NCBI GenBank assembly: GCA_027312165.1
Contig: DAICXN010000002.1
Span: forward strand, 1 to 64,000
Length of the DNA stretch: 64,000 nucleotides
Origin: Candidatus Saccharimonadota bacterium
GTDB taxonomy: Bacteria; Patescibacteriota; Saccharimonadia; Saccharimonadales; Saccharimonadaceae
Direction of reading: 5' to 3'
The notes under the pieces are model-generated. The model did not search any database. It saw nothing but the letters and a program-made list of their open reading frames with translations, and was not told the origin of the DNA. The position numbers and the translations under genes are program-made. Numbering within the stretch: the first letter of the stretch is position 1; the number at the start of each line of letters is the position of its first letter. This document shows, one piece after another, positions 1 to 64,000 of this stretch.

Positions 1-46
1 TATATAGTACGCTAACTACTTGGATTGCGCAAATTGCTTCTTCAAG

Positions 47-580
47 CTACTTAACCGAAACATACTGGCTCGACGCATAGGATGGAGCATTACTGGCACA
101 GTTGCCAGAAATTTCATTCTGACGCGGCATGGTCTCCAGACGATAAGTCAAAAGAAACAATCGACCGTGCGCCGCACCGCACCAAGTGCTCAATACATAA
201 TCATAGTTATAGCCGCTATATATCGCCGCTGGCGTACCGACTGCAGCTCGAGGATCCTTCGGTAGAGCTGATATATAATTTGGAACAAGAGCCTCCTCTA
301 GCAAGCTCCACGATCCGTCCGAGGTAGTAAGCCAGCTGGAGTTTATGCTTTTGGGCGATGGACAAGAAGTCCCGCAGGCGCTAGGCGGGAAGCGCCCATT
401 GTCTAAATAGTAGAGCTCTAGAGCCTTGGAGATTGTCTTAATGTCCTGCAGCCGCTGAGCATCACGAGCCTTAGCTGCCACATTATTATAAGAAATAACT
501 GATATGGTCGCCAAAATACCGATCACCACGATTACAACCAATAGCTCGACTATCGTAAAACCTCTCGCTTTATGGATCAT
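47..580 (-). CDS. type IV pilin-like prepilin
   Basis: N-terminal class III prepilin signal MIHKARGFTIVELLVVIVVIGILATISVISYN; -10 TACACT 6 nt upstream of ATG. Confidence 0.9.
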   Translation of the reverse strand: MIHKARGFTIVELLVVIVVIGILATISVISYNNVAAKARDAQRLQDIKTISKALELYYLDNGRFPPSACGTSCPSPKSINSSWLTTSDGSWSLLEEALVPNYISALPKDPRAAVGTPAAIYSGYNYDYVLSTWCGAAHGRLFLLTYRLETMPRQNEISGNCASNAPSYASSQYVSVK

Positions 581-645
581 GAGTTTAGTGTACTATCTGC
601 AGAGCTGTTTTTCAATTGAGCTCATGCTTATGTAGGTCAGGACAA

Positions 646-1020
646 CTATTTTCTCGGATGAGTGATATGAGCTGGTGACCCATAGTTTGGCAGAACTACC
701 TTATCGTTATCGCCAGACTCCAATCGAGCCAGGGCTAAATCCTGCCAGTTCTCGCCAACCTCACCGACTATCGGAATATTTAGACTGTCAGCCAAGGTAT
801 TGGCGACCGTAATCCCAATGCGCAGACCCGTAAAGCTACCTGGACCCTTCATCACGCCAATAGCCTGGATTGACTTTAAATCACCGACCTTATCTTCAAT
901 AAAGCCAATTAGGCCCCGGGCGAGCGTACGACCAGCTTGCCACTCATAATTTTGCCAGCTGCCACCATCCAGCACTGACAGTCGGCAGTCTGCCGTAGAT
1001 GTGTCAAGAAGGACAATCAC
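646..1020 (-). CDS. tsaB: TsaB-like tRNA t6A biosynthesis protein (short, N-terminal domain only)
   Basis: ILLDTSTADCRLSVL... and GPGSFTGLRIGITVANTLA motifs; overlaps tsaE. Confidence 0.8.
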   Translation of the reverse strand: MIVLLDTSTADCRLSVLDGGSWQNYEWQAGRTLARGLIGFIEDKVGDLKSIQAIGVMKGPGSFTGLRIGITVANTLADSLNIPIVGEVGENWQDLALARLESGDNDKVVLPNYGSPAHITHPRK

Positions 1021-1472
1021 TGCAGCCCCTCCAATACCCTCTTGGATGACTCGCCATATCCCGTCAACTCTACTGTTCGAGTTTGCTCACTATCGGCGGC
1101 GATATCCACCCTTAGGCGGTCTTGCGGCATAACTCCATCGACAACTCCCGCCCATTCAACAACCGTCACTACATCATCAATGCCTATCGATTCAGACAAC
1201 TCATCGCTCATAATCCCCGCTTCATTCAGCCGATAAAAATCGTAGTGTCTCAATTCAATACCACCGCGGCCTTCGTAGACCCGACTAATTGTAAAGGTTG
1301 GACTTTGGACCGGTTCAGTAATATCAAGCCCCAGGGCTATGCCTTTTGTTAAGGTTGTTTTGCCGGCTCCCACGTCCCCAATGAGCTCGATGAACTCACC
1401 TCCCTCAACAAGTCGGCCGATTTTCTCGCCAAGCTGCCGCATTTCATCATCGCTGCCAACTACCAATTTCAT
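1017..1472 (-). CDS. tsaE: tRNA t6A ATPase TsaE; start trimmed to MKLVVGSDDE
   Basis: Walker A GDVGAGKTTLTKGIALGL, QSPTFTISRVYEG; TACAAT 7 nt before the trimmed ATG. Confidence 0.85.
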   Translation of the reverse strand: MKLVVGSDDEMRQLGEKIGRLVEGGEFIELIGDVGAGKTTLTKGIALGLDITEPVQSPTFTISRVYEGRGGIELRHYDFYRLNEAGIMSDELSESIGIDDVVTVVEWAGVVDGVMPQDRLRVDIAADSEQTRTVELTGYGESSKRVLEGLQ

Positions 1473-1541
1473 GATGCCCATTGTACTACGCAAAATCCCT
1501 GGCACAAAATTAAGAGTTGACGTATAATAACCACAAGTAAT

Positions 1542-3326
1542 ATGCATATATCAGATACTGCCATAGAAAAGATATTGCAGCAGGGTGGGATTGCAGATGA
1601 ATCTCAGCTTGCTGTCTTAAAGCTAGAAGCCCAAAGAGGCAGCCTATCGCTCCAAGATGCAGTACTGAGCCAAAAGCTGCTTTCCGATGAAGAGCTGACT
1701 AAGTTAATTGGTCACTATATCGGAGTCCCCTTCATAAAGATTGACCCTAAAGACATCCCTGATAACATCTTGCACAAGATACCGGAGCACATTGCTCGCC
1801 AGTACAATGTAGTACTTTTTGCTGAAAATGAAGACGGCACACTAAGCTTAGCGATGGATGACCCGGATGACGTCCAGGCGTTAAACTTTATTCAAAAGGA
1901 GATCGGCTACAACCTCAGGGTCTACTTGGCGACAAAAAACAACATTCTAGACTGCCTAGATAACTATAGGGGTGACGTCAACAAGGAACTGGATGAAGTT
2001 ATTGCTATCCAGCAAGACTCACAAAGCGAAACACAGACAGTAACCGAGGAGGATTTCGCCGAAAACTCCCCGATTGCCCAGACGGTCAACCTGCTTCTGG
2101 AGTATGCCATCAAATCTGCCGCCAGCGACATCCACATTGAACCTCGCGAGGACTTTGTTCAAGTGCGCTATCGAATCGATGGAGTTCTCCAAGAAGTCAA
2201 TAAGCTGCCGCGCAATGTCCTTGGCGCCCTAGTCAGCCGCGTGAAGATTCTCTCAAACCTAAAGATTGACGAGCGACGAGTTCCACAGGACGGACGATTT
2301 AAGATTCGCGTTTCCGGCAAACAGTATGCTCTTCGTGTAAGCACCCTGCCGATTAGTGATGGCGAAAAGGTGGTGATGCGTATTCTTGACGAATCGAATC
2401 AGACAATCACACTCGAGCAGCTAGGCTACTGGGGCAAGTCCCTAGCTATCATCAAAGAGGCTATGACTCAACCCAACGGCATGATTCTCGTAACTGGTCC
2501 GACAGGCTCCGGTAAGTCAACTAGTTTGTTTAGTATTCTCTCTGAGCTAAACACGCCAGATGTAAACATATCGACCGTAGAGGACCCGGTTGAATACAAG
2601 ATCGTTGGAGTAAATCAAGTACAGACTAACCCCAAGGCGGGAATGACTTTTGCGTCGGGGCTTCGTGCGCTTTTGCGTCAAGACCCAAATATTATCATGG
2701 TTGGTGAGATTCGAGACAGCGAGACAGCCAACCTGGGCGTCCAGGCTGCCCTAACGGGCCACCTTGTGTTTAGTACTCTCCACACAAACAACGCCGCAAC
2801 CACCCTGCCTCGATTGCTTGACATGGACATCGAGCCGTTCTTGATAGCTTCAACAGTTAAGGCCGTAATTGGTCAGCGCCTAGTTCGTCGGCTATGTAGC
2901 TTCTGCCGAGAAAAATACACCCCAGAAGATCAAGAATCTAAATCAATACAAGAAATGTTCAACCTCTCCAAAGGCGAAGATTTTGCAACAATTCACAAGC
3001 TAGAGACAGAGGCCGCAAATGCAGGCATCGGAGGAGACGCGCCGATAGCCACTAATGAGCAGGGCTTTTTGCATATGTGGCGAGCTTCAAAGGCCGGCTG
3101 TGAAGAATGTAGCCACACCGGCTTCAAAGGACGAATTGGACTATACGAAGCACTCGACGTATCGATCCCAATTCAGCGTCAAATTACCGCCAATGCCACA
3201 AGCAACGAGATTCAGGATCAAGCCATTAGCGAAGGGATGATTACCATGCAGACCGATGGACTAGTTAAGTCGCTAAGGGGTGTGACGACCTTCGAGGAAG
3301 TGCTTCGAGCTACGAGGGAGCAATAA
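1542..3326 (+). CDS. pilB: type IV pilus assembly ATPase PilB/GspE family
   Basis: GPTGSGKST Walker A, Asp boxes, GQRLVRRLC, CxxC zinc region. Confidence 0.95.
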   Translation: MHISDTAIEKILQQGGIADESQLAVLKLEAQRGSLSLQDAVLSQKLLSDEELTKLIGHYIGVPFIKIDPKDIPDNILHKIPEHIARQYNVVLFAENEDGTLSLAMDDPDDVQALNFIQKEIGYNLRVYLATKNNILDCLDNYRGDVNKELDEVIAIQQDSQSETQTVTEEDFAENSPIAQTVNLLLEYAIKSAASDIHIEPREDFVQVRYRIDGVLQEVNKLPRNVLGALVSRVKILSNLKIDERRVPQDGRFKIRVSGKQYALRVSTLPISDGEKVVMRILDESNQTITLEQLGYWGKSLAIIKEAMTQPNGMILVTGPTGSGKSTSLFSILSELNTPDVNISTVEDPVEYKIVGVNQVQTNPKAGMTFASGLRALLRQDPNIIMVGEIRDSETANLGVQAALTGHLVFSTLHTNNAATTLPRLLDMDIEPFLIASTVKAVIGQRLVRRLCSFCREKYTPEDQESKSIQEMFNLSKGEDFATIHKLETEAANAGIGGDAPIATNEQGFLHMWRASKAGCEECSHTGFKGRIGLYEALDVSIPIQRQITANATSNEIQDQAISEGMITMQTDGLVKSLRGVTTFEEVLRATREQ

Positions 3327-3328
3327 TA

Positions 3329-4558
3329 ATGGCTAAATTTGATTTTGTCGCTACCAAGCAAAATGGTCAAACAATCAGCGCAACCATAGATGCGGCCGAT
3401 CGTATGGCCGCTATGTCGAGCATTAAATCTCAGGGCCTAAGACTCATTAGTCTACACGACCCGCAAGGACGCCAGACCTCAAAGATGAGGCTAGGACGCG
3501 GTGGTAAAAAAGTAAAATCAGACGAGCTAGTGATGTTTACAAGGCAACTTAGCGCAATGGTCTCAGCGGGAGTACCCATACTTCGAGCACTCGCATCAAT
3601 GGCGCAGCACGCCGAAAGTGCTGCGTTTAAAAAAGCCATTGCATCAGTCGCAAAAAAAATTGAGGGCGGCGAGCCTTTCGCCGACGCGCTATCGCACCAC
3701 CCTGAAGTTTTCAACGATGTATATGTAAATATGGTTCGCGCCGGCGAGGCAGCTGGTATCCTGGATGATATCTTAAAGAGGCTGGCCTTGCAGCAAGAAA
3801 AAAGCGCCGCTATCCGCAAAAAGATTAAGAGTGCTATGACCTATCCAATGGTGCTAATTTTTATTACGATAGGTGCATTCTTCGGATTAATGCTGTTTGT
3901 ACTGCCGTCGATGGGAGAGACGATTAAAGACCTGGGCGGAGAGGATGCTGAGCTGCCCGCCCTAACCCAAGCCATGATGTCAATCAGCAATTTCTTTGTT
4001 GACTTCTGGTATATTATTTTCCCAGTTATCGGTGTTGGCATATGGCTGCTCTTGCGCTATATCAAGACTCCAGTCGGCAAAAAGCAGTTTCACAACCTCA
4101 CCATAAAGGCGCCTATTGTGGGTAAAATCGTTAAAAAGGTAGCGGTAGCACGGTTCACTAGAACTTTCTCAGCATTGATTGGCGCGGGCGTGGCAGTACT
4201 GGAGGCTTTAGATATCACTGCTCACGCCGTAGGAAACACCGCCTACGAGGAATCCATCAAAAAAGCCGCTCAACGCGTCAAAAATGGCGAGGTTTTATCG
4301 CACATTATTGCCGAGGACGAGGAGCTATATCCGCCAATCGTGGCACAGATGCTATCAGTTGGTGAAGAAACCGGCCAAACAGACAGTGTTCTTGTGAAGG
4401 TCGCTGATTTTTATGAAGAAGAAGTCGATACGGCTATAGCCAGCCTCAGCTCAACGATTGAGCCGATTATGATTGTTTTCATGGGTGGCATGGTAGGACT
4501 AATCGCTGCCAGTGTGATGATGCCAATAACCGGACTCGCGAACCAGATAGAGGCCTAG
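3329..4558 (+). CDS. pilC: type IV pilus inner-membrane platform protein PilC/GspF
   Basis: T2SSF domains, MFTRQLSAMVSAGVPILRAL, directly downstream of pilB. Confidence 0.95.
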   Translation: MAKFDFVATKQNGQTISATIDAADRMAAMSSIKSQGLRLISLHDPQGRQTSKMRLGRGGKKVKSDELVMFTRQLSAMVSAGVPILRALASMAQHAESAAFKKAIASVAKKIEGGEPFADALSHHPEVFNDVYVNMVRAGEAAGILDDILKRLALQQEKSAAIRKKIKSAMTYPMVLIFITIGAFFGLMLFVLPSMGETIKDLGGEDAELPALTQAMMSISNFFVDFWYIIFPVIGVGIWLLLRYIKTPVGKKQFHNLTIKAPIVGKIVKKVAVARFTRTFSALIGAGVAVLEALDITAHAVGNTAYEESIKKAAQRVKNGEVLSHIIAEDEELYPPIVAQMLSVGEETGQTDSVLVKVADFYEEEVDTAIASLSSTIEPIMIVFMGGMVGLIAASVMMPITGLANQIEA

Positions 4559-4614
4559 CCTCACATAATAGGCTTATGTTATAATGACACCAGTGAAAGC
4601 TGTGGGCAAAAAAA

Positions 4615-5667
4615 GTGACAAGTTTATTTTATAAATCAAAACCTATTATCGGCCTTGATGTAAGTCAAACGGGCCTTCGAGTTGTCTCGGTTGACCGAGA
4701 GAAGATGTTAGTCCATGGCTACGGCTCAGTTGACCTAGACCCATCAAAAGTAACCGACAACCTAGAGAAAAGTCAAGACTACTTAACTGAGAGGGTTAAC
4801 AGTTTATTTAACGACAGCATCGTTGGCAGGCTGGACAGCAATCGCGTTGTCTTAGGGCTACCAGCGGTGAGAACCTTTGCTCGCACCTTTACTATGCCCG
4901 CTAGCCAGGAGTCAAACATCCAAGAGGCGGTCAATCTCGAGGTTGAGCAGTACATCCCCTTGCCCCTCGACAATCTCTATGTCGACCATCAGGTAATATC
5001 GCGCACCAAGAAAGACCTAACCGTACTAATGTGTGCGGTACCTAAGCGCTTTGTCGACACAATACTAAAGGTTGTGCGCTCCGCCGGGGTGGAGGTAGCA
5101 ATGGTTGAGCCGAGCGTCAACGCAGTATCACGGCTTCTTGAGTACACCAAAGAGGGTGGACTACCGACGGTTATTGTTGACATTGGACCGACAGGAACAG
5201 ATATTGCGATTCTAGATAAAGCCATTCGGGTCACCGGCGGTCTAAATATTGGCGGCAACACCCTAACCTTGGATATCGCCAAAAAGATGAACATCCCGCT
5301 TGAGCAAGCACACCAATTAAAAGTCTTGAGCGGACTAAGCGCTGGACCACGTCAAGAAAAAATCACCAACTCTCTACGCCCAAGCCTTACTCGGATAGCA
5401 AATGAAACCCGAAAGGTCATTCGGTTCTACACTGAGCGCTCCTCCGACGAAACCAAGCTAGAGCAGGTTCTGATCGTCGGCAGCGGCAGCAACGTTCCGG
5501 GGCTTGGTGAATTCTTTACCAATGAACTTATTATGCCAGCTCGCGTAGCCAGCCCCTGGCAAGCCCTCAACTTTGCCAGTGTCACTCCTCCCGCAAAACA
5601 GCTCCGTCCGAGATTCATGACCGCAGCCGGCCTGGCTCTAGTTGATCCGCAGGAGATAATCACATGA
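4615..5667 (+). CDS. pilM: type IV pilus assembly actin-like protein PilM (GTG start)
   Basis: IGLDVSQTGLRVV, VDIGPTGTDIAI, GGLNIGGNTLT; locus context. Confidence 0.9.
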   Translation: MTSLFYKSKPIIGLDVSQTGLRVVSVDREKMLVHGYGSVDLDPSKVTDNLEKSQDYLTERVNSLFNDSIVGRLDSNRVVLGLPAVRTFARTFTMPASQESNIQEAVNLEVEQYIPLPLDNLYVDHQVISRTKKDLTVLMCAVPKRFVDTILKVVRSAGVEVAMVEPSVNAVSRLLEYTKEGGLPTVIVDIGPTGTDIAILDKAIRVTGGLNIGGNTLTLDIAKKMNIPLEQAHQLKVLSGLSAGPRQEKITNSLRPSLTRIANETRKVIRFYTERSSDETKLEQVLIVGSGSNVPGLGEFFTNELIMPARVASPWQALNFASVTPPAKQLRPRFMTAAGLALVDPQEIIT

Positions 5668-6248
5668 TCAACCTACTGCCACCAGACGACAAAAGACAAA
5701 TCAAGGCCGGTCGAGCCAATGTGCTACTTATTAGATACTGTATCGCCTCCGGCCTACTAGCCGTACTTCTATTTGCACTTGTCGGCATCGTTTACTATAT
5801 GATGGAAAACTCCAAAAAAGTCGCCGAAGCTACTATCGAGGAGAGCAAATCACGCAGCGCCAAGTACGACCAAGTTCAGCTAAAAGCCCAAGAGTTTAGC
5901 AACAACCTCAAAATCGCCTCTTCAATTCTAGGCAAGGAAGTCCGGTATTCAGAAATTGCCGTCAAGATAGCCCAGTCACTACCTGAAGGAATTGCGCTTC
6001 AGTCACTTGAGTTAAATGCTGAAACATTTGGCCAGCCCACTACACTAAATGCGACAGGCCGATCATACGATGATGCGATTCGGCTTAAAACAGCATTCGA
6101 ACAGCAGTCAGATTACTTCGAAAATGTTCACCTCGTATCGGTTTCTCAGGGAGGCGGCTCAAGCGGGCCAGATAGCGCGCCCCAGGAAGCAAATGGGATT
6201 AGTATTCAGATCAGCGTTGTCATTAAACCGGAGATTGCAAAGTCATGA
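5664..6248 (+). CDS. pilN: PilN-like pilus assembly protein
   Basis: INLLPPDDKRQI N-terminus, single TM, follows pilM with overlap. Confidence 0.8.
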   Translation: MINLLPPDDKRQIKAGRANVLLIRYCIASGLLAVLLFALVGIVYYMMENSKKVAEATIEESKSRSAKYDQVQLKAQEFSNNLKIASSILGKEVRYSEIAVKIAQSLPEGIALQSLELNAETFGQPTTLNATGRSYDDAIRLKTAFEQQSDYFENVHLVSVSQGGGSSGPDSAPQEANGISIQISVVIKPEIAKS

Positions 6249-6904
6249 GTCGGTCAAAGAACAAAAAACCCTTTACCGCAGTGACCATGCGCAACACCCT
6301 GGCGGTCGTATTGCTCATAACCTTGTTAGCTATGGCTGGCGGTTTTTACTTGGCTCACTCATACCTTGAAGATGTCGCCACCGAGGTGTCGAAGATACAG
6401 TCTGATGCAGCCTCGTCTGACGCCAAACTACAGTACCTAACTAGCCTCGAAGGTCAGCTATCCAATCAAACTGAGGCAATCCAGAAAGCAGAACAAATTG
6501 TTGCAGAGTCGCAAAGATACCAGTACCAAAACCAGATTATTGAAGACCTGAGCAGCTACGCTGCCCAGTCTGGCATCACTATATCCGGCTTTACCTTCCA
6601 GGACAGCAACTCCGCTAGCTCTACGCCAGCTCCGGCTGTCACCACACCGCCTGCAGCGACGGACTCCGGAGAAGAAGCCACGGGTCAAGCACCGGCGGTT
6701 GCCGCGCCCGCTCAAACCGCTAAAAGCGTGAACGTCTCAGTGCAACTTGGCGGAAGTGTTGCTTACGTAAACCTGCTTAATTTCATCTACTTAATTGAAC
6801 AAAATCTAACCCAAATGCAGATTTCCCAGCTAAACCTGTCTCCCGGTGAATCACCTAGCACCGTCAGCACGCAAACATTAGACATCGAGGTATACGTAAA
6901 ATGA
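6245..6904 (+). CDS. PilO-like pilus assembly protein
   Basis: Single N-terminal TM plus coiled coil, follows pilN-like gene. Confidence 0.6.
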   Translation: MSRSKNKKPFTAVTMRNTLAVVLLITLLAMAGGFYLAHSYLEDVATEVSKIQSDAASSDAKLQYLTSLEGQLSNQTEAIQKAEQIVAESQRYQYQNQIIEDLSSYAAQSGITISGFTFQDSNSASSTPAPAVTTPPAATDSGEEATGQAPAVAAPAQTAKSVNVSVQLGGSVAYVNLLNFIYLIEQNLTQMQISQLNLSPGESPSTVSTQTLDIEVYVK

Positions 6905-7185
6905 AAAACTCTCCCTCGCTCAAGCAGGTTGGCACCAGCTTAGCCGCCTTACTAAATCGCTATCATGTCATACTTTTCTCACTTACCGTAGTAATTGGCG
7001 TCTCTGTCGCACTTTTTATGCTGAACAGTTTGGTTAACTTATCGAATACCGCCGAAGAGACCCCTCCAACAGCTATTATTTTTGACGAAAAGATCATTAG
7101 TCAAATTGAAAACTTCAACACAGCCGAATCAGCAACCGGTAGCTTCTCCCTACCTCCGGGACGGATTAATCCCCTTGTTGAATAG
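6901..7185 (+). CDS. small single-TM protein of pilus locus
   Basis: Overlaps preceding stop; TM segment YHVILFSLTVVIGVSVALFML. Confidence 0.55.
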   Translation: MKNSPSLKQVGTSLAALLNRYHVILFSLTVVIGVSVALFMLNSLVNLSNTAEETPPTAIIFDEKIISQIENFNTAESATGSFSLPPGRINPLVE

Positions 7186-7212
7186 CTTGCTTACGGTATA
7201 ATCAAATTAGTT

Positions 7213-7797
7213 ATGCTTTTTTCTGCTGATAAATTTAAGAATTTGCCCGTCATGAGCCTTCAGACGGGCTCCGAGCTTGCTCGCACGTCTAGAGCAGTTA
7301 TCAATCCGCATGATCTTTCAATCGTCGCCTACGAACTTGAAGGCAGGCTACTCGATGAGCACCCATCACTGCTTAGGATCGCTGACATCAGAGAGATCGG
7401 ACCAATGGGAATGATCGTTGATTCGGCTGATGAGCTCATTGGAGTCGGGGACGTACTTCAAATCGAAAAGATTTACAAAATAAAGTTTGACCTAATCGGA
7501 CTGAAGGTTATCGATGAACGGAAGCGAACTGTCGGGAGAGTAATAGGATATACGCTAGAGGCAGGAAATTTCATCATTCAACAAATTCGCGTTAAGAGAC
7601 CGTTTTTTCGCAGCCTAGGTGACACCGAGTTCTTGATTCACCGATCACAAATCGTCGAAGTATCTGACGACTACATCGTTGTGAAGAGTCCCGATATTCG
7701 CCACACCGAACCAGTGGCAAATGTCGACTCCAAGTCATTCGAAAATCCCTTTAGAAAATCCCCCCAGCCGCACCCCGAGTCGATCGACGCCAGTTAG
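7213..7797 (+). CDS. PRC-barrel-like domain protein
   Basis: Two repeats of barrel-like strands (VDSADELIGVGDVLQ..., KVIDERKRTVGRVIGY...). Confidence 0.55.
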   Translation: MLFSADKFKNLPVMSLQTGSELARTSRAVINPHDLSIVAYELEGRLLDEHPSLLRIADIREIGPMGMIVDSADELIGVGDVLQIEKIYKIKFDLIGLKVIDERKRTVGRVIGYTLEAGNFIIQQIRVKRPFFRSLGDTEFLIHRSQIVEVSDDYIVVKSPDIRHTEPVANVDSKSFENPFRKSPQPHPESIDAS

Positions 7798-8450
7798 CTG
7801 GCCTGCTCTCTATCTACAGCCTCAACCACATCGTCGTAGCCAAACCCCTGCCTCATCAAGTACTGAATTAGCTTTTGACGGTCAGGGTAGCGAGATCTCT
7901 TTTTTGCAATTATCTTATCTAGCTCAGACCTATCGCTGCGCTGGGTTTCGAGAGCCACTCGCTCCATCGTGTCTCGATCAACTCCCTTTTGAAGCAGTTC
8001 AAGCTTCAACCTCTTGAGGCTCGCTCCCTTATTCATCATCCGGTTATCTATCCAAAATTTAGCAAACTTCTCATCGTCTAGATAGCCCTTGCTAATAAGT
8101 CTTTCTAGAACGCGCCTCGTCACCACCTCCGAAACCCCAGCCTTTTCGACAATCTGCCCAGTCTTAGGAATCCGTCTTCGGGTGGTTAGAGTTTTTCGCC
8201 ACAAATAGTCTCTCATCTCTTTAATTGATCTTGGCCGCACCGATGCATACTCTAGCGACCTAGCATACAACTTGCCAAACTGGCTCTCCTGCTCAAATGA
8301 ATCTAGCTCTTCTTGCGTGTATTCATTGCCGACCTTTAGCCCAAGCTCACCCACCTGAAAAACGTCTAGTGAAAAAAGGTATTTACCATCTACGGCAATA
8401 TTAACTCGATTCTTATCACGAGCCTGAACCGAGATACCAGTGATCTTCAC
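7794..8450 (-). CDS. recX: regulatory protein RecX
   Basis: RecX helical repeats (YARSLEYASVRPRSIKEMRDYL, LISKGYLDDEKFAKFWIDNR), next to recA. Confidence 0.9.
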   Translation of the reverse strand: MKITGISVQARDKNRVNIAVDGKYLFSLDVFQVGELGLKVGNEYTQEELDSFEQESQFGKLYARSLEYASVRPRSIKEMRDYLWRKTLTTRRRIPKTGQIVEKAGVSEVVTRRVLERLISKGYLDDEKFAKFWIDNRMMNKGASLKRLKLELLQKGVDRDTMERVALETQRSDRSELDKIIAKKRSRYPDRQKLIQYLMRQGFGYDDVVEAVDREQAS

Positions 8451-8459
8451 GAGATTATT

Positions 8460-9500
8460 CTAAGCTTGGTCTGCGGCGACCTTTTCGCGAACCTTATCAT
8501 CGATTTCTTTAAGGACCTTAGGATTTTCCTTGAGATAGTCCTTGGCCTTATCGCGGCCCTGTCCAATCGTTTCATCGTTGTACTTAAAGAACGCTCCGGC
8601 TTTTGCAACTACGCCGTGATTTACAGCCAAGTCTAGAATATCACCGGTATTTGAGATACCTTCGTTGTACATGATGTCAAACTCGGCGACTCTAAAAGGC
8701 GGAGCAATTTTATTTTTTACTACCTTAACCTTAGTTCGGTTACCCCTGATTTCTTCGCCGACCTTAATCTGGCCAACCCTGCGAATGTCGATGCGCTGAG
8801 AAGCATAGAACTTTAAGGCATTACCACCGGTCGTCGTCTCAGGATTACCAAACATGACCCCAATCTTCATGCGAATCTGATTAATGAAAATCACCGTTGC
8901 ACCAGACTTATTGATAATACCAGTTAGCTTCCTGAGCGCCTGTGACATCAAGCGAGCCTGAAGGCCCATGTGGCTATCTCCCATATCACCCTCTATTTCA
9001 GCCTGTGGCGTTAGGGCAGCTACCGAGTCAACCACTATTAGGTCGACGGCGTTTGAGCGCACCAGTGTTTCTGTGATCTCCAGGGCTTGCTCGCCATTAT
9101 CGGGCTGTGAGACCAAAAGATTGTCAGTATCGACCCCCAGTTTCTTTGCGTAAGCAGGGTCAAGAGCGTGCTCAGCATCAACAAAGGCCGCTGTACCACC
9201 CTGTTTCTGAATTTCCGCAATCGCATGAAGGGTTAGGGTTGTTTTTCCAGAGCTCTCTGGTCCATAGATCTCAATAATTCGACCTTTTGCATATCCACCG
9301 CCGAGCGCCAGGTCTAGACTTAAAGCGCCCGAAGGAATCAGCTCAACATCAGCATGCCGGAACTCGCCCAGCTTCATGATTGCCCCATCGCCGAACTGCT
9401 TGGTGATTTGATCCATCGCCAAACCTAGCGCCTTTAACTTTCCGTCATCAACCTTTGACTCTTGAGTTGTCGCTACCTGTTTTTTCTGCTTTTCCGCCAT
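8460..9500 (-). CDS. recA: recombinase RecA
   Basis: [46 protein letters not shown]. Confidence 0.99.
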
Positions 9501-9565
9501 AATATCCCCCTTCGAGTTATAGATATATTATATCGTTTATGTGGAAAATTTGCTACAATAACGAT

Positions 9566-9955
9566 ATGAGCAAGCCAGGGTTCACTGTCTTAGAAATTAT
9601 TGCAGTAGCAACTTTTTTAATAGTTGCCGGCGTAGTGTTAATGTTTCAGGTAGAGAAAATTAACACTGAAAGCATCAATAGTCAGAAGAAAGTTGCCGTA
9701 AATGCCATCTACTACAGTCTCGAGGAAAGTTTTTACAAGGAAAATAAATTTTACCCCGAACAAATAAACAAAGATACGCTGAAAACTATGGATCCGCAGC
9801 TACTTGTTGACCCAAGCGGGATTATGATTGGCGAACCAGGTTCAGCCTATAGATACGAGCCAAGAGATTGCCGGGACGGCAAGTGCAATTCCTACTCACT
9901 GAGGGCAATCCTCACCGATGAGTCAGATTTCGTACACGAGAGCCGCAACAAGTAA
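9566..9955 (+). CDS. pseudopilin/minor pilin-like protein, start MSKPGFTVLEI
   Basis: Prepilin-like KPGFTVLEIIAVATFLIVAGVV; TACAAT 6 nt upstream of ATG. Confidence 0.7.
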   Translation: MSKPGFTVLEIIAVATFLIVAGVVLMFQVEKINTESINSQKKVAVNAIYYSLEESFYKENKFYPEQINKDTLKTMDPQLLVDPSGIMIGEPGSAYRYEPRDCRDGKCNSYSLRAILTDESDFVHESRNK

Positions 9956-9973
9956 ATATCTAAAGTTAAAGGG

Positions 9974-10822
9974 CTAGTCCATCATGTCGACCGGACGGCC
10001 GTTCTTAAACGATTCAATGGCATTGTTTAGAATAGCGATTTGGCGTTTCGGGTTATGGACGTAGCGAAAAATGTAAGTAGTTTCCTGGCCCTCAGTGCTC
10101 AATCGTATAGTCCCGTAGTCAAATAGCGTCTGGATCAATCCCGACTGAAAGAAACTTGCATCCTCAATACTACCAAGACTAACCGTCTGTTCGCGGCGGG
10201 AAAACAAGCTGTCCTGTATCTCCTGAATCACACTCTCATTGGTCATAAAGAACTGATTTTGCAGATAGACCCAAAGTGCTACCGCACCTCCAAGCACCAC
10301 GAAGGCCGCCAGAAACAATAGTATGCCAAACATCACGACAGGACTTGGCATGATTGCCACCGCCGCCAGCTCATACATCGAAGGGTAGTACACCCCGAAC
10401 ATAAATATACCCAACATCAGCGCTAAGGTTATAAGGATAGGCTTGAGCATACCGATTGGGTGACGCTTGATGTCAAGTATCACAAATTCAGCTTCACTCA
10501 AATTGAGATAGGGATACTGCTGCTTTGAGGCCTCATGCTTAGCTATCAGGTCTGGACTGACCTCAAAGGGCTTTAAGTCAACGGGCCTTCCGGCGTGCAC
10601 CATATCAGGCTCATTGGCATACTGCGCCCTTATCCGCGGATTGAAGTTTTGACCTGGCATGCTCTCAGGTCTGACGGTGATATGAGACTGGGCGATAGTA
10701 GGCTCCGCCGGGACCTTAGTTTGAGTGGCAGATTCAGAGACTGGCGGATGATAGTATAGCGGCCGACCTTCGGGGTCGTAGGCTACAGGTTTAACTGGCT
10801 GTTCTGAATCCTGAGGTTTCAT
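9974..10822 (-). CDS. bacterial PH-domain (bPH2-like) membrane protein
   Basis: Two TM helices followed by NQFFMTNESVIQEIQDSLFSRREQTVSLGSIEDASF. Confidence 0.6.
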   Translation of the reverse strand: MKPQDSEQPVKPVAYDPEGRPLYYHPPVSESATQTKVPAEPTIAQSHITVRPESMPGQNFNPRIRAQYANEPDMVHAGRPVDLKPFEVSPDLIAKHEASKQQYPYLNLSEAEFVILDIKRHPIGMLKPILITLALMLGIFMFGVYYPSMYELAAVAIMPSPVVMFGILLFLAAFVVLGGAVALWVYLQNQFFMTNESVIQEIQDSLFSRREQTVSLGSIEDASFFQSGLIQTLFDYGTIRLSTEGQETTYIFRYVHNPKRQIAILNNAIESFKNGRPVDMMD

Positions 10823-10834
10823 ATGAATATTATA

Positions 10835-11842
10835 TCACCCCAGGGGACTATCAAGGTGCTTTTTGGCTCGAGGAGTAACCCTCCTCCCCCTCGGAGTCTT
10901 CTCAATAAAACCTATCTGAAGCAGATACGGCTCATAAAAATCCTCAATCGTCGTCGTCTCGTCTCCGGTTAATGCCGCTAGCGTGGTTAGACCGACAGGA
11001 TTATCCCCATAATTATCAATCATGCTGCGCAGCAAATTGCGATCAGCCGGATCAAGCCCCAGCTCATCGATTTCTAGCATCGCCAAGGCTTTCTTGGTCG
11101 ACATGTCGTCAATTATTCCATCACCATTAACGTCTGCAAAATCCCTAACCCGCTTTAGCAAGCGGTTAGCAATACGCGGAGTCAACCTGGCCCTTGTTGA
11201 GAGTATTTTGGCCGAAGAAGGATGAATCTTGGAATCAAGTATAGCTGATGCTCGCTCAATGATCTTTGCTATCTCCTCAGGCGTATAAAACTCCAGCCGG
11301 TAAATGTGGCCAAATCTATCCCTCAAGGGCGCAGCTAGGCTGCCCGTTCTGGTGGTAGCGCCAATGATGGTGAACTTAGGCAGGTCTAGACGAATTGATC
11401 TAGCAGCCGGGCCCTTGCCTATAACAATATCTAGCTTGAAATCCTCCATAGCGCTATACAGAACCTCTTCAACCACTCGACTTAACCTGTGGATTTCATC
11501 GATAAACAAAATATCACCGTCCTGAAGATTTGTTAAGATGCTGGCTAAATCACCAGCCCTCTCAATTGCCGGTCCAGAAGTTACTCGAAACCCCGCCCCC
11601 ATCTCATTAGCGATAACGTTAGCCATAGTCGTCTTGCCTAGACCAGGAGGCCCATAGAGCAGTACATGGTCAATCGGTTCGCCTCGCTTTTTAGCTGCAT
11701 CAATTGCTAACTTTAGGTTGGTCTTGAGCCTCTCCTGCCCAACATAATCATCAAACCTCTGAGGCCTCAATGTCACCTCAATAATCTGCTCGTCAGCATC
11801 ATCCGACGTGAGCACGGGATCAATAATTCTTTCGATTGCCAT
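10835..11842 (-). CDS. ruvB: Holliday junction helicase RuvB
   Basis: [36 protein letters not shown]. Confidence 0.98.
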
Positions 11843-11861
11843 ATATCTATTGTCTCACAGT

Positions 11862-12437
11862 CTAGCCCTTTAACGCCTGATGTACCCGTTGACTGGTTGG
11901 CAAACTTGGATCCACCCCCTCTAGTGCCTTCGTAGCATCTGCCAGGGTGTAGCCAAGTGCCATTAGAGCTTCAAGGGCCTCGTCATTGATGTTTAGTTCG
12001 GTTTGGGATGGCTCGGCTTTACGTCCGTAGTGAGTTGGTAGGCCGACTTTATCACTCAGGTCTACAACCACCCGTTCAGCCGTTTTCTTGCCGACACCAG
12101 TAGCCTTCTGAACAAATGAGCTGTCAGAATTTGCGATCGCGTTACGTACCGACTCGGCATCGCCCAGAGAGAGTATCGCTAGGGCTGCCTTAGGACCAAC
12201 ACCCTGAACCGTTATTAGAAGCTCGAACAACTTCTTCGCGGCGAGACTAGAAAAACCAAACAAGTCCTCGGATTGCTCCCTTACGTGATGGTAGGTGTAA
12301 AGTTTGATGCTTGAGTCAAGAACCATTCGGTCATAATCTCCAGCAGGCACTGCCACTTCGTAACCTACGCCACCCACATCAACAATCACCGATGAATTGA
12401 ATTTCTCGGCCACTGTCCCAATTACATGCGCTATCAT
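11862..12437 (-). CDS. ruvA: Holliday junction protein RuvA
   Basis: MIAHVIGTV, TVQGVGPKAALAIL, GVGKKTAERVVVDL. Confidence 0.97.
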   Translation of the reverse strand: MIAHVIGTVAEKFNSSVIVDVGGVGYEVAVPAGDYDRMVLDSSIKLYTYHHVREQSEDLFGFSSLAAKKLFELLITVQGVGPKAALAILSLGDAESVRNAIANSDSSFVQKATGVGKKTAERVVVDLSDKVGLPTHYGRKAEPSQTELNINDEALEALMALGYTLADATKALEGVDPSLPTSQRVHQALKG

Positions 12438-12457
12438 TTATTCATTATCTCACACTT

Positions 12458-12991
12458 CTAGCCAGCTGCCCAAGGCCTCCAGCCTCCAACAACACTGCTC
12501 GAGTTATAGCCGCTACCGCCCGCATAGCCTATGCCGGCATCCACACTTCGACAGTGATCATTGGGAAGATCGGTGTTCCATGGGGTTGATCCGACATATT
12601 CAAATACACCGCCACCATTTATCGTATAAAATCGCTTGCCCGACTTGCTAGTGGCCAGAATGGAGAATTTTGAGCTAGCCACATCCCGACACATCAACAA
12701 GTTGATTGTCAAATCCGGACTAGTAGCATAGGCGGACCGGTTAACCTTAGCTCCCAACACCTCATAGCTAAATGCCCCGGCATTGCCGGTCGGATACTGC
12801 CCAGTCGGACCCTCCACCTTCGCTAGCTCCATTTGCTGAGAGATGTTACGTAGATCACTTTTTACGCTAGAGTCATTGGCGTTATTCGAGATGCTGTTAT
12901 AGGCAACTATAGATATAGCCGCCAGAATACCAATTACAACAATCACAATCAACAGCTCGACGATAGTAAAGCCGTAAGTTCTTTTAAACAT
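12458..12991 (-). CDS. type IV pilin-like protein inserted between ruvA and ruvC; start trimmed to MFKRTYGFTIVELL
   Basis: GFTIVELLIVIVVIGILAAISIVAYN; TACAAT 7 nt before trimmed ATG. Confidence 0.9.
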   Translation of the reverse strand: MFKRTYGFTIVELLIVIVVIGILAAISIVAYNSISNNANDSSVKSDLRNISQQMELAKVEGPTGQYPTGNAGAFSYEVLGAKVNRSAYATSPDLTINLLMCRDVASSKFSILATSKSGKRFYTINGGGVFEYVGSTPWNTDLPNDHCRSVDAGIGYAGGSGYNSSSVVGGWRPWAAG

Positions 12992-13051
12992 AAGCCTAAT
13001 TGTAGCCTCGCGTGAGTAGTTTCGCAAGTATAGATAAGACCCTAACTAAAG

Positions 13052-13531
13052 CTAGTTCAATCGATTCATCAAGTGGTATGTGATAGCTGCCGCCAAGCCA
13101 TCGGCTGCATCATCTGGCTTCGGAATCACACTTAAGCCAAGTTGGAGTTTGACCATTTCCTGCATCTGCTTTTTATCCGCCTTGCCATAACCCGTTAAGG
13201 TCTGTTTTATTTGCAGTGGGGTATACTCGGCGATTGTTAAGCTAGCCTGCTTGCCAGCTAACATGGCTACGCCTCTGGCATGCGACACAGAAATAGCGGT
13301 GGTAACGTTTTGAGCAAAAAATAATTTCTCAATTGACATTACTTCAGGGTTTGTTTCGCCGATGATCTCCCTCAGGCCATTATAGATTTCAACTAATCGA
13401 TCCTCCAGGGGCGTATTTGCTGGCGTGCGAATCACGCCTGCGCTAATCATGCGCATTGGTTTTGACGGAAGCACCTCAATTACACCAAAGCCTAAAATAC
13501 CCGTGCCTGGATCTATTCCAATTATCTTCAC
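13052..13531 (-). CDS. ruvC: Holliday junction endonuclease RuvC (GTG start)
   Basis: IIGIDPGTGILGFGVIE, IEKLFFAQNVTTAISVSHARGV, DAADGLAAAITY. Confidence 0.97.
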   Translation of the reverse strand: MKIIGIDPGTGILGFGVIEVLPSKPMRMISAGVIRTPANTPLEDRLVEIYNGLREIIGETNPEVMSIEKLFFAQNVTTAISVSHARGVAMLAGKQASLTIAEYTPLQIKQTLTGYGKADKKQMQEMVKLQLGLSVIPKPDDAADGLAAAITYHLMNRLN

Positions 13532-13548
13532 TATCTTACTATATCACC

Positions 13549-15462
13549 TCACATGCCGCCCTTGCCCCTGGAGGCGAAGAACCTCAAAGCCCCATTAGCG
13601 GCACGACCCAGCTCGAATCTCCACTGCCAACCAGCATAGCCTAGAGCTAAGAGCGACACCCCACCAAATGCCCACCAGCCCCACAACCCTTCGGCTGTAT
13701 AAGCCACTTTTTCAGGGGCGAAAGGAGCGGTTGGCATAGCTGATGATAGGATATTTCGGCATCGATTAGTTTGAGGGTTTCGCTCCCTGCCCTCCCCGCA
13801 ATCCGCCAAAGCCACGTCGTCGGAACTAGCTATCTTTTTGCAGCGATTTGTTAAAGGGTTGCGAAACTGATCGTCGGCGCACGGCTTCAAAGTGGAGACC
13901 GCTGAGGCGATTGAGCGACATCGATTGGTCTCCTCGCTTCGGTACTGCCCCTCTCGACAGGGAGTCAGCTGTCGTGAAGTGGTGACATTACGACACCGTC
14001 CAGTCTCCTCGCTACGGTACTGATCGTCACGGCAAGCGGCTAGAACAGTTGGTGGAGCAATTTTATTACAACGCGAAGTTAACTCATTTCGCCAATAACC
14101 ATCGCCACATGGCGGATATTGAGCATGCTGATTCTGCGCAAGTGGCGTGAGAGAGTAAGTCTGTTTCCACTCCGCTCCAAACCGCGACCAGCTTGTATCG
14201 GTAGATAGATCCTCATAAAATACCTGGTCCAGCTCTGTCACTGTATCAGAGGCCAGCAAGTAAACCGTTCCCGAGGTACTTTTAGTCAACTTTAGTTCGG
14301 TATCATCTATGTAAATAACTAGAAAACCCCCAGGCTCAATAACCAAATCCGGAAGCTCGGCACTAAGAGACGAGCTGCGGTTAGTCATTAGGCGGCAGCC
14401 GCTCACATCAAGGTCGACCGTCGAAGAGTTAACTAGCTCGATATATTGACGGGTGGTATTTGCGGCAACTTCGTTAATCATCAAAGATGGGCAAAAGTTG
14501 ATACTAATTTTATCAACGCACTCACCGCTCGCTATCTGCCAGAGCTCTTCCGGTATCACGCTTTGTATGCCAGCAACATTTAAACATAAATCAGTCACCT
14601 CATAGAGCGCCCCAGCCTGGTAAGAGTTGCCTGCTATATCTAAAATAAAATCTCGGTAATTATCCCGAGCATTTTGATACTGCCCTGCATTCACCACTCT
14701 GTGTAGCGACCGTACTGGCTGAGATGAGGTAATGGCTGGTGCTGCCCGGCTGCCCAGGTACTCACTAGCACCACCCCAGCCCAACAAGTCAACCACCCCA
14801 CCCCGAGCATCAACTAGGCGAATTCGTCCGCCCGTGTCCGCCATGCCGCCACTAAACCTCAAATCATAATTAAATCCTGGATTTGCCAAGATTAGCGAAT
14901 CGGATGCAAGCACTGCGTAACTACCCGCTGGCATAATCAATCTTGTTGCGGCCAGACCGTCACCTGGATTGAAGCAGGTTACGTTTGAAAAACCTAGCCC
15001 TGTGGCCGAAGCCCTTTGAATGCACCATCCCGTCACGTCAACCTCGTTATCCGAAGCGTTAAATAATTCAACTAGCTCACTGGTTGCCCCAGCCACCCCA
15101 CGCGTCTGGAGCTCGGTAATTACTACGCCGTTAGCCGCCGCAACTTGATTAGTTGAGTCACTTTCATTAATCACTGGTGTTTCAGGCGGCATATCAATGA
15201 TCGGCTCGGGCTGGCTAACAGGCTCTGCCGGCGCAGGCGAGTCAATTTGTAAATCTAGGTCACTCCCACCCTCCGTCGAGATCTCTCCTCCTGGCTCAGC
15301 TAAGTCCCCGCTCACAGCCGCTACACCCTCAACTGCATCTGCTATTTCCACTAACCCCTCAGTCTCATCAGGCAAATCCGTCATAGCAAAAACCGCTCCA
15401 GCAGGAGCGGCAAGCGATAGAATTAGCGATAAGATTAGAGAGTATACGATAGTTCTTCCCAT
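13549..15462 (-). CDS. secreted/anchored protein with lamin-tail-like domains and five Cys-pair tandem repeats
   Basis: Signal peptide; LTD-like VVITELQTRG...ELVELFNASDNEVDVTGWCIQ and LMINEVAANTTRQYIELVNSS; C-terminal CxxxxxRxxxTxRC repeats; C-terminal TM plus basic tail. Confidence 0.75.
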   Translation of the reverse strand: MGRTIVYSLILSLILSLAAPAGAVFAMTDLPDETEGLVEIADAVEGVAAVSGDLAEPGGEISTEGGSDLDLQIDSPAPAEPVSQPEPIIDMPPETPVINESDSTNQVAAANGVVITELQTRGVAGATSELVELFNASDNEVDVTGWCIQRASATGLGFSNVTCFNPGDGLAATRLIMPAGSYAVLASDSLILANPGFNYDLRFSGGMADTGGRIRLVDARGGVVDLLGWGGASEYLGSRAAPAITSSQPVRSLHRVVNAGQYQNARDNYRDFILDIAGNSYQAGALYEVTDLCLNVAGIQSVIPEELWQIASGECVDKISINFCPSLMINEVAANTTRQYIELVNSSTVDLDVSGCRLMTNRSSSLSAELPDLVIEPGGFLVIYIDDTELKLTKSTSGTVYLLASDTVTELDQVFYEDLSTDTSWSRFGAEWKQTYSLTPLAQNQHAQYPPCGDGYWRNELTSRCNKIAPPTVLAACRDDQYRSEETGRCRNVTTSRQLTPCREGQYRSEETNRCRSIASAVSTLKPCADDQFRNPLTNRCKKIASSDDVALADCGEGRERNPQTNRCRNILSSAMPTAPFAPEKVAYTAEGLWGWWAFGGVSLLALGYAGWQWRFELGRAANGALRFFASRGKGGM

Positions 15463-15516
15463 CGGTACGTCCACCTCATTATGTTGATGGACGAATTATA
15501 GCAAAACTGCTATAGC

Positions 15517-16239
15517 TTAATCAACATCTGCCGTGATGTCAGCATTTGTGTGAACATTCACCACGTCGTCAAGATCATCAAGTGCGTCAAGAACTTTTAG
15601 CAGCTTGTGGGCTGTTTCGCTATCAGCTACCTCAACTGGTGCATTGGCGATGTACTGAAGCTCTGCGTCCTTAACCTTTGCACCCTTTTCAATCAAAGAA
15701 GTTCTGACACTGGCTAAATCCTTTTGGTCGGTATAGACAATGATCTCTCCGTCCTCTTCGACGGCATCATCCGCACCGGCGTCTAGTACCTCAAGCAACA
15801 AATCTTCGCCCGCACCGTCAACTGTAATGACTCCTTTTCGCGTAAACTGAAATGCCACACTGCCCGCGTCTGCAATTTGCGCACCGTTCTTAGCTAGAGC
15901 GTTTCTAACTTCAGGATATGTACGGTTGCGATTGTCCGTTGCTGTCTCGATGATTATACCAACGCCACCAGGGCCATAACCTTCATAAGTTATTTCTTCC
16001 ATCACCGCAGCGTTCTTATCGGCGACTCGATCGATTGCTCGCTGAATATTAGCACCCGGCATATTGGCAGCTTTAGCCCTCTCTACAGCTAGTGCTAGCG
16101 CTGAATTCATACTTGGATCAGTGCCGCCGCGAGCCGCAATCGCAATCTGATTACCTAGCTTAGTAAAAACTGCTCCACGCTTGGCATCATTTGCGCCCTT
16201 ATCGCGCTTAATTTTTGCCCACTTACTATGTCCTGCCAT
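15517..16239 (-). CDS. yebC: YebC/PmpR family protein
   Basis: MAGHSKWAKIKRDKGANDAKRGAVFTKL. Confidence 0.97.
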   Translation of the reverse strand: MAGHSKWAKIKRDKGANDAKRGAVFTKLGNQIAIAARGGTDPSMNSALALAVERAKAANMPGANIQRAIDRVADKNAAVMEEITYEGYGPGGVGIIIETATDNRNRTYPEVRNALAKNGAQIADAGSVAFQFTRKGVITVDGAGEDLLLEVLDAGADDAVEEDGEIIVYTDQKDLASVRTSLIEKGAKVKDAELQYIANAPVEVADSETAHKLLKVLDALDDLDDVVNVHTNADITADVD

Positions 16240-16306
16240 AAAATCTCCAAATTAGACTTCTACTTTTCTTAGTTACATTATACATCCGTCTCAAGAGACA
16301 GACAAC

Positions 16307-17758
16307 CTACTCTACGATACTGCTTTCACGTAGCTTAAAGCCGCTCGCTCGCTTCATCCAAATAGCCGCCCCTACCACTATCAAGTAAGCGAGAAATGCC
16401 ATCCGCCAATCAATCACAAGCTCACTCTGCGCCCAGGGCTGTCCAGCCAACCACTCTGCCACTTGAACCATATAGCCAAGCAGCCAACTCGTTGGCATAG
16501 CTAACAAATCACCAACTAGCGGAACGGTGGCAAAGATACCGGTCAAGAATACAAGGAGCATCGCCAGCGGAACAAGTGGCAAGATCAGCAAATTGGCAAT
16601 CAATGCCACATTGCTTATCACCCCAAAACTAAGGACTAGGAGCGGCAATGTAACTAATTGTGCAGAAATAGTTTCACCCATGATCTGGCGAATAGTTCCA
16701 GGTGGCTTGTCTCCGAAAAAATAACTTTGAGCCAGGGGAGCCAGGATGATTACGCCACTAAATGCCGCAAAGCTAAGCTGCCAACCTAGATCATTCCAGC
16801 CATAGTGAGGATTGACGATCAGCGTAATCGCAGCCGCGAAAGGCAAGAGCACCAGAGGGTGGATTTTGCGGCCATAATACCAGGCCGCCAGACTCAACCC
16901 AGCGACCAGCCCCGCTCTCGACATACTTGGGCTGGCTCCAGTCACGGCCATAAAACCAAGAATCATAGCAGAGCTAGAAAGCATCGCAAGGTATTTCGAA
17001 ACCCTCACAAAAAGTCGACGGCTCAATCTTACCAGTATGGTTAGGTTGTAGCCGCTTGCGACAATCACATGAGTTAGGCCGGCTATCTGAAGCGCTTCAA
17101 TCAGCCCAGTAGGCAGCGCTCGTCTAAGTCCCAGCAAATAACCAAGACCTAGAGCCGCCTCGGTCTCAGGTACACGCATTCTGACACGCTCCGCAAACCA
17201 GTCTCTAACCCCAACCGCCACGTCCCCCGGCACCGGTCGCTCCAATCCATTAATTTCCGCTTGATACACAGACGCCACAAACGATCCGAAACCCTCAGTT
17301 AACTTTCCGCTCAAACGAACTCTATCGCTCCGCCGGATGGTGTCGTTCTTATTCGTTACTGCCCAAATATTTCCTGGCAGCGTATGTCCATCGATTACCA
17401 CTTCGCTCAAACGCAACACCGTCCGACCTCGCTTATCGACGTCGGGGTCTTCCAGGACTCTGCCTTCGAGCACCACCTGACTGCCCACTAGGTCCTTATA
17501 GTAATCAAGCCCGACTTGACCGACACTGCCACGCCACACTCCACATAATAGCCCCGAAGCCAAAACTAAAATCACCATCCAGCGCTGTTGGTTCTTTAAT
17601 AGCGGCAACAGCAGCACCAAGCTTAAAAGCAGCCAGCCAAGACCCGAAAACGCGCCGTACGGCAGACCCATTACCGAAATCACGCCAACCACCAAACCAA
17701 AAGACCAGGCAGCCACTAGCCAAGATATATGTAGGTCCTGCATAATCCATGGACGCAT
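16307..17758 (-). CDS. comEC: ComEC/Rec2 competence-family membrane protein (no metallo-hydrolase domain)
   Basis: LTHVIVASGYNLTILVRL, GASPSMSRAGLVAGL, GWQLSFAAFSGVI. Confidence 0.85.
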   Translation of the reverse strand: MRPWIMQDLHISWLVAAWSFGLVVGVISVMGLPYGAFSGLGWLLLSLVLLLPLLKNQQRWMVILVLASGLLCGVWRGSVGQVGLDYYKDLVGSQVVLEGRVLEDPDVDKRGRTVLRLSEVVIDGHTLPGNIWAVTNKNDTIRRSDRVRLSGKLTEGFGSFVASVYQAEINGLERPVPGDVAVGVRDWFAERVRMRVPETEAALGLGYLLGLRRALPTGLIEALQIAGLTHVIVASGYNLTILVRLSRRLFVRVSKYLAMLSSSAMILGFMAVTGASPSMSRAGLVAGLSLAAWYYGRKIHPLVLLPFAAAITLIVNPHYGWNDLGWQLSFAAFSGVIILAPLAQSYFFGDKPPGTIRQIMGETISAQLVTLPLLVLSFGVISNVALIANLLILPLVPLAMLLVFLTGIFATVPLVGDLLAMPTSWLLGYMVQVAEWLAGQPWAQSELVIDWRMAFLAYLIVVGAAIWMKRASGFKLRESSIVE

Positions 17759-17788
17759 AACTAACCTCAGTATACGCCAGGAACGTAT

Positions 17789-18790
17789 TTAATTTGTCGG
17801 ATCGATTAAGCCAGCCTCAACCTGTGACCGAAAATTCCACTGTCCTGGCTGCTCCGTTTTGTAGCTCCAATAAAACCAGCCGGCACAGTCTCGATATGCC
17901 TTTTGCTGAAGTTTTACGTACTCCGAAAAAAGCTCCTCTCGCTTATGCCGAGGGACACCTCTCATCGTTCGATGATGCATCACACCGCTCCATTCACCGA
18001 TAATTATTGGTTGGTCTCGTGAGAGCCTTTTCAACATTCTCTGCCGCCTAGTCGTTTTGTTCAAGAACCAGTCCACAGAAAGATACCTCGCGGGGATAGT
18101 CGCCATATGATACAGGTGAATATCCAATACCACCGGAAGGCCACGCCTCCTGACTGCCCCAGACATCAGCCTAGGCGTATAGGCATCGCTAATAATTATC
18201 CGGCAGCTAGACGTCAATATGCCGCTGAGTAACTCGTAAGCCTCCCGATAAAACCGCCTGAGTTTTAGATGAAATAATCCCAACCTCGGCTCATTTATCA
18301 CTTGAATACCCCAGAGAGACTTGAATTCCTTATAGCGCTCCGCTAAAGCAGCCAGACACCTCAAGCTCTCTTGCCGGTATTTAATATCCTTATACCAAAA
18401 AGCTCGCCCGACCCGACCACTGTGATCTAGGCCATTTTGAGATCCGGGCAGACCATGAAGATCGATGACGATGCTGATCCCATACTTATCGCCCATCGCC
18501 ATCGCCCAGTCTAAGTTTTCGCGAGCATTCACATAAGGCAATCTGTCATCCAGCACCCAGTAGCCGACCGGTATACGCACAGCATTAACGCCATTCTTCA
18601 CAAGCCACACAAAGTCCGATTCCTGGATAAACTCCAGACGATGTCTATTAATCTTTTCGCGCGCACCATCTGTCTGCATAAAGCTAAATTCATCCACAGC
18701 GTCAGTGCCCGCAAATAGGGTTGGCGTCATCCACCTTTCAAGAAGTAGCCAGCCGCCAAAATTAACCCCTCGCAGCAACCCGTCATCCAT
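17789..18790 (-). CDS. glycoside hydrolase family 5, exo-beta-1,3-glucanase-like; start trimmed to MDDGLLRGVNFGGW
   Basis: RGVNFGGWLLLERWMTPTLF, WGIQVINEPRLG (acid/base Glu), IIIGEWSGV (nucleophile Glu); TATAAT 6 nt before trimmed ATG. Confidence 0.85.
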   Translation of the reverse strand: MDDGLLRGVNFGGWLLLERWMTPTLFAGTDAVDEFSFMQTDGAREKINRHRLEFIQESDFVWLVKNGVNAVRIPVGYWVLDDRLPYVNARENLDWAMAMGDKYGISIVIDLHGLPGSQNGLDHSGRVGRAFWYKDIKYRQESLRCLAALAERYKEFKSLWGIQVINEPRLGLFHLKLRRFYREAYELLSGILTSSCRIIISDAYTPRLMSGAVRRRGLPVVLDIHLYHMATIPARYLSVDWFLNKTTRRQRMLKRLSRDQPIIIGEWSGVMHHRTMRGVPRHKREELFSEYVKLQQKAYRDCAGWFYWSYKTEQPGQWNFRSQVEAGLIDPTN

Positions 18791-18834
18791 ATAGTAATTA
18801 TACTCTTGCCGGCATAACCAACCCAAACAAAGAA

Positions 18835-18861
18835 AAAAGCCAGACCAAAGTCTGACGTTTT
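18835..18861 (-). terminator. rho-independent terminator downstream of tRNA-Lys
   Basis: On minus strand: CGTCAGACTTTGGTCTGGCTTTTTTC hairpin plus U-tract. Confidence 0.6.
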
Positions 18862-18864
18862 TCT

Positions 18865-18941
18865 TGGAGGGTCCACCGGGACTTGAACCCGGGACACCCT
18901 GCTTAAAAGGCAGGTGCTCTAACCAGCTGAGCTATGGACCC
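18865..18941 (-). tRNA. tRNA-Lys(TTT), CCA encoded
   Basis: Minus-strand cloverleaf GGGTCCA-TA-GCTC...CCTGCCTTTTAAGCAGG...CCGGGTTCAAGTCCCGG-TGGACCC-T-CCA. Confidence 0.97.
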
Positions 18942-18978
18942 GTAACCCTAAAAATTTTAGCACAAAGAGGTGGTTTTA

Positions 18979-19461
18979 TCAACGCTTCTTTTCTTTTGGT
19001 GCCCTCGCACTATGAAGCAGGAACAGATCAACTAGACCAGCGACTAGTCCGACGGTCACGACATACTGCCACCATTCGACTAAAATCTTATAAAAATTCA
19101 ATGCTTCACCATCCAGCGTCATGTACCTGCCAAGAGGTATTACCAAAAGAGCGGCCGTCAATAGCGCAATGAGAACTGCTGATAAAATCCGCTGGAATTT
19201 GCTATAGTAACGCGGTCCGCCAAATAGCAGCAAGAACAAAGGCCCAAGCAAGATAATCATCGTCGAAACCACCCCATAGGGTAGACCCGGGATCTCAAAG
19301 CCCAAACCTGAAACGATAACAGTCAGCCAGTCAGCCCAAATCTCCGCCAGCATCGACCCGGCTGACAGGGCTAGTGCCAAAGGCCCAAACCGTCTGCCAG
19401 ATAGCAGCGCTATAGTAAAGACCGCCACGATTATGCTGCCAAAAAGAACTACCACGCTCAC
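18979..19461 (-). CDS. hypothetical multi-TM membrane protein
   Basis: Several hydrophobic helices; directly follows the DUF192-like gene. Confidence 0.5.
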   Translation of the reverse strand: MSVVVLFGSIIVAVFTIALLSGRRFGPLALALSAGSMLAEIWADWLTVIVSGLGFEIPGLPYGVVSTMIILLGPLFLLLFGGPRYYSKFQRILSAVLIALLTAALLVIPLGRYMTLDGEALNFYKILVEWWQYVVTVGLVAGLVDLFLLHSARAPKEKKR

Positions 19462-19462
19462 C

Positions 19463-19948
19463 CTAAATCCCCTCCTCGGCTATATTAAAACTAGCTAAGC
19501 TACCAACCTCGATGCCGTTAGCCCTGCCTGCATTCATCTCCAGTACGTAGCGTGCTGGAACGGTCGATTCGTAGGTGTCGTGCGGCACGGCGTCGGGCTG
19601 AACATGACGCTCAATATGAACAACCCTCTTTGCTCGATCAAGCCAGATGATATCAAGAGGAAATTTCATATCCTTCATCCAAATCGACTGCGGCCCATCG
19701 GATTCAAAGACAAACAGCATTGCCTCATCCCGCCCAAGCGAGGTTCGTCCACCCAGTCCTTTCTGGAGTTCTTGCGGAGTCTTCGCTACATCAGCCTGGA
19801 GCACCACACCCCCAACGGACACCATTTGCCGAGGTCGAAACTCATGCATAGCAACCTGAACTATCGACAAGGCCATCAAAGTTAGGACGCCCCAAAAAAT
19901 AATCCATTTCAAAATGCGCTGGATTTTCTCGGTCGAGAGCTTATTCAT
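19463..19948 (-). CDS. DUF192 family protein
   Basis: VDVAKTPQELQKGLGGRTSLGRDEAMLFVF, IWMKDMKFPLDIIWLD. Confidence 0.85.
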   Translation of the reverse strand: MNKLSTEKIQRILKWIIFWGVLTLMALSIVQVAMHEFRPRQMVSVGGVVLQADVAKTPQELQKGLGGRTSLGRDEAMLFVFESDGPQSIWMKDMKFPLDIIWLDRAKRVVHIERHVQPDAVPHDTYESTVPARYVLEMNAGRANGIEVGSLASFNIAEEGI

Positions 19949-19965
19949 AAGCTCTATTGTATCAG

Positions 19966-20877
19966 CTAGGCGCCGATCTTGTCTTTTTTCGGACGACGCT
20001 TGGCGTTTTGTTCGATGTATTCGATAATCGGCGTAGCAACATCTCGGCCAGTTATCTTCTCAATGCCAAATCCAGGACTAGCGTTTACCTCCAGGATCAA
20101 AGCGCCTCGCTCGGATCGCATAAAGTCCACACCAGCCACATTTAGTCCCATAGCTTTTGCTGCCTTGACGCACATCTTTCGCTCCTCAAGCGTCAACTTC
20201 ACTGGCGTGCCCTCGCCACCCTTGTGGAGGTTTGAGCGAAAATCATCATCCAGACTCTGGCGTTTCATGCTGGCCACCACTCGCCCGCCGACTACAAAGG
20301 CACGAATATCGACTCCGGCCGACTCCTTAACAAACTCTTGGATCAAAATGTTGGTACCGTCCTCGTTGGTCAAGTAGAATGCTTGCAGCACTGACTTGGC
20401 CGCCTTTTTGGTCTCAGCCAAAACCACACCGTTACCGTGTGTACCACGCGCCAGCTTAATAATTACCGGCGTACCGTCAAGCTTATCAATCAAATCATCA
20501 ATGTCGGCAGAATTTCGCGAAAAAACCGTCTTCGGAATACCTACGCCCGCCTTGGTTAGGAGTTGCATCGAGCGAAGCTTGTCTCGAGAGCGAGAAATCG
20601 CCAGCGAACCAGATATCGTATACATTCCCTGCATTTCCAGCTGACGCACGATTGCCGTACCGTAGCGAGTCATATAGCTAGCAATTCGCGGGATAATCGC
20701 ATCATAGTGACCGAGATCTTCGCCTCTATAGCTTACACCCGGGTTGCTCTGGGCAATCGAGGCGTAGCACTCCTTATATTTAATTACTTCAACTTCATGG
20801 CCTCGCTCGAGCGCCACCTCTTTTAGACGCTTCGTTGAGTAGTTACCTGGGCCGTTTGATAAAATAGCGATCTTCAT
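19966..20877 (-). CDS. rimK: RimK-family ATP-grasp ligase
   Basis: ATP-grasp motifs PVIIKLARGTHGNGVVLAETKK, IQEFVKESAGVDIRAFVVGG, LILEVNASPGFG. Confidence 0.9.
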   Translation of the reverse strand: MKIAILSNGPGNYSTKRLKEVALERGHEVEVIKYKECYASIAQSNPGVSYRGEDLGHYDAIIPRIASYMTRYGTAIVRQLEMQGMYTISGSLAISRSRDKLRSMQLLTKAGVGIPKTVFSRNSADIDDLIDKLDGTPVIIKLARGTHGNGVVLAETKKAAKSVLQAFYLTNEDGTNILIQEFVKESAGVDIRAFVVGGRVVASMKRQSLDDDFRSNLHKGGEGTPVKLTLEERKMCVKAAKAMGLNVAGVDFMRSERGALILEVNASPGFGIEKITGRDVATPIIEYIEQNAKRRPKKDKIGA

Positions 20878-21410
20878 TATTCGACCCCTTTCTTAAGATT
20901 AGCTTGACTATACTTCTGGAAAAAACTTATCGGGTCAGCCTCCAATTCAGCATTCAATGGTCCGTTTTTTATCTTTGGAAGCGAATCTCCCCGCGAAACG
21001 TCAACCAAGAACTTCTTGGACAGCATCCGACAGCCTATAAGAATAGGATAACGGTTCCGCGACCGATCAGCAAGCGTGAAAGTTCCGCGAACTTTTCTGC
21101 CAGCTATCTCGACAGTCAGCTTAACCTGGTAGCGTATCTGGGCCATGCCATTTGAGCTCCTGATCTTGGTAACCCTATAACCACGCACGGAATGACGCTT
21201 GCCCGTATAGTGCTTAGACTCCTTACCAAACAAGGCAAATGATAGCACACCACCCTTAGACATTCGCAGATCCGAAGCCCAAATTGATGACGAATCAGCG
21301 CCAGTGTCTACTTTAGCAGGAACGTTCTTAGCCCCTTCGGCTGCTATGCTCAGAACCGTGGTTCGTCCGATGGTGGTTAGGGATGATGCTCTATCGGTTT
21401 TTACAGTCAT
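20877..21410 (-). CDS. retropepsin-like aspartic protease (RimK-associated putative zinc-protease family)
   Basis: AKVDTGADSSSIWA active-site motif; YPILIGCRML; adjacent to rimK. Confidence 0.8.
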   Translation of the reverse strand: MTVKTDRASSLTTIGRTTVLSIAAEGAKNVPAKVDTGADSSSIWASDLRMSKGGVLSFALFGKESKHYTGKRHSVRGYRVTKIRSSNGMAQIRYQVKLTVEIAGRKVRGTFTLADRSRNRYPILIGCRMLSKKFLVDVSRGDSLPKIKNGPLNAELEADPISFFQKYSQANLKKGVE

Positions 21411-21430
21411 ATATTTTTATTATATCACTT

Positions 21431-22219
21431 TTAGTGCATAAAATCAATACCCTGCTCTATCGAATCGATAAGCTGGCCGGCTATATCGCATCTCGTCATC
21501 TCCATGAAACGCGCAAATTGCGGTGACCGGTTTACCTCGATCAGAATAGGACCCTCAGGCGTAATCGCAACATCAAAACCTAGCAGATCGTAGCCGGGCA
21601 AGTTCTTTAAAATATTTTTACAAAAATCGCCGACTAACGCCGACAGGGGCACGGCCTCAACTGCTTTTATCTTACTAGTTGGGGTCTTTGAGCTCCGCCT
21701 AACCATCTGCGGCAGCACCTCTCCACCAAGTGCATAGACTCGATATTCTTCAATGATTGCAATAAGTGGCTGAGTGATGTAGTTCGCCCTGTCGCCCTGA
21801 ACATCATCCGGGTCAAAGTAAACATCTCTTGCTCGAGCAGATATGCGTTTCTTTATGATCGGCTGCACCGGCAGCTCTTTGACCTCAGAAAGCAGCTGAG
21901 TGTGCGGCATATAGGCGCCCAACTGCAAATATTGCCGCCACTTATCTTCAATCAGTAAATCATCGCTAGTTTTCGCCTTGTCGACATAATACGCGTTCGG
22001 ATGACGCTCAGCAAAATCATCAACCGATCTCAGAGTCGTCATATCCCACACATCAGTAAAAGGGTCACGCAAATACACGATATCATATAGCCTGTCTATT
22101 TTCGGCATATCCCTGTAGTTAACCAGCTCAATAGCTCTATTGGCTGCGGTGTGAGACAAGAATAAGCCAGCCGAATGGTCTGAGCTAGTAGTTACGATTA
22201 ACCAAGACGTCTTGCTCAT
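21431..22219 (-). CDS. ATP-grasp domain protein
   Basis: IEEYRVYALGGEVLPQMVRRSS, LLGFDVAITPEGPILIEVNRSPQF. Confidence 0.75.
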   Translation of the reverse strand: MSKTSWLIVTTSSDHSAGLFLSHTAANRAIELVNYRDMPKIDRLYDIVYLRDPFTDVWDMTTLRSVDDFAERHPNAYYVDKAKTSDDLLIEDKWRQYLQLGAYMPHTQLLSEVKELPVQPIIKKRISARARDVYFDPDDVQGDRANYITQPLIAIIEEYRVYALGGEVLPQMVRRSSKTPTSKIKAVEAVPLSALVGDFCKNILKNLPGYDLLGFDVAITPEGPILIEVNRSPQFARFMEMTRCDIAGQLIDSIEQGIDFMH

Positions 22220-22228
22220 AATTTAGAA

Positions 22229-23326
22229 TTAGCTAAAGATGCCGCGCTTTTCGCTCTTTCTAAGCTCTTCAAGCAACTCTTTCTGCTTTTTACTGAGCTT
22301 TGTCGGAATATCAACAACAATGCCGACAATGTGCGGACCGCGCGACTCAGTGCGGAGATTTGGTACACCGTGACCAGATAGTTTAAAGTCCGTACCGTTC
22401 TGCGTTCCAGCCGGGACCTTCATCCGAACCTTGCCGTCCACCGTATCAACATCGATCTCCGTGCCTAGAGCCGCATCAACCATCGAAACATGCTCAAATG
22501 ACAAGATGATATTGCCCTCTCTAGTAAACTTCTTGTGTGGCTTAACGCGGACATGAACGTACAGATCACCCTTTGCGCCACCCTGCACTGCCTCTCCGCG
22601 TTCACGCAGCCTTATGGTCGCGCCATCATCAATGCCGGCAGGAATCTTGATCTTGATGTCACGCGACTGGCGCTTGGTACCCTTGCCACCGCAAACCGAG
22701 CAATCTTTCTCGGGAACCTTGCCCCGGCCTCTACAGGTCTGGCAAGTAACCGCCTGCTGAATCTGGCCAAAAATCGAATTCATCACCCTGGTTTGCTGAC
22801 CAGCACCCTGACAGTCCGGACAGGTCTTGTGACCATGTCCGGGCTCAGCTCCGGATCCATCGCAGTGCTCGCACTCATCCTCTAGTGTCAGATTGATAGT
22901 TTTCTCAACGCCAAAAACAGCCTCCTCGAAACTCAAGGTGACACTTGTCTCAACATCGCGCCCTCGTCTCGGACCGTTACCCTCAGCTTGAGCGCCGCCA
23001 AAGAATTGGCTAAATATGTCACCAAATCCACCACCAAAATCAAACTGCACGCCCTGAGCCCCACCAAATCCCTCAAATGGATTGCCCGAGAAGCCGCCGC
23101 CGTTAGCTCCACCGACACCAGCGTGACCAAATTGGTCGTAGCGTTGGCGCTTTTGCTTGTCCTTTAGGACTTCGTAGGCTTCATTTATCTCTTTAAACTT
23201 AGCCTCGTCGCCGCCTTCTTTATCTGGGTGGTGCTTAACGGCTGCCTTGCGAAAAGCCTTCTTGATTTCGTCCTCGGAGGCAGACCTAGAAACACCTAAA
23301 ACTTCATAATAATCTCTTTGAGCCAT
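22229..23326 (-). CDS. dnaJ: chaperone DnaJ
   Basis: DYYEVLGVSRSASEDEIKKAFRKAAVKHHPDK, four CxxCxGxG repeats. Confidence 0.98.
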   Translation of the reverse strand: MAQRDYYEVLGVSRSASEDEIKKAFRKAAVKHHPDKEGGDEAKFKEINEAYEVLKDKQKRQRYDQFGHAGVGGANGGGFSGNPFEGFGGAQGVQFDFGGGFGDIFSQFFGGAQAEGNGPRRGRDVETSVTLSFEEAVFGVEKTINLTLEDECEHCDGSGAEPGHGHKTCPDCQGAGQQTRVMNSIFGQIQQAVTCQTCRGRGKVPEKDCSVCGGKGTKRQSRDIKIKIPAGIDDGATIRLRERGEAVQGGAKGDLYVHVRVKPHKKFTREGNIILSFEHVSMVDAALGTEIDVDTVDGKVRMKVPAGTQNGTDFKLSGHGVPNLRTESRGPHIVGIVVDIPTKLSKKQKELLEELRKSEKRGIFS

Positions 23327-23345
23327 ATACATGTATGATATCAAA

Positions 23346-23372
23346 TTAGCACTCGAACTTCAAGAGTGCTAA
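23346..23372. promoter_or_regulatory. CIRCE element (HrcA operator) upstream of dnaJ
   Basis: TTAGCACTC-GAACTTCAA-GAGTGCTAA exact match to consensus. Confidence 0.97.
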
Positions 23373-23379
23373 AGCTTAA

Positions 23380-23400
23380 GAGCGCCGAAATCCGGCGCTC
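23380..23400. terminator. hairpin between dnaK and dnaJ, possible attenuator/terminator
   Basis: GAGCGCCG-AAATC-CGGCGCTC inverted repeat; weak U-tract. Confidence 0.45.
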
Positions 23401-23424
23401 GTTCAGCGGGCTTTAAGTAGCTAC

Positions 23425-25332
23425 CTACTTCTCGTCGACGACTTCACCTTCCACGGCGTCATCGGCCTTGGACTTCTTGTCGCTCTTTGACTCGTCCGAG
23501 TCAGAAGTTTCAGGTTCTGACTTTGACGCCTCCTCATAGAGCTTGGCGCCAATTGGCATAATTGTGTCGGTCAGCTCTTTAGCTGCTGCCTCTAGGGCAT
23601 CTTTATCCGCCTTGTCGTCATCTTTGACTTTCTTGGCAGCCTCGACAGCTTTTTCGATCGCCTTTTTATCGTCATCTGATATTTTGTCCTTGTACTCATC
23701 GGGCATCTTTTCGGCCTGATAAATAGCATTCTCCAGGGTGTTTCTAGCCTCAACCGATTCGCGCTTCTTCTTGTCTTCATCGGCGTGCAACTCGGCCTCT
23801 TTTTGAGCTTTTTCGATATCCTCTTTGGACATATTGCCAGAATCCTGGATGGTAATGGACTGCTCCTTGCCAGTACCCTTGTCCTTGGCGGTCACGTTAA
23901 GGATGCCGTTGGCGTCGATGTTAAACGTAACTTCGATCTGAGGAATTCCCCGAGGCGCTGGCGCAATTCCGTCAAGCACAAACGTACCCAAACTCTTGTT
24001 GTCAGAAGCCATTTCACGCTCACCCTGCAGCACATGGATTTCCACCTGAGGCTGGTTATCAGCGTAAGTTGAGAAAACCTGAGATTTGCTGGTTGGGACT
24101 GTGGTGTTTCGGTCAATCATCGCCGTTCGCACGCCACCAGCCGTCTCAATACCCAGAGTTAGCGGGGTGACATCTAGAAGTAGAACGTCTTTCACGTCAC
24201 CAGCAAGCACGCCACCTTGAATTGCTGCTCCAACCGCCACGACTTCGTCCGGGTTAACGCCTTGCATCGGATCTTTACCAAATATCTTCTTAACCTTTTC
24301 GACCACTGCTGGCATTCGAGTCATACCACCGACTAGAACGACAGAGTTAATGTCGCTTGCCGATAGCTTTGCGTCCTTGAGCGCCTTTTCAACAGGTGTA
24401 GATAGCCGATCAAGCAAATCTGCCACCAGCTCTTCAAGCTTGGCTCGAGTTAGTTTGAGCTCAAAGTGCTTTGGCCCATCTGCATCAGCGGTAATAAACG
24501 GAATATTAACCTCAGTTTCCGTAGTGGTCGATAGCTCTTTCTTGGCTTTTTCGGCTTCGTCCTTCAGTCGCTGCATAGCGGCGTTGTCCTTGCGAAGATC
24601 GATGCCTTCTTTCTTCTTGAAGTCTTCGATAAAGTAGTTAACGATCACGTTGTCGAAGTCTTCACCGCCCAGGTGAGTGTCACCATTGGTTGACTTAACT
24701 TCAAATACCCCATCGCCAAGCTCGAGGATAGATACGTCAAAAGTACCACCACCAAGGTCAAATACAGCGATTTTCTCTTCTTTGGCGTTATCTAGACCAT
24801 AGGCAAGTGCCGCAGCTGTTGGCTCATTGATAATACGCTTAACCTCTAGACCGGCAATTCGTCCAGCGTCTTTGGTTGCCTGGCGCTGTGAGTCATCAAA
24901 ATAAGCCGGAACGGTGATGACCGCTTCGGTAACCTTTTCACCCAGGAAAGCTTCGGCGTCAGCTTTGATCTTGCTAAGGATCATTGCGGAGACTTCTTCT
25001 GGGGTGTATTCTTTGCCGCCCATCTCAACCGCCACGCCGCCATTCTTCTTGACGATACTAAACGGCATGATATCGATATCCTTTTGGACCTCTTTATCAG
25101 AAAACTTCCGTCCAATTAAGCGCTTAACGCCGTAAATGGTATTTTTTGGATTGGTAACTCGTTGGCGCTGAGCAACCTGACCAACCAAGCGCTCACCGTT
25201 CTTATTAACAGCTACGACGCTTGGCGTAGTGCGGTTTCCCTCAGCGTTAGTGATAACCTCAGGCTTACCAGCAACCATGTAGGCAAAGGCGCTGTTGGTA
25301 GTTCCTAGGTCGATTCCTATAATTTTACCCAT
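23425..25332 (-). CDS. dnaK: chaperone DnaK
   Basis: [38 protein letters not shown]. Confidence 0.99.
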
Positions 25333-25379
25333 TTCTATTCTCCTTTTCGTTACAGCCTGCTATAAATCTAATTTTTTAA

Positions 25380-25406
25380 TTAGCACTCATCGCAGCTTAG
25401 TGCCAA
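25380..25406. promoter_or_regulatory. second, degenerate CIRCE-like element upstream of dnaK
   Basis: TTAGCACTC-ATCGCAGCT-TAGTGCCAA, two mismatches in right arm. Confidence 0.7.
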
Positions 25407-25427
25407 TACTGCTCTTATTGTAACTGT

Positions 25428-25454
25428 CTAGCACTCACATGTCAAGAGTGCTAA
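25428..25454. promoter_or_regulatory. CIRCE element upstream of dnaK with -35 (TTGACA) in its loop
   Basis: CTAGCACTC-ACATGTCAA-GAGTGCTAA; minus-strand TTGACA-N17-TACAAT. Confidence 0.97.
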
Positions 25455-25541
25455 TTGTAATTTATAACTTAAAAACTAACGATCGTATCGGTTAAAGTGA
25501 TTATGCTATAATAATCCCAACTAGTCCAAGAGGAGATTGAT

Positions 25542-25661
25542 ATGGCAGGAGTTTATCCAGATGAACCCGGACCAAGGTTAGCGTACGACACAGACGGCGC
25601 AGTCGGAATAAACCTAACCAGCAATAATGCCGCCACTCTACCCTCACTCAGCACACTTTGA
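25542..25661 (+). pseudogene. 39-aa ORF, possibly a frameshifted remnant
   Basis: SD AGGAGA; MAGVYPDEPGPRLAYDTDGAVGINLTSNNAATLPSLSTL*; protein-like sequence continues in another frame (HFDYDDVPQNSAPITRNFRLKNLSETL). Confidence 0.35.
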
Positions 25662-25710
25662 CTACGATGACGTGCCTCAAAACTCAGCCCCAATCACCCG
25701 TAACTTTCGT

Positions 25711-26034
25711 CTAAAGAATCTGTCCGAAACGCTTAGTACCAACAATTGGGTTAAACTGCGCTGGGATATCGGGTTTGTCCTGTAGCTGGCTGTAGCCTGT
25801 CGTGCCCGGATCGCCCTTGGGCCCCTCTGGGCCCGTAGCACCCTGAGGACCAGCTGGACCGGCGAGGCCAGGGGTTTGAGTATTTAACTTGTCCTGAACT
25901 GCGGGAGATAACATGGCCTCCGCAACGGAATTGGATTTCTGCGAGCCGTCTGGGACATGCGAAACGTCAAGAAATTCATTTAGGATATCGCCCCACACAC
26001 CCACGTAGCCACCCGGAATTGGTTTGCGTGCCAC
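25711..26034 (-). CDS. collagen-like Gly-X-Y protein with phage-tail-like N-terminal region (GTG start)
   Basis: GLAGPAGPQGATGPEGPKGDPGTTG triplets; GGYVGVWGDILNEFLDVSHVPDGSQK; SD AAGGAG. Confidence 0.65.
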   Translation of the reverse strand: MARKPIPGGYVGVWGDILNEFLDVSHVPDGSQKSNSVAEAMLSPAVQDKLNTQTPGLAGPAGPQGATGPEGPKGDPGTTGYSQLQDKPDIPAQFNPIVGTKRFGQIL

Positions 26035-26123
26035 GGTACTTTAACTCCTTTCGTGTCTGTGTGGTTAATGTAGCTTGTGCTTACCTTACTGCAACATAGT
26101 CATGGTGACAATAAATAGATTTG

Positions 26124-26588
26124 CTATATTCTGGTTACTTTTACCAGAGACTCACGGATTACATTGCCTGATAGCTTGTAGCCAGCCTGCAGCTCTTCGG
26201 CAACTACTTCCCTCTCGCCCTCAGATTCGTCAGCTGAGATGGCGTTGTGTAGGTCGGGGTTAAATTCGGTTTCGCCAGGCACTATGGCAATTCTCTCTAG
26301 ACCCAGATCGGCATATAGCTTCTCATTATTTTTTGAAAGCGAAACCACACCCTCTGCCCACTTATTGCCTTGCAATTCTTCGGGAAGATGCGCCACCGCT
26401 CGCTCAATCGTGTCGAGAATTGGCAGCAGCTTCAAAACTGCTTGCTCTCGGCCCAAAGACTGAAAGCGTAGCTTCTCTTCATCTGATCGCTTACGAAAAT
26501 TCTCAAAGTCCGCTCTTGTCCGCTGCAAGTCCTGAGTTAATTCGCCAACCTGCTGCTCCAGCTCTATCTGTTTTTTATTCTTTGCCAC
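26124..26588 (-). CDS. grpE: nucleotide exchange factor GrpE
   Basis: LQRTRADFENFRKRSDEEK, C-terminal GYKLSGNVIRESLVKV. Confidence 0.95.
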   Translation of the reverse strand: MAKNKKQIELEQQVGELTQDLQRTRADFENFRKRSDEEKLRFQSLGREQAVLKLLPILDTIERAVAHLPEELQGNKWAEGVVSLSKNNEKLYADLGLERIAIVPGETEFNPDLHNAISADESEGEREVVAEELQAGYKLSGNVIRESLVKVTRI

Positions 26589-26591
26589 TAT

Positions 26592-27311
26592 TTACAATAC
26601 CTCCTCTAATATCGCACCTGCATGCCTAACTAATCTCATCGTCCTAGCATAATCCTGCCTGGTCGGCCCAAGCACGCCGATGTAGCTCCTGCTAGAGTAA
26701 GGCGAGCAAAATCGACTAATTATCAGACTAGCACCAGATGCCTTGCCAATTGGGTTCTCGCTACCGATGTAGACATTTAGCGGCTCGTTTGGCGCTACTT
26801 CACGTAGCCAAGGCTCCAAATTATCAATTAGTCGCGCTACCGCCTGAACGTGCACGCCGTCGGCAAATTCTGGATGAGAAAACAAATTACCCATTCCGCT
26901 AAGATATAGTTCGTCGCCAATCGTTGCCAGCCCCATGTTGCGAGTGAGGTCGACTAGGCTATCTACCGCACTCCTAATTGCTCGGTCGGCCTGATTGACG
27001 TGAGTCTGCACCCTAGCATTAATCGCCTTCGCACCGCGATCAATGTGAACCGGATGAAGCTCATTTACTTCTTGCTCGGCTTCCGTGAGTCGATTGACGT
27101 AAAAACGATAACCCTTGTCAGTCGGCACTCGACCAGCACTGGTATGCGGCTGAGTAATCATCCCCAGCTCTTCGAGTTGAGCCATTTCAGATCGGACGGT
27201 CGCCGAAGAAACTCCAAAAAGCTTGGCCAGCGTCACGCTCCCTACGGGGACTGCCACCTCGGCATATTGCTCGATAATTGCCACTAGAATTGCCGTTTGT
27301 CGTTCGGTCAT
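26592..27311 (-). CDS. hrcA: heat-inducible transcription repressor HrcA
   Basis: HTH region VSSATVRSEMAQLEELGMITQPHTSAGRVPTDKGYRFYV. Confidence 0.97.
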   Translation of the reverse strand: MTERQTAILVAIIEQYAEVAVPVGSVTLAKLFGVSSATVRSEMAQLEELGMITQPHTSAGRVPTDKGYRFYVNRLTEAEQEVNELHPVHIDRGAKAINARVQTHVNQADRAIRSAVDSLVDLTRNMGLATIGDELYLSGMGNLFSHPEFADGVHVQAVARLIDNLEPWLREVAPNEPLNVYIGSENPIGKASGASLIISRFCSPYSSRSYIGVLGPTRQDYARTMRLVRHAGAILEEVL

Positions 27312-27331
27312 AGGCTAATTGTAGCACACCT

Positions 27332-27358
27332 TTGGCACTCTTCTCAAGTGAGTGCTAG
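27332..27358. promoter_or_regulatory. CIRCE element upstream of hrcA
   Basis: TTGGCACTC-TTCTCAAGT-GAGTGCTAG; overlaps the 3' end of the guanylate kinase-like gene. Confidence 0.9.
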
Positions 27359-28071
27359 CTATTTTTGATGTCTTCGAGGAGCTGCTCAGCTAAGATGCGC
27401 GCCTCGATATCTTTTTCATAAAACACATCGTCACGCAAAATAATCTCACGGCTAACCCGAGTTGCCCGCTCGATATCATCATTGATAATAAAATGGTAAT
27501 AGGGCACTTCGAGCGCATGCTTCAACTCATTAATCGAGCTCTGGCGACGCTTATGCCACTCAGCAAAAAACTCTTCTTCTGTTGAATATCTAGCCTTAAG
27601 TCTAGAAAGCCATTCGTCGTAGGACGGTGGCACGATAAAGATCGAGACCGAGTCAGGCGCTATCTGCTTAAACTCTGCCACCCCTTGCACATCGACGTCG
27701 CTTATCGCCACCTTATTATCGAGATGGGCCTTGCGGATTTCTGCAACTGAAGTACCATAGACAGTTCCATGGACAAACTTGGCTTCGACAAAGTCATAGT
27801 TTTCAAGCATTTCTTTAGCTGTATCTAGGCTGATGAAATGATAATCTACTCCGTCAGTCTCCATAATGCTGTTGTTCTGACGTGGACTGCGCGTTGTATG
27901 AGATACAATGTCGTGAAAATCACTACCCTCGTCTAAAAGCGCACGCTTGATGGTATTTTTTCCAGCACCAGATATCCCCGCAAGCAGCGATATGCGCGTT
28001 TGCTTAATTAGATCGATAGCGTCCGATGATGGACTATAGTTAGCTATCAACTGCTGTAATTGATCTTGCAT
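27355..28071 (-). CDS. gmk: guanylate kinase-like protein
   Basis: P-loop LAGISGAGKNTIKRALL, SHTTRSPRQNN, DGVDYHFISLD. Confidence 0.75.
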   Translation of the reverse strand: MQDQLQQLIANYSPSSDAIDLIKQTRISLLAGISGAGKNTIKRALLDEGSDFHDIVSHTTRSPRQNNSIMETDGVDYHFISLDTAKEMLENYDFVEAKFVHGTVYGTSVAEIRKAHLDNKVAISDVDVQGVAEFKQIAPDSVSIFIVPPSYDEWLSRLKARYSTEEEFFAEWHKRRQSSINELKHALEVPYYHFIINDDIERATRVSREIILRDDVFYEKDIEARILAEQLLEDIKNS

Positions 28072-28222
28072 AGAAGTATTGTAGCAGCTCCAGCGAGCAT
28101 CGTCACTTGGCTACAGTCGCCTCGCCAGACACAACCACTCCATCCACCACCCGTCCAACAAGACTTAGCGGCACCTCAACCCCACCACGAACAACCGACC
28201 ATGATGATATTGGCTCAACCGC

Positions 28223-29239
28223 TCAAGGACTGGCGGCTACCCAGGCGAGAGAGCTCTCCATAAGCGAATAGCGTGCTGTACCCGACGTATCGCTTGCCGT
28301 ATAGCTGGCGACAGAGTTAGCCAGCAGTCTAGCCGTAGCAGTCGTGCCATCAAGCAGCGGAGTGCCCACTTCAGCTACCTGCATTGAACTCCAGGTGGTG
28401 CCAGACAGTGTCCAGGTTGCAACGGTTGTGCCCGCCAAAGGAACCGCTCGAGAATACAGATTGAACGGCGCCCTTACGCTGACAAGCCCAGGTGATCTAT
28501 TGCCGTTTGCCGGATGGCTAACCGGGAAGTCCCAGTTGTCTTGATAGCCAGCGAATCCGCTGTGGCTATAGGCGCTAACTAGGCCCATGTAGACACTAGG
28601 TGAAGCCGACGAGTTTTGGCCGCCTTGAATGTAAACCGGCACCCCGGCGGCATAGAGAGACTTTATAGATGCTTTGACGCTGGCATTAGGGTTTATGCCA
28701 ACATATAGGACATCAATGTCTGTGGCATCAATCGCTATCGAGGCAGCCCCACCCAGATGAGTAAACTCATAGCCTTCAGGCCAATGAACCGGCAAACTGC
28801 CGCCAACCGTAACCACCTGGATCTTCTGAGGCTCACCTCCACTGCCACTACCTGGGTGGCCAGGGCAAGAATCTTCGACAACTGTCCCAGAAGTGTTTGA
28901 GATGTGAAATGACCTGGCGCTAGAGCGACCGGATACGGCACTGAGGCAATAACCACTGCCTCCGCTCTCTTGAGTGTAATGGAGCGAATTGCCAGGGCTC
29001 GCCTTTGCTCCGGCAGGGAGGCTAGCAGGATAACTGACCGCTTCGGCATGGACCATACCCAGTTGCTTCGAGGCGTTGGTTAGATCAGATTGCAGATTAG
29101 ATTCAGCGGCCCTGTTGGATATACCGTTATAGGTAACGATGCTTATCGTAGCCAAGATGCCAATAACAACAATAGTGATGAGAAGTTCGACGATAGTGAA
29201 GGCCGAGGCTCGTTTGGATTTAACTAAATTGGCGCTCAT
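28223..29239 (-). CDS. type IV pilin-like protein with large extra C-terminal domain
   Basis: AFTIVELLITIVVIGILATISIVTYNGISN plus about 200-aa Gly/Ser/Thr-rich extension. Confidence 0.85.
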   Translation of the reverse strand: MSANLVKSKRASAFTIVELLITIVVIGILATISIVTYNGISNRAAESNLQSDLTNASKQLGMVHAEAVSYPASLPAGAKASPGNSLHYTQESGGSGYCLSAVSGRSSARSFHISNTSGTVVEDSCPGHPGSGSGGEPQKIQVVTVGGSLPVHWPEGYEFTHLGGAASIAIDATDIDVLYVGINPNASVKASIKSLYAAGVPVYIQGGQNSSASPSVYMGLVSAYSHSGFAGYQDNWDFPVSHPANGNRSPGLVSVRAPFNLYSRAVPLAGTTVATWTLSGTTWSSMQVAEVGTPLLDGTTATARLLANSVASYTASDTSGTARYSLMESSLAWVAASP

Positions 29240-29306
29240 AGTGCTTATGATTTTAACACTAATGTACCATCGAGGCCACAGCTAACTACGCGAACGCAAA
29301 ATCCAG

Positions 29307-31088
29307 CTAATCTCTCTTTAGCATAACCGTAAAGGCCTCTGACGGTATCTCAACGTTGCCAAATTTCTTCATGCGCTTCTTACCCTTAGCCTGCTTGGCC
29401 AGCAGCTTCTTGCGCCTAGAAACGTCGCCACCATACAGCTTAGCCGTAACGTCTTTTCGATATGCCGATATATCCTCACGTGCGATAAACCGACCGCCAA
29501 TTGCTGCCTGAAGAGATACCTGAAAGCTCTGCCTTGGCACAACTTCTTTTAATTTTTTAACCACCTCTCGCCCGAGAGACTGGCTCTCGGAACGATGCGC
29601 CATAACCGACAACGAATCAACCATCTCACCGCCTACGTAGAAATCCACGCGGACTAAGTCTTCCGCTCTGTATTCGCTCAGTTCATAATTAAACGACCCA
29701 TAGCCACTTGTCGCACTCTTTAGTTGATCATAAAAATCCGTCAGCAGATTTGCTAGTGGGGCTTCAAAAGATATTAGAGCCCGCTCATCAATATAGCTAA
29801 GATTTTTTTGAACACCGCGCTTCGAGACTATTAGCTGAATCACTCCGCCGATATAATCCTTCGGTACGACAATCTCACCGTTTATCCAAGGCTCGCGGAT
29901 CTCCACCAGCTTCGTTACGTCCGGTAGGTCGGCGGCCGACTTAATGTTAGCCTCCTCGCCGGTAACAAGTGTCAGCTGATAGTCAGTTGAAGGATTGGTC
30001 ACCACCAAGTCGAGATTGTATTCCCGCTCCAACCGCTCGCGGACAATATCCATGTGAAGCAACCCCAAGAAGCCAATTCGCACGCCAAACCCTAGAACAG
30101 GTGAATTCTCCGGCTCAAACTGCAGTGCCGAATCACTTAAGCTAAGCTTTTCAACCGCGTCTTTTAGGTCATTGTAATCTTCGTTGGAGACAGGGAAGAA
30201 GCCAGCATACACAAAGGGCTTAACGTTTTTATAGCCAGGTAGCGCCTGCGTAGCAGCTGATCGATTGACTGTTATCGTATCACCCACCCGAGCATCTCGA
30301 GTAGTTTTTAGATTGGTCACGATATAGCCGATTTGACCCGTTGAAATTGACGCGCTCGCTCGCATGTCCGGGCTGAGTTGCCCGACCTCGAGCGCCAAGC
30401 CACCCGCTTGAGTCGCCAACATTTTAATCTGGTCGTTCTTGCGGATCTCGCCATCAACCACCCTGGCATACAAAATTACTCCACGATAATCATCGTAATA
30501 GCTATCAAATATCAGCGCCCTAGTCGGAGCATCGCTATCTCCAGATGGAGATGGTATGCGCTCAATAATCGCCTCAAGGACCTGATCAACATTTTCGCCT
30601 GTCTTCGCACTAATCTTGATGATATCTTCATCGGAGCAGCCAAGCAGGTTAATCACCTCCTTGGAGACTCTTGGCACATCGGCAGCTGGTAGGTCGACCT
30701 TATTTAATACCGGGATAATTGTCAGGTCTTGCTCTAAAGCCAGGTAGACGTTGGCCAGAGTTTGCGCTTGGATACCCTGCGAAGCATCGACGACCAAGAC
30801 TGCACCCTCGCAAGCCTGCAGACTGCGCGACACTTCGTAAGAAAAGTCGACGTGCCCTGGCGTATCAATCAAATTGAGATCGTGATCACGGAAACGCATG
30901 CGGACCGGAGTTAGCTTAATGGTGATTCCTTTTTCTCTCTCAAGCTCCATACTATCAAGCAATTGGGACTTCATCTCGCGCTTAGCGACGGTATCAGTCA
31001 TCTCCATCATCCGATCAGCCAAGGTCGACTTGCCGTGGTCAATATGAGCAATAATGCAAAAATTTCGAATAGACTCCATCTGTTTCAT
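29307..31088 (-). CDS. lepA: elongation factor 4 (LepA)
   Basis: AHIDHGKSTLADRM, DTPGHVDFSYEVSRSLQACEGA. Confidence 0.98.
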   Translation of the reverse strand: MKQMESIRNFCIIAHIDHGKSTLADRMMEMTDTVAKREMKSQLLDSMELEREKGITIKLTPVRMRFRDHDLNLIDTPGHVDFSYEVSRSLQACEGAVLVVDASQGIQAQTLANVYLALEQDLTIIPVLNKVDLPAADVPRVSKEVINLLGCSDEDIIKISAKTGENVDQVLEAIIERIPSPSGDSDAPTRALIFDSYYDDYRGVILYARVVDGEIRKNDQIKMLATQAGGLALEVGQLSPDMRASASISTGQIGYIVTNLKTTRDARVGDTITVNRSAATQALPGYKNVKPFVYAGFFPVSNEDYNDLKDAVEKLSLSDSALQFEPENSPVLGFGVRIGFLGLLHMDIVRERLEREYNLDLVVTNPSTDYQLTLVTGEEANIKSAADLPDVTKLVEIREPWINGEIVVPKDYIGGVIQLIVSKRGVQKNLSYIDERALISFEAPLANLLTDFYDQLKSATSGYGSFNYELSEYRAEDLVRVDFYVGGEMVDSLSVMAHRSESQSLGREVVKKLKEVVPRQSFQVSLQAAIGGRFIAREDISAYRKDVTAKLYGGDVSRRKKLLAKQAKGKKRMKKFGNVEIPSEAFTVMLKRD

Positions 31089-31139
31089 CCCTGTTAGTAT
31101 ACCATACAGCCGCTAGCTATTTCACCTATGGAAGCAAGG

Positions 31140-32792
31140 CTAACGCGTCTTCACGTCAAAACGAGAAAATAGTAATTTTTGGATTCGTGACAATACCGGA
31201 TTAATCTCTCGAAGCTTCAACAACTTTGAAGCTGCAGCATAGGCAGCAAAGCTCATAACAACAATCACCACAAAGCGAGGAAACGCACTATAAAAACTAT
31301 CGTCTGTCTCGCGGAACGGCAGCAGCAAGACTCCGCCGTAGCACACTATCGCCACGACCGCCGAAGCGATCAACATTCGCCACACGGCATTGATAAAGCT
31401 CAGGTCAAACAATCCCGGCATGCGACTACGCATAACGTAAAAGAGGATTGACACTTCAACTACAGCCACAATCGACTGAGCCCAGGCCAGTCCATAAGCC
31501 CCCATGTCTAGAGTCATCGCAAATACAATCGCTAGAACCACATTCAAGCCAATCGACACAAATGATATATACAGCGGCGTCTTAGTGTCCTGCTGGGCAT
31601 AGAAAACTCGAGCCGCCATATGATAAACGATACGAAACAGGATGGCGATGACTAGAGCTCCAAGTATGCCGGCCATCAACGGATCTCCGGTATTGCGGAT
31701 GAAGTGAACTATGTAGCCACGCGTAAAAAAGGTGATTACAGCCGTCGGAAGGGCCAACCAAATAATTATCCTAAGGACCGAGCGCAGCTCTTTCTGAAAT
31801 AAATCTTGCCTACCCTCACCTAATCTATCGGATAATTGCGGGAAAACAGCCGAACTAATCGCTACACCGATCAGGTTGATCGGCATCATGTGCAGTGTTA
31901 ATGCCTGGTTGTAAGCACGAGTCACACCTTCGCCCATCCGGGAAAGAAGGTTCAGCTCAACCAGGCTGACCGCATAATCCATCCCCTGGTCAACCGAACG
32001 AGCCGGCAGCAAACCAAGTACCTTGCGAAAGCCCTTATTGCGCCAATAAAGCTTAAAGTCATAGTCAAAACCCAGTCCGACCAGTCCCAGCGCGCTCACT
32101 ATCAACTGCAAAATAGCACCCAGAACCACTCCGAGCGCCACTCCCATAATTCCTCCGTCAAATACCTCCCAGCCAAAGATATTAATGCCTTCAGTAAACC
32201 AAACTATGCCAATAATAATGCCGATGTTGTAAATCATGGGGGCTAAGGCATAAAAGGTAAACCGACCAACCGCCTGCTGGATACTTGCGATTACTGCGGC
32301 AATTGCAAAGATAAATGGATTTACGGCAATGACTCGCATCATACTGACTGTCAAAGCGTGCGCTGACTCGTTAAATCCTGGCACGATTATACTAGCGATA
32401 AAATCAGCAAAAATCATAATCAACACACTGACTATCATAGTAACTATAGCCATGAAGTTGATCATGCTCGAACCGATTTGCCAGGCGGACTGCTTATTGC
32501 CCTTTACCCAGCGAGCATTAAATACCGGTATAAAGGTGACACTAAGCGCCCCGGTGACCAAAATAGCAAACATAAAGTCTGGCACCATAAATGCCGCCGT
32601 ATAGGCATCCAGCCCAACTGGGTAGCCAGCCAAGCCAGCGGCTTCATTGGGCATATAGGCACTATTGAGTAGCCGGTCGCGGAAAAAACCAAGCAAGCTA
32701 GATAGCAACATAGAGCTGGCCAACAAGGTAGCAGCCAGCTTAACTGTAAGCCGCTTGTTTACCTTACTGACCGCTCTATGGACACGATTCAT
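31140..32792 (-). CDS. murJ: lipid II flippase MurJ/MviN
   Basis: ASSMLLSSLLGFFRDRLLN, multi-TM, MviN-like. Confidence 0.93.
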   Translation of the reverse strand: MNRVHRAVSKVNKRLTVKLAATLLASSMLLSSLLGFFRDRLLNSAYMPNEAAGLAGYPVGLDAYTAAFMVPDFMFAILVTGALSVTFIPVFNARWVKGNKQSAWQIGSSMINFMAIVTMIVSVLIMIFADFIASIIVPGFNESAHALTVSMMRVIAVNPFIFAIAAVIASIQQAVGRFTFYALAPMIYNIGIIIGIVWFTEGINIFGWEVFDGGIMGVALGVVLGAILQLIVSALGLVGLGFDYDFKLYWRNKGFRKVLGLLPARSVDQGMDYAVSLVELNLLSRMGEGVTRAYNQALTLHMMPINLIGVAISSAVFPQLSDRLGEGRQDLFQKELRSVLRIIIWLALPTAVITFFTRGYIVHFIRNTGDPLMAGILGALVIAILFRIVYHMAARVFYAQQDTKTPLYISFVSIGLNVVLAIVFAMTLDMGAYGLAWAQSIVAVVEVSILFYVMRSRMPGLFDLSFINAVWRMLIASAVVAIVCYGGVLLLPFRETDDSFYSAFPRFVVIVVMSFAAYAAASKLLKLREINPVLSRIQKLLFSRFDVKTR

Positions 32793-32805
32793 CTAGTTAT
32801 GCGTC

Positions 32806-34680
32806 CTACGAGTGAAGCATAGCTTCTTTTGGTAGCGTTGTTTCTTTTAATACTTCGACAACTGCTTCTTCTTCTAAAGTTTCCTCTTTGAGAAGAGCCT
32901 TGGCGAGGGCGTCTAGGTGATCTCGGTTTGCCAGGAGAACCGCCTCAGCTCGCTCCGCCGCCTCTTTTATTAGCAACTTAACCTCTTTGTCGATCATCTC
33001 GGCTGTAGCATTAGAGTAAGGTCGTTCGTGTGTCATTTTGTCAAACATCAAACCACCATTATCCTCATGAAACACCTGGTCGCGCAGCTCTTTACCCATA
33101 CCTTGCTCAATCACCATATCCCGAGCAATCTCAGTTGCCTTTCTCAGGTCTGAACCGGCGCCAGTCGTAATACCATCTTCGCCGTACATTATCTTTTCAG
33201 CTATTCGGCCACCCATAGCTCGAGCCAAGATATCCTTAAACTCGTAAACATTGGTATAGCTTCTGTCTTCTGGAGGCAAGAACCAGGTCACTCCACCCGT
33301 GCCTCCGCGTGGGATAATTGTTACCTTGTGAACTGGATCAGAATCAGGCAAGACGTGACCAACTACTGCATGGCCTGCCTCATGGTAAGCCGTCAATTCT
33401 TTTTCCTTGTCGTTCATGACCTTGGTCTTTCGCTCTGGTCCAATTGCCACCTTCTCAAAAGCTTCAGTCAAATCGTCGTTGATGATTTTCTTACGACCAT
33501 TTCGTGCAGCAATTATCGCCGCCTCGTTGGCGATGTTTGCCAAGTCCGCACCCGACGAGCCAGCAGTTTTTGCCGCTAGCTTATCCAAGTTGACCGACTC
33601 GTCAGTTGGCTTATTCTTAAAGTGAACCTTCAATATCGCCTCTCGATCACGTCGCTCTGGCAGGGTGATATTTACACGTCGGTCGAACCTTCCCGGTCGA
33701 AGTAGGGCAGGGTCAAGCACATCAGCACGGTTAGTTGCCGCTAGAACAATCACGTTAGCGTTCGCGTCAAATCCATCCATCTCAACCAATATCTGGTTAA
33801 GCGTCTGCTCACGCTCATCGTGGCCACCGCCCATCCCAGAGCCACGCTTTCGGCCGACCGCATCGATCTCGTCAATAAATATGATACAAGGGGCGTTCTT
33901 CTTTGCCTTGGCGAACAGGTCTCGAACACGTGATGCTCCAACACCGACGAACATCTCCACGAACTCCGAACCAGAAATTGAGAAAAATGGCACTTCCGCT
34001 TCACCTGCCACCGCTCGAGCCAGCATAGTTTTACCAGTTCCCGGGTGGCCAACCAGCAGAACTCCCTTTGGAATCTTTGCGCCAAGCTCCTGATACTTCT
34101 TTGGACTCTTCAGAAAATCAACAACTTCTTTCAGATCCTGTTTAGCGTTGTCGTTTCCGGCGATATCACTAAATACCACTCTCTCTTTGTCCATACCATA
34201 GAGTCGAGCTTTACTCTTGCCAAAGCCCATGGCTTGATTGTTTTGACCCTGCGCTTGGCGCATCATAAACATAAAGAAGGCAATTATAATCACCACAGGA
34301 ATAATCATCACCGCCAGGCTCCAAAGAGTGTCGCCTGTCGCTGATGGCGGAACCACCTGAACCTCAACAGTTGATGGGTCAGCCTCTAGACCCTGTTCGC
34401 GAATATTGCCAGTTTCCTTAACGGTTCGCTCGGTCGGAGCGTCCTCGCCCTTTGGTGTAACCTTGATGTCATTACCCTGAATCTCTAATCGAGCGATTTC
34501 GCCCTTATTGGCGCGTTCAATAACCTCAGACAGGGGAACCTCTTTAAGATTTGCACCAGGTAGAAACGCCGCGTAGGCCGCTAGACCCAAAAAAACCACA
34601 ACAGCCCAAAATAACCCCAATCGGATCATCTGCCTCGGTCCGCCTTTTCCATCATTCTTGTTCGGCATTTTTCTCGCCAT
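32806..34680 (-). CDS. ftsH: ATP-dependent zinc metalloprotease FtsH
   Basis: [21 protein letters not shown] region, HEAGH zinc site. Confidence 0.99.
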
Positions 34681-34734
34681 AAACTTACACCATCATCCTT
34701 TCATCATCTTCAATTATCGCTTCTATATATTTTA

Positions 34735-35574
34735 TCACTTTTCGCTTGAGTATACACGCCAGTCTTTAGCCAAAAGCCTCACCTCCAGACCCTGGCTGAT
34801 CTGCCAAGTAGTGTTGGGCCGACCGGTTTTGATTGCCATCCACAACCGATCGAGCTGCGCACCAAGTAGAGACACTCCGCACTCTCGCCAAACATAATCA
34901 TAGAGCAGCTCTTTGGCGGTAGACTCATCCAGCATCGTCAAAAAATAGCGACTTAAAACGGGGAAGCCTCTCTGCTCTATCTCGTTCTCAATTTCCCACC
35001 TGAGACGTGATTGCTCGTGCCAGAGATTGTAAAGTCTCTCGGCCGATGAAGCGGGAAGTGAGGCGAGCTTTTTGCGTAGACGATTTCTCGTATAGACAGT
35101 TTGCTGATTTGTCTCATCTTCGCACCACTCCAAGCCCTTCTCTAGCGCATAATTTGTTAGTTCGCTTTTTGTTCTTTTTAGAAGTGGCCGCCAAATCCGA
35201 TTGTCGCTCATTGTCGCCAAACCCCGCCAACGCGAACCTCGCTGAAAATTCATAGCAATCGTCTCCACCAGATCATCTCTGTGATGCGCCGTCACCAAAC
35301 GAGCTTCATGGCGGCTTGCTACCTCAAACAAAAAACCGTACCGCCTCTCCCTAGCCAGCTCCTCGCTTTGACCCGACAAATCCTCTCGTTTCGATTCAAC
35401 CGGCAGCCCGTACATTTGGCCCAAACCCTCGACAAACCGAGCATCAGCCGCCGAATCAGCTCGCATGCCATGGTCAAAGTGAGCGACAATCAACTCGTAT
35501 TTCGCCGAGCGAACCAACAAATCCAGCAGCACCACACTATCAACTCCGCCACTAACTGCCACAACAATTTTCAT
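34735..35574 (-). CDS. tilS: tRNA(Ile)-lysidine synthase
   Basis: VAVSGGVDSVVLLDLL PP-loop, FDHGMR, AHHRDDLVETI. Confidence 0.93.
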   Translation of the reverse strand: MKIVVAVSGGVDSVVLLDLLVRSAKYELIVAHFDHGMRADSAADARFVEGLGQMYGLPVESKREDLSGQSEELARERRYGFLFEVASRHEARLVTAHHRDDLVETIAMNFQRGSRWRGLATMSDNRIWRPLLKRTKSELTNYALEKGLEWCEDETNQQTVYTRNRLRKKLASLPASSAERLYNLWHEQSRLRWEIENEIEQRGFPVLSRYFLTMLDESTAKELLYDYVWRECGVSLLGAQLDRLWMAIKTGRPNTTWQISQGLEVRLLAKDWRVYSSEK

Positions 35575-35643
35575 AACCTCAGTATAGCGCCAAATTTAAT
35601 TAAAATCTATCAAAAAGCTATTGCTTTTTTGTCAAACATATGT

Positions 35644-35658
35644 TATACTGAAAGTATA
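35644..35658. promoter_or_regulatory. TATACT-GAA-AGTATA inverted repeat overlapping a -10 box
   Basis: TTGCTT-N17-TATACT upstream of the 47-aa ORF; same 15-mer at 46184-46198. Confidence 0.5.
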
Positions 35659-35688
35659 GTTCAAATTAAAACAAAAAGGACAAACAAC

Positions 35689-35832
35689 ATGGAAAATCTT
35701 CATATCGAAAATACCGAAACTAAATCCGACTACAGCGTCGAAAAGTTCCAGCTCGGAATTCTTGCCACGCGCCTTGAAGCACTAAGGGGCGAATATCAAG
35801 ACATTGATGCGATAAGTGAGGACCTGGTTTAG
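35689..35832 (+). CDS. 47-aa acidic small protein
   Basis: SD AAAAGGA then ATG; MENLHIENTETKSDYSVEKFQLGILATRLEALRGEYQDIDAISEDLV*; promoter upstream. Confidence 0.6.
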   Translation: MENLHIENTETKSDYSVEKFQLGILATRLEALRGEYQDIDAISEDLV

Positions 35833-35867
35833 CCGACCGATCCGTCAATCTGGACTCCAGTTCAGCC

Positions 35868-37103
35868 CTAAACTATAAACCTCGTACTACTAAATGGAAT
35901 TTTGCGTTTCATAAACTGGTCTAGCCCTAGCGTATCAGCCGAATGAACTGTGCGCGGTCCCCAAAACTGATTGATATCATCTATCGCCGAAGTAAGCTTA
36001 TCTACACGAACACCTTCTCCAAAAAGGTCCGGCTGAGTGCTGTCCGCCGAAACTAAACCGTAGCAGGTTACGCCAATTTCATAAGCGGGCAGGGGAGCAG
36101 TGTAAAGCAATCCCCTGACGATTTCAAACAGCCCCGATTCATCGTCAATTGCCCTATTTTGTCGATATAAATTATGCCATCGTCCAGCGTGGTAGGTCTT
36201 TACATAGATCCTTACACCATGGGCCCTTACCTGCTGAGCTCGCAATTTACTTGCCAAATCCTCAGTTAGATTGTGAAATCGCCTAAGTATCTCGTCATAA
36301 CCCATCTCCCGATCATCAAGCACATATTGTCGACTGATTGTCTTTAGTTCGAAGTCTAGATCATCAACCTCCCAACCTCGAAGCCTCTTATACCAATCGC
36401 TGCCGCACTTGCTGCGAAACACCTGGCTCACCAAAATCGACTCTTCGGCATCCAAAAACTCCAACGGAGTGGTAATCCCCACTTGGCGCAGTCGCCTGCC
36501 GTAACCCCCAGCTATACCGTTTAAGTCTTCGAGTTCCAGATTTTCGTAAATCTGTCGCAGATTAAGGTGCGTTATCATGTTTAATCCGTCAGGCTTATTG
36601 AGGCTGGCGGCCGTTTTGGCAAGAAATCGATTAACGCCGATTCCGACATTGCACATCATATATTCGCCTATCTCTTCGCGTAGCCGCTGCTTAATCTCTC
36701 TGCCGACGTCCATTAAGTCTCTTTGCTGTATATCAATTGGGCTTTCGGAGAAATCAATCAAGCCTTCGTCAACGCTTTTCATACGAACCTTTGGTGAATA
36801 ATCTTCGAGTATAGACTTGAGCCGCCGACAAACATAACGGTACTTCGGAGGATCGCTCTCTATAGCAATCAGATCAGGACAGAGAAAGCGGGCGTCAGAT
36901 ACTCTCATACCCACCTTCACTCCCCTAGCCTTAGCCTCGTAGCTGGCGGTGACAATAGAAGTTCTCTCGGTACGGCGATTAACAACCGCCACTGGCCTGC
37001 CCCTAAGGAGGGGTCGAGATTGCTGCTCAATTGTCGCAAAACAACTATTGAGGTCGATGTGCATAATCATCGGCCGCGCAGTGTTAAAACCCTCAGCTGA
37101 CAT
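35868..37103 (-). CDS. Y-family DNA polymerase (Pol IV/DinB-like); start trimmed to MSAEGF
   Basis: MHIDLNSCFATIEQQ, VRMKSVDEGLIDFSE, helix-hairpin-helix region. Confidence 0.9.
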   Translation of the reverse strand: MSAEGFNTARPMIMHIDLNSCFATIEQQSRPLLRGRPVAVVNRRTERTSIVTASYEAKARGVKVGMRVSDARFLCPDLIAIESDPPKYRYVCRRLKSILEDYSPKVRMKSVDEGLIDFSESPIDIQQRDLMDVGREIKQRLREEIGEYMMCNVGIGVNRFLAKTAASLNKPDGLNMITHLNLRQIYENLELEDLNGIAGGYGRRLRQVGITTPLEFLDAEESILVSQVFRSKCGSDWYKRLRGWEVDDLDFELKTISRQYVLDDREMGYDEILRRFHNLTEDLASKLRAQQVRAHGVRIYVKTYHAGRWHNLYRQNRAIDDESGLFEIVRGLLYTAPLPAYEIGVTCYGLVSADSTQPDLFGEGVRVDKLTSAIDDINQFWGPRTVHSADTLGLDQFMKRKIPFSSTRFIV

Positions 37104-37416
37104 GGTCTGCCTCCCTAACCAGGCGCCAAACCAAGGTGACAGCATCAAACTCTAAACGATAGTCCGCTTGCCCGTCCGTTACGTCAAATACGTGGACCAT
37201 GCGAGACCCCCGCTCATTAGGAAAACCCAGTCCAATCTTAGAAATAACCACCTCCCTACCACTAGCTCGGCGGAACTTAATTGGTCGACAAGGCTTCCAG
37301 CCCAACCCAAAAACAGCTATCACCTCAACTCGTTCATTTAAGAATTGCTCATCATCCATAGAAACCCTCTTCGTATTAAAAGAGAAACGATTGATATGGG
37401 TTCGCCCGTCCGACAC
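37093..37416 (-). CDS. small protein translationally coupled to Y-family polymerase
   Basis: Stop overlaps the polymerase start (ATGTCAGCTGA); RPIKFRRASGREVVISKIGLGFPN...HVFDVTDGQADYRLEFD. Confidence 0.7.
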   Translation of the reverse strand: MSDGRTHINRFSFNTKRVSMDDEQFLNERVEVIAVFGLGWKPCRPIKFRRASGREVVISKIGLGFPNERGSRMVHVFDVTDGQADYRLEFDAVTLVWRLVREADHVS

Positions 37417-37556
37417 CGGTGCGTTTCTTTCACCTGTTCGGCCGAAGACGATATGAATGACCAGCCACCAGGGACGCTCCTAGCGGTTCAAGACGCCGGA
37501 AGTAGTGTGGTGCGGTAATATAATTATAGCAGATAAATGCACATTAGAAATGGGAC

Positions 37557-38138
37557 CTAATAGGCCCTCACCGCATGGTTAATACAGTAGTTGCCTACGG
37601 CGTCCGCGCAGCCAGACCAGGTTCTGGCATCGTCCGCCCAACCCAAAACACTACCACTGTCGCACAACTCGGACATCAGGCTCGCGTTTTGAGGCTCGCT
37701 TTTAATTCTAGTTAGCGCATATGCCGCTGGTCTTCCGTTTTTTCTACAAGAAACCACCATATATCTTGATTCGGAACGGTGACAGGATGGACCGTTCACG
37801 TCACAGCCATTTGGGTCGAGTATTTTTGCAGCATCCGGATAGCCCATGTCGACGAGACAGTCGATGATGCGCTTGCTCGGATCATATACACCAGTATAGT
37901 AGCCCGTGCCATGACCCTGACTGCCACAACCGCTACCTATACCGATCGCATCAGCACCCCGCTCAGTTGCAATGAGACCGATTATCTTAGCGATATTCGA
38001 TGCGCCGCTTCGTCTACTGGCATCGTGAGCGCGATCCTGCAGGCCGTTATAGGCTACGATCGAAATAGCAGCCAAGATGCCGATCACTACGATCACGATT
38101 AAAAGTTCGACTATTGTAAAACCATTAGCTCTTTTCAC
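37557..38138 (-). CDS. type IV pilin-like protein (GTG start MKRANGFTIVELL)
   Basis: GFTIVELLIVIVVIGILAAISIVAYNGLQDRA; TATACT 7 nt upstream of GTG. Confidence 0.9.
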   Translation of the reverse strand: MKRANGFTIVELLIVIVVIGILAAISIVAYNGLQDRAHDASRRSGASNIAKIIGLIATERGADAIGIGSGCGSQGHGTGYYTGVYDPSKRIIDCLVDMGYPDAAKILDPNGCDVNGPSCHRSESRYMVVSCRKNGRPAAYALTRIKSEPQNASLMSELCDSGSVLGWADDARTWSGCADAVGNYCINHAVRAY

Positions 38139-38232
38139 TGCCACAAGTATAGCCCAACAACAGCCACCTTGTCAATTTTACGCCGAAAGCCGAAGGTGCC
38201 CTGTAACCTCGCTATAGTGCTATAATTTGTCC

Positions 38233-38823
38233 ATGAAAAGCGAACGGCCAATAGTGTTAGTCGATATGGACGGAGTGCTTGCTGATTTTGATGGTGCCAC
38301 TGAAACATTTCTTCGAGATAGCCATCCTCATATTCCAATCATGGAGCGTAAAAACTTTTACTTTCGCGACGACTACCCGGACCCAGAGCATGAAGCGATA
38401 ATAAGCAAGCTGCACTCATCTCAAGGCTTTTTCTTAAATCTGCCGCCTATTAAGGGTGCGCTGGAGGGACTAGATAAAGTCGAGGAACTTGGCTATGAGG
38501 CACGCATTTGCTCGTCGCCACTTAGCAAAAACCTCTGGTGCGTCCAAGAAAAGCGCGAATGGCTACGGGTTCACCGAGGAAGACTGATGGCCGAAAGAGC
38601 CATTATTGACTCCAGCAAAGAAAACTATGACGGAATTGCCCTGGTCGACGATCGACCGGTTGTCCAAAATGCTGACATAGCATCCTGGAGTCACGTCGTG
38701 TTCGATCAGCCATATAACCGACACGTGGATGCGGATTTGCGCATCCAAGGCTGGGACGATCCAAACCTGGAATACGTACTTACAGAGTGCCTTGCCAGAT
38801 ACCGTCGTCGATCAGCAACCTAG
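38233..38823 (+). CDS. 5'(3')-deoxyribonucleotidase-like HAD phosphatase
   Basis: IVLVDMDGVLADFDG HAD motif, LVDDRPVVQ; TATAAT 6 nt before ATG. Confidence 0.8.
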   Translation: MKSERPIVLVDMDGVLADFDGATETFLRDSHPHIPIMERKNFYFRDDYPDPEHEAIISKLHSSQGFFLNLPPIKGALEGLDKVEELGYEARICSSPLSKNLWCVQEKREWLRVHRGRLMAERAIIDSSKENYDGIALVDDRPVVQNADIASWSHVVFDQPYNRHVDADLRIQGWDDPNLEYVLTECLARYRRRSAT

Positions 38824-38870
38824 CATCTTGGAAAACACCAATTTCTCTGGTACAATTCATAAAGATACGA

Positions 38871-38947
38871 GGCAGCGTAGCTCAGTTGGTTAGAGCGTAG
38901 GACTCATAAGCCTAAGGTCACAAGTTCAATCCTTGTCGCTGCTACCA
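38871..38947 (+). tRNA. tRNA-Met(CAT), elongator-like, CCA encoded
   Basis: GGCAGCG...GGACTCATAAGCC...CAAGTTCAATCCTTG-CGCTGCT-A-CCA. Confidence 0.93.
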
Positions 38948-38957
38948 AGAAATCATT

Positions 38958-38994
38958 AAAATATGACCCCCGAATTGGCGGTCATATTTTTTAG
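38958..38994. terminator. terminator downstream of tRNA-Met, probably bidirectional
   Basis: AAATATGACC...GGTCATATTTTTT hairpin. Confidence 0.7.
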
Positions 38995-39009
38995 TGTTTA
39001 AGGGCGTGG

Positions 39010-39408
39010 CTAAACTTCGCGGGCGCCATTTAAGGTAAATAGCTTTGCAATACCCCAGGCCAACAAACCGTAAACTACAATCGCGACCAGACTTGCGGTA
39101 TCAAAGAAAAACTCTCCATAAGTTGGCGAGCCAAAGATTCCGCTAAACGGTGCTGCAAAGAATCCGCCGATTGCGTAAACTAGATCGACAAATAAATTGC
39201 CCTGATTTGCGCCAAGTAGCAACAAGATCAGTCTTAGTGCCAAGAAAACCATGATAAATCCAGCGACATACCAAACGATTCGCTGCGCGACTACTGCTCC
39301 GTCGCTAACACGAGCTTGCGATACAGTTTGACGCTGCACATTGGTAGGCCCGTCCTGCACCTCGGTTGTTCGTACTTCAGTGGTTCGTTGCTCTTCGTCC
39401 ATATACAC
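39010..39408 (-). CDS. YggT-like small membrane protein
   Basis: Two to three TMs, FMVFLALRLILLLLGANQGNLFVDLVYAIGGFFAAPFSGIF. Confidence 0.55.
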   Translation of the reverse strand: MYMDEEQRTTEVRTTEVQDGPTNVQRQTVSQARVSDGAVVAQRIVWYVAGFIMVFLALRLILLLLGANQGNLFVDLVYAIGGFFAAPFSGIFGSPTYGEFFFDTASLVAIVVYGLLAWGIAKLFTLNGAREV

Positions 39409-39514
39409 CTCCGTTTATGGTTGTGTCACTATATTAGCATATTTTTGGACTATTTTACTTGGCGATACCGCTTATGATACACTGATAGTCAGGAAATAAT
39501 ACACAAAAATATAT

Positions 39515-40246
39515 ATGGACCTCGCTCTAATCTCATCATTTGCAATTATCGTCTTCTCCGGACTGATACACGCTAGCTTTCAATTGAGTGTCAGCGTCCT
39601 GACTCTCCTTAGTGGCCACTCACTTGGGCGAAAAACAGCCCACCGAAAGGTTATGAGATTGATGAACAGCTTTATTACCGGAGTGCTGGTTTTGACACTG
39701 TTGCTAATTTCGGCTTTCGCCTACTATATGACCGTGTTTATCAGACACTCTGCAACCACCGAACAGCTTGTCGCAGCTATAGTTTGCGGGCTACTTGCGG
39801 GACTGGGCCTAGCGACGTGGGCTTTTTACTACCGTAAAGGTGAAGGTACGGCCCTCTGGCTACCCCGGAATATGGCGCGCTACCTGAGCAGCCGAACTAA
39901 GGCCACCAAAAATAGCGCCGAAGCATTTGGACTGGGTGCCGCTAGCGTAGTGGCTGAGCTAGTCTTCGTGCTGGCGCCGATGTTGGCAGCGGCATTGGCT
40001 ATCGTGACGCTACCGGGAGTCTGGTGGCAAATCGGCGGCATAATTACCTATACCGTCATCTCATTGACCTCCCTACTGGCCGTTTTTGTGCTGGTCGGCG
40101 GCGGACACCGCATCAGCAGGTTACAAGCCTGGCGAGAAAAGAATAAACGATTCTTGCAATTTGTTGGTGGCGGAAGCCTACTCATCCTCGCCGCTTACAT
40201 CTTTGTCGATCGGCTAATCGGGATTAGTCTATATGGAGCGTTTTAA
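39515..40246 (+). CDS. polytopic membrane protein, unknown function
   Basis: About 6 TM helices; stop overlaps next start (TAATG). Confidence 0.6.
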   Translation: MDLALISSFAIIVFSGLIHASFQLSVSVLTLLSGHSLGRKTAHRKVMRLMNSFITGVLVLTLLLISAFAYYMTVFIRHSATTEQLVAAIVCGLLAGLGLATWAFYYRKGEGTALWLPRNMARYLSSRTKATKNSAEAFGLGAASVVAELVFVLAPMLAAALAIVTLPGVWWQIGGIITYTVISLTSLLAVFVLVGGGHRISRLQAWREKNKRFLQFVGGGSLLILAAYIFVDRLIGISLYGAF

Positions 40247-40530
40247 TGAGTCAGAGAATTGATGTAATAAAAGCCCGCGGCAAGAGGCCGAGCGAGGAAT
40301 TTAACCCAGGCAAGCTCAAGCAAAGCATCATCGCCGCCTGCCTAAGTCTGCGCGCACCCGAAGGTCAGGCCGAAGAGATCGCTCAAGCAGTCGAAAAAGG
40401 TGTCCTAGCCTGGTGCGAGGGCAAGTCAGAGATCACGAGCGACGACATCCGGCGAGTCGGAGCGGCCATCCTTCAGAAACACCACACGGAAGCGGCATAT
40501 CTATACAAACAACAACTAACGGTACTATAA
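40246..40530 (+). CDS. stand-alone ATP-cone domain protein
   Basis: IDVIKARGKRPSEEFNPGKLKQSIIAACLSL...ITSDDIRRVGAAILQKHHTEAAYLYKQ. Confidence 0.75.
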   Translation: MSQRIDVIKARGKRPSEEFNPGKLKQSIIAACLSLRAPEGQAEEIAQAVEKGVLAWCEGKSEITSDDIRRVGAAILQKHHTEAAYLYKQQLTVL

Positions 40531-40539
40531 GGGGCAATA

Positions 40540-41913
40540 ATGGCACAGAAACCAACATTTGACTACGACATCATCATTATTGGTAGCGGTGCTGGCGGCA
40601 GTCCAGCGGCTTCGATAGCTGCTCGCGCCGGCAAGAGCGTCGCCGTTATCGAAAAAGGTGAATTTGGCGGCGAATCACCCAACTGGGGTGAGATACCAGT
40701 TGGCGCCATGCTACACGCCGCCCACATCTACGACACCGCCAAGCAAAGTGCTGCTTTTGGCCTAAGAACCGCTACTGTTGGATACAACTATCCCTCACTA
40801 CTGTCTTGGCGTGACACGACCATCAAGCGCACCGGCGCTGCAGGCAACCGCCGCTACTACGAAAAACAAGGCATCAGTGCCTTTAGCGGTGCAGCCCACT
40901 TCCTTAGCCCCAACGAAATTAGCGTGAATCGCCGCCACTTATCGGCACGTAAATTCCTGATTGCTACCGGATCAGAGTGGCTCATACCAGAGATTCCGGG
41001 TATCGCCGACACCCCCTACCACACCCCAAGGACCATCTTAAATACCACTCGGCCACCGAAGTCCCTGTTTATAATCGGCTCAGGCTCAACTGCCACTGAA
41101 CTCGCCTGCCTGATGTCAATTTTCGGCACCAAAGTCTATCTATCCGATCCAGCATCGAGAATTTTGCCAGAATACGACAGCGACGTTTCCGAGCTATTGA
41201 GTGACCAATTTCAAAAGCATCGTGGTATGACTATCTTGACCCAAACAAAGGTAGTAGCACTACAGAAAGATGGCATGTACAAGCGTGTTACCTACAGCCG
41301 ATCAGGTACAGAACGAACCGTCAAGGTAGACGAGGTACTGATTGCTGATGATAGAGCACCGGCTACTGACTTGGGGCTTGAAAATGCAGGAGTCAAATAC
41401 AACAGCCACGGCGTAGTGGTTGACGCCCACCTGCAAACATCCGCCAGGCACATCTTCGCAGCCGGCTCCTGCGTTCACCCCGGAACTCCAACTCATGAAA
41501 TTTTAATGCAAAGCCGAGTTGCCGCCCTCAACCTGATGCACAACAAATTCACAGCCGTTGACACCCACTTGCCTCTTCAGGTCACACGTACCCATCCTGG
41601 AGTTGCCAGGGTCGGCCTGTCGGAGGATGACTGCCTCAGGAGAGACTTGAGAGTGAAGGTTGCAACCGCCCCTTTGACACTCACACCCCGAAGCAACATC
41701 ACCGATCAGCGAGTGGGCTTTGTTAAGCTAGTTGCCGATAAAAAAGGCGTGTTGATTGGAGCGACAATTATTGCCCCCCATGCTAGCGAGATGATCCATG
41801 AATTAGCTCTAGCTATAAAGCACGGCATGACCGCCAGGGACATATTCTCAACCCCTCACGAGTTCTCTTCATGGTCGGAAGCTATAAGAGTTGCAGCCAG
41901 TAAGCTTCTCTAG
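40540..41913 (+). CDS. pyridine nucleotide-disulfide oxidoreductase-fold flavoprotein lacking the CxxxxC site
   Basis: IIIGSGAGGSPAA FAD motif, IIGSGSTATELA NAD(P) motif, GGESPNWGE in place of GGxCxNxGC. Confidence 0.85.
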   Translation: MAQKPTFDYDIIIIGSGAGGSPAASIAARAGKSVAVIEKGEFGGESPNWGEIPVGAMLHAAHIYDTAKQSAAFGLRTATVGYNYPSLLSWRDTTIKRTGAAGNRRYYEKQGISAFSGAAHFLSPNEISVNRRHLSARKFLIATGSEWLIPEIPGIADTPYHTPRTILNTTRPPKSLFIIGSGSTATELACLMSIFGTKVYLSDPASRILPEYDSDVSELLSDQFQKHRGMTILTQTKVVALQKDGMYKRVTYSRSGTERTVKVDEVLIADDRAPATDLGLENAGVKYNSHGVVVDAHLQTSARHIFAAGSCVHPGTPTHEILMQSRVAALNLMHNKFTAVDTHLPLQVTRTHPGVARVGLSEDDCLRRDLRVKVATAPLTLTPRSNITDQRVGFVKLVADKKGVLIGATIIAPHASEMIHELALAIKHGMTARDIFSTPHEFSSWSEAIRVAASKLL

Positions 41914-41943
41914 AAGCCCTCTTTAGGATATAATAGGCGTCAC

Positions 41944-42019
41944 GGGGGTGTAGCTCAGCGGTCAGAGCAGCGGGCTCATAACCTGTTGGTCGCTGGTTCA
42001 ATCCCAGCCACCCCCACCA
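41944..42019 (+). tRNA. tRNA(CAT), candidate tRNA-Ile2 (lysidine-modified) or Met; CCA encoded
   Basis: GGGGGTG...GGGCTCATAACC..GTTGGTCGCTGGTTCAATCCCAGC-CACCCCC-A-CCA. Confidence 0.93.
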
Positions 42020-42043
42020 TGAAACTTTTGATTAACCAAAAAA

Positions 42044-42481
42044 ATGCTAAACAAAACACAAATTAATCTCAAGCGTCTCGTTTATCGACTTCGTCGAGAT
42101 TATTTAACCTTGAATAACATCGTTGTAGTAGTGGCACTTTTTATATCACTCAACTGGACCTGGAACTCAATCGAGGTAATGCAGCAGAACTACCAGCTCC
42201 AACAGTCCGTTGATGCCAAGCGTCAGCAGGTGGCGCTCGAGAGTCTAAGGGTTGACACCCTAGAGCTTGAAAGCAAATACTATACCACCCTTGAATACCA
42301 GGAGCTGGCAGTCCGCGAAAGACTCGGAAAAGCCATGCCTGGTGAGCACGTCGTTATCGTTCCCTCTACTGAAAAAAGTACCAACTCTGCCGGTACAAAT
42401 CGAAGAGCCGCCTCCGAACCAAGCAACCTCCAGCAGTGGCGCGACTTCCTATTCGGCGGCCCAAGAGACTTGCAAAACTAG
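42044..42481 (+). CDS. FtsB/DivIC-like septum formation initiator
   Basis: Single TM then coiled coil ending YYTTLEYQELAVRERLGKAMPGE. Confidence 0.7.
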   Translation: MLNKTQINLKRLVYRLRRDYLTLNNIVVVVALFISLNWTWNSIEVMQQNYQLQQSVDAKRQQVALESLRVDTLELESKYYTTLEYQELAVRERLGKAMPGEHVVIVPSTEKSTNSAGTNRRAASEPSNLQQWRDFLFGGPRDLQN

Positions 42482-42518
42482 TTAAACTTTGATATTATAT
42501 CCTATGTGCCATAGATAT

Positions 42519-42569
42519 GAGCAGTCTGGTAGCTCGGTTGGCACTTATATACCAGGTCATGAAAAACCA
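42519..42569 (+). pseudogene. degenerate partial initiator-tRNA-like copy
   Basis: GAGCAGTCTGGTAGCTCGGTTGGCAC... matches the D-arm/anticodon-stem region of the tRNA-fMet 55 nt downstream; no T-arm. Confidence 0.5.
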
Positions 42570-42574
42570 ATTAT

Positions 42575-42651
42575 CGCGGGGTAGAGCAGTCCGGTAGCTC
42601 GTTTGGCTCATAACCAAAAGGTCGTAGGTTCAAATCCTACCCCCGCAACCA
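42575..42651 (+). tRNA. initiator tRNA-fMet(CAT), CCA encoded
   Basis: C1-A72 mismatch (CGCGGGG...CCCCGCA-A-CCA), GGCTCATAACC anticodon region. Confidence 0.96.
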
Positions 42652-42690
42652 AGAAAACACCCTCATCGAAAGATGGGGGTATTTTCTTGG
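42652..42690. terminator. terminator downstream of tRNA-fMet
   Basis: AAGAAAACACCCTCATC-GAAA-GATGGGGGTATTTTCTT. Confidence 0.85.
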
Positions 42691-42693
42691 TCA

Positions 42694-43191
42694 CTACCTA
42701 GTGCTCAACAGGATCCTCGACAAGATGTAGCCGGCTAGAAAATGCGTCAGAGTCACCGATCCTGCGACCAACACAGCCGGGTAGCTGCTCAACCAGCCAT
42801 TCACCCAGGCAGCAAGCAGTATCATCGATAGGCCAAAGTAAACAAACAAAAAGACCGTGGAGGACTGCTCGTAGGCATAGTAGACATTGCGTACAAAATT
42901 AAACCACGATATCATCCCATAACCGAGAGCTAGCCAAACCAAAAACGTAAATGAAATAGTCGTCAGATTGCCCGATGACCAGAGAGAGCTGATATTTGAG
43001 AATAGCAATCCTACCAAAAAAAGGATTAGACTACCAAAAAAGGCGGTCCGCAGATGCGCCCGTCTCGGTCGACGCGCTAACTGAATTTCCTCTAGCCGCC
43101 TTTCGTCTTCTCGGCGTTCATCTGACGTCTTTGCCTTGAAATATAGTTGGGCTAATTGTTCGCCGCGAAGGCCTTTATTTTTGTTTTCCAT
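42694..43191 (-). CDS. hypothetical 4-TM membrane protein
   Basis: Charged N-terminus then four hydrophobic segments. Confidence 0.55.
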   Translation of the reverse strand: MENKNKGLRGEQLAQLYFKAKTSDERREDERRLEEIQLARRPRRAHLRTAFFGSLILFLVGLLFSNISSLWSSGNLTTISFTFLVWLALGYGMISWFNFVRNVYYAYEQSSTVFLFVYFGLSMILLAAWVNGWLSSYPAVLVAGSVTLTHFLAGYILSRILLSTR

Positions 43192-43224
43192 AGTTTATCG
43201 TAATTATAGCACTATCAGATAAGG

Positions 43225-43641
43225 TCAATATCCCCTGCGTAGCCGTTCAGCTCGTCGCTCATCTCGTGCTCGCTCAATCGCTATGCGTCGGCTACGATCG
43301 CTTTGAGATTCGCCCTCCTGCCTTACCCTGGCTTCATTGTGGAGTCGCAGAGCTGCCCTGGCCGCACTTAGGCCAAGTAGATTAATTCTGAGCTGTTCGT
43401 CCGTTGGTCGCTCCACTGGTGCACTCCAGTTTGGATCTAGGTCACTGTCACTCGGCTCTCGGTATGCACGACCCAACGGCCTCTTGCGGCTTGGATTAGG
43501 TTTTCTGTCTTGACGCCGCAAGGGCAGATCATCTGAAGCACCCTCGCGATATAAAGACTCAGCAATGTTACCCACCCCTTGATCTGCCCTAGCCTCTGCT
43601 CGGTCATAAGACTCGTCTGAAAAGTTACGACGGTTTTCCAT
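43225..43641 (-). CDS. hypothetical highly charged Arg-rich protein
   Basis: Low-complexity Arg/Glu/Asp composition; open frame in gene-order context. Confidence 0.5.
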   Translation of the reverse strand: MENRRNFSDESYDRAEARADQGVGNIAESLYREGASDDLPLRRQDRKPNPSRKRPLGRAYREPSDSDLDPNWSAPVERPTDEQLRINLLGLSAARAALRLHNEARVRQEGESQSDRSRRIAIERARDERRAERLRRGY

Positions 43642-43691
43642 GCTTTACTTATAACACAAAAAGTTAAAAAATGCAATACCTATTTCAAATT

Positions 43692-43722
43692 AAAACCCCC
43701 TCAAGCTCGGAGAGGGGGTTTT
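43692..43722. terminator. rho-independent terminator
   Basis: AAAACCCCCTC-N9-GAGGGGGTTTT. Confidence 0.8.
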
Positions 43723-43791
43723 GGCACCTGTTTGTTTGATATAACTGTACCACTAACGATGCTTATGTTACAAGCAGTTTTATTGACAACA

Positions 43792-43938
43792 CTACTTTGA
43801 GCGGAAAACTTTGACGATGACAGTGTAGATTGCCACCACCCATACGCCAATAACCGCTAGCCATGACCCAAAGTCAAACAAGGTATTACCCCTTGCTGCT
43901 ACCACCTTTAAGTCATCTATCGGCGGAATAAGTGGCAA
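43792..43938 (-). CDS. possible 37-48 aa single-TM small protein (TTG or internal GTG start)
   Basis: MPLIPPIDDLKVVAARGNTLFDFGSWLAVIGVWVVAIYTVIVKVFRSK*; between two terminators. Confidence 0.4.
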   Translation of the reverse strand: MPLIPPIDDLKVVAARGNTLFDFGSWLAVIGVWVVAIYTVIVKVFRSK

Positions 43939-43944
43939 AAAAGA

Positions 43945-43970
43945 AGCAGCCCGCATAAATACGGGCTGCT
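43945..43970 (-). terminator. terminator of the 43989-44192 gene
   Basis: AGCAGCCCG...CGGGCTGCT followed on minus strand by TCTTTTTTG. Confidence 0.8.
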
Positions 43971-43988
43971 CCGTTGTCGCTTAAACGA

Positions 43989-44192
43989 CTATTTCTTTTT
44001 AACTGTCAAGAATCCGTTGCGTGGGTTCTCAGTAACAACTCGGCCTTCTGGTAGGTCTGTTGGAACACCCTTGTCGTTCTTCTCTACCTTGGTAAAGAAG
44101 TAAATTGTCTGCTGCTTGCCGCCGCGTAGGGTGACATCAGTTTTGTGCAAGTAGTATGTAACACCTTTAGAGTTAGTGTGTTTGTAAGCCAT
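43989..44192 (-). CDS. hypothetical small basic protein
   Basis: MAYKHTNSKGVTYYLHKTDVTLRGGKQQTIYFFTKVEKN...; SD AGGAGG upstream. Confidence 0.75.
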   Translation of the reverse strand: MAYKHTNSKGVTYYLHKTDVTLRGGKQQTIYFFTKVEKNDKGVPTDLPEGRVVTENPRNGFLTVKKK

Positions 44193-44262
44193 TTGGTTTA
44201 TACCTCCTATTACTGCTATACACCTATAGAGTAGCGCCCCTGTCGGCCCCTGTCAAGCCTTT

Positions 44263-44919
44263 TTAAGCTCTTCGGTACCGATGCTTTATGATGAGGTTTA
44301 AGATCAGCAGCGTCAGCAACCGCAAACAGATCATCACCACGATCACGCCACAGACCACCAGCGACCAGCCAGCAAAATCCGGCGACCAAGTCGGCGAAGC
44401 AAAAGTGTGATAGTACGGCTCGGTCGGCAGAGGGCTAAACTGGTGCTTTAACTGATCACCAGCCGGATACTTCTCGAGTTCGGTATTTATACAGGCAGTA
44501 TACCGGGGATCCGGCCATCGCCAGCCTTGTGCCCGGCCAATTGGATCACAAACTTCTGCAGCCAACTTATAGACGTTACCATTGGGGTTTGACTCTGACT
44601 GCTCCAGGAACTGCTGCTTCAGTCTCTCGTTGTCACGCTGATAAGTATTATCTAGAGCAATTCGTCCCGGGTCGGTGTTCATGTGTGCAGCGACATAGCG
44701 CTGCAGGTCGTACAGCCGGCGTTCAAGCTGCGCCCTATCACCAGCCTTGTCAGCCGCGATGACCGCATCCCGACGCTCAATCATGCCTATATTATTTAGT
44801 CTCAGGAAAGTTGCCGCGACAAAACCAGCCATGATCAGCAAAATAACCAGCTGCCAGGTCTTTACTCTTTCAATCCGCTTTACGGTCTGACGAAGATCTC
44901 GCTTATTAGCCAAAACCAC
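44263..44919 (-). CDS. hypothetical membrane-anchored protein
   Basis: N- and C-terminal TM segments. Confidence 0.55.
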   Translation of the reverse strand: MVLANKRDLRQTVKRIERVKTWQLVILLIMAGFVAATFLRLNNIGMIERRDAVIAADKAGDRAQLERRLYDLQRYVAAHMNTDPGRIALDNTYQRDNERLKQQFLEQSESNPNGNVYKLAAEVCDPIGRAQGWRWPDPRYTACINTELEKYPAGDQLKHQFSPLPTEPYYHTFASPTWSPDFAGWSLVVCGVIVVMICLRLLTLLILNLIIKHRYRRA

Positions 44920-44948
44920 CCCTTTTCTATGAGGCGATTATACCACGG

Positions 44949-46166
44949 CTAGGCTCGGCTGTATACTCGAAAACGCGCTAGCATAATCAGCGAAGACACG
45001 GCCGCCGTCAGTATATAGAAGGCCATAAAGCCATTGACGGAGTTAAATAGAGCGATCACTCCTGCCAGAAGCAGAGCAGCAGCTGCCGATCCGACATTTG
45101 ACGCCAGGATGACCAAACCGACGTAGAGCACCCGATAGCCGGACCGATCAGCGACGTCGAACATGCCTCGCATATAAGCCATTGAGTAGCCGGCCGTCAT
45201 CACCTCTTTAGCGGTGTTGGTACCAAGCACCATGATGGGATTTCGAACCAAGATGCGTAGCACGTGAACGATCACGTTGCCAGCGGCCGCCCAAAACAAC
45301 AAGCTGCCACCCGAAGACTTATCGATAAGCTTGCCGTATACCCGGGTTGCGGCAATTGAGACCAAAAAGACTATAGCCGTCAGAGCGCCAAGCTCTGCAT
45401 ACACCTGATTGTCGCTAGCAGCAAAAATTACCGTTGTTAGAAATATTGACCAGGCAGTACCGGAAGCAAATACGTCAAAACCGATCGGCATCTGAACGAG
45501 CAGGCTTCGAGCGGTCATGCGCCAAGGAAAGCCTTTTGGCGCTAGACTAAAGCCCTTCGAGCGAGTGTCGGGAGTCCGCATCAGCGGAAGAGCGGCGAAC
45601 AAGAAGAACATAGCCGAGACAGCTATAGCTGCCCGCGGATCAAAGAACATAGCGAGCAAACCACCAATTAGCGGGCTGACGGCTTTGGCGACCTGCTCAA
45701 AGATGTTCATCTTGGCAACCTGGCTGCCAGCCGCATCAACGCTCTTTACCCGAGAAAAGTTAACGTTGTGAGCGATGTCGTACATGGCAGCCGAGATGGA
45801 CTGAAATGCGCCCGTAACCAGCAGGGCCCAGTTGCCAAATTCCGGCAAGAAAATAAAGGCGATCATCGATGGTATATAGAGAAAGTTTGAGATAATAATC
45901 GCTCGCTTAGCACCCTTGCTGGCTATATATTGAGCTATTGGCAGGGTCAAAATCACCTTAAAGCCAAAGTAAGCCGCCCAAAACAAGGCCACCTGCACCA
46001 CCGAGTAGCCATTTTTTAGCATATATACCGACATAAAAGCGGCACCGACGTTGATCGCGATGGTTCGCATGATTCGAGTGGTGTATAAATCAGCTATCTC
46101 AGAAAAACTGGCATATCGCCAGAAGTTTCGCTTTAGAAGGATGGTATGAAAAATCTTTTTGAACAT
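44949..46166 (-). CDS. MFS-family transporter
   Basis: Polytopic, about 12 TMs; QVALFWAAYFGFKVILTLPIAQYIASKGAKRAI. Confidence 0.75.
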   Translation of the reverse strand: MFKKIFHTILLKRNFWRYASFSEIADLYTTRIMRTIAINVGAAFMSVYMLKNGYSVVQVALFWAAYFGFKVILTLPIAQYIASKGAKRAIIISNFLYIPSMIAFIFLPEFGNWALLVTGAFQSISAAMYDIAHNVNFSRVKSVDAAGSQVAKMNIFEQVAKAVSPLIGGLLAMFFDPRAAIAVSAMFFLFAALPLMRTPDTRSKGFSLAPKGFPWRMTARSLLVQMPIGFDVFASGTAWSIFLTTVIFAASDNQVYAELGALTAIVFLVSIAATRVYGKLIDKSSGGSLLFWAAAGNVIVHVLRILVRNPIMVLGTNTAKEVMTAGYSMAYMRGMFDVADRSGYRVLYVGLVILASNVGSAAAALLLAGVIALFNSVNGFMAFYILTAAVSSLIMLARFRVYSRA

Positions 46167-46183
46167 TTTTGTTTTTATCAACT

Positions 46184-46198
46184 TATACTTTCAGTATA
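46184..46198. promoter_or_regulatory. TATACT-GAA-AGTATA inverted repeat overlapping MFS promoter
   Basis: Identical 15-mer to 35644-35658; minus-strand -10 TATACT. Confidence 0.5.
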
Positions 46199-46265
46199 GC
46201 ATAATCTTTATAATTTTGCAAGTATATGTTAGCAGGGCCCAGCTCTGGTTGTGTATAATGAGCTT

Positions 46266-47537
46266 ATGAGAATATATTTTTCCGGTATTGGTGGTGTCGG
46301 CATTGGACCGCTGGCAGAAATTGCCCACGATGCCGGTTATGATGTCACCGGCTCCGATGCAGCCGAGAGCCTAGTCACCAAAGAACTCCAGCAGCGAGGC
46401 ATCAACGTCCACCTCTCGCAGGACGGCGAATCGCTACGAAGAGAGCACCAGGCAAGCGAAATTGACTGGTTCGTCTACACCTCCGCCCTGCCCCCGCACC
46501 ACCCCGAGCTACTGCTTGCTAAGGATCTGGGAATTAGAACTGCTAAACGAGACGAGCTGATTGCGCAGATCATCAAAGAAAAGCAACTCAAACTAATTGC
46601 CGTATCGGGAACTCACGGCAAGACGACCACTACCGGCATGCTAGTTTGGGTGATGCAACGACTGGGATTAGCCACCAGCTACTCTATAGGCACCACCCTA
46701 AACTTTGGACCTAGCGGCCAGTACGTGCCAGGAAGCAAGTACTTTATTTACGAGTGCGATGAATTTGATAGAAACTTTTTACATTTCGAGCCTCACCTCA
46801 GCCTAATCACTTCAATTGATCATGATCACTTTGACACCTATCCGACTCGGGATGACTATACAAGTGCCTTTATCGAGTTTTTGAGTCAGTCAGATGAGTC
46901 GCTGATTTGGAGCAAAGATTTGCGCTATCTCAAACAGCCAGATATCGAGGCGACTTACGAATCTTACGATGAGCTGATGGAGCTGTCACACATCAAGCTG
47001 GCCGGTCAGCACAATCGGCAAAACGCCTTTTTGGTTCAAAAAGCTATGGAGAAAATCCTCAACGAGAACGATCATCCCACCACCGGAATAGCCGAGGCCA
47101 TCAACTCCTTCCCTGGCACCAACCGGCGATTTGAGAAGCTTGGCCATAATCTCTATAGCGACTATGGCCATCACCCTGTTGAAATAGCAGCAACTTTGCA
47201 GATGGCGCGCGAGATATCCGATAGCGTTGTATTGGTTTATCAGCCACACCAAAATATCCGTCAACACGAGATTGCCGATCTCTATACCAATGAGCTATTT
47301 GCAGACGCCAGTCAGATCTACTGGCTGCCGACATACTTAAGTCGCGAAGATCCGGAACTAGAAGTTCTCTCGCCTCAACAGCTCACCCGCAAACTAAGTC
47401 AGGAAACGGTCAGCCTTGCCGAGATGGACAATGAACTCTGGCAGAATATAGAGCGCCACCGTCAGTCAGGCCACCTAGTTCTCGGTATGGGTGCTGGCTC
47501 GATTGATAACTGGATGCGATCGCAGATTGAAACTTAG
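46266..47537 (+). CDS. murC: Mur ligase, UDP-N-acetylmuramate--alanine ligase-like
   Basis: YFSGIGGVGIGPLAEIA, AVSGTHGKTTTTGML, ECDEFDRNFLHF; TATAAT 6 nt before ATG. Confidence 0.88.
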   Translation: MRIYFSGIGGVGIGPLAEIAHDAGYDVTGSDAAESLVTKELQQRGINVHLSQDGESLRREHQASEIDWFVYTSALPPHHPELLLAKDLGIRTAKRDELIAQIIKEKQLKLIAVSGTHGKTTTTGMLVWVMQRLGLATSYSIGTTLNFGPSGQYVPGSKYFIYECDEFDRNFLHFEPHLSLITSIDHDHFDTYPTRDDYTSAFIEFLSQSDESLIWSKDLRYLKQPDIEATYESYDELMELSHIKLAGQHNRQNAFLVQKAMEKILNENDHPTTGIAEAINSFPGTNRRFEKLGHNLYSDYGHHPVEIAATLQMAREISDSVVLVYQPHQNIRQHEIADLYTNELFADASQIYWLPTYLSREDPELEVLSPQQLTRKLSQETVSLAEMDNELWQNIERHRQSGHLVLGMGAGSIDNWMRSQIET

Positions 47538-48214
47538 TATAATTCACCCAACTCGACGCTATACTCTTCAAAGAAATATGGATCTCGGAAAAAAGTCCGT
47601 GCAACAATCTGCTCAACTGCTGGCGCTAAATTATAGCTAGCTAGCTTGTGTGGGCGTACCCATTCCAATCGGTCATCTACACAAACATCGTCGGTGGTGT
47701 AGTAAAACACATGAGCCAATACGCTCATCGCTACCTCACCGCCATCAAGTGTTCGGACATAGCAGTCACCGGCATGCACCATCTCATGATTTTTCAAGCC
47801 AAGCTTTTCGTCGGCCTCTCGCTTTGCTGCCCGTAAGATCGACTGGTCTTCAAGATGAACCGTGCCACCAACTAGAGCCATTTGCTCAGCGAAAGGCTGC
47901 CGACTTCTGCGATACAGTAGTAAATCACCATCAGAATTTTGCACCACATGCATGGTAACGACCCTCGGCTGATGACTTTTTTGACTACCTAAAGCTAGTC
48001 GATCAGCATAAATTAAGCCGTTTTTATCAAGCGTATAGCCTTGGTTGGTTTTTGCGACAAAGCCTCGCTTTTGGAGAAGCTTTAGATGATAGGTGCAGAG
48101 ATTTGTTTCGACACCACTAGGCTTCATTTGGCTGAAGCGGGCGTACTTAGTATGCAATAGAGTATCCAGTATAGACTTTTGGATGGGATGCTCAATTTCC
48201 GATAGTATGATCAT
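47534..48214 (-). CDS. winged-helix-like N-terminus fused to NUDIX hydrolase domain
   Basis: LKLLQKRGFVAKTNQGYTLDKNGL then GGTVHLEDQSILRAAKREADEKLGL Nudix-like box. Confidence 0.7.
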   Translation of the reverse strand: MIILSEIEHPIQKSILDTLLHTKYARFSQMKPSGVETNLCTYHLKLLQKRGFVAKTNQGYTLDKNGLIYADRLALGSQKSHQPRVVTMHVVQNSDGDLLLYRRSRQPFAEQMALVGGTVHLEDQSILRAAKREADEKLGLKNHEMVHAGDCYVRTLDGGEVAMSVLAHVFYYTTDDVCVDDRLEWVRPHKLASYNLAPAVEQIVARTFFRDPYFFEEYSVELGELY

Positions 48215-48367
48215 ATTTGAGTCAAATTATATATTTTATTAATCACCTACACAAGAATTAGCTGAAGTTTAACAGGTACAAATGTAACTCAGTCGATGCA
48301 CAAGCTAGATCAACAAACTAAAGAAAACATAGCTCTTTTGACTAAATTGAATCGCTACAATAGCCAG

Positions 48368-49024
48368 CTAACTACTCTGCGGAGCTCGACAGTCAACAAA
48401 GTTAATCTTTGAGCCCTCACCCAACCAACGATACTCATACGGAGTAAGAACCTTATAGTCTTCATCGACCTGACTTTCATGCAAATCAAAGCTCAGCTCG
48501 TCAATTTGCCAACCTTCAGCCACAAGCTGCTCAAGTGTCCAATGAAAAAAATCTAGATTGTCGTGTTTGATACTCAGCCTTCCGCCGGCCCTTAACAGGC
48601 TTCGATAAGTATCCAGAAACCCTGGATGCGTCAGGCGACGGCCACTTGAGCGCTTCTTGGGAAATGGATCGGAAAAAGTCAGCCATATCTGACTTAGGCT
48701 ATTGGCTTGAAATAGTTCCGCCAACTGATCAGCGCGGGCACGAACAAACAGCACATTCTTAATGCCTCGCGCCTCGGCTTCACGCGCACCTTTCTGCAAG
48801 CGATCGCCCTTGACGTCAATCGCCACGTATCGCCTGTCAGAGTGCCTCGATGCCAGCTCGACCAAGAACTGTCCAGTACCCGCTCCAACTTCGATAACAT
48901 CAGCTGGCCAAGATTTGTCCCACTCATCAAACTCATAGCACAAAGAAGAATTGGCAAACAGCGCAAAACGATACTTCTTACGCTTTCTAGTAATTATAAA
49001 ATCATCAGGATTTAGTTGGCTCAT
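48368..49024 (-). CDS. trmB: tRNA (guanine-N7-)-methyltransferase TrmB
   Basis: IEVGAGTGQFLVELA, IWLTFSDPFPKKRSSGRRLTHPGFL. Confidence 0.93.
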   Translation of the reverse strand: MSQLNPDDFIITRKRKKYRFALFANSSLCYEFDEWDKSWPADVIEVGAGTGQFLVELASRHSDRRYVAIDVKGDRLQKGAREAEARGIKNVLFVRARADQLAELFQANSLSQIWLTFSDPFPKKRSSGRRLTHPGFLDTYRSLLRAGGRLSIKHDNLDFFHWTLEQLVAEGWQIDELSFDLHESQVDEDYKVLTPYEYRWLGEGSKINFVDCRAPQSS

Positions 49025-49083
49025 AGATCCTATGATATATCAATCCATGACCGCCCGCCACGGTTCGTGGTATACTTTAGAAA

Positions 49084-49980
49084 ATGGATGGGCTCATTGA
49101 ACAGGCACTAAATGCCACATCGGCTGACGAGTGGCTAGGCAAAAACCACCTCGGATGGCTAGTTAGCGATCAAGCGATCAGCTTACTGAGCATATTGGTA
49201 GGCTCGCTGGTGCTTTACTATATCGGTAAGCTATTGATAGCGCGCGGAATTAGGCACTTAATAAGAGGTACCGCCAAGCACCGAGCCTGGCACCGTAAAG
49301 ACATCGAAAAGCGTGAAACAACCCTAATAGAGCTGATGAAAAGCTTTTGGCGAATCGTCATTATCGCCTATGTAGCGGCGATGATTGCCAGCAAGCTATT
49401 TGGTATCGATCTATCACCGATTTTCGCCAGTGCGGGCATTATCGGTATCGCCATCGGATTTGGCTCGCAGTCACTGGTTAAAGACTTTTTGTCTGGGGTA
49501 TTCATCATCGCTGAAAACCAATACAGGGTCGGCGACGTAGTTGACATAATGGGCGCCGCGGGTACGGTTGAGCGTATCGGCATGCGTTCAACAATTATTC
49601 GAGACCTCGATGGCAACGTGCACTATATTCCGAACGGCACGATTCAGCGGGTAGTCAATAAAACCATGGGTTATAGCATTGCTCGGTTCACTGTTGAGAT
49701 CAGCCCGGAGGTTGACACCGATCAGGTCATCAAAGTGATTGACAGTGTTGGCGAAAAGCTAGCTAATGAGGAGAAGTGGAAAAAGAAAATTATTGAAGCG
49801 CCTAGATATATCGCAGTGGGTGAAATAACTGAAAAAGTAATTGAGCTAACAGTCTCCGGAAAGACCATGCCGTCCGACCAATGGGCGGTTACCTCTGAGA
49901 TGCGCAGTCGTCTAGTCCGGGAGTTTGAGGCAAAAAACATCCCGATAATTACCTTGCCCACGCCATCTTCGAGCAAGTAA
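49084..49980 (+). CDS. MscS-family mechanosensitive channel
   Basis: GIIGIAIGFGSQSLVKDFLSGVFIIAENQYRVGDVV. Confidence 0.95.
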   Translation: MDGLIEQALNATSADEWLGKNHLGWLVSDQAISLLSILVGSLVLYYIGKLLIARGIRHLIRGTAKHRAWHRKDIEKRETTLIELMKSFWRIVIIAYVAAMIASKLFGIDLSPIFASAGIIGIAIGFGSQSLVKDFLSGVFIIAENQYRVGDVVDIMGAAGTVERIGMRSTIIRDLDGNVHYIPNGTIQRVVNKTMGYSIARFTVEISPEVDTDQVIKVIDSVGEKLANEEKWKKKIIEAPRYIAVGEITEKVIELTVSGKTMPSDQWAVTSEMRSRLVREFEAKNIPIITLPTPSSSK

Positions 49981-49981
49981 G

Positions 49982-50311
49982 CTATATGCCCAGCTGCTCG
50001 TTGCTCAGAACGTCAGCAGAGTAAGCGTCCGCTTCGATTACTCGACGCGCCTCCTCGTCGTACATTCTCAAAAAATCCTCAAGAACTTGACTATTGATTG
50101 GCCCTTGAGCTTCAAAGTTATGCCGAGTCTTTTTGTCGGTATCTATTTGCGATCTGACCGACTTGTACTCGGGTCGACTCAAGTCCAGCTGATAGGCACC
50201 CGACCGATAGTAGACGTTCATTGATATCAAGACTAAAACTATCGCCAAAACAATTACCCCTATCAAAAAAGCTGGCAATCGATAACGCATAATCCACTGC
50301 TTAAGATGCAT
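49982..50311 (-). CDS. hypothetical single-TM protein
   Basis: N-terminal TM; overlaps neighbouring CDS. Confidence 0.5.
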   Translation of the reverse strand: MHLKQWIMRYRLPAFLIGVIVLAIVLVLISMNVYYRSGAYQLDLSRPEYKSVRSQIDTDKKTRHNFEAQGPINSQVLEDFLRMYDEEARRVIEADAYSADVLSNEQLGI

Positions 50312-50852
50312 CTGTATGGGTCTCCAATTTAAGCTCCTGCTGCAAGACCTCTACTGCCACCCGGTACTCACGAATGTTGTCATTCATCGTTTTGACAGAG
50401 TTCGAGAGCTTTGTTCTAGCGTCACGCGATTCGAGTAAGGCAGCATAAAATTCCGTCGCTCTAGTCTTGCAGTCAATCCGAACGAGCGACGACAAGGCAG
50501 TCTCATACTCGCTATAGGCACTACTAAACCTATCTCGCTCTTCATCAAACCGATTGGCTATCTCGACAAATTTCGAGCTATCGATGCGATTTAGAGCCAG
50601 GCGGCTATTCAGTCGGGCCATGAGTCTCGCGGAGATAGCATTATAACTCTGACCGATATTAACTCGCAAAAGTGCATCATTAGTGTGTAGTCGCCTCAGT
50701 GTCGCAATAATCGTATCACACTGCGCCTGAAGTCGATCTACCTCAGTTGGTCCTGACGGCTGCAAAATCATCTCTTGGGCATGAACTGGTGGCACAAAAA
50801 CGAGGCTAAACACGCTCGCTACACCAATAAGTAATTTTACAAACCTAGTCAT
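50301..50852 (-). CDS. hypothetical secreted/anchored coiled-coil protein; start trimmed to MTRFVKLLIG
   Basis: Signal peptide-like N-terminus; GATAAT 7 nt before trimmed ATG. Confidence 0.6.
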   Translation of the reverse strand: MTRFVKLLIGVASVFSLVFVPPVHAQEMILQPSGPTEVDRLQAQCDTIIATLRRLHTNDALLRVNIGQSYNAISARLMARLNSRLALNRIDSSKFVEIANRFDEERDRFSSAYSEYETALSSLVRIDCKTRATEFYAALLESRDARTKLSNSVKTMNDNIREYRVAVEVLQQELKLETHTDAS

Positions 50853-50907
50853 CCTATCTATTATCCCTCGAACCCTCCGTAGCGTCAATCTTACCGGTCG
50901 ACTCAAC

Positions 50908-50942
50908 AAAATAATCCCTCAACAATAGAGGGATTATTTTTA
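50908..50942. terminator. rho-independent terminator
   Basis: AAAATAATCCCTC...GAGGGATTATTTTT. Confidence 0.8.
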
Positions 50943-50959
50943 TATTTTGGCAGTGAGAT

Positions 50960-51232
50960 CTACTTAGTAGTTCGCTTCTCTGCCTTGTCTTTCACTTCGC
51001 GAGCGGTTTCAGAAGCCGTATCGCCGATCTTTCTAGCACCCTGCTTGATAGACTCAAAGCTATCCCTGGCAACGGCCTTAGCTTGATCGGTTCGCCGACC
51101 TGCCTCGTCTCGATATTCATCTGCTTTTCGCCTAAGATCCTCGCGAGTTTCCCTACCACTCTTGGGAGCGGTTAGAATGCCGGCGGCGAAACCTGCGGCT
51201 ACTGCGCCTAATACTGCAAATAGTTTTCTCAT
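50960..51232 (-). CDS. YtxH-like protein
   Basis: LFAVLGAVAAGFAAGILTAPKSGRETREDLRRKADEYRDEA. Confidence 0.8.
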   Translation of the reverse strand: MRKLFAVLGAVAAGFAAGILTAPKSGRETREDLRRKADEYRDEAGRRTDQAKAVARDSFESIKQGARKIGDTASETAREVKDKAEKRTTK

Positions 51233-51243
51233 CGAATTCCTCC

Positions 51244-51468
51244 TTACTTACTTTTACCAAATAGACTTGCTATTTCTCCAAATACTTTGGAGGGCGACAA
51301 CCATTCTGTTGCCTTGGCAAGGTTCGTCGTCACAGTGTCGACTCGTTTTGCCACCTGGCGAAGTTTGGTTAGGAGTGCTATGAGTACTCCTAGTAACGCT
51401 AGGATGACTAACGAGAGCAACCCGACGATGATTGACAGGAGAACGATTATCACCTGTGTGTCCTGCAT
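51244..51468 (-). CDS. small single-TM protein, DUF948-like
   Basis: TM followed by TKLRQVAKRVDTVTTNLAKATEWLSPSKVFGEIASLFGKSK; upstream of YtxH-like gene. Confidence 0.6.
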   Translation of the reverse strand: MQDTQVIIVLLSIIVGLLSLVILALLGVLIALLTKLRQVAKRVDTVTTNLAKATEWLSPSKVFGEIASLFGKSK

Positions 51469-51714
51469 AACTTGCTCCTTTCTTATTTAGGTGCAACTTT
51501 GCTCTTATATTATACCGCTTTTTCTAGACGGCTTCAATTTTTAATGTTTTTGTATGGTTGATTTTTGTGTTGTTGATTCAACTAATTATCATTGTAGCAT
51601 AAGTGTGATTATTTGTCAATTAGCGCACCGACCGCCCTTGTAAGGAGCCCTATAACTGGTAATTTGCAGGGACGCATCAAGCTCAACTTAGGGCGCGTGT
51701 AGTATAATTATTAT

Positions 51715-51897
51715 ATGAAACTATCACGCCTACTTCTAACTATTGCTTTTGTCATAATTGGCGTTTGGCTACTCGGCCTAATCTTTCGCATCGCTGCTTG
51801 GATGATAAATGGACTGCTATATGTTGCGGCGATTGCTGTTATCATTTGGCTAGTTAGCGTCTTTGTTGAACAGCGCCGCAACCAACCTAAAAGATAG
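51715..51897 (+). CDS. 60-aa two-TM protein
   Basis: TATAAT 6 nt before ATG; hydrophobic; followed by msrA. Confidence 0.6.
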   Translation: MKLSRLLLTIAFVIIGVWLLGLIFRIAAWMINGLLYVAAIAVIIWLVSVFVEQRRNQPKR

Positions 51898-51906
51898 GAG
51901 GTGCAC

Positions 51907-52434
51907 ATGGCCAAGTCAAGATACGTGCTCGCAGGAGGATGCTTTTGGTGCCTCGAGGCAGTATTTTTGCGCGTTAAAGGAGTTTTGTCCGTCACACCGG
52001 GGTACTCTGGAGGATCGGCCGGAACCGCTACGTACAGCTCAGTCTCAAGCGGCACGACTAAGCACGCTGAAGTAGTAAAAGTTGAATTTGACGATGAACT
52101 ACTGCCGCGCGAGGTTCTTCTTGATATCTTTTTCACGATCCATGACCCAACCAGCCTAAACCGACAAGGCGCGGACATTGGCCCGCAGTATCGTAGTGCC
52201 CTATTTTATGATAACGAAGAGCAAAAACGAGAGTTTGAGTCGGCCATATCACGAGCTCAGGCTCACTGGGACAAGCCAATCGTCACAAGACTTGAGTATC
52301 TAGATAAGTTTTACGAAGCCGAACCAGAGCATCACAATTATTTTGATAACAACCCAGCCAATCCATACTGCGCGGTTGTCATTTCACCAAAGATTAATAA
52401 GGCGAAGAACACCTATAAGGAGTACATGAAATGA
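51907..52434 (+). CDS. msrA: peptide methionine sulfoxide reductase MsrA
   Basis: YVLAGGCFWCLEAVF, GYSGG, TSLNRQGADIGPQYRSALFY. Confidence 0.96.
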   Translation: MAKSRYVLAGGCFWCLEAVFLRVKGVLSVTPGYSGGSAGTATYSSVSSGTTKHAEVVKVEFDDELLPREVLLDIFFTIHDPTSLNRQGADIGPQYRSALFYDNEEQKREFESAISRAQAHWDKPIVTRLEYLDKFYEAEPEHHNYFDNNPANPYCAVVISPKINKAKNTYKEYMK

Positions 52435-52880
52435 AGCCTAAGATTAACGTCGTACGGGCCGTTAGCGCCACAGTTGCAAGGCGAGCTCTAAACCTCGCAG
52501 TAGTAATTGTGGGTATTATTTTGGGGCTACTTTTTGCCATCATCTGGGCCCTAGCTTATTTTGTGAGTAGCTGGTGGTGGCTGCTGCTAATTGGCTATGT
52601 GCCACTGCTACTAGCTACTGTAATCGTACTAGCAGTTGGTCGATTTTTAACCAAAAAGCTATACCCACACCAGCTGTCGGGTGAACAAAGAAGACTCTTA
52701 AACGGCTTCACCGACAAGATTCAGCGCCTGCTTGAGACGCGTGGCATCGGTTGGCCGATGTTTGCCCTATTGAACGTTAAGGATTTGCTGTTTCACCGAG
52801 ATCTACGCACTACCAAAGATCTTATATCCGACACCTCCAGCCTACGCAAAGACTTCGCCGAACTAGAAAAAAAACTCTAG
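52431..52880 (+). CDS. hypothetical two-TM protein
   Basis: Overlaps msrA stop; two hydrophobic helices. Confidence 0.55.
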   Translation: MKPKINVVRAVSATVARRALNLAVVIVGIILGLLFAIIWALAYFVSSWWWLLLIGYVPLLLATVIVLAVGRFLTKKLYPHQLSGEQRRLLNGFTDKIQRLLETRGIGWPMFALLNVKDLLFHRDLRTTKDLISDTSSLRKDFAELEKKL

Positions 52881-52891
52881 ACCCAATGGAC

Positions 52892-53506
52892 TTACTGCTC
52901 AGACCAAAGCTCGGCAAGCCGCGCAACATGACCCAGCATTGCCATCAGCACTACCTCTTGGTAAGGGCTATCGACATTCCACTTATCAAAAACAGCCACC
53001 TTTTTATCGAAGTGGTCAGGGCCCAGCGCGCTATTGGGAAACTGGTCAACGCCCATGTTAACACCAAGCCCTGCCGCAGCCATAAGGTGTGGGTGGTCAA
53101 CTCCTACGAAATGAAGACTGCAACTCTCCTTACTAAGTGGAAGGATGCCAATTTGACCACTAACCTCTACGCCTACGCCCACGACACTGTCGCACAACTC
53201 ACTGACAGTTTCTTTATTTCGCCTTACCTCACCCAAGTAGTTATAGAGGGGAGGCAGCATAAGCAGCCTGAAAGCGGTTTTGACCATTGGGTAGTTCAGT
53301 ACGTTAGCCACATCCTTATCCGATAAAGTGGTGACCTCTCCGGGGCGCGCAAGACTAACCGGATCCTCAACCCTTTCAGTCATCTCGGTTAGAGAGATTC
53401 TCTCATCACCCACCAAAAAAAGACTAGTAAGTCTGTCGTAGCTGAATCTATTTGGCCTACTTAACTTCAAATGTCGCCAGGCTAAATCACCATTTCCTAC
53501 ACTCAT
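52892..53506 (-). CDS. hypothetical protein
   Basis: Uninterrupted ORF upstream of no other candidate; competing + ORF 52886..53326 is less protein-like. Confidence 0.5.
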   Translation of the reverse strand: MSVGNGDLAWRHLKLSRPNRFSYDRLTSLFLVGDERISLTEMTERVEDPVSLARPGEVTTLSDKDVANVLNYPMVKTAFRLLMLPPLYNYLGEVRRNKETVSELCDSVVGVGVEVSGQIGILPLSKESCSLHFVGVDHPHLMAAAGLGVNMGVDQFPNSALGPDHFDKKVAVFDKWNVDSPYQEVVLMAMLGHVARLAELWSEQ

Positions 53507-53573
53507 CTAGCACCCCCCTGGTTAGGATTGGTCAATCGTAACAGTTGCTATAGATCTTAGTCAAGCAAAATCG

Positions 53574-55319
53574 CTATAGACCCAGCTCTTTGAGCTGGGT
53601 TGGGTCAATAGCACTAGGAGAGTTCATCATAACATCAACCCCCGAGCCGTTCTTTGGAAAAGCAATAACTTCACGAATATTTGACTCGTTCATCAACTCC
53701 ATAAACATTCGATCAACTCCGTAAGCCAAGCCAGCATGAGGCGGTGCGCCGTATTTGAAGGCACTAAGCATCGCGCCAAATTTGGCCTCTACGTATGACT
53801 TATCGTAACCCAACAGCTCAAAGACTCGATAAAGCACGTCAGGATTGTGGTTTCGAACACCACCAGAACAAATCTCGTAACCGTTCATCACCATGTCATA
53901 TTGATCGGCTACGATCGCCAGCTTTTCTTGATCGTTCGAGACATCTAGAGACTCAAGTCCACCCTTTGGCATGGAGAATGGGTTGTGCCCAAAATCAACC
54001 TTCTTGGCTGAGTCATTCCACTCATAGAATGGAAAATCAACTATCCAAGCAAGCGCTATTACGCTTGGATCCTTTAGCTCAAAGTGATCAGCGAACTCGC
54101 TACGCAGTCGGCCAAGAACCTTATTTACAACTGGACGCTTGTCTGCTCCGAAGAAGATCGTGTCTCCGTCCTCGGCGCCCATCTTTTGGCGAATACCGGC
54201 AAGCTCATCGTCGGACAAAAACTTGGCTATTGGTGATTTTGCCTCACCTGCTTCGTAAGAGACATAGGCCAGACCGCCAGCACCCTCGCTCTTGGCGATA
54301 TCAGTAAACCTATCGATTTGTTTTCGACTTAGCGAGGTGCCGCCCTTTACCAAGATAGCTTTGATCGCTTCGGCATTTTTGAACACGGCGAACTCTGTTG
54401 TAGAAAACACATCAGTTAGATCGATTAGCTCCATGCCAAATCTAAGGTCTGGCTTGTCTGAGCCGTAGCGCTCCATCGCCTCAAGATAAGGTATGCGTGG
54501 AATATCTAGTGATATCAGCTTTTTGCCAGCAAACTCAGTCGACAGCTTGATAATCAACGGGTCAAACAGCCGCCTGACCGTCTCTCCACTGTCAACAAAG
54601 CTCATCTCTGCATCCATCTGGTAGAACTCACCGTACAAGCGGTCAGCTCGCGGGTCCTCGTCGCGAAAACATGCCGCCATCTGGTAATAGCGATTTAGTC
54701 CGCCAACCATCAGGAGCTGTTTAAACTGCTGAGGCGCTTGCGGCAAGGCATAAAACTTGCCCTCGTGAAGCCTTGACGGTATCAAAAAGTCACGAGCACC
54801 CTCGGGACTGGAGCTTGCCAATATCGGTGTCGTGACTTCCGTGAAATCAGCTGATTCCATAAACTGGCGAATAATACTAAACATCTCGGCGCGTTTCTTT
54901 AGCATGTTCTGCATTTTTGGTCGACGGAGGTCGAGGTAGCGATACTTTAATCTCAACTCTTCGTTTGCCTGATGCTCACTAAACGGCTGGATCGGTAAAG
55001 TCTCGGCACGATTCAGTATCTCCAGGCTCTCAACAACCACCTCGACGTCGCCTGAAGCAATGTTTGGATTGGCTAACCCCTCACCACGTCGACTGACTAG
55101 TCCGGTAGCCTTAACCACAAACTCGTCACGGAGCTCCTCCGCCACACTAAAGGCCTGCTGGCTTTCAGGATTTATTACCAGCTGAACCAGGCCAGTATGG
55201 TCTCGTAGGTCAATAAATATTAGGCCGCCATGGTCACGTCGGGCATGGACCCAGCCAGAAACAACCACGGTCTGTTCGACCAGGTTGCTCACATTTTCAC
55301 TAAGAATTCTTTCTGTCAT
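53574..55319 (-). CDS. aspS: aspartyl-tRNA synthetase (AspRS/AspS)
   Basis: VSGWVHARRDHGGLIFIDLRDHTGLVQLV, FRDEDPRADR, GLAYGVDRMFMEL. Confidence 0.98.
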   Translation of the reverse strand: MTERILSENVSNLVEQTVVVSGWVHARRDHGGLIFIDLRDHTGLVQLVINPESQQAFSVAEELRDEFVVKATGLVSRRGEGLANPNIASGDVEVVVESLEILNRAETLPIQPFSEHQANEELRLKYRYLDLRRPKMQNMLKKRAEMFSIIRQFMESADFTEVTTPILASSSPEGARDFLIPSRLHEGKFYALPQAPQQFKQLLMVGGLNRYYQMAACFRDEDPRADRLYGEFYQMDAEMSFVDSGETVRRLFDPLIIKLSTEFAGKKLISLDIPRIPYLEAMERYGSDKPDLRFGMELIDLTDVFSTTEFAVFKNAEAIKAILVKGGTSLSRKQIDRFTDIAKSEGAGGLAYVSYEAGEAKSPIAKFLSDDELAGIRQKMGAEDGDTIFFGADKRPVVNKVLGRLRSEFADHFELKDPSVIALAWIVDFPFYEWNDSAKKVDFGHNPFSMPKGGLESLDVSNDQEKLAIVADQYDMVMNGYEICSGGVRNHNPDVLYRVFELLGYDKSYVEAKFGAMLSAFKYGAPPHAGLAYGVDRMFMELMNESNIREVIAFPKNGSGVDVMMNSPSAIDPTQLKELGL

Positions 55320-55374
55320 CTTGGGCTATTTTACCAGATTTCCCCTGTTTTGAGAACAGGTGCAGCTCAGACGC

Positions 55375-55881
55375 CTACTGTGTCCATTTCCAATTCGGAT
55401 TCCAGCCGCCAGTGGCAGGATAGGAGCCGGAATAGTAACCCTGAACTACGAACGTGGTTGCATCACTGGTCCAGACTTTATCAATGGCCGTACAAGTAGC
55501 GGAGCCGCTAATTGCCACGTCCTCGATCAGGCCTCGACTGGTCTGAATAAAGCCCTTTGTTGACTTTGATCGTGCACCAAAAGCATAAATCTGATTTGCT
55601 TTATCTAAGCAGTAATAGACATTGTTCAGGCTCTGGTGGTAAGAAGCCTTAGACACGCGAAAATCTGGCATCTCACTAAGTGTCTCTGGGTAGCGACCCA
55701 ATTCTGCCCTAGTGAGCTCGAGTTGCTTGGGTATGTTAGACAGATCGCTTCGAATCGTCGAGTCATTCGCCCGATTCGACACTACGTTATATGCGACTAT
55801 GCTTATGGCGGCCAAGATACCGATGACAACTATAACAATCAACAGCTCGACAATAGTGAAGCCTCGATAGCGATTAAACAT
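55375..55881 (-). CDS. type IV pilin-like protein
   Basis: MFNRYRGFTIVELLIVIVVIGILAAISIVAYNVVSNRAND; TACAAT 7 nt before ATG. Confidence 0.9.
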   Translation of the reverse strand: MFNRYRGFTIVELLIVIVVIGILAAISIVAYNVVSNRANDSTIRSDLSNIPKQLELTRAELGRYPETLSEMPDFRVSKASYHQSLNNVYYCLDKANQIYAFGARSKSTKGFIQTSRGLIEDVAISGSATCTAIDKVWTSDATTFVVQGYYSGSYPATGGWNPNWKWTQ

Positions 55882-55949
55882 AAGTTCTATTGTAGATAAC
55901 GTAAGCCGATATGGCAGACCAATCCCGCCTCAAATCAATTACCCCAAAA

Positions 55950-56960
55950 TTATACGTACTTGGCTTCCTGTGGGGAATTGTTTTTTCTGGGGTTTCGCTC
56001 AGCTACCGCGCGAAGGCTAGTGTGCTGCTCAAACTCGTCATTTATCTCGTTGCCTATCATGGCTTCGAGCACGTCTTCGAGGCTAAGCAAGCCGACCGTT
56101 TCCTTAAATTCATTTATAACTATAAATAAAAGTTTCTGAGTCTTTAGGAAGGCCGCCAGCGCATCGACAAGCGCCTGGTCCTCGCGGATAAAGCAAACGT
56201 TCTTATCCATGACCTGCGACACTTTTGGAGAATTCTTGCTGCCGTCAATAGTTAGCAGGTCCCTCACATAGAGTACACCCACGACATGATCGATATCCTT
56301 TTCGATTACCGGAAACCGGCTGTGACCAGTGTTGTGAAGTTCACTAAGCGTTATTGGACCGAGCAGCTCACTATGCTCTATCGAGTCAATCATTGTCCTG
56401 GGCGTCATGATATCGCTAACCAGCCGACTCTCGAAATCAAGAGCGCTGGTAATTAGCTTATTTTCAAATTTTGATAGTATACCTTGGGAATTTTTGATAG
56501 CTGCAAGAAGCTCCGGCTTTGAATTAAATCTCAAGTCATCGTCCGAAGAGGCTAAATCACTCGGTGCCAGAAAGAGCCTAAAAAACCAAGGAGCACGGCC
56601 ACTTAGCGCCAACAGGTACTTCTCGTAATACCCGTATAGTTTGTCTGCCATCTTTTGGAGGGGTCGAAATTTAGCTGAAACTGGATAAATCAGCGCCAAA
56701 GCCAGGCTCAGCAAAATTCCAGCAACCCAGCCAAACGCAACTAGCGCAGCTGGCACAAACAACACCATCAGCACAGACACAGCAAGCCTCTTGAGTACCA
56801 GTATCGACTCTCGGGCATGCGCCCTCTCAACATCAAGGGTGCCGAGTAGCCCAGAATCTGCTCGTCTCTTCACCTCCTGAAGACTCAGCTCAAGCGACAC
56901 GGGACGAGTGGCGGCAACGATAATTAAACAAATGGCAATCACTAGACATAGAACCAGCAT
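55950..56960 (-). CDS. CBS-domain CNNM/hemolysin C-like membrane protein; start trimmed to MLVLCLV
   Basis: DIMTPRTMIDSIEHSE, HSRFPVIEKDIDHVVGVLYVRDLL, two CBS domains. Confidence 0.85.
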   Translation of the reverse strand: MLVLCLVIAICLIIVAATRPVSLELSLQEVKRRADSGLLGTLDVERAHARESILVLKRLAVSVLMVLFVPAALVAFGWVAGILLSLALALIYPVSAKFRPLQKMADKLYGYYEKYLLALSGRAPWFFRLFLAPSDLASSDDDLRFNSKPELLAAIKNSQGILSKFENKLITSALDFESRLVSDIMTPRTMIDSIEHSELLGPITLSELHNTGHSRFPVIEKDIDHVVGVLYVRDLLTIDGSKNSPKVSQVMDKNVCFIREDQALVDALAAFLKTQKLLFIVINEFKETVGLLSLEDVLEAMIGNEINDEFEQHTSLRAVAERNPRKNNSPQEAKYV

Positions 56961-57011
56961 GGTTTCATTGTACTGTATTTTAAGATATACTAGTAGCATT
57001 AAAGGAGGGAT

Positions 57012-57749
57012 ATGGATACAAAACGTTGGATAATTTTTTCTGCAATAACGCTTGCAGTTATCGCAGGAATGATATATATGTCAGTGGGCAATCGGCTCGA
57101 TGTTAGTGATATTGGCCGAGATGGATCAGCCAAGCTTCTGGCGGCTGAGGACCGCAACGGAAATATATCTGATCACGTCTATGGCGACAAGGACTCTAAG
57201 GTTGTACTTATTGAATACGGCGACTTTCAGTGTCAAGGCTGTAAGACATATGCAGCACCAGTGAAAAACCTAGTGGATAAGTATGACGGCAAGGTAGCCT
57301 TTGCCTACCGACACTTCCCACTCACCCAGATACACCCAAATGCTCGAGGGGCTGCAGCAGCAGCTGAAGCGGCTGGCATGCAGGATAAATTTTGGCAGAT
57401 GTACGAACTGCTATTTGAGAACCAGCAGGAGTGGAGCGTTGCTCAGCCTACAGAAAGAACTGAGCTATTTGCTACTTATGCCAGACAGCTGGCAATGGAC
57501 GAAGAGAAGTTCAAAACCGACCTAGCCGACCCACGTATAACTCAAAAAATTAATTTCGACGTCGCACTGGCAAGAATGAACGAAGTAACCGGGACACCAA
57601 CATTCCTGCTAAATGGTAAGTTTATCGAACTAAACCCAGCTAATGCCCAGGAGAGCGGCGAACCAAGGGGAATTGATGCCCTCGACAAAGCAATTGAGGC
57701 AGCGCTCAAGGAGGCTGGAGTAGAAGTCACACCAGCAACCGAAGAGTAA
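57012..57749 (+). CDS. DsbA-like thioredoxin-fold oxidoreductase
   Basis: EYGDFQCQGCKTYAAPV CxxC site, GTPTFLLNGKFI cis-Pro. Confidence 0.9.
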   Translation: MDTKRWIIFSAITLAVIAGMIYMSVGNRLDVSDIGRDGSAKLLAAEDRNGNISDHVYGDKDSKVVLIEYGDFQCQGCKTYAAPVKNLVDKYDGKVAFAYRHFPLTQIHPNARGAAAAAEAAGMQDKFWQMYELLFENQQEWSVAQPTERTELFATYARQLAMDEEKFKTDLADPRITQKINFDVALARMNEVTGTPTFLLNGKFIELNPANAQESGEPRGIDALDKAIEAALKEAGVEVTPATEE

Positions 57750-57766
57750 GACTTTTAGACAATAAG

Positions 57767-57797
57767 AAAAGCACCTCGGTGCCCTGAGGTGCTTTTT
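57767..57797. terminator. bidirectional terminator
   Basis: AAAAGCACCTC...GAGGTGCTTTTT. Confidence 0.85.
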
Positions 57798-57838
57798 ATG
57801 TGATTGGATTTTCTAAATTTTTGAAAACCCATTACATA

Positions 57839-58019
57839 CTAGTGTGCTATGTATGTTTGCCATTCGGCAGGCACCACATCCACTGCGATCTTTTTGCGTC
57901 GTGATGACACAAAGTTGATTGCTATTGGCATGTGTGTTGTACTCCTCGTACTTATATGCAGCCTCACGCATTCGACCTTTAAAATTTGCATTTTTGTTCT
58001 CATTTGGCGCGAGGCACAT
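57839..58019 (-). other. short transcript of uncertain coding status (68-aa leaderless frame or 54-aa alternative frame, or ncRNA)
   Basis: Strong promoter TTGACG-N17-TACTAT upstream, terminator downstream; alternative frame at 57839..58003 gives MRTKMQILKVECVRLHISTRSTTHMPIAINFVSSRRKKIAVDVVPAEWQTYIAH*. Confidence 0.5.
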
Positions 58020-58024
58020 CAACT

Positions 58025-58053
58025 ATAGTACCAAGCCTAAGCACGGACGTCAA
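58025..58053 (-). promoter_or_regulatory. sigma70-type promoter
   Basis: TTGACG-N17-TACTAT on minus strand. Confidence 0.7.
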
Positions 58054-58059
58054 GACTTT

Positions 58060-58077
58060 GTGCAATTTAAATTGCAC
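58060..58077. promoter_or_regulatory. 18-bp perfect palindrome, candidate operator
   Basis: GTGCAATTTAAATTGCAC, ends 6 bp upstream of the -35 box. Confidence 0.6.
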
Positions 58078-58094
58078 TGACTGATGTATCCATA

Positions 58095-59021
58095 TTAGAA
58101 CAAGCGGTAGCGTCTTGCAATGATAAACACCAGTAGAATTAACAACAGCGATAATCCGGCAATGGCCGAATAAGCCCAGATCTCCTCCTGAAAAGGCAAC
58201 TTTATATTCATGCCATACATACCGTAGAGAACATTAGGGATGGCGAGCAGGATGGTTATCGCCGTTAAAACCTTCATTCTCTGGTTCAGCGTATTATTGG
58301 CGATGGTTGAGTAAGCATTCTGAATACTATCAATAGTCTGACCGCTAGCAGAGATTGATGCAAGCAGCTGCTGAATATGTAAAAATATATCCTCTAGGGC
58401 TTCTAGGTCACGAGCTGTAAATAGACTATGTCGATTGTCTTGGAGCTGCCTGAACACGCCCGAGACCCCCTCTAGGCTACTTCTGTATTCATTTAGTCGA
58501 TCGTCAATTGTCACAAACTCAATAAAATCAGCGTTCGTCACCTCATGCCGCCTCAATCGCTTACGGGCAAGTGCAATTTTTTCCTCTAGGGCATTTACCC
58601 GTTTTTCGTACTGCGTCACGACACTAGCGAGAACCGTTATCAGCAACGCGGCCGGTCGATCAGCACGGCCGGTCAAAAAGACACTGATATCTTTTGGCGA
58701 AAAATCAGAATGAGGGGCAATTGTGAAGAATTGATTTGCTTTAACAATCGCCAAAAGTGGCGCAGTCGCTTCCCCGTCGCTAGCCGACGATGGCACCCGA
58801 ACAAAAACGTACTTTGTCGACTCCTTAAACTCGTTGCGCGGCAACTCGTGCTTATCATAAACGTCCCGAACAATATTGGCGTCGAGCTGATACTCCTCAG
58901 CCAACTGTCCTAAATCAACCTTCTTATCGGGCACATGGATCCAAAGCCCGCTCGAAAGATACGGACGGCTCACCTGTTCAAGCGGTTCTTTAGCGGACCG
59001 ACGCTGATAGTATTCCACCAT
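58095..59021 (-). CDS. corA: CorA-family divalent cation transporter
   Basis: C-terminal YGMYGMNIKLPF (GMN motif) with two TMs. Confidence 0.93.
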   Translation of the reverse strand: MVEYYQRRSAKEPLEQVSRPYLSSGLWIHVPDKKVDLGQLAEEYQLDANIVRDVYDKHELPRNEFKESTKYVFVRVPSSASDGEATAPLLAIVKANQFFTIAPHSDFSPKDISVFLTGRADRPAALLITVLASVVTQYEKRVNALEEKIALARKRLRRHEVTNADFIEFVTIDDRLNEYRSSLEGVSGVFRQLQDNRHSLFTARDLEALEDIFLHIQQLLASISASGQTIDSIQNAYSTIANNTLNQRMKVLTAITILLAIPNVLYGMYGMNIKLPFQEEIWAYSAIAGLSLLLILLVFIIARRYRLF

Positions 59022-59064
59022 TTGTGCTTATTGTATTGTACTAGCGCTAGTCAATCAACCAATA

Positions 59065-60018
59065 TCAGTAAGTTATCGTCGTGCCAGCGCGACCCTCCAG
59101 GGCCTCCAAAGCGCTGTCTAGCGAGGTTATGATGGCTCGACGTCCCGGTGACTTGCCAACAAATTCTCGAGCAGCCTCAACCTTTGGAAGCATTGAGCCA
59201 GCGGCAAAATGGCCCTGATCAATATAACGGCTCAGTTCGTCAGCCGTCACATAGCCAAGCGACTGCTCGTTTTCTAAACCATAATTTATCTTAACCGCAT
59301 CAACGGCCGTTAAAATCATCAACGTGTCTGCGTCAAGCAAATCAGCCAAAAGAGCGGCACCAAAATCTTTATCTATCACCGCCTCAACTCCCGATAGAGT
59401 CCCGTCATCAGCCTGAGATACGGGTATGCCACCTCCACCTGTCGAAACCACCAGAGTCCCACTTTCCACTAACTGTCGAATAGTCTCGGCCTCAACGATA
59501 CGCTGTGGTCGCGGTGACGCTACGACCCTTCGCCAGCCTCGTCCCGCGTCCTCCTTGACATTATAGCCTCGCTCAGCCGCCACTCGATCAGCCTCCTCTT
59601 GGCTGTAAAATGGCCCAATTGGCTTGGTTGGATTGGAAAAAGCTGGATCATCCCGATCAACTACTGTCTGCGTAATGATCGACACAGCCGCCTTGTTGAT
59701 ACCCTGAACCTCAAAGGCGTCATGGAAAGCTTGCTGTAGCCAAAAACCAATCAAACCTTGGCTCATTGCTCCGCTATCCTCAAGCGGCATCGTCGGCACT
59801 TCGGGAGTATTTAGCGCCTCTTGTTGTAGCACGATGTTACCAACCTGCGGGCCGTTGCCATGAACGACAGCCAAACGGTGGCCCGCCTGAATTAACGGCA
59901 GGAGCTGGCGAACCGTTTGGTCCGCCACTCGCTGCTGAGCCGAAGATGAAGCTTCGCCCTTTTTCTGCAGGGCGTTACCGCCCAAAGCTACAACTATAGT
60001 CCTGGCCTGATCGATCAT
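59065..60018 (-). CDS. arcC: carbamate kinase
   Basis: VVALGGNALQKKGE, VVHGNGPQVGNIVLQ, STGGGGIPV. Confidence 0.97.
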   Translation of the reverse strand: MIDQARTIVVALGGNALQKKGEASSSAQQRVADQTVRQLLPLIQAGHRLAVVHGNGPQVGNIVLQQEALNTPEVPTMPLEDSGAMSQGLIGFWLQQAFHDAFEVQGINKAAVSIITQTVVDRDDPAFSNPTKPIGPFYSQEEADRVAAERGYNVKEDAGRGWRRVVASPRPQRIVEAETIRQLVESGTLVVSTGGGGIPVSQADDGTLSGVEAVIDKDFGAALLADLLDADTLMILTAVDAVKINYGLENEQSLGYVTADELSRYIDQGHFAAGSMLPKVEAAREFVGKSPGRRAIITSLDSALEALEGRAGTTITY

Positions 60019-61598
60019 ATCAGGCTAAATATTGTCATTACGGCTATGCTGATTGCCGAAAATACTAGCATGATCTTCCAGGTGCGGCGTAGCCAAAGGC
60101 CATAGGAAACCTTAGCCAATACCAGTCCACCCATAACTGATGCGACGGTTGGCGCTATCATATTGATCACACCGGCAGATGTGGCAAATGCCGTAACAAT
60201 CAAGCTCCGGTCAAGATTAGCGAAGTCTGCTAATGGTGCCAAGATCGGCATGGTAGCTGTAGCTAATCCAGAGGTTGATGGAATCAAGAATGACAGAGGT
60301 AGGTAGACAATAAAGGCCAAAGCTGGCAATACGGCAGAGTGAACACCGCTAAGCAGCTCCTCGCCTCCATGGATGATCGTATCCATAATTTGACCATCGG
60401 CCATAATGATCGAAACACCGCGAGCAAAACCGATAATTAACGCTACGGCAAGCAAGTCTCGCGCCCCAGCCACAAAGGTTCCAAACAGGTTATCTTCCTC
60501 ATCATCTGAACGATTACGGCCATGGAAGTGAATTGTTCCAATGATTAGCGAAGAGATAAAGAAGAGCGCAGACAGTTCATTGAACCACCAGTCACCCAAT
60601 GGTATCAGTTTACCTATTGCCGCACCGATTACCGGAAGACCGAGAACCCAGGAATTAAGGTCTTCAAAGAACGTAATATTGAACTTGTAAGCCCAAGGTA
60701 TGACCGATAGCACCATGATGAGGAAGGTCAGCCCAAACAGTGCCGCTATCCACTTACGCTTAGTTGTAAACTCTGGCACCTCTGCCCTTACGCCTGCCGC
60801 ATTGGTGTTTGCAATTCTCTCATCCCGCTTAGAGTCCTGCTTAAACTTACCGGCCTTAACCTTAGAAGCGTAACGCATCGTAAACCAGATAGCAGCAACT
60901 AGACAAAGTACCAAAATTACTAAGCGAGGAATAATTCCGTCACCGATTGATACATTCGCAAAACCAGAAGCAATACCAGTTGAGAACGGGTTGATTGTTG
61001 AGCCTAGCACTCCGACACCAGCACCCAAAATGATAACCATCGCCGCCGTGAGGCCATTATAGCCTGCTGCAAGCACCAGAGGGATAACAAGAGCATAAAA
61101 AGCTACAGTCTCCTCCTGCATGCCATAGGTGGTTCCACCAAGCGCAAAGAAGGTCATCAAGATTGGAATAATCCAAATCTCGCGACCTTTAAGCTTGCGT
61201 ATAATGCTACCAAATAGAGCGTCAAGCGCACCCGTCTTCATGACTATACCCAGGAAACCACCGAGGATCAGCACAAAAAGCATCACGTCGATAGCACCCT
61301 GCGTTGCACCTTCGGAGCGAAGCGTACCCTCAATCGGAGCCTTTGCGACTTCCCATAGTCCCTGACGGACATCGGTTGTAACTTCTTCTCCATCAACAGT
61401 TTCAGTGGTAACCTTTTCGGTTTGCCGGTAGGTCCCGGCAACTGGCACCTCATCGCCATCTGCATTTGTCGCTAGTTCATAGTGGCCAGACGGAACTACC
61501 CATGTCAATAGTGCCATTACTGCAGTTATGCCAAAGATAATGGCGAATGCCGACGGCATTTTCCATTTTCTCATTTTCGTTTTAGCTTTTTCTACCAT
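60015..61598 (-). CDS. arcD: YfcC/ArcD-type basic amino acid (arginine/ornithine) antiporter
   Basis: Polytopic; FLIPSTSGLATATMPILAPLADF; between arcB and arcC. Confidence 0.9.
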   Translation of the reverse strand: MVEKAKTKMRKWKMPSAFAIIFGITAVMALLTWVVPSGHYELATNADGDEVPVAGTYRQTEKVTTETVDGEEVTTDVRQGLWEVAKAPIEGTLRSEGATQGAIDVMLFVLILGGFLGIVMKTGALDALFGSIIRKLKGREIWIIPILMTFFALGGTTYGMQEETVAFYALVIPLVLAAGYNGLTAAMVIILGAGVGVLGSTINPFSTGIASGFANVSIGDGIIPRLVILVLCLVAAIWFTMRYASKVKAGKFKQDSKRDERIANTNAAGVRAEVPEFTTKRKWIAALFGLTFLIMVLSVIPWAYKFNITFFEDLNSWVLGLPVIGAAIGKLIPLGDWWFNELSALFFISSLIIGTIHFHGRNRSDDEEDNLFGTFVAGARDLLAVALIIGFARGVSIIMADGQIMDTIIHGGEELLSGVHSAVLPALAFIVYLPLSFLIPSTSGLATATMPILAPLADFANLDRSLIVTAFATSAGVINMIAPTVASVMGGLVLAKVSYGLWLRRTWKIMLVFSAISIAVMTIFSLI

Positions 61599-61626
61599 TG
61601 TTGTGGAGCCTCCTTAACTCCTTTTA

Positions 61627-62613
61627 TTACAACGTCAGGGCAATAAGCGCCTTGATGGTATGCATACGATTTTCAGCCTGGTCGAACACCACAGAGTTGT
61701 CTGAGCGAAATACCTCGTCCGAAACCTCCATAGCATCCAAGCCAAACTCCTCCTGGACTTGTCGACCCGTAGCGGTTAGCGCGTCGTGAAAAGCTGGCAA
61801 GCAGTGCATAAATTTAACTTCAGGATTACCGGTAAGGCTTAGCATGTCTCGATTAACCTGGAAGTGTCGCAAGAGATTGATGCGATTAGCAAACTGGTCC
61901 TCCTCGCCCATGGATACCCAGACATCGGTGTATATGACGTCTGCGCCACGGAGCGCTTCTTCAAAATTGTCAGTTAGGGTAATTTTTGCCTGGCCGCCTG
62001 CTAGCTGGTGCGCCCAGTCAACCAAGCCCTGTTCCGGAAAGAGTTCGCGTGGGGCTAGGATGCGAAAGTCCAGTCCCATAATAGCCGACCCGATCATCAG
62101 ACTGTTTGCCATATTGTTGCGGCCATCGCCGACGTAGACAAATTTGACGCCCTTAAGGCGGCCGACATGTTCTTCTATCGTCAAAAAATCAGCTAAAATT
62201 TGTGTTGGGTGAAACTTATCCGTTAGACCATTCCAGACAGGCACGCCAGCGTGACGAGCTAGCTCCTCAGCAGTTTCATGCTTAAAGCCACGAAATTCAA
62301 TGCCATCAAACATTCGACCCAGCACCTTGGCGGTATCTTCGGTGGTCTCTTTTTTACCAAGTTGAATATCGTCCTTACCCAGATACTCAGGCGCGATACC
62401 CAGATCATTAGCAGCTACCGTAAATGCACAGCGCGTTCGTGTGGAAGGCTTTTCAAATAGCAGGGCGATATTTTTTCCTTCATGAATTCGATGCGCTATG
62501 CCGGCATACTTCAGCCGCTTATATTCACGAGCTGTATCCAAAAGCAACCTAATCTCAGCAGCAGAAAGGTCACCAAGTGTCAGCAACGATCGACCCTTTA
62601 GACTTTGAGCCAT
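61627..62613 (-). CDS. arcB: ornithine carbamoyltransferase (catabolic)
   Basis: [26 protein letters not shown], arc operon context. Confidence 0.97.
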
Positions 62614-63858
62614 TTAGATATCCTCCCTAACTAGCGGCATACTCATGCACCTCGGACCGCCTCGACCGCGAACCAGCTCGGCACCCGGCACTTCAATAAC
62701 TTCAATTCCCGCCTCGCGCATTCGCTGATTGGTCACATAGTTGCGCTCATAAGTCACCACTACCCCGGGAGCAATCGCCAAGGTATTCGATCCATCATTC
62801 CACTGCTCTCTCGCAGCAGCAATCGCATCCCCGCCACCGCACTCGATCAAAGTCACAGCCGGCAAGCCGAGCGCTACGCGTAGCACATGCTCGAGGTCAG
62901 TCTCATGAGTGATTCGTGGATAGGGTTGGCCCTCAACTTTTTCCAGTATGTAGGTATTAATCTTACCATCCCGCTCTCTAATTGCCGGATGAATACTAAA
63001 CTTGTCGTAGTCAATCATCGTGAATACAGTATCAAGATGCATAAAGGCGCGAATTTTCGGTATCTCCATGGCAATCACTCTCTTGAAGCCAGACCTGTTA
63101 AATAGCTCAATAGCCGTTGCCTCAATTGCCTCAGCGGTAGTTCTCTGGGAAATACCGATAGCTACCGTGTCTTTAGATAGCACAAGTTCATCACCACCCT
63201 CAATCGAGAATTTTTGATCTCTAGTGTACCAAACCGGGATGTCACGCTCGGCAAACTGCGGATGATACTGAATGATATATTTCATGAACAGGGATTCGCG
63301 TCGCCTAGCCGGGTAGCGCATTTTGTTGATCGTTAAGCCATCACCAATTGCAGCACCTGGGTCGCGGGTAAAATACAGATTTGGCATTGGGTCAAGATAG
63401 AAAGGATAGTAATCTTTTTCAATCATGTCATGAAGCTGCTGATAGTGCTCGGGCGGCAAAGTAATTTCATCCTTGCGCACTCCGGACATAGCTTTTCTGA
63501 CCATTGCGTGGGTTGGCAAGTCTAGCAGAAAGGTCTTTAGTGTATCAGTCACCCTCCGGGAACCTTGCTTTGAAGCAGTGATCAACTCATCAACAAACTG
63601 CTCCCGAAGCTCCTCGGTGCTTAAAGCTTCGGTTACCAGCTGATCTAGATACAGCACTTCAACACCGCGACTTCGCAGAGCTTCCGCAAATTGATCGTGC
63701 TCTTCCTGCGCCCTCTTTAAAAATGGGATGTCATCAAATAGTAAGTCCTGCAGATAGTCGGGGGTTAGGTTTTCGAGCTCTTCTCCCGGACGATGCAATA
63801 AAACCGATTTAAGCTTGCCTATTTCTGATGTTATATGTATTGGCCTATCCATTACCAC
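62614..63858 (-). CDS. arcA: arginine deiminase
   Basis: [57 protein letters not shown]. Confidence 0.98.
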
Positions 63859-63980
63859 CCCTTTTTAAACCATGTGACCTCATATTAGCACAAGCATATT
63901 AAAAAAAGAATACTGATAAAATAACGCCGACAACCGTCGGTCATTTGCCCATAGACAGCCAGCTAATGTATACTTGCTCT

Positions 63981-64000
63981 ATGCAAGAACTAGTAGCTCT
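63981..64000 (+). CDS. 5' end of a further gene (MQELVA...), truncated by window
   Basis: TATACT 6 nt upstream of ATG. Confidence 0.4.

Follow-up and report, generated by a model that had tools for sequence, protein, structure and literature searches.

The operon at positions 39515-41913 of the window (the whole 64,000-nucleotide stretch of Candidatus Saccharimonadota DNA that was analysed) probably descends from a transmembrane thiol-electron relay, has lost the thiols and is now a membrane/flavoprotein/ATP-cone module; its present function, together with complex formation and the order of electron flow, we infer. The genes are homologous to the parts of such a relay, they have stayed linked, they have lost their cysteines in concert, and they are held under purifying selection. 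The three genes are tightly coupled, by a TAATG overlap and then a 9-bp gap, as the first-pass annotation had described, all three open reading frames are intact, and its reading of the locus as a membrane module is borne out. The features are as follows, all on the + strand.

39515..40246, +, membrane protein gene, intact open reading frame, 243 aa
39584..39586, +, Leu24, where outer families have the first relay cysteine, in INPC (DsbD precursor Cys182)
39965..39967, +, Phe151, where outer families have the second relay cysteine, in ELPCTGAP (DsbD precursor Cys304)
40244..40248, +, TAATG stop/start overlap of the membrane protein and ATP-cone genes, read from the sequence
40246..40530, +, stand-alone ATP-cone gene, intact open reading frame, 94 aa; PF03477 E 2.6e-7
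40531-40539, +, 9-bp gap from ATP-cone to flavoprotein gene, with AAGGGG just 5' of the flavoprotein start
40540..41913, +, flavoprotein gene (lipoamide dehydrogenase/MerA type), 457 aa, with substitutions at both redox cysteines
40666..40692, +, GGESPNWGE, the one-time GGxCxxxxC redox site, residues 43-51; Ser46 and Glu51 replace both cysteines
40702..40704, +, Gly55, conserved lysine position 3' of the redox site (all 7 genus members have Gly; all 20 Cys-bearing relatives have Lys)
41092..41094, +, Ala185, third glycine position of the NAD(P) GxGxxG motif (all 7 genus members have Ala)
41467..41469, +, Ser310, FAD-binding aspartate position of the AxGD motif (all 7 genus members have Ser, Gly or Asn; all 20 Cys-bearing relatives have Asp)
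41944..42019, +, tRNA-Met, directly 3' of the flavoprotein gene, marking the operon end

Three tRNA genes with a CAT anticodon, this one included, lie within a 4-kb stretch that contains the operon (38871-38947, 41944-42019 and 42575-42651, all +), and a deoxyribonucleotidase-like protein (NT5C, 5e-21) is encoded at 38227-38823 (+), near the ATP-cone gene.

By profile comparison, the membrane protein is recognisable as a cysteine-pair-less relative of the CcdA/DsbD-type proteins of the LysE superfamily, a kinship that the first-pass annotation had missed. It compares with Cys-bearing CcdA-like relatives at E 3.7e-45, and a family profile that includes Cys-bearing relatives aligns with the transmembrane domain of E. 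coli DsbD at an hhalign E of 3e-6; for the profile of the Cys-bearing family the values are 37.6 bits and E 1.1e-8. Membrane proteins of the outer Saccharibacterial families carry Cys22 in INPCAIG and Cys146 in ELPCTGAP and align over the transmembrane domain with the DsbD/CcdA carriers (TC 5.A.1), their two cysteines falling on E. coli DsbD Cys182 and Cys304 (precursor numbering), whereas Leu24 and Phe151 occupy these sites in the window protein, and both of the TM1/TM4 redox cysteines are absent in every examined locus of the window's family. The outer-family proteins match SfLAP above its cut-off (L079, 9.5e-10) and, more weakly, DsbD (6e-6) and ArsG (2e-7), and GAP (SfLAP) and DsbD have both been placed in the LysE superfamily (PMC4608589). 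The AlphaFold model of the window protein (pLDDT 92.9) exhibits helix breaks at residues 21-24 and 147-149, adjoining both former cysteine sites. A Foldseek search of this model against the PDB gave no match at E<0.001, so the kinship with CcdA/DsbD rests on sequence profiles, and a PDB profile search with the outer-family membrane proteins found nothing. Elsewhere in Patescibacteria, CcdA-like relatives carry fused CxxC thioredoxin/glutaredoxin-like domains at the N terminus (L202, L203, L204 and L209), lie near TrxB (L218), or adjoin VKOR and a thioredoxin-like lipoprotein (L216 and L217), the neighbours having been recognised by reading their sequences. The alignment with the DsbD cysteines, the thioredoxin-like fusions and the TrxB/VKOR neighbours together provide good evidence that the Cys-bearing membrane family would serve as a thiol conduit.

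The flavoprotein is similar over its full length to lipoamide dehydrogenase and MerA. Pyr_redox_2 (6e-48) and Pyr_redox_dim (6e-22) are both found above cut-off, and the comparison with PDB 2eq6 gives E 5e-65; the scores against TIGR02053 (mercuric reductase MerA, 316 bits, cut-off 454) and TIGR01350 (305 bits) lie below the cut-offs, too low for membership in MerA. The FAD, NAD(P) and dimerisation domains are all present, though single motif residues are gone. Where flavoprotein disulfide reductases have GGxCxxxxC the window protein reads GGESPNWGE, in agreement with the original claims that cysteine is absent at both positions and that classical disulfide chemistry is beyond this protein. 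The accompanying statement that the FAD and NAD(P) motifs are intact holds for the first FAD motif (GSGAGG) but not for the third glycine of the NAD(P) motif, which reads GSGSTA, nor for the FAD aspartate of the second FAD motif, which reads AAGS. In contrast to lipoamide dehydrogenase and MerA, then, the window flavoprotein lacks both redox cysteines and has phenylalanine for the catalytic histidine, and its genus has also lost the lysine, an NAD(P) glycine and the FAD aspartate. The reported alteration of the C-terminal HPT..E region is real (TPHEFSSWSE, residues 438-447); Phe or Tyr already stands in place of the histidine in 20/20 Cys-bearing relatives, so its loss is older than the cysteine loss, and a tie between the two was rejected.

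Across the family outside the g3/g9 branch, 57/62 sequences have Ser at the first cysteine site together with Asp/Glu at the second, a figure that describes a type and is no test, as the group was chosen by Asp/Glu at the second site; within the g3/g9 branch, Asp or Asn occupies the second site in 24/24 flavoproteins. The lysine is kept in 43/55 and the FAD aspartate in 47/55 of the rest of the family outside the window's genus.

The ATP-cone protein scores 31.5 bits against Pfam PF03477 (cut-off 25.8) over positions 3-72 of 88, which upholds its description as a stand-alone ATP-cone. Two further cones are encoded in the same genome; the open frames that contain them are 802 and 165 aa long, which is compatible with an RNR subunit and NrdR. 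The window cone shares the PF03477 domain with the cones of NrdR and ribonucleotide reductase, but it stands alone, its partners in the operon being a membrane protein and a flavoprotein instead of a zinc ribbon or RNR, and its motif is degraded. The N-terminal motif reads IKA where 13/14 Cys-bearing relatives have VKR, which weakens the proposal that the module is nucleotide-responsive; VKR is altered in 4/6 members of the window's genus, and the motif is absent in most of the g3/g9 branch, where the operon is retained. Together with the changes at the lysine, the NAD(P) glycine and the FAD aspartate, the cone changes suggest that the window represents a late stage in which flavin chemistry is doubtful, the flavoprotein of this genus probably having been reduced further, towards a pseudoenzyme.

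The three-gene order exceeds chance expectation and is not a local oddity. Among non-redundant Saccharibacterial loci, 104/114 have the membrane gene directly 5' of the flavoprotein gene and on the same strand, and about half of the ten exceptions are contig edges. Strong flavoprotein orthologues are present in the window's own genome and in 7/8 other genomes of the genus, the exception being a genome that is 76% complete (G003), and 79/198 genomes of the order have flavoprotein matches at 1e-60. The neighbourhood search that the first-pass annotation had proposed thus finds the linkage kept across related genomes.

A fourth gene, c5, lies 5' of the membrane gene in outer Saccharibacteria. The c5 protein is composed of two helices and an extracytoplasmic domain in which HWH, HEH and four cysteines are invariant, and it may possibly bind metal; it has no confident Pfam match, and Foldseek against the PDB gave no match at E<0.001. 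One example is encoded at L092:9628-10512 (-), with homologues in alignment A4. Searching the order located c5 in 21/198 genomes and in none of the window's family, and wherever the upstream region is covered c5 accompanies each membrane cysteine pair (8/8 tree rows; 12/12 in the locus table). A Ca2+-type P-type ATPase gene is divergent to c5 in outer Saccharibacteria. A P-ATPase-like gene, c5, the CcdA-like protein and the cone occur together again, with no flavoprotein, in the distant f113 lineage; the linkage of the cone to the cassette is thus wider than its linkage to the flavoprotein. In this lineage (L212-L215) a pterin-4a-carbinolamine dehydratase-like small protein, read by eye, is encoded 3' of the cone.

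The ancestral form, extant in the outer Saccharibacterial families, is predicted to work as a relay in which NAD(P)H reduces the FAD of the flavoprotein, the FAD passes electrons to the flavoprotein CxxxxC pair, this pair passes them to the two membrane cysteines of the CcdA/DsbD-like protein, and the latter would deliver them to the extracytoplasmic His/Cys protein c5. The ATP-cone protein, encoded between the two, presumably regulates electron flow, judging from gene content. The window's family has lost c5 and both membrane cysteines, and its flavoprotein cysteines would then have been replaced, mostly by Ser and Asp/Glu. The remaining trio most likely still assembles into a complex at the membrane, where the dimeric flavoprotein would partner the LysE-fold protein in docking or sensing. 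In most of the family the flavoprotein may also have kept its reaction with NADH and transfer electrons to acceptors other than thiols, like the cysteine-less lipoamide dehydrogenase (LPD) homologues.

The losses were placed on a tree of 62 Saccharibacterial flavoproteins and six outgroups, all of which have both cysteines. At least five independent losses of the flavoprotein cysteines are found, with an additional loss within one genus (L264 versus L104). Both pairs are lacking in 44 of the 56 tree rows that have both genes and both are present in nine; three rows have the flavoprotein pair only, and none has the membrane pair only. The correlation is strong by count, although a phylogenetic sign test, with too few independent contrasts for significance, gives p 0.25-0.5. 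Flavoprotein cysteines without membrane cysteines are seen at eight loci (L104, L105, L164, L235, L236, L238, L244 and L268), the last five of them beyond the 56 tree rows, so that some thiol function apart from the relay must be at work, or must have been at work for a while.

Intermediate states survive. In L265 the HWH of c5 has become NWQ, the first membrane cysteine Tyr and the first flavoprotein cysteine Gly, while all of these residues are kept in the sister loci L092 and L093. In L261 c5 lacks HWH, the membrane protein lacks its second cysteine, and the flavoprotein orthologue (L261:3810-4841 (-), 343 aa) has neither an FAD domain nor cofactor motifs, its open frame being kept in a c5-membrane-cone operon. 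The order of loss appears to have been membrane cysteines and c5 first and flavoprotein cysteines afterwards. The L261 operon adjoins an apparent separate canonical CcdA and a thioredoxin-like lipoprotein. No Pfam thioredoxin match was found in the window's own genome (G000; 665 kb, 35 contigs, 89.5% complete), some genomes of its family have a strong match to a thioredoxin of ~110 aa, and the outer families have mostly weaker, longer matches; thioredoxin distribution was rejected as the cause of the cysteine loss, there being no clean split between families.

The Cys-less flavoprotein is under strong purifying selection: wherever dS can be measured, omega is 0.01-0.08, a result that covers the window's genus and several genera related to it; those values that rest on dS above 2 are rough. 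The cysteine loss is family-wide, which answers the concern raised in the first-pass annotation that it might be strain-specific decay. Neutral decay, with the operon a relic on its way out after the loss of c5, would account for the progressive loss of motifs, for the g3/g9 branch with its degenerate cone and an omega that is higher, at 0.24 in one pair of flavoproteins, and for the broken flavoprotein frame of genome G008, but it is highly improbable given the low omega across the rest of the family, open reading frames intact in nearly all genomes, and operon order retained in many genera. The broken frame in G008, a relative within the genus (L012/L021), is either a pseudogene or an assembly error. 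Instead, we favour, with moderate confidence, a retained membrane complex with a docking or sensing flavoprotein. That the relay became a non-redox complex, structural or sensing nucleotides or NADH, and did so repeatedly in Patescibacteria, is a tentative but quite possible extension, for which L261 is an example, as the operon persisted there after the whole FAD domain was lost.

The main rival for most of the family is that the Cys-less flavoprotein still works as an NAD(P)H oxidoreductase, its FAD handing electrons directly to a small acceptor at the membrane (a quinone, oxygen or some other), where the LysE-fold protein anchors it. Yeast Irc15p and LpdA (Rv3303c) of M. tuberculosis are LPD homologues without a working cysteine pair that are inactive on disulfides; Irc15p takes electrons from NADH and donates them to menadione and ferricyanide but to no disulfides, and LpdA likewise reduces quinones (PMC6296175). 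Two further observations speak for an active enzyme: most of the family outside the window's genus has conserved the Lys, GxGxxG and GD motifs, and the residue at the second cysteine site, which is flavin-facing in this fold, is acidic. We nevertheless consider an active enzyme somewhat doubtful, and a poor fit for the window's genus, where the lysine, the third NAD(P) glycine and the FAD aspartate are missing in 7/7, and for L261, whose orthologue without an FAD domain is still in the operon, a misfit for a conserved enzyme function. A similar degree of doubt attaches to the first-pass reading of a nucleotide-responsive redox sensor, in which the cone binds ATP/dATP and switches the flavoprotein or the membrane protein. 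Cones sense ATP/dATP in RNR and NrdR, and the score of the window cone and the VKR of its Cys-bearing relatives are in keeping with this, but the IKA of the window, the altered motif in its genus and the absence of the motif from most of the g3/g9 branch despite operon retention are not; this reading overlaps with descent from a thiol relay and the two are not mutually exclusive. It is unlikely that the membrane protein is now a LysE-superfamily transporter exporting a metal, an amino acid or a lipid, with the cone and flavoprotein as cytoplasmic regulators. The superfamily consists mostly of exporters, DsbD being the electron-carrying exception (PMC4608589), a Ca2+-type P-type ATPase adjoins the ancestral loci in two distant lineages, and within the family the membrane protein shows high conservation at many non-Cys residues; against this, the membrane protein has no identified conserved metal or substrate site, and the window has no transporter gene or substrate link beside the operon.

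The window operon adds a dedicated LPD/MerA-type flavoprotein and an ATP-cone to a DsbD/CcdA-like protein, and to our knowledge no described DsbD/CcdA system has both in its operon. Like Irc15p and LpdA, the window flavoprotein is an LPD homologue without the cysteine pair, but a membrane partner or ATP-cone operon has been described for neither of them, and the Saccharibacterial cysteine loss appears to be one step in the co-degeneration of a relay. In the open-access literature we found no paper tying DsbD/CcdA or a pyridine nucleotide-disulfide oxidoreductase to Saccharibacteria in such a relay, and no description of the putative four-gene relay of outer Saccharibacteria. The analysis points to this relay and to c5 as an uncharacterised extracytoplasmic His/Cys protein family, and suggests that in a tiny epibiont-type bacterium an electron-passing device was put to other use after losing its thiols. 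The loci form a natural stepwise series, from an apparently working relay with cysteines in both proteins and c5, through intermediates, to a selected Cys-free module, which makes it testable what such proteins do without redox chemistry, including in TM7i, whose complete genome record carries the flavoprotein form GGDSPNWGD (L134).
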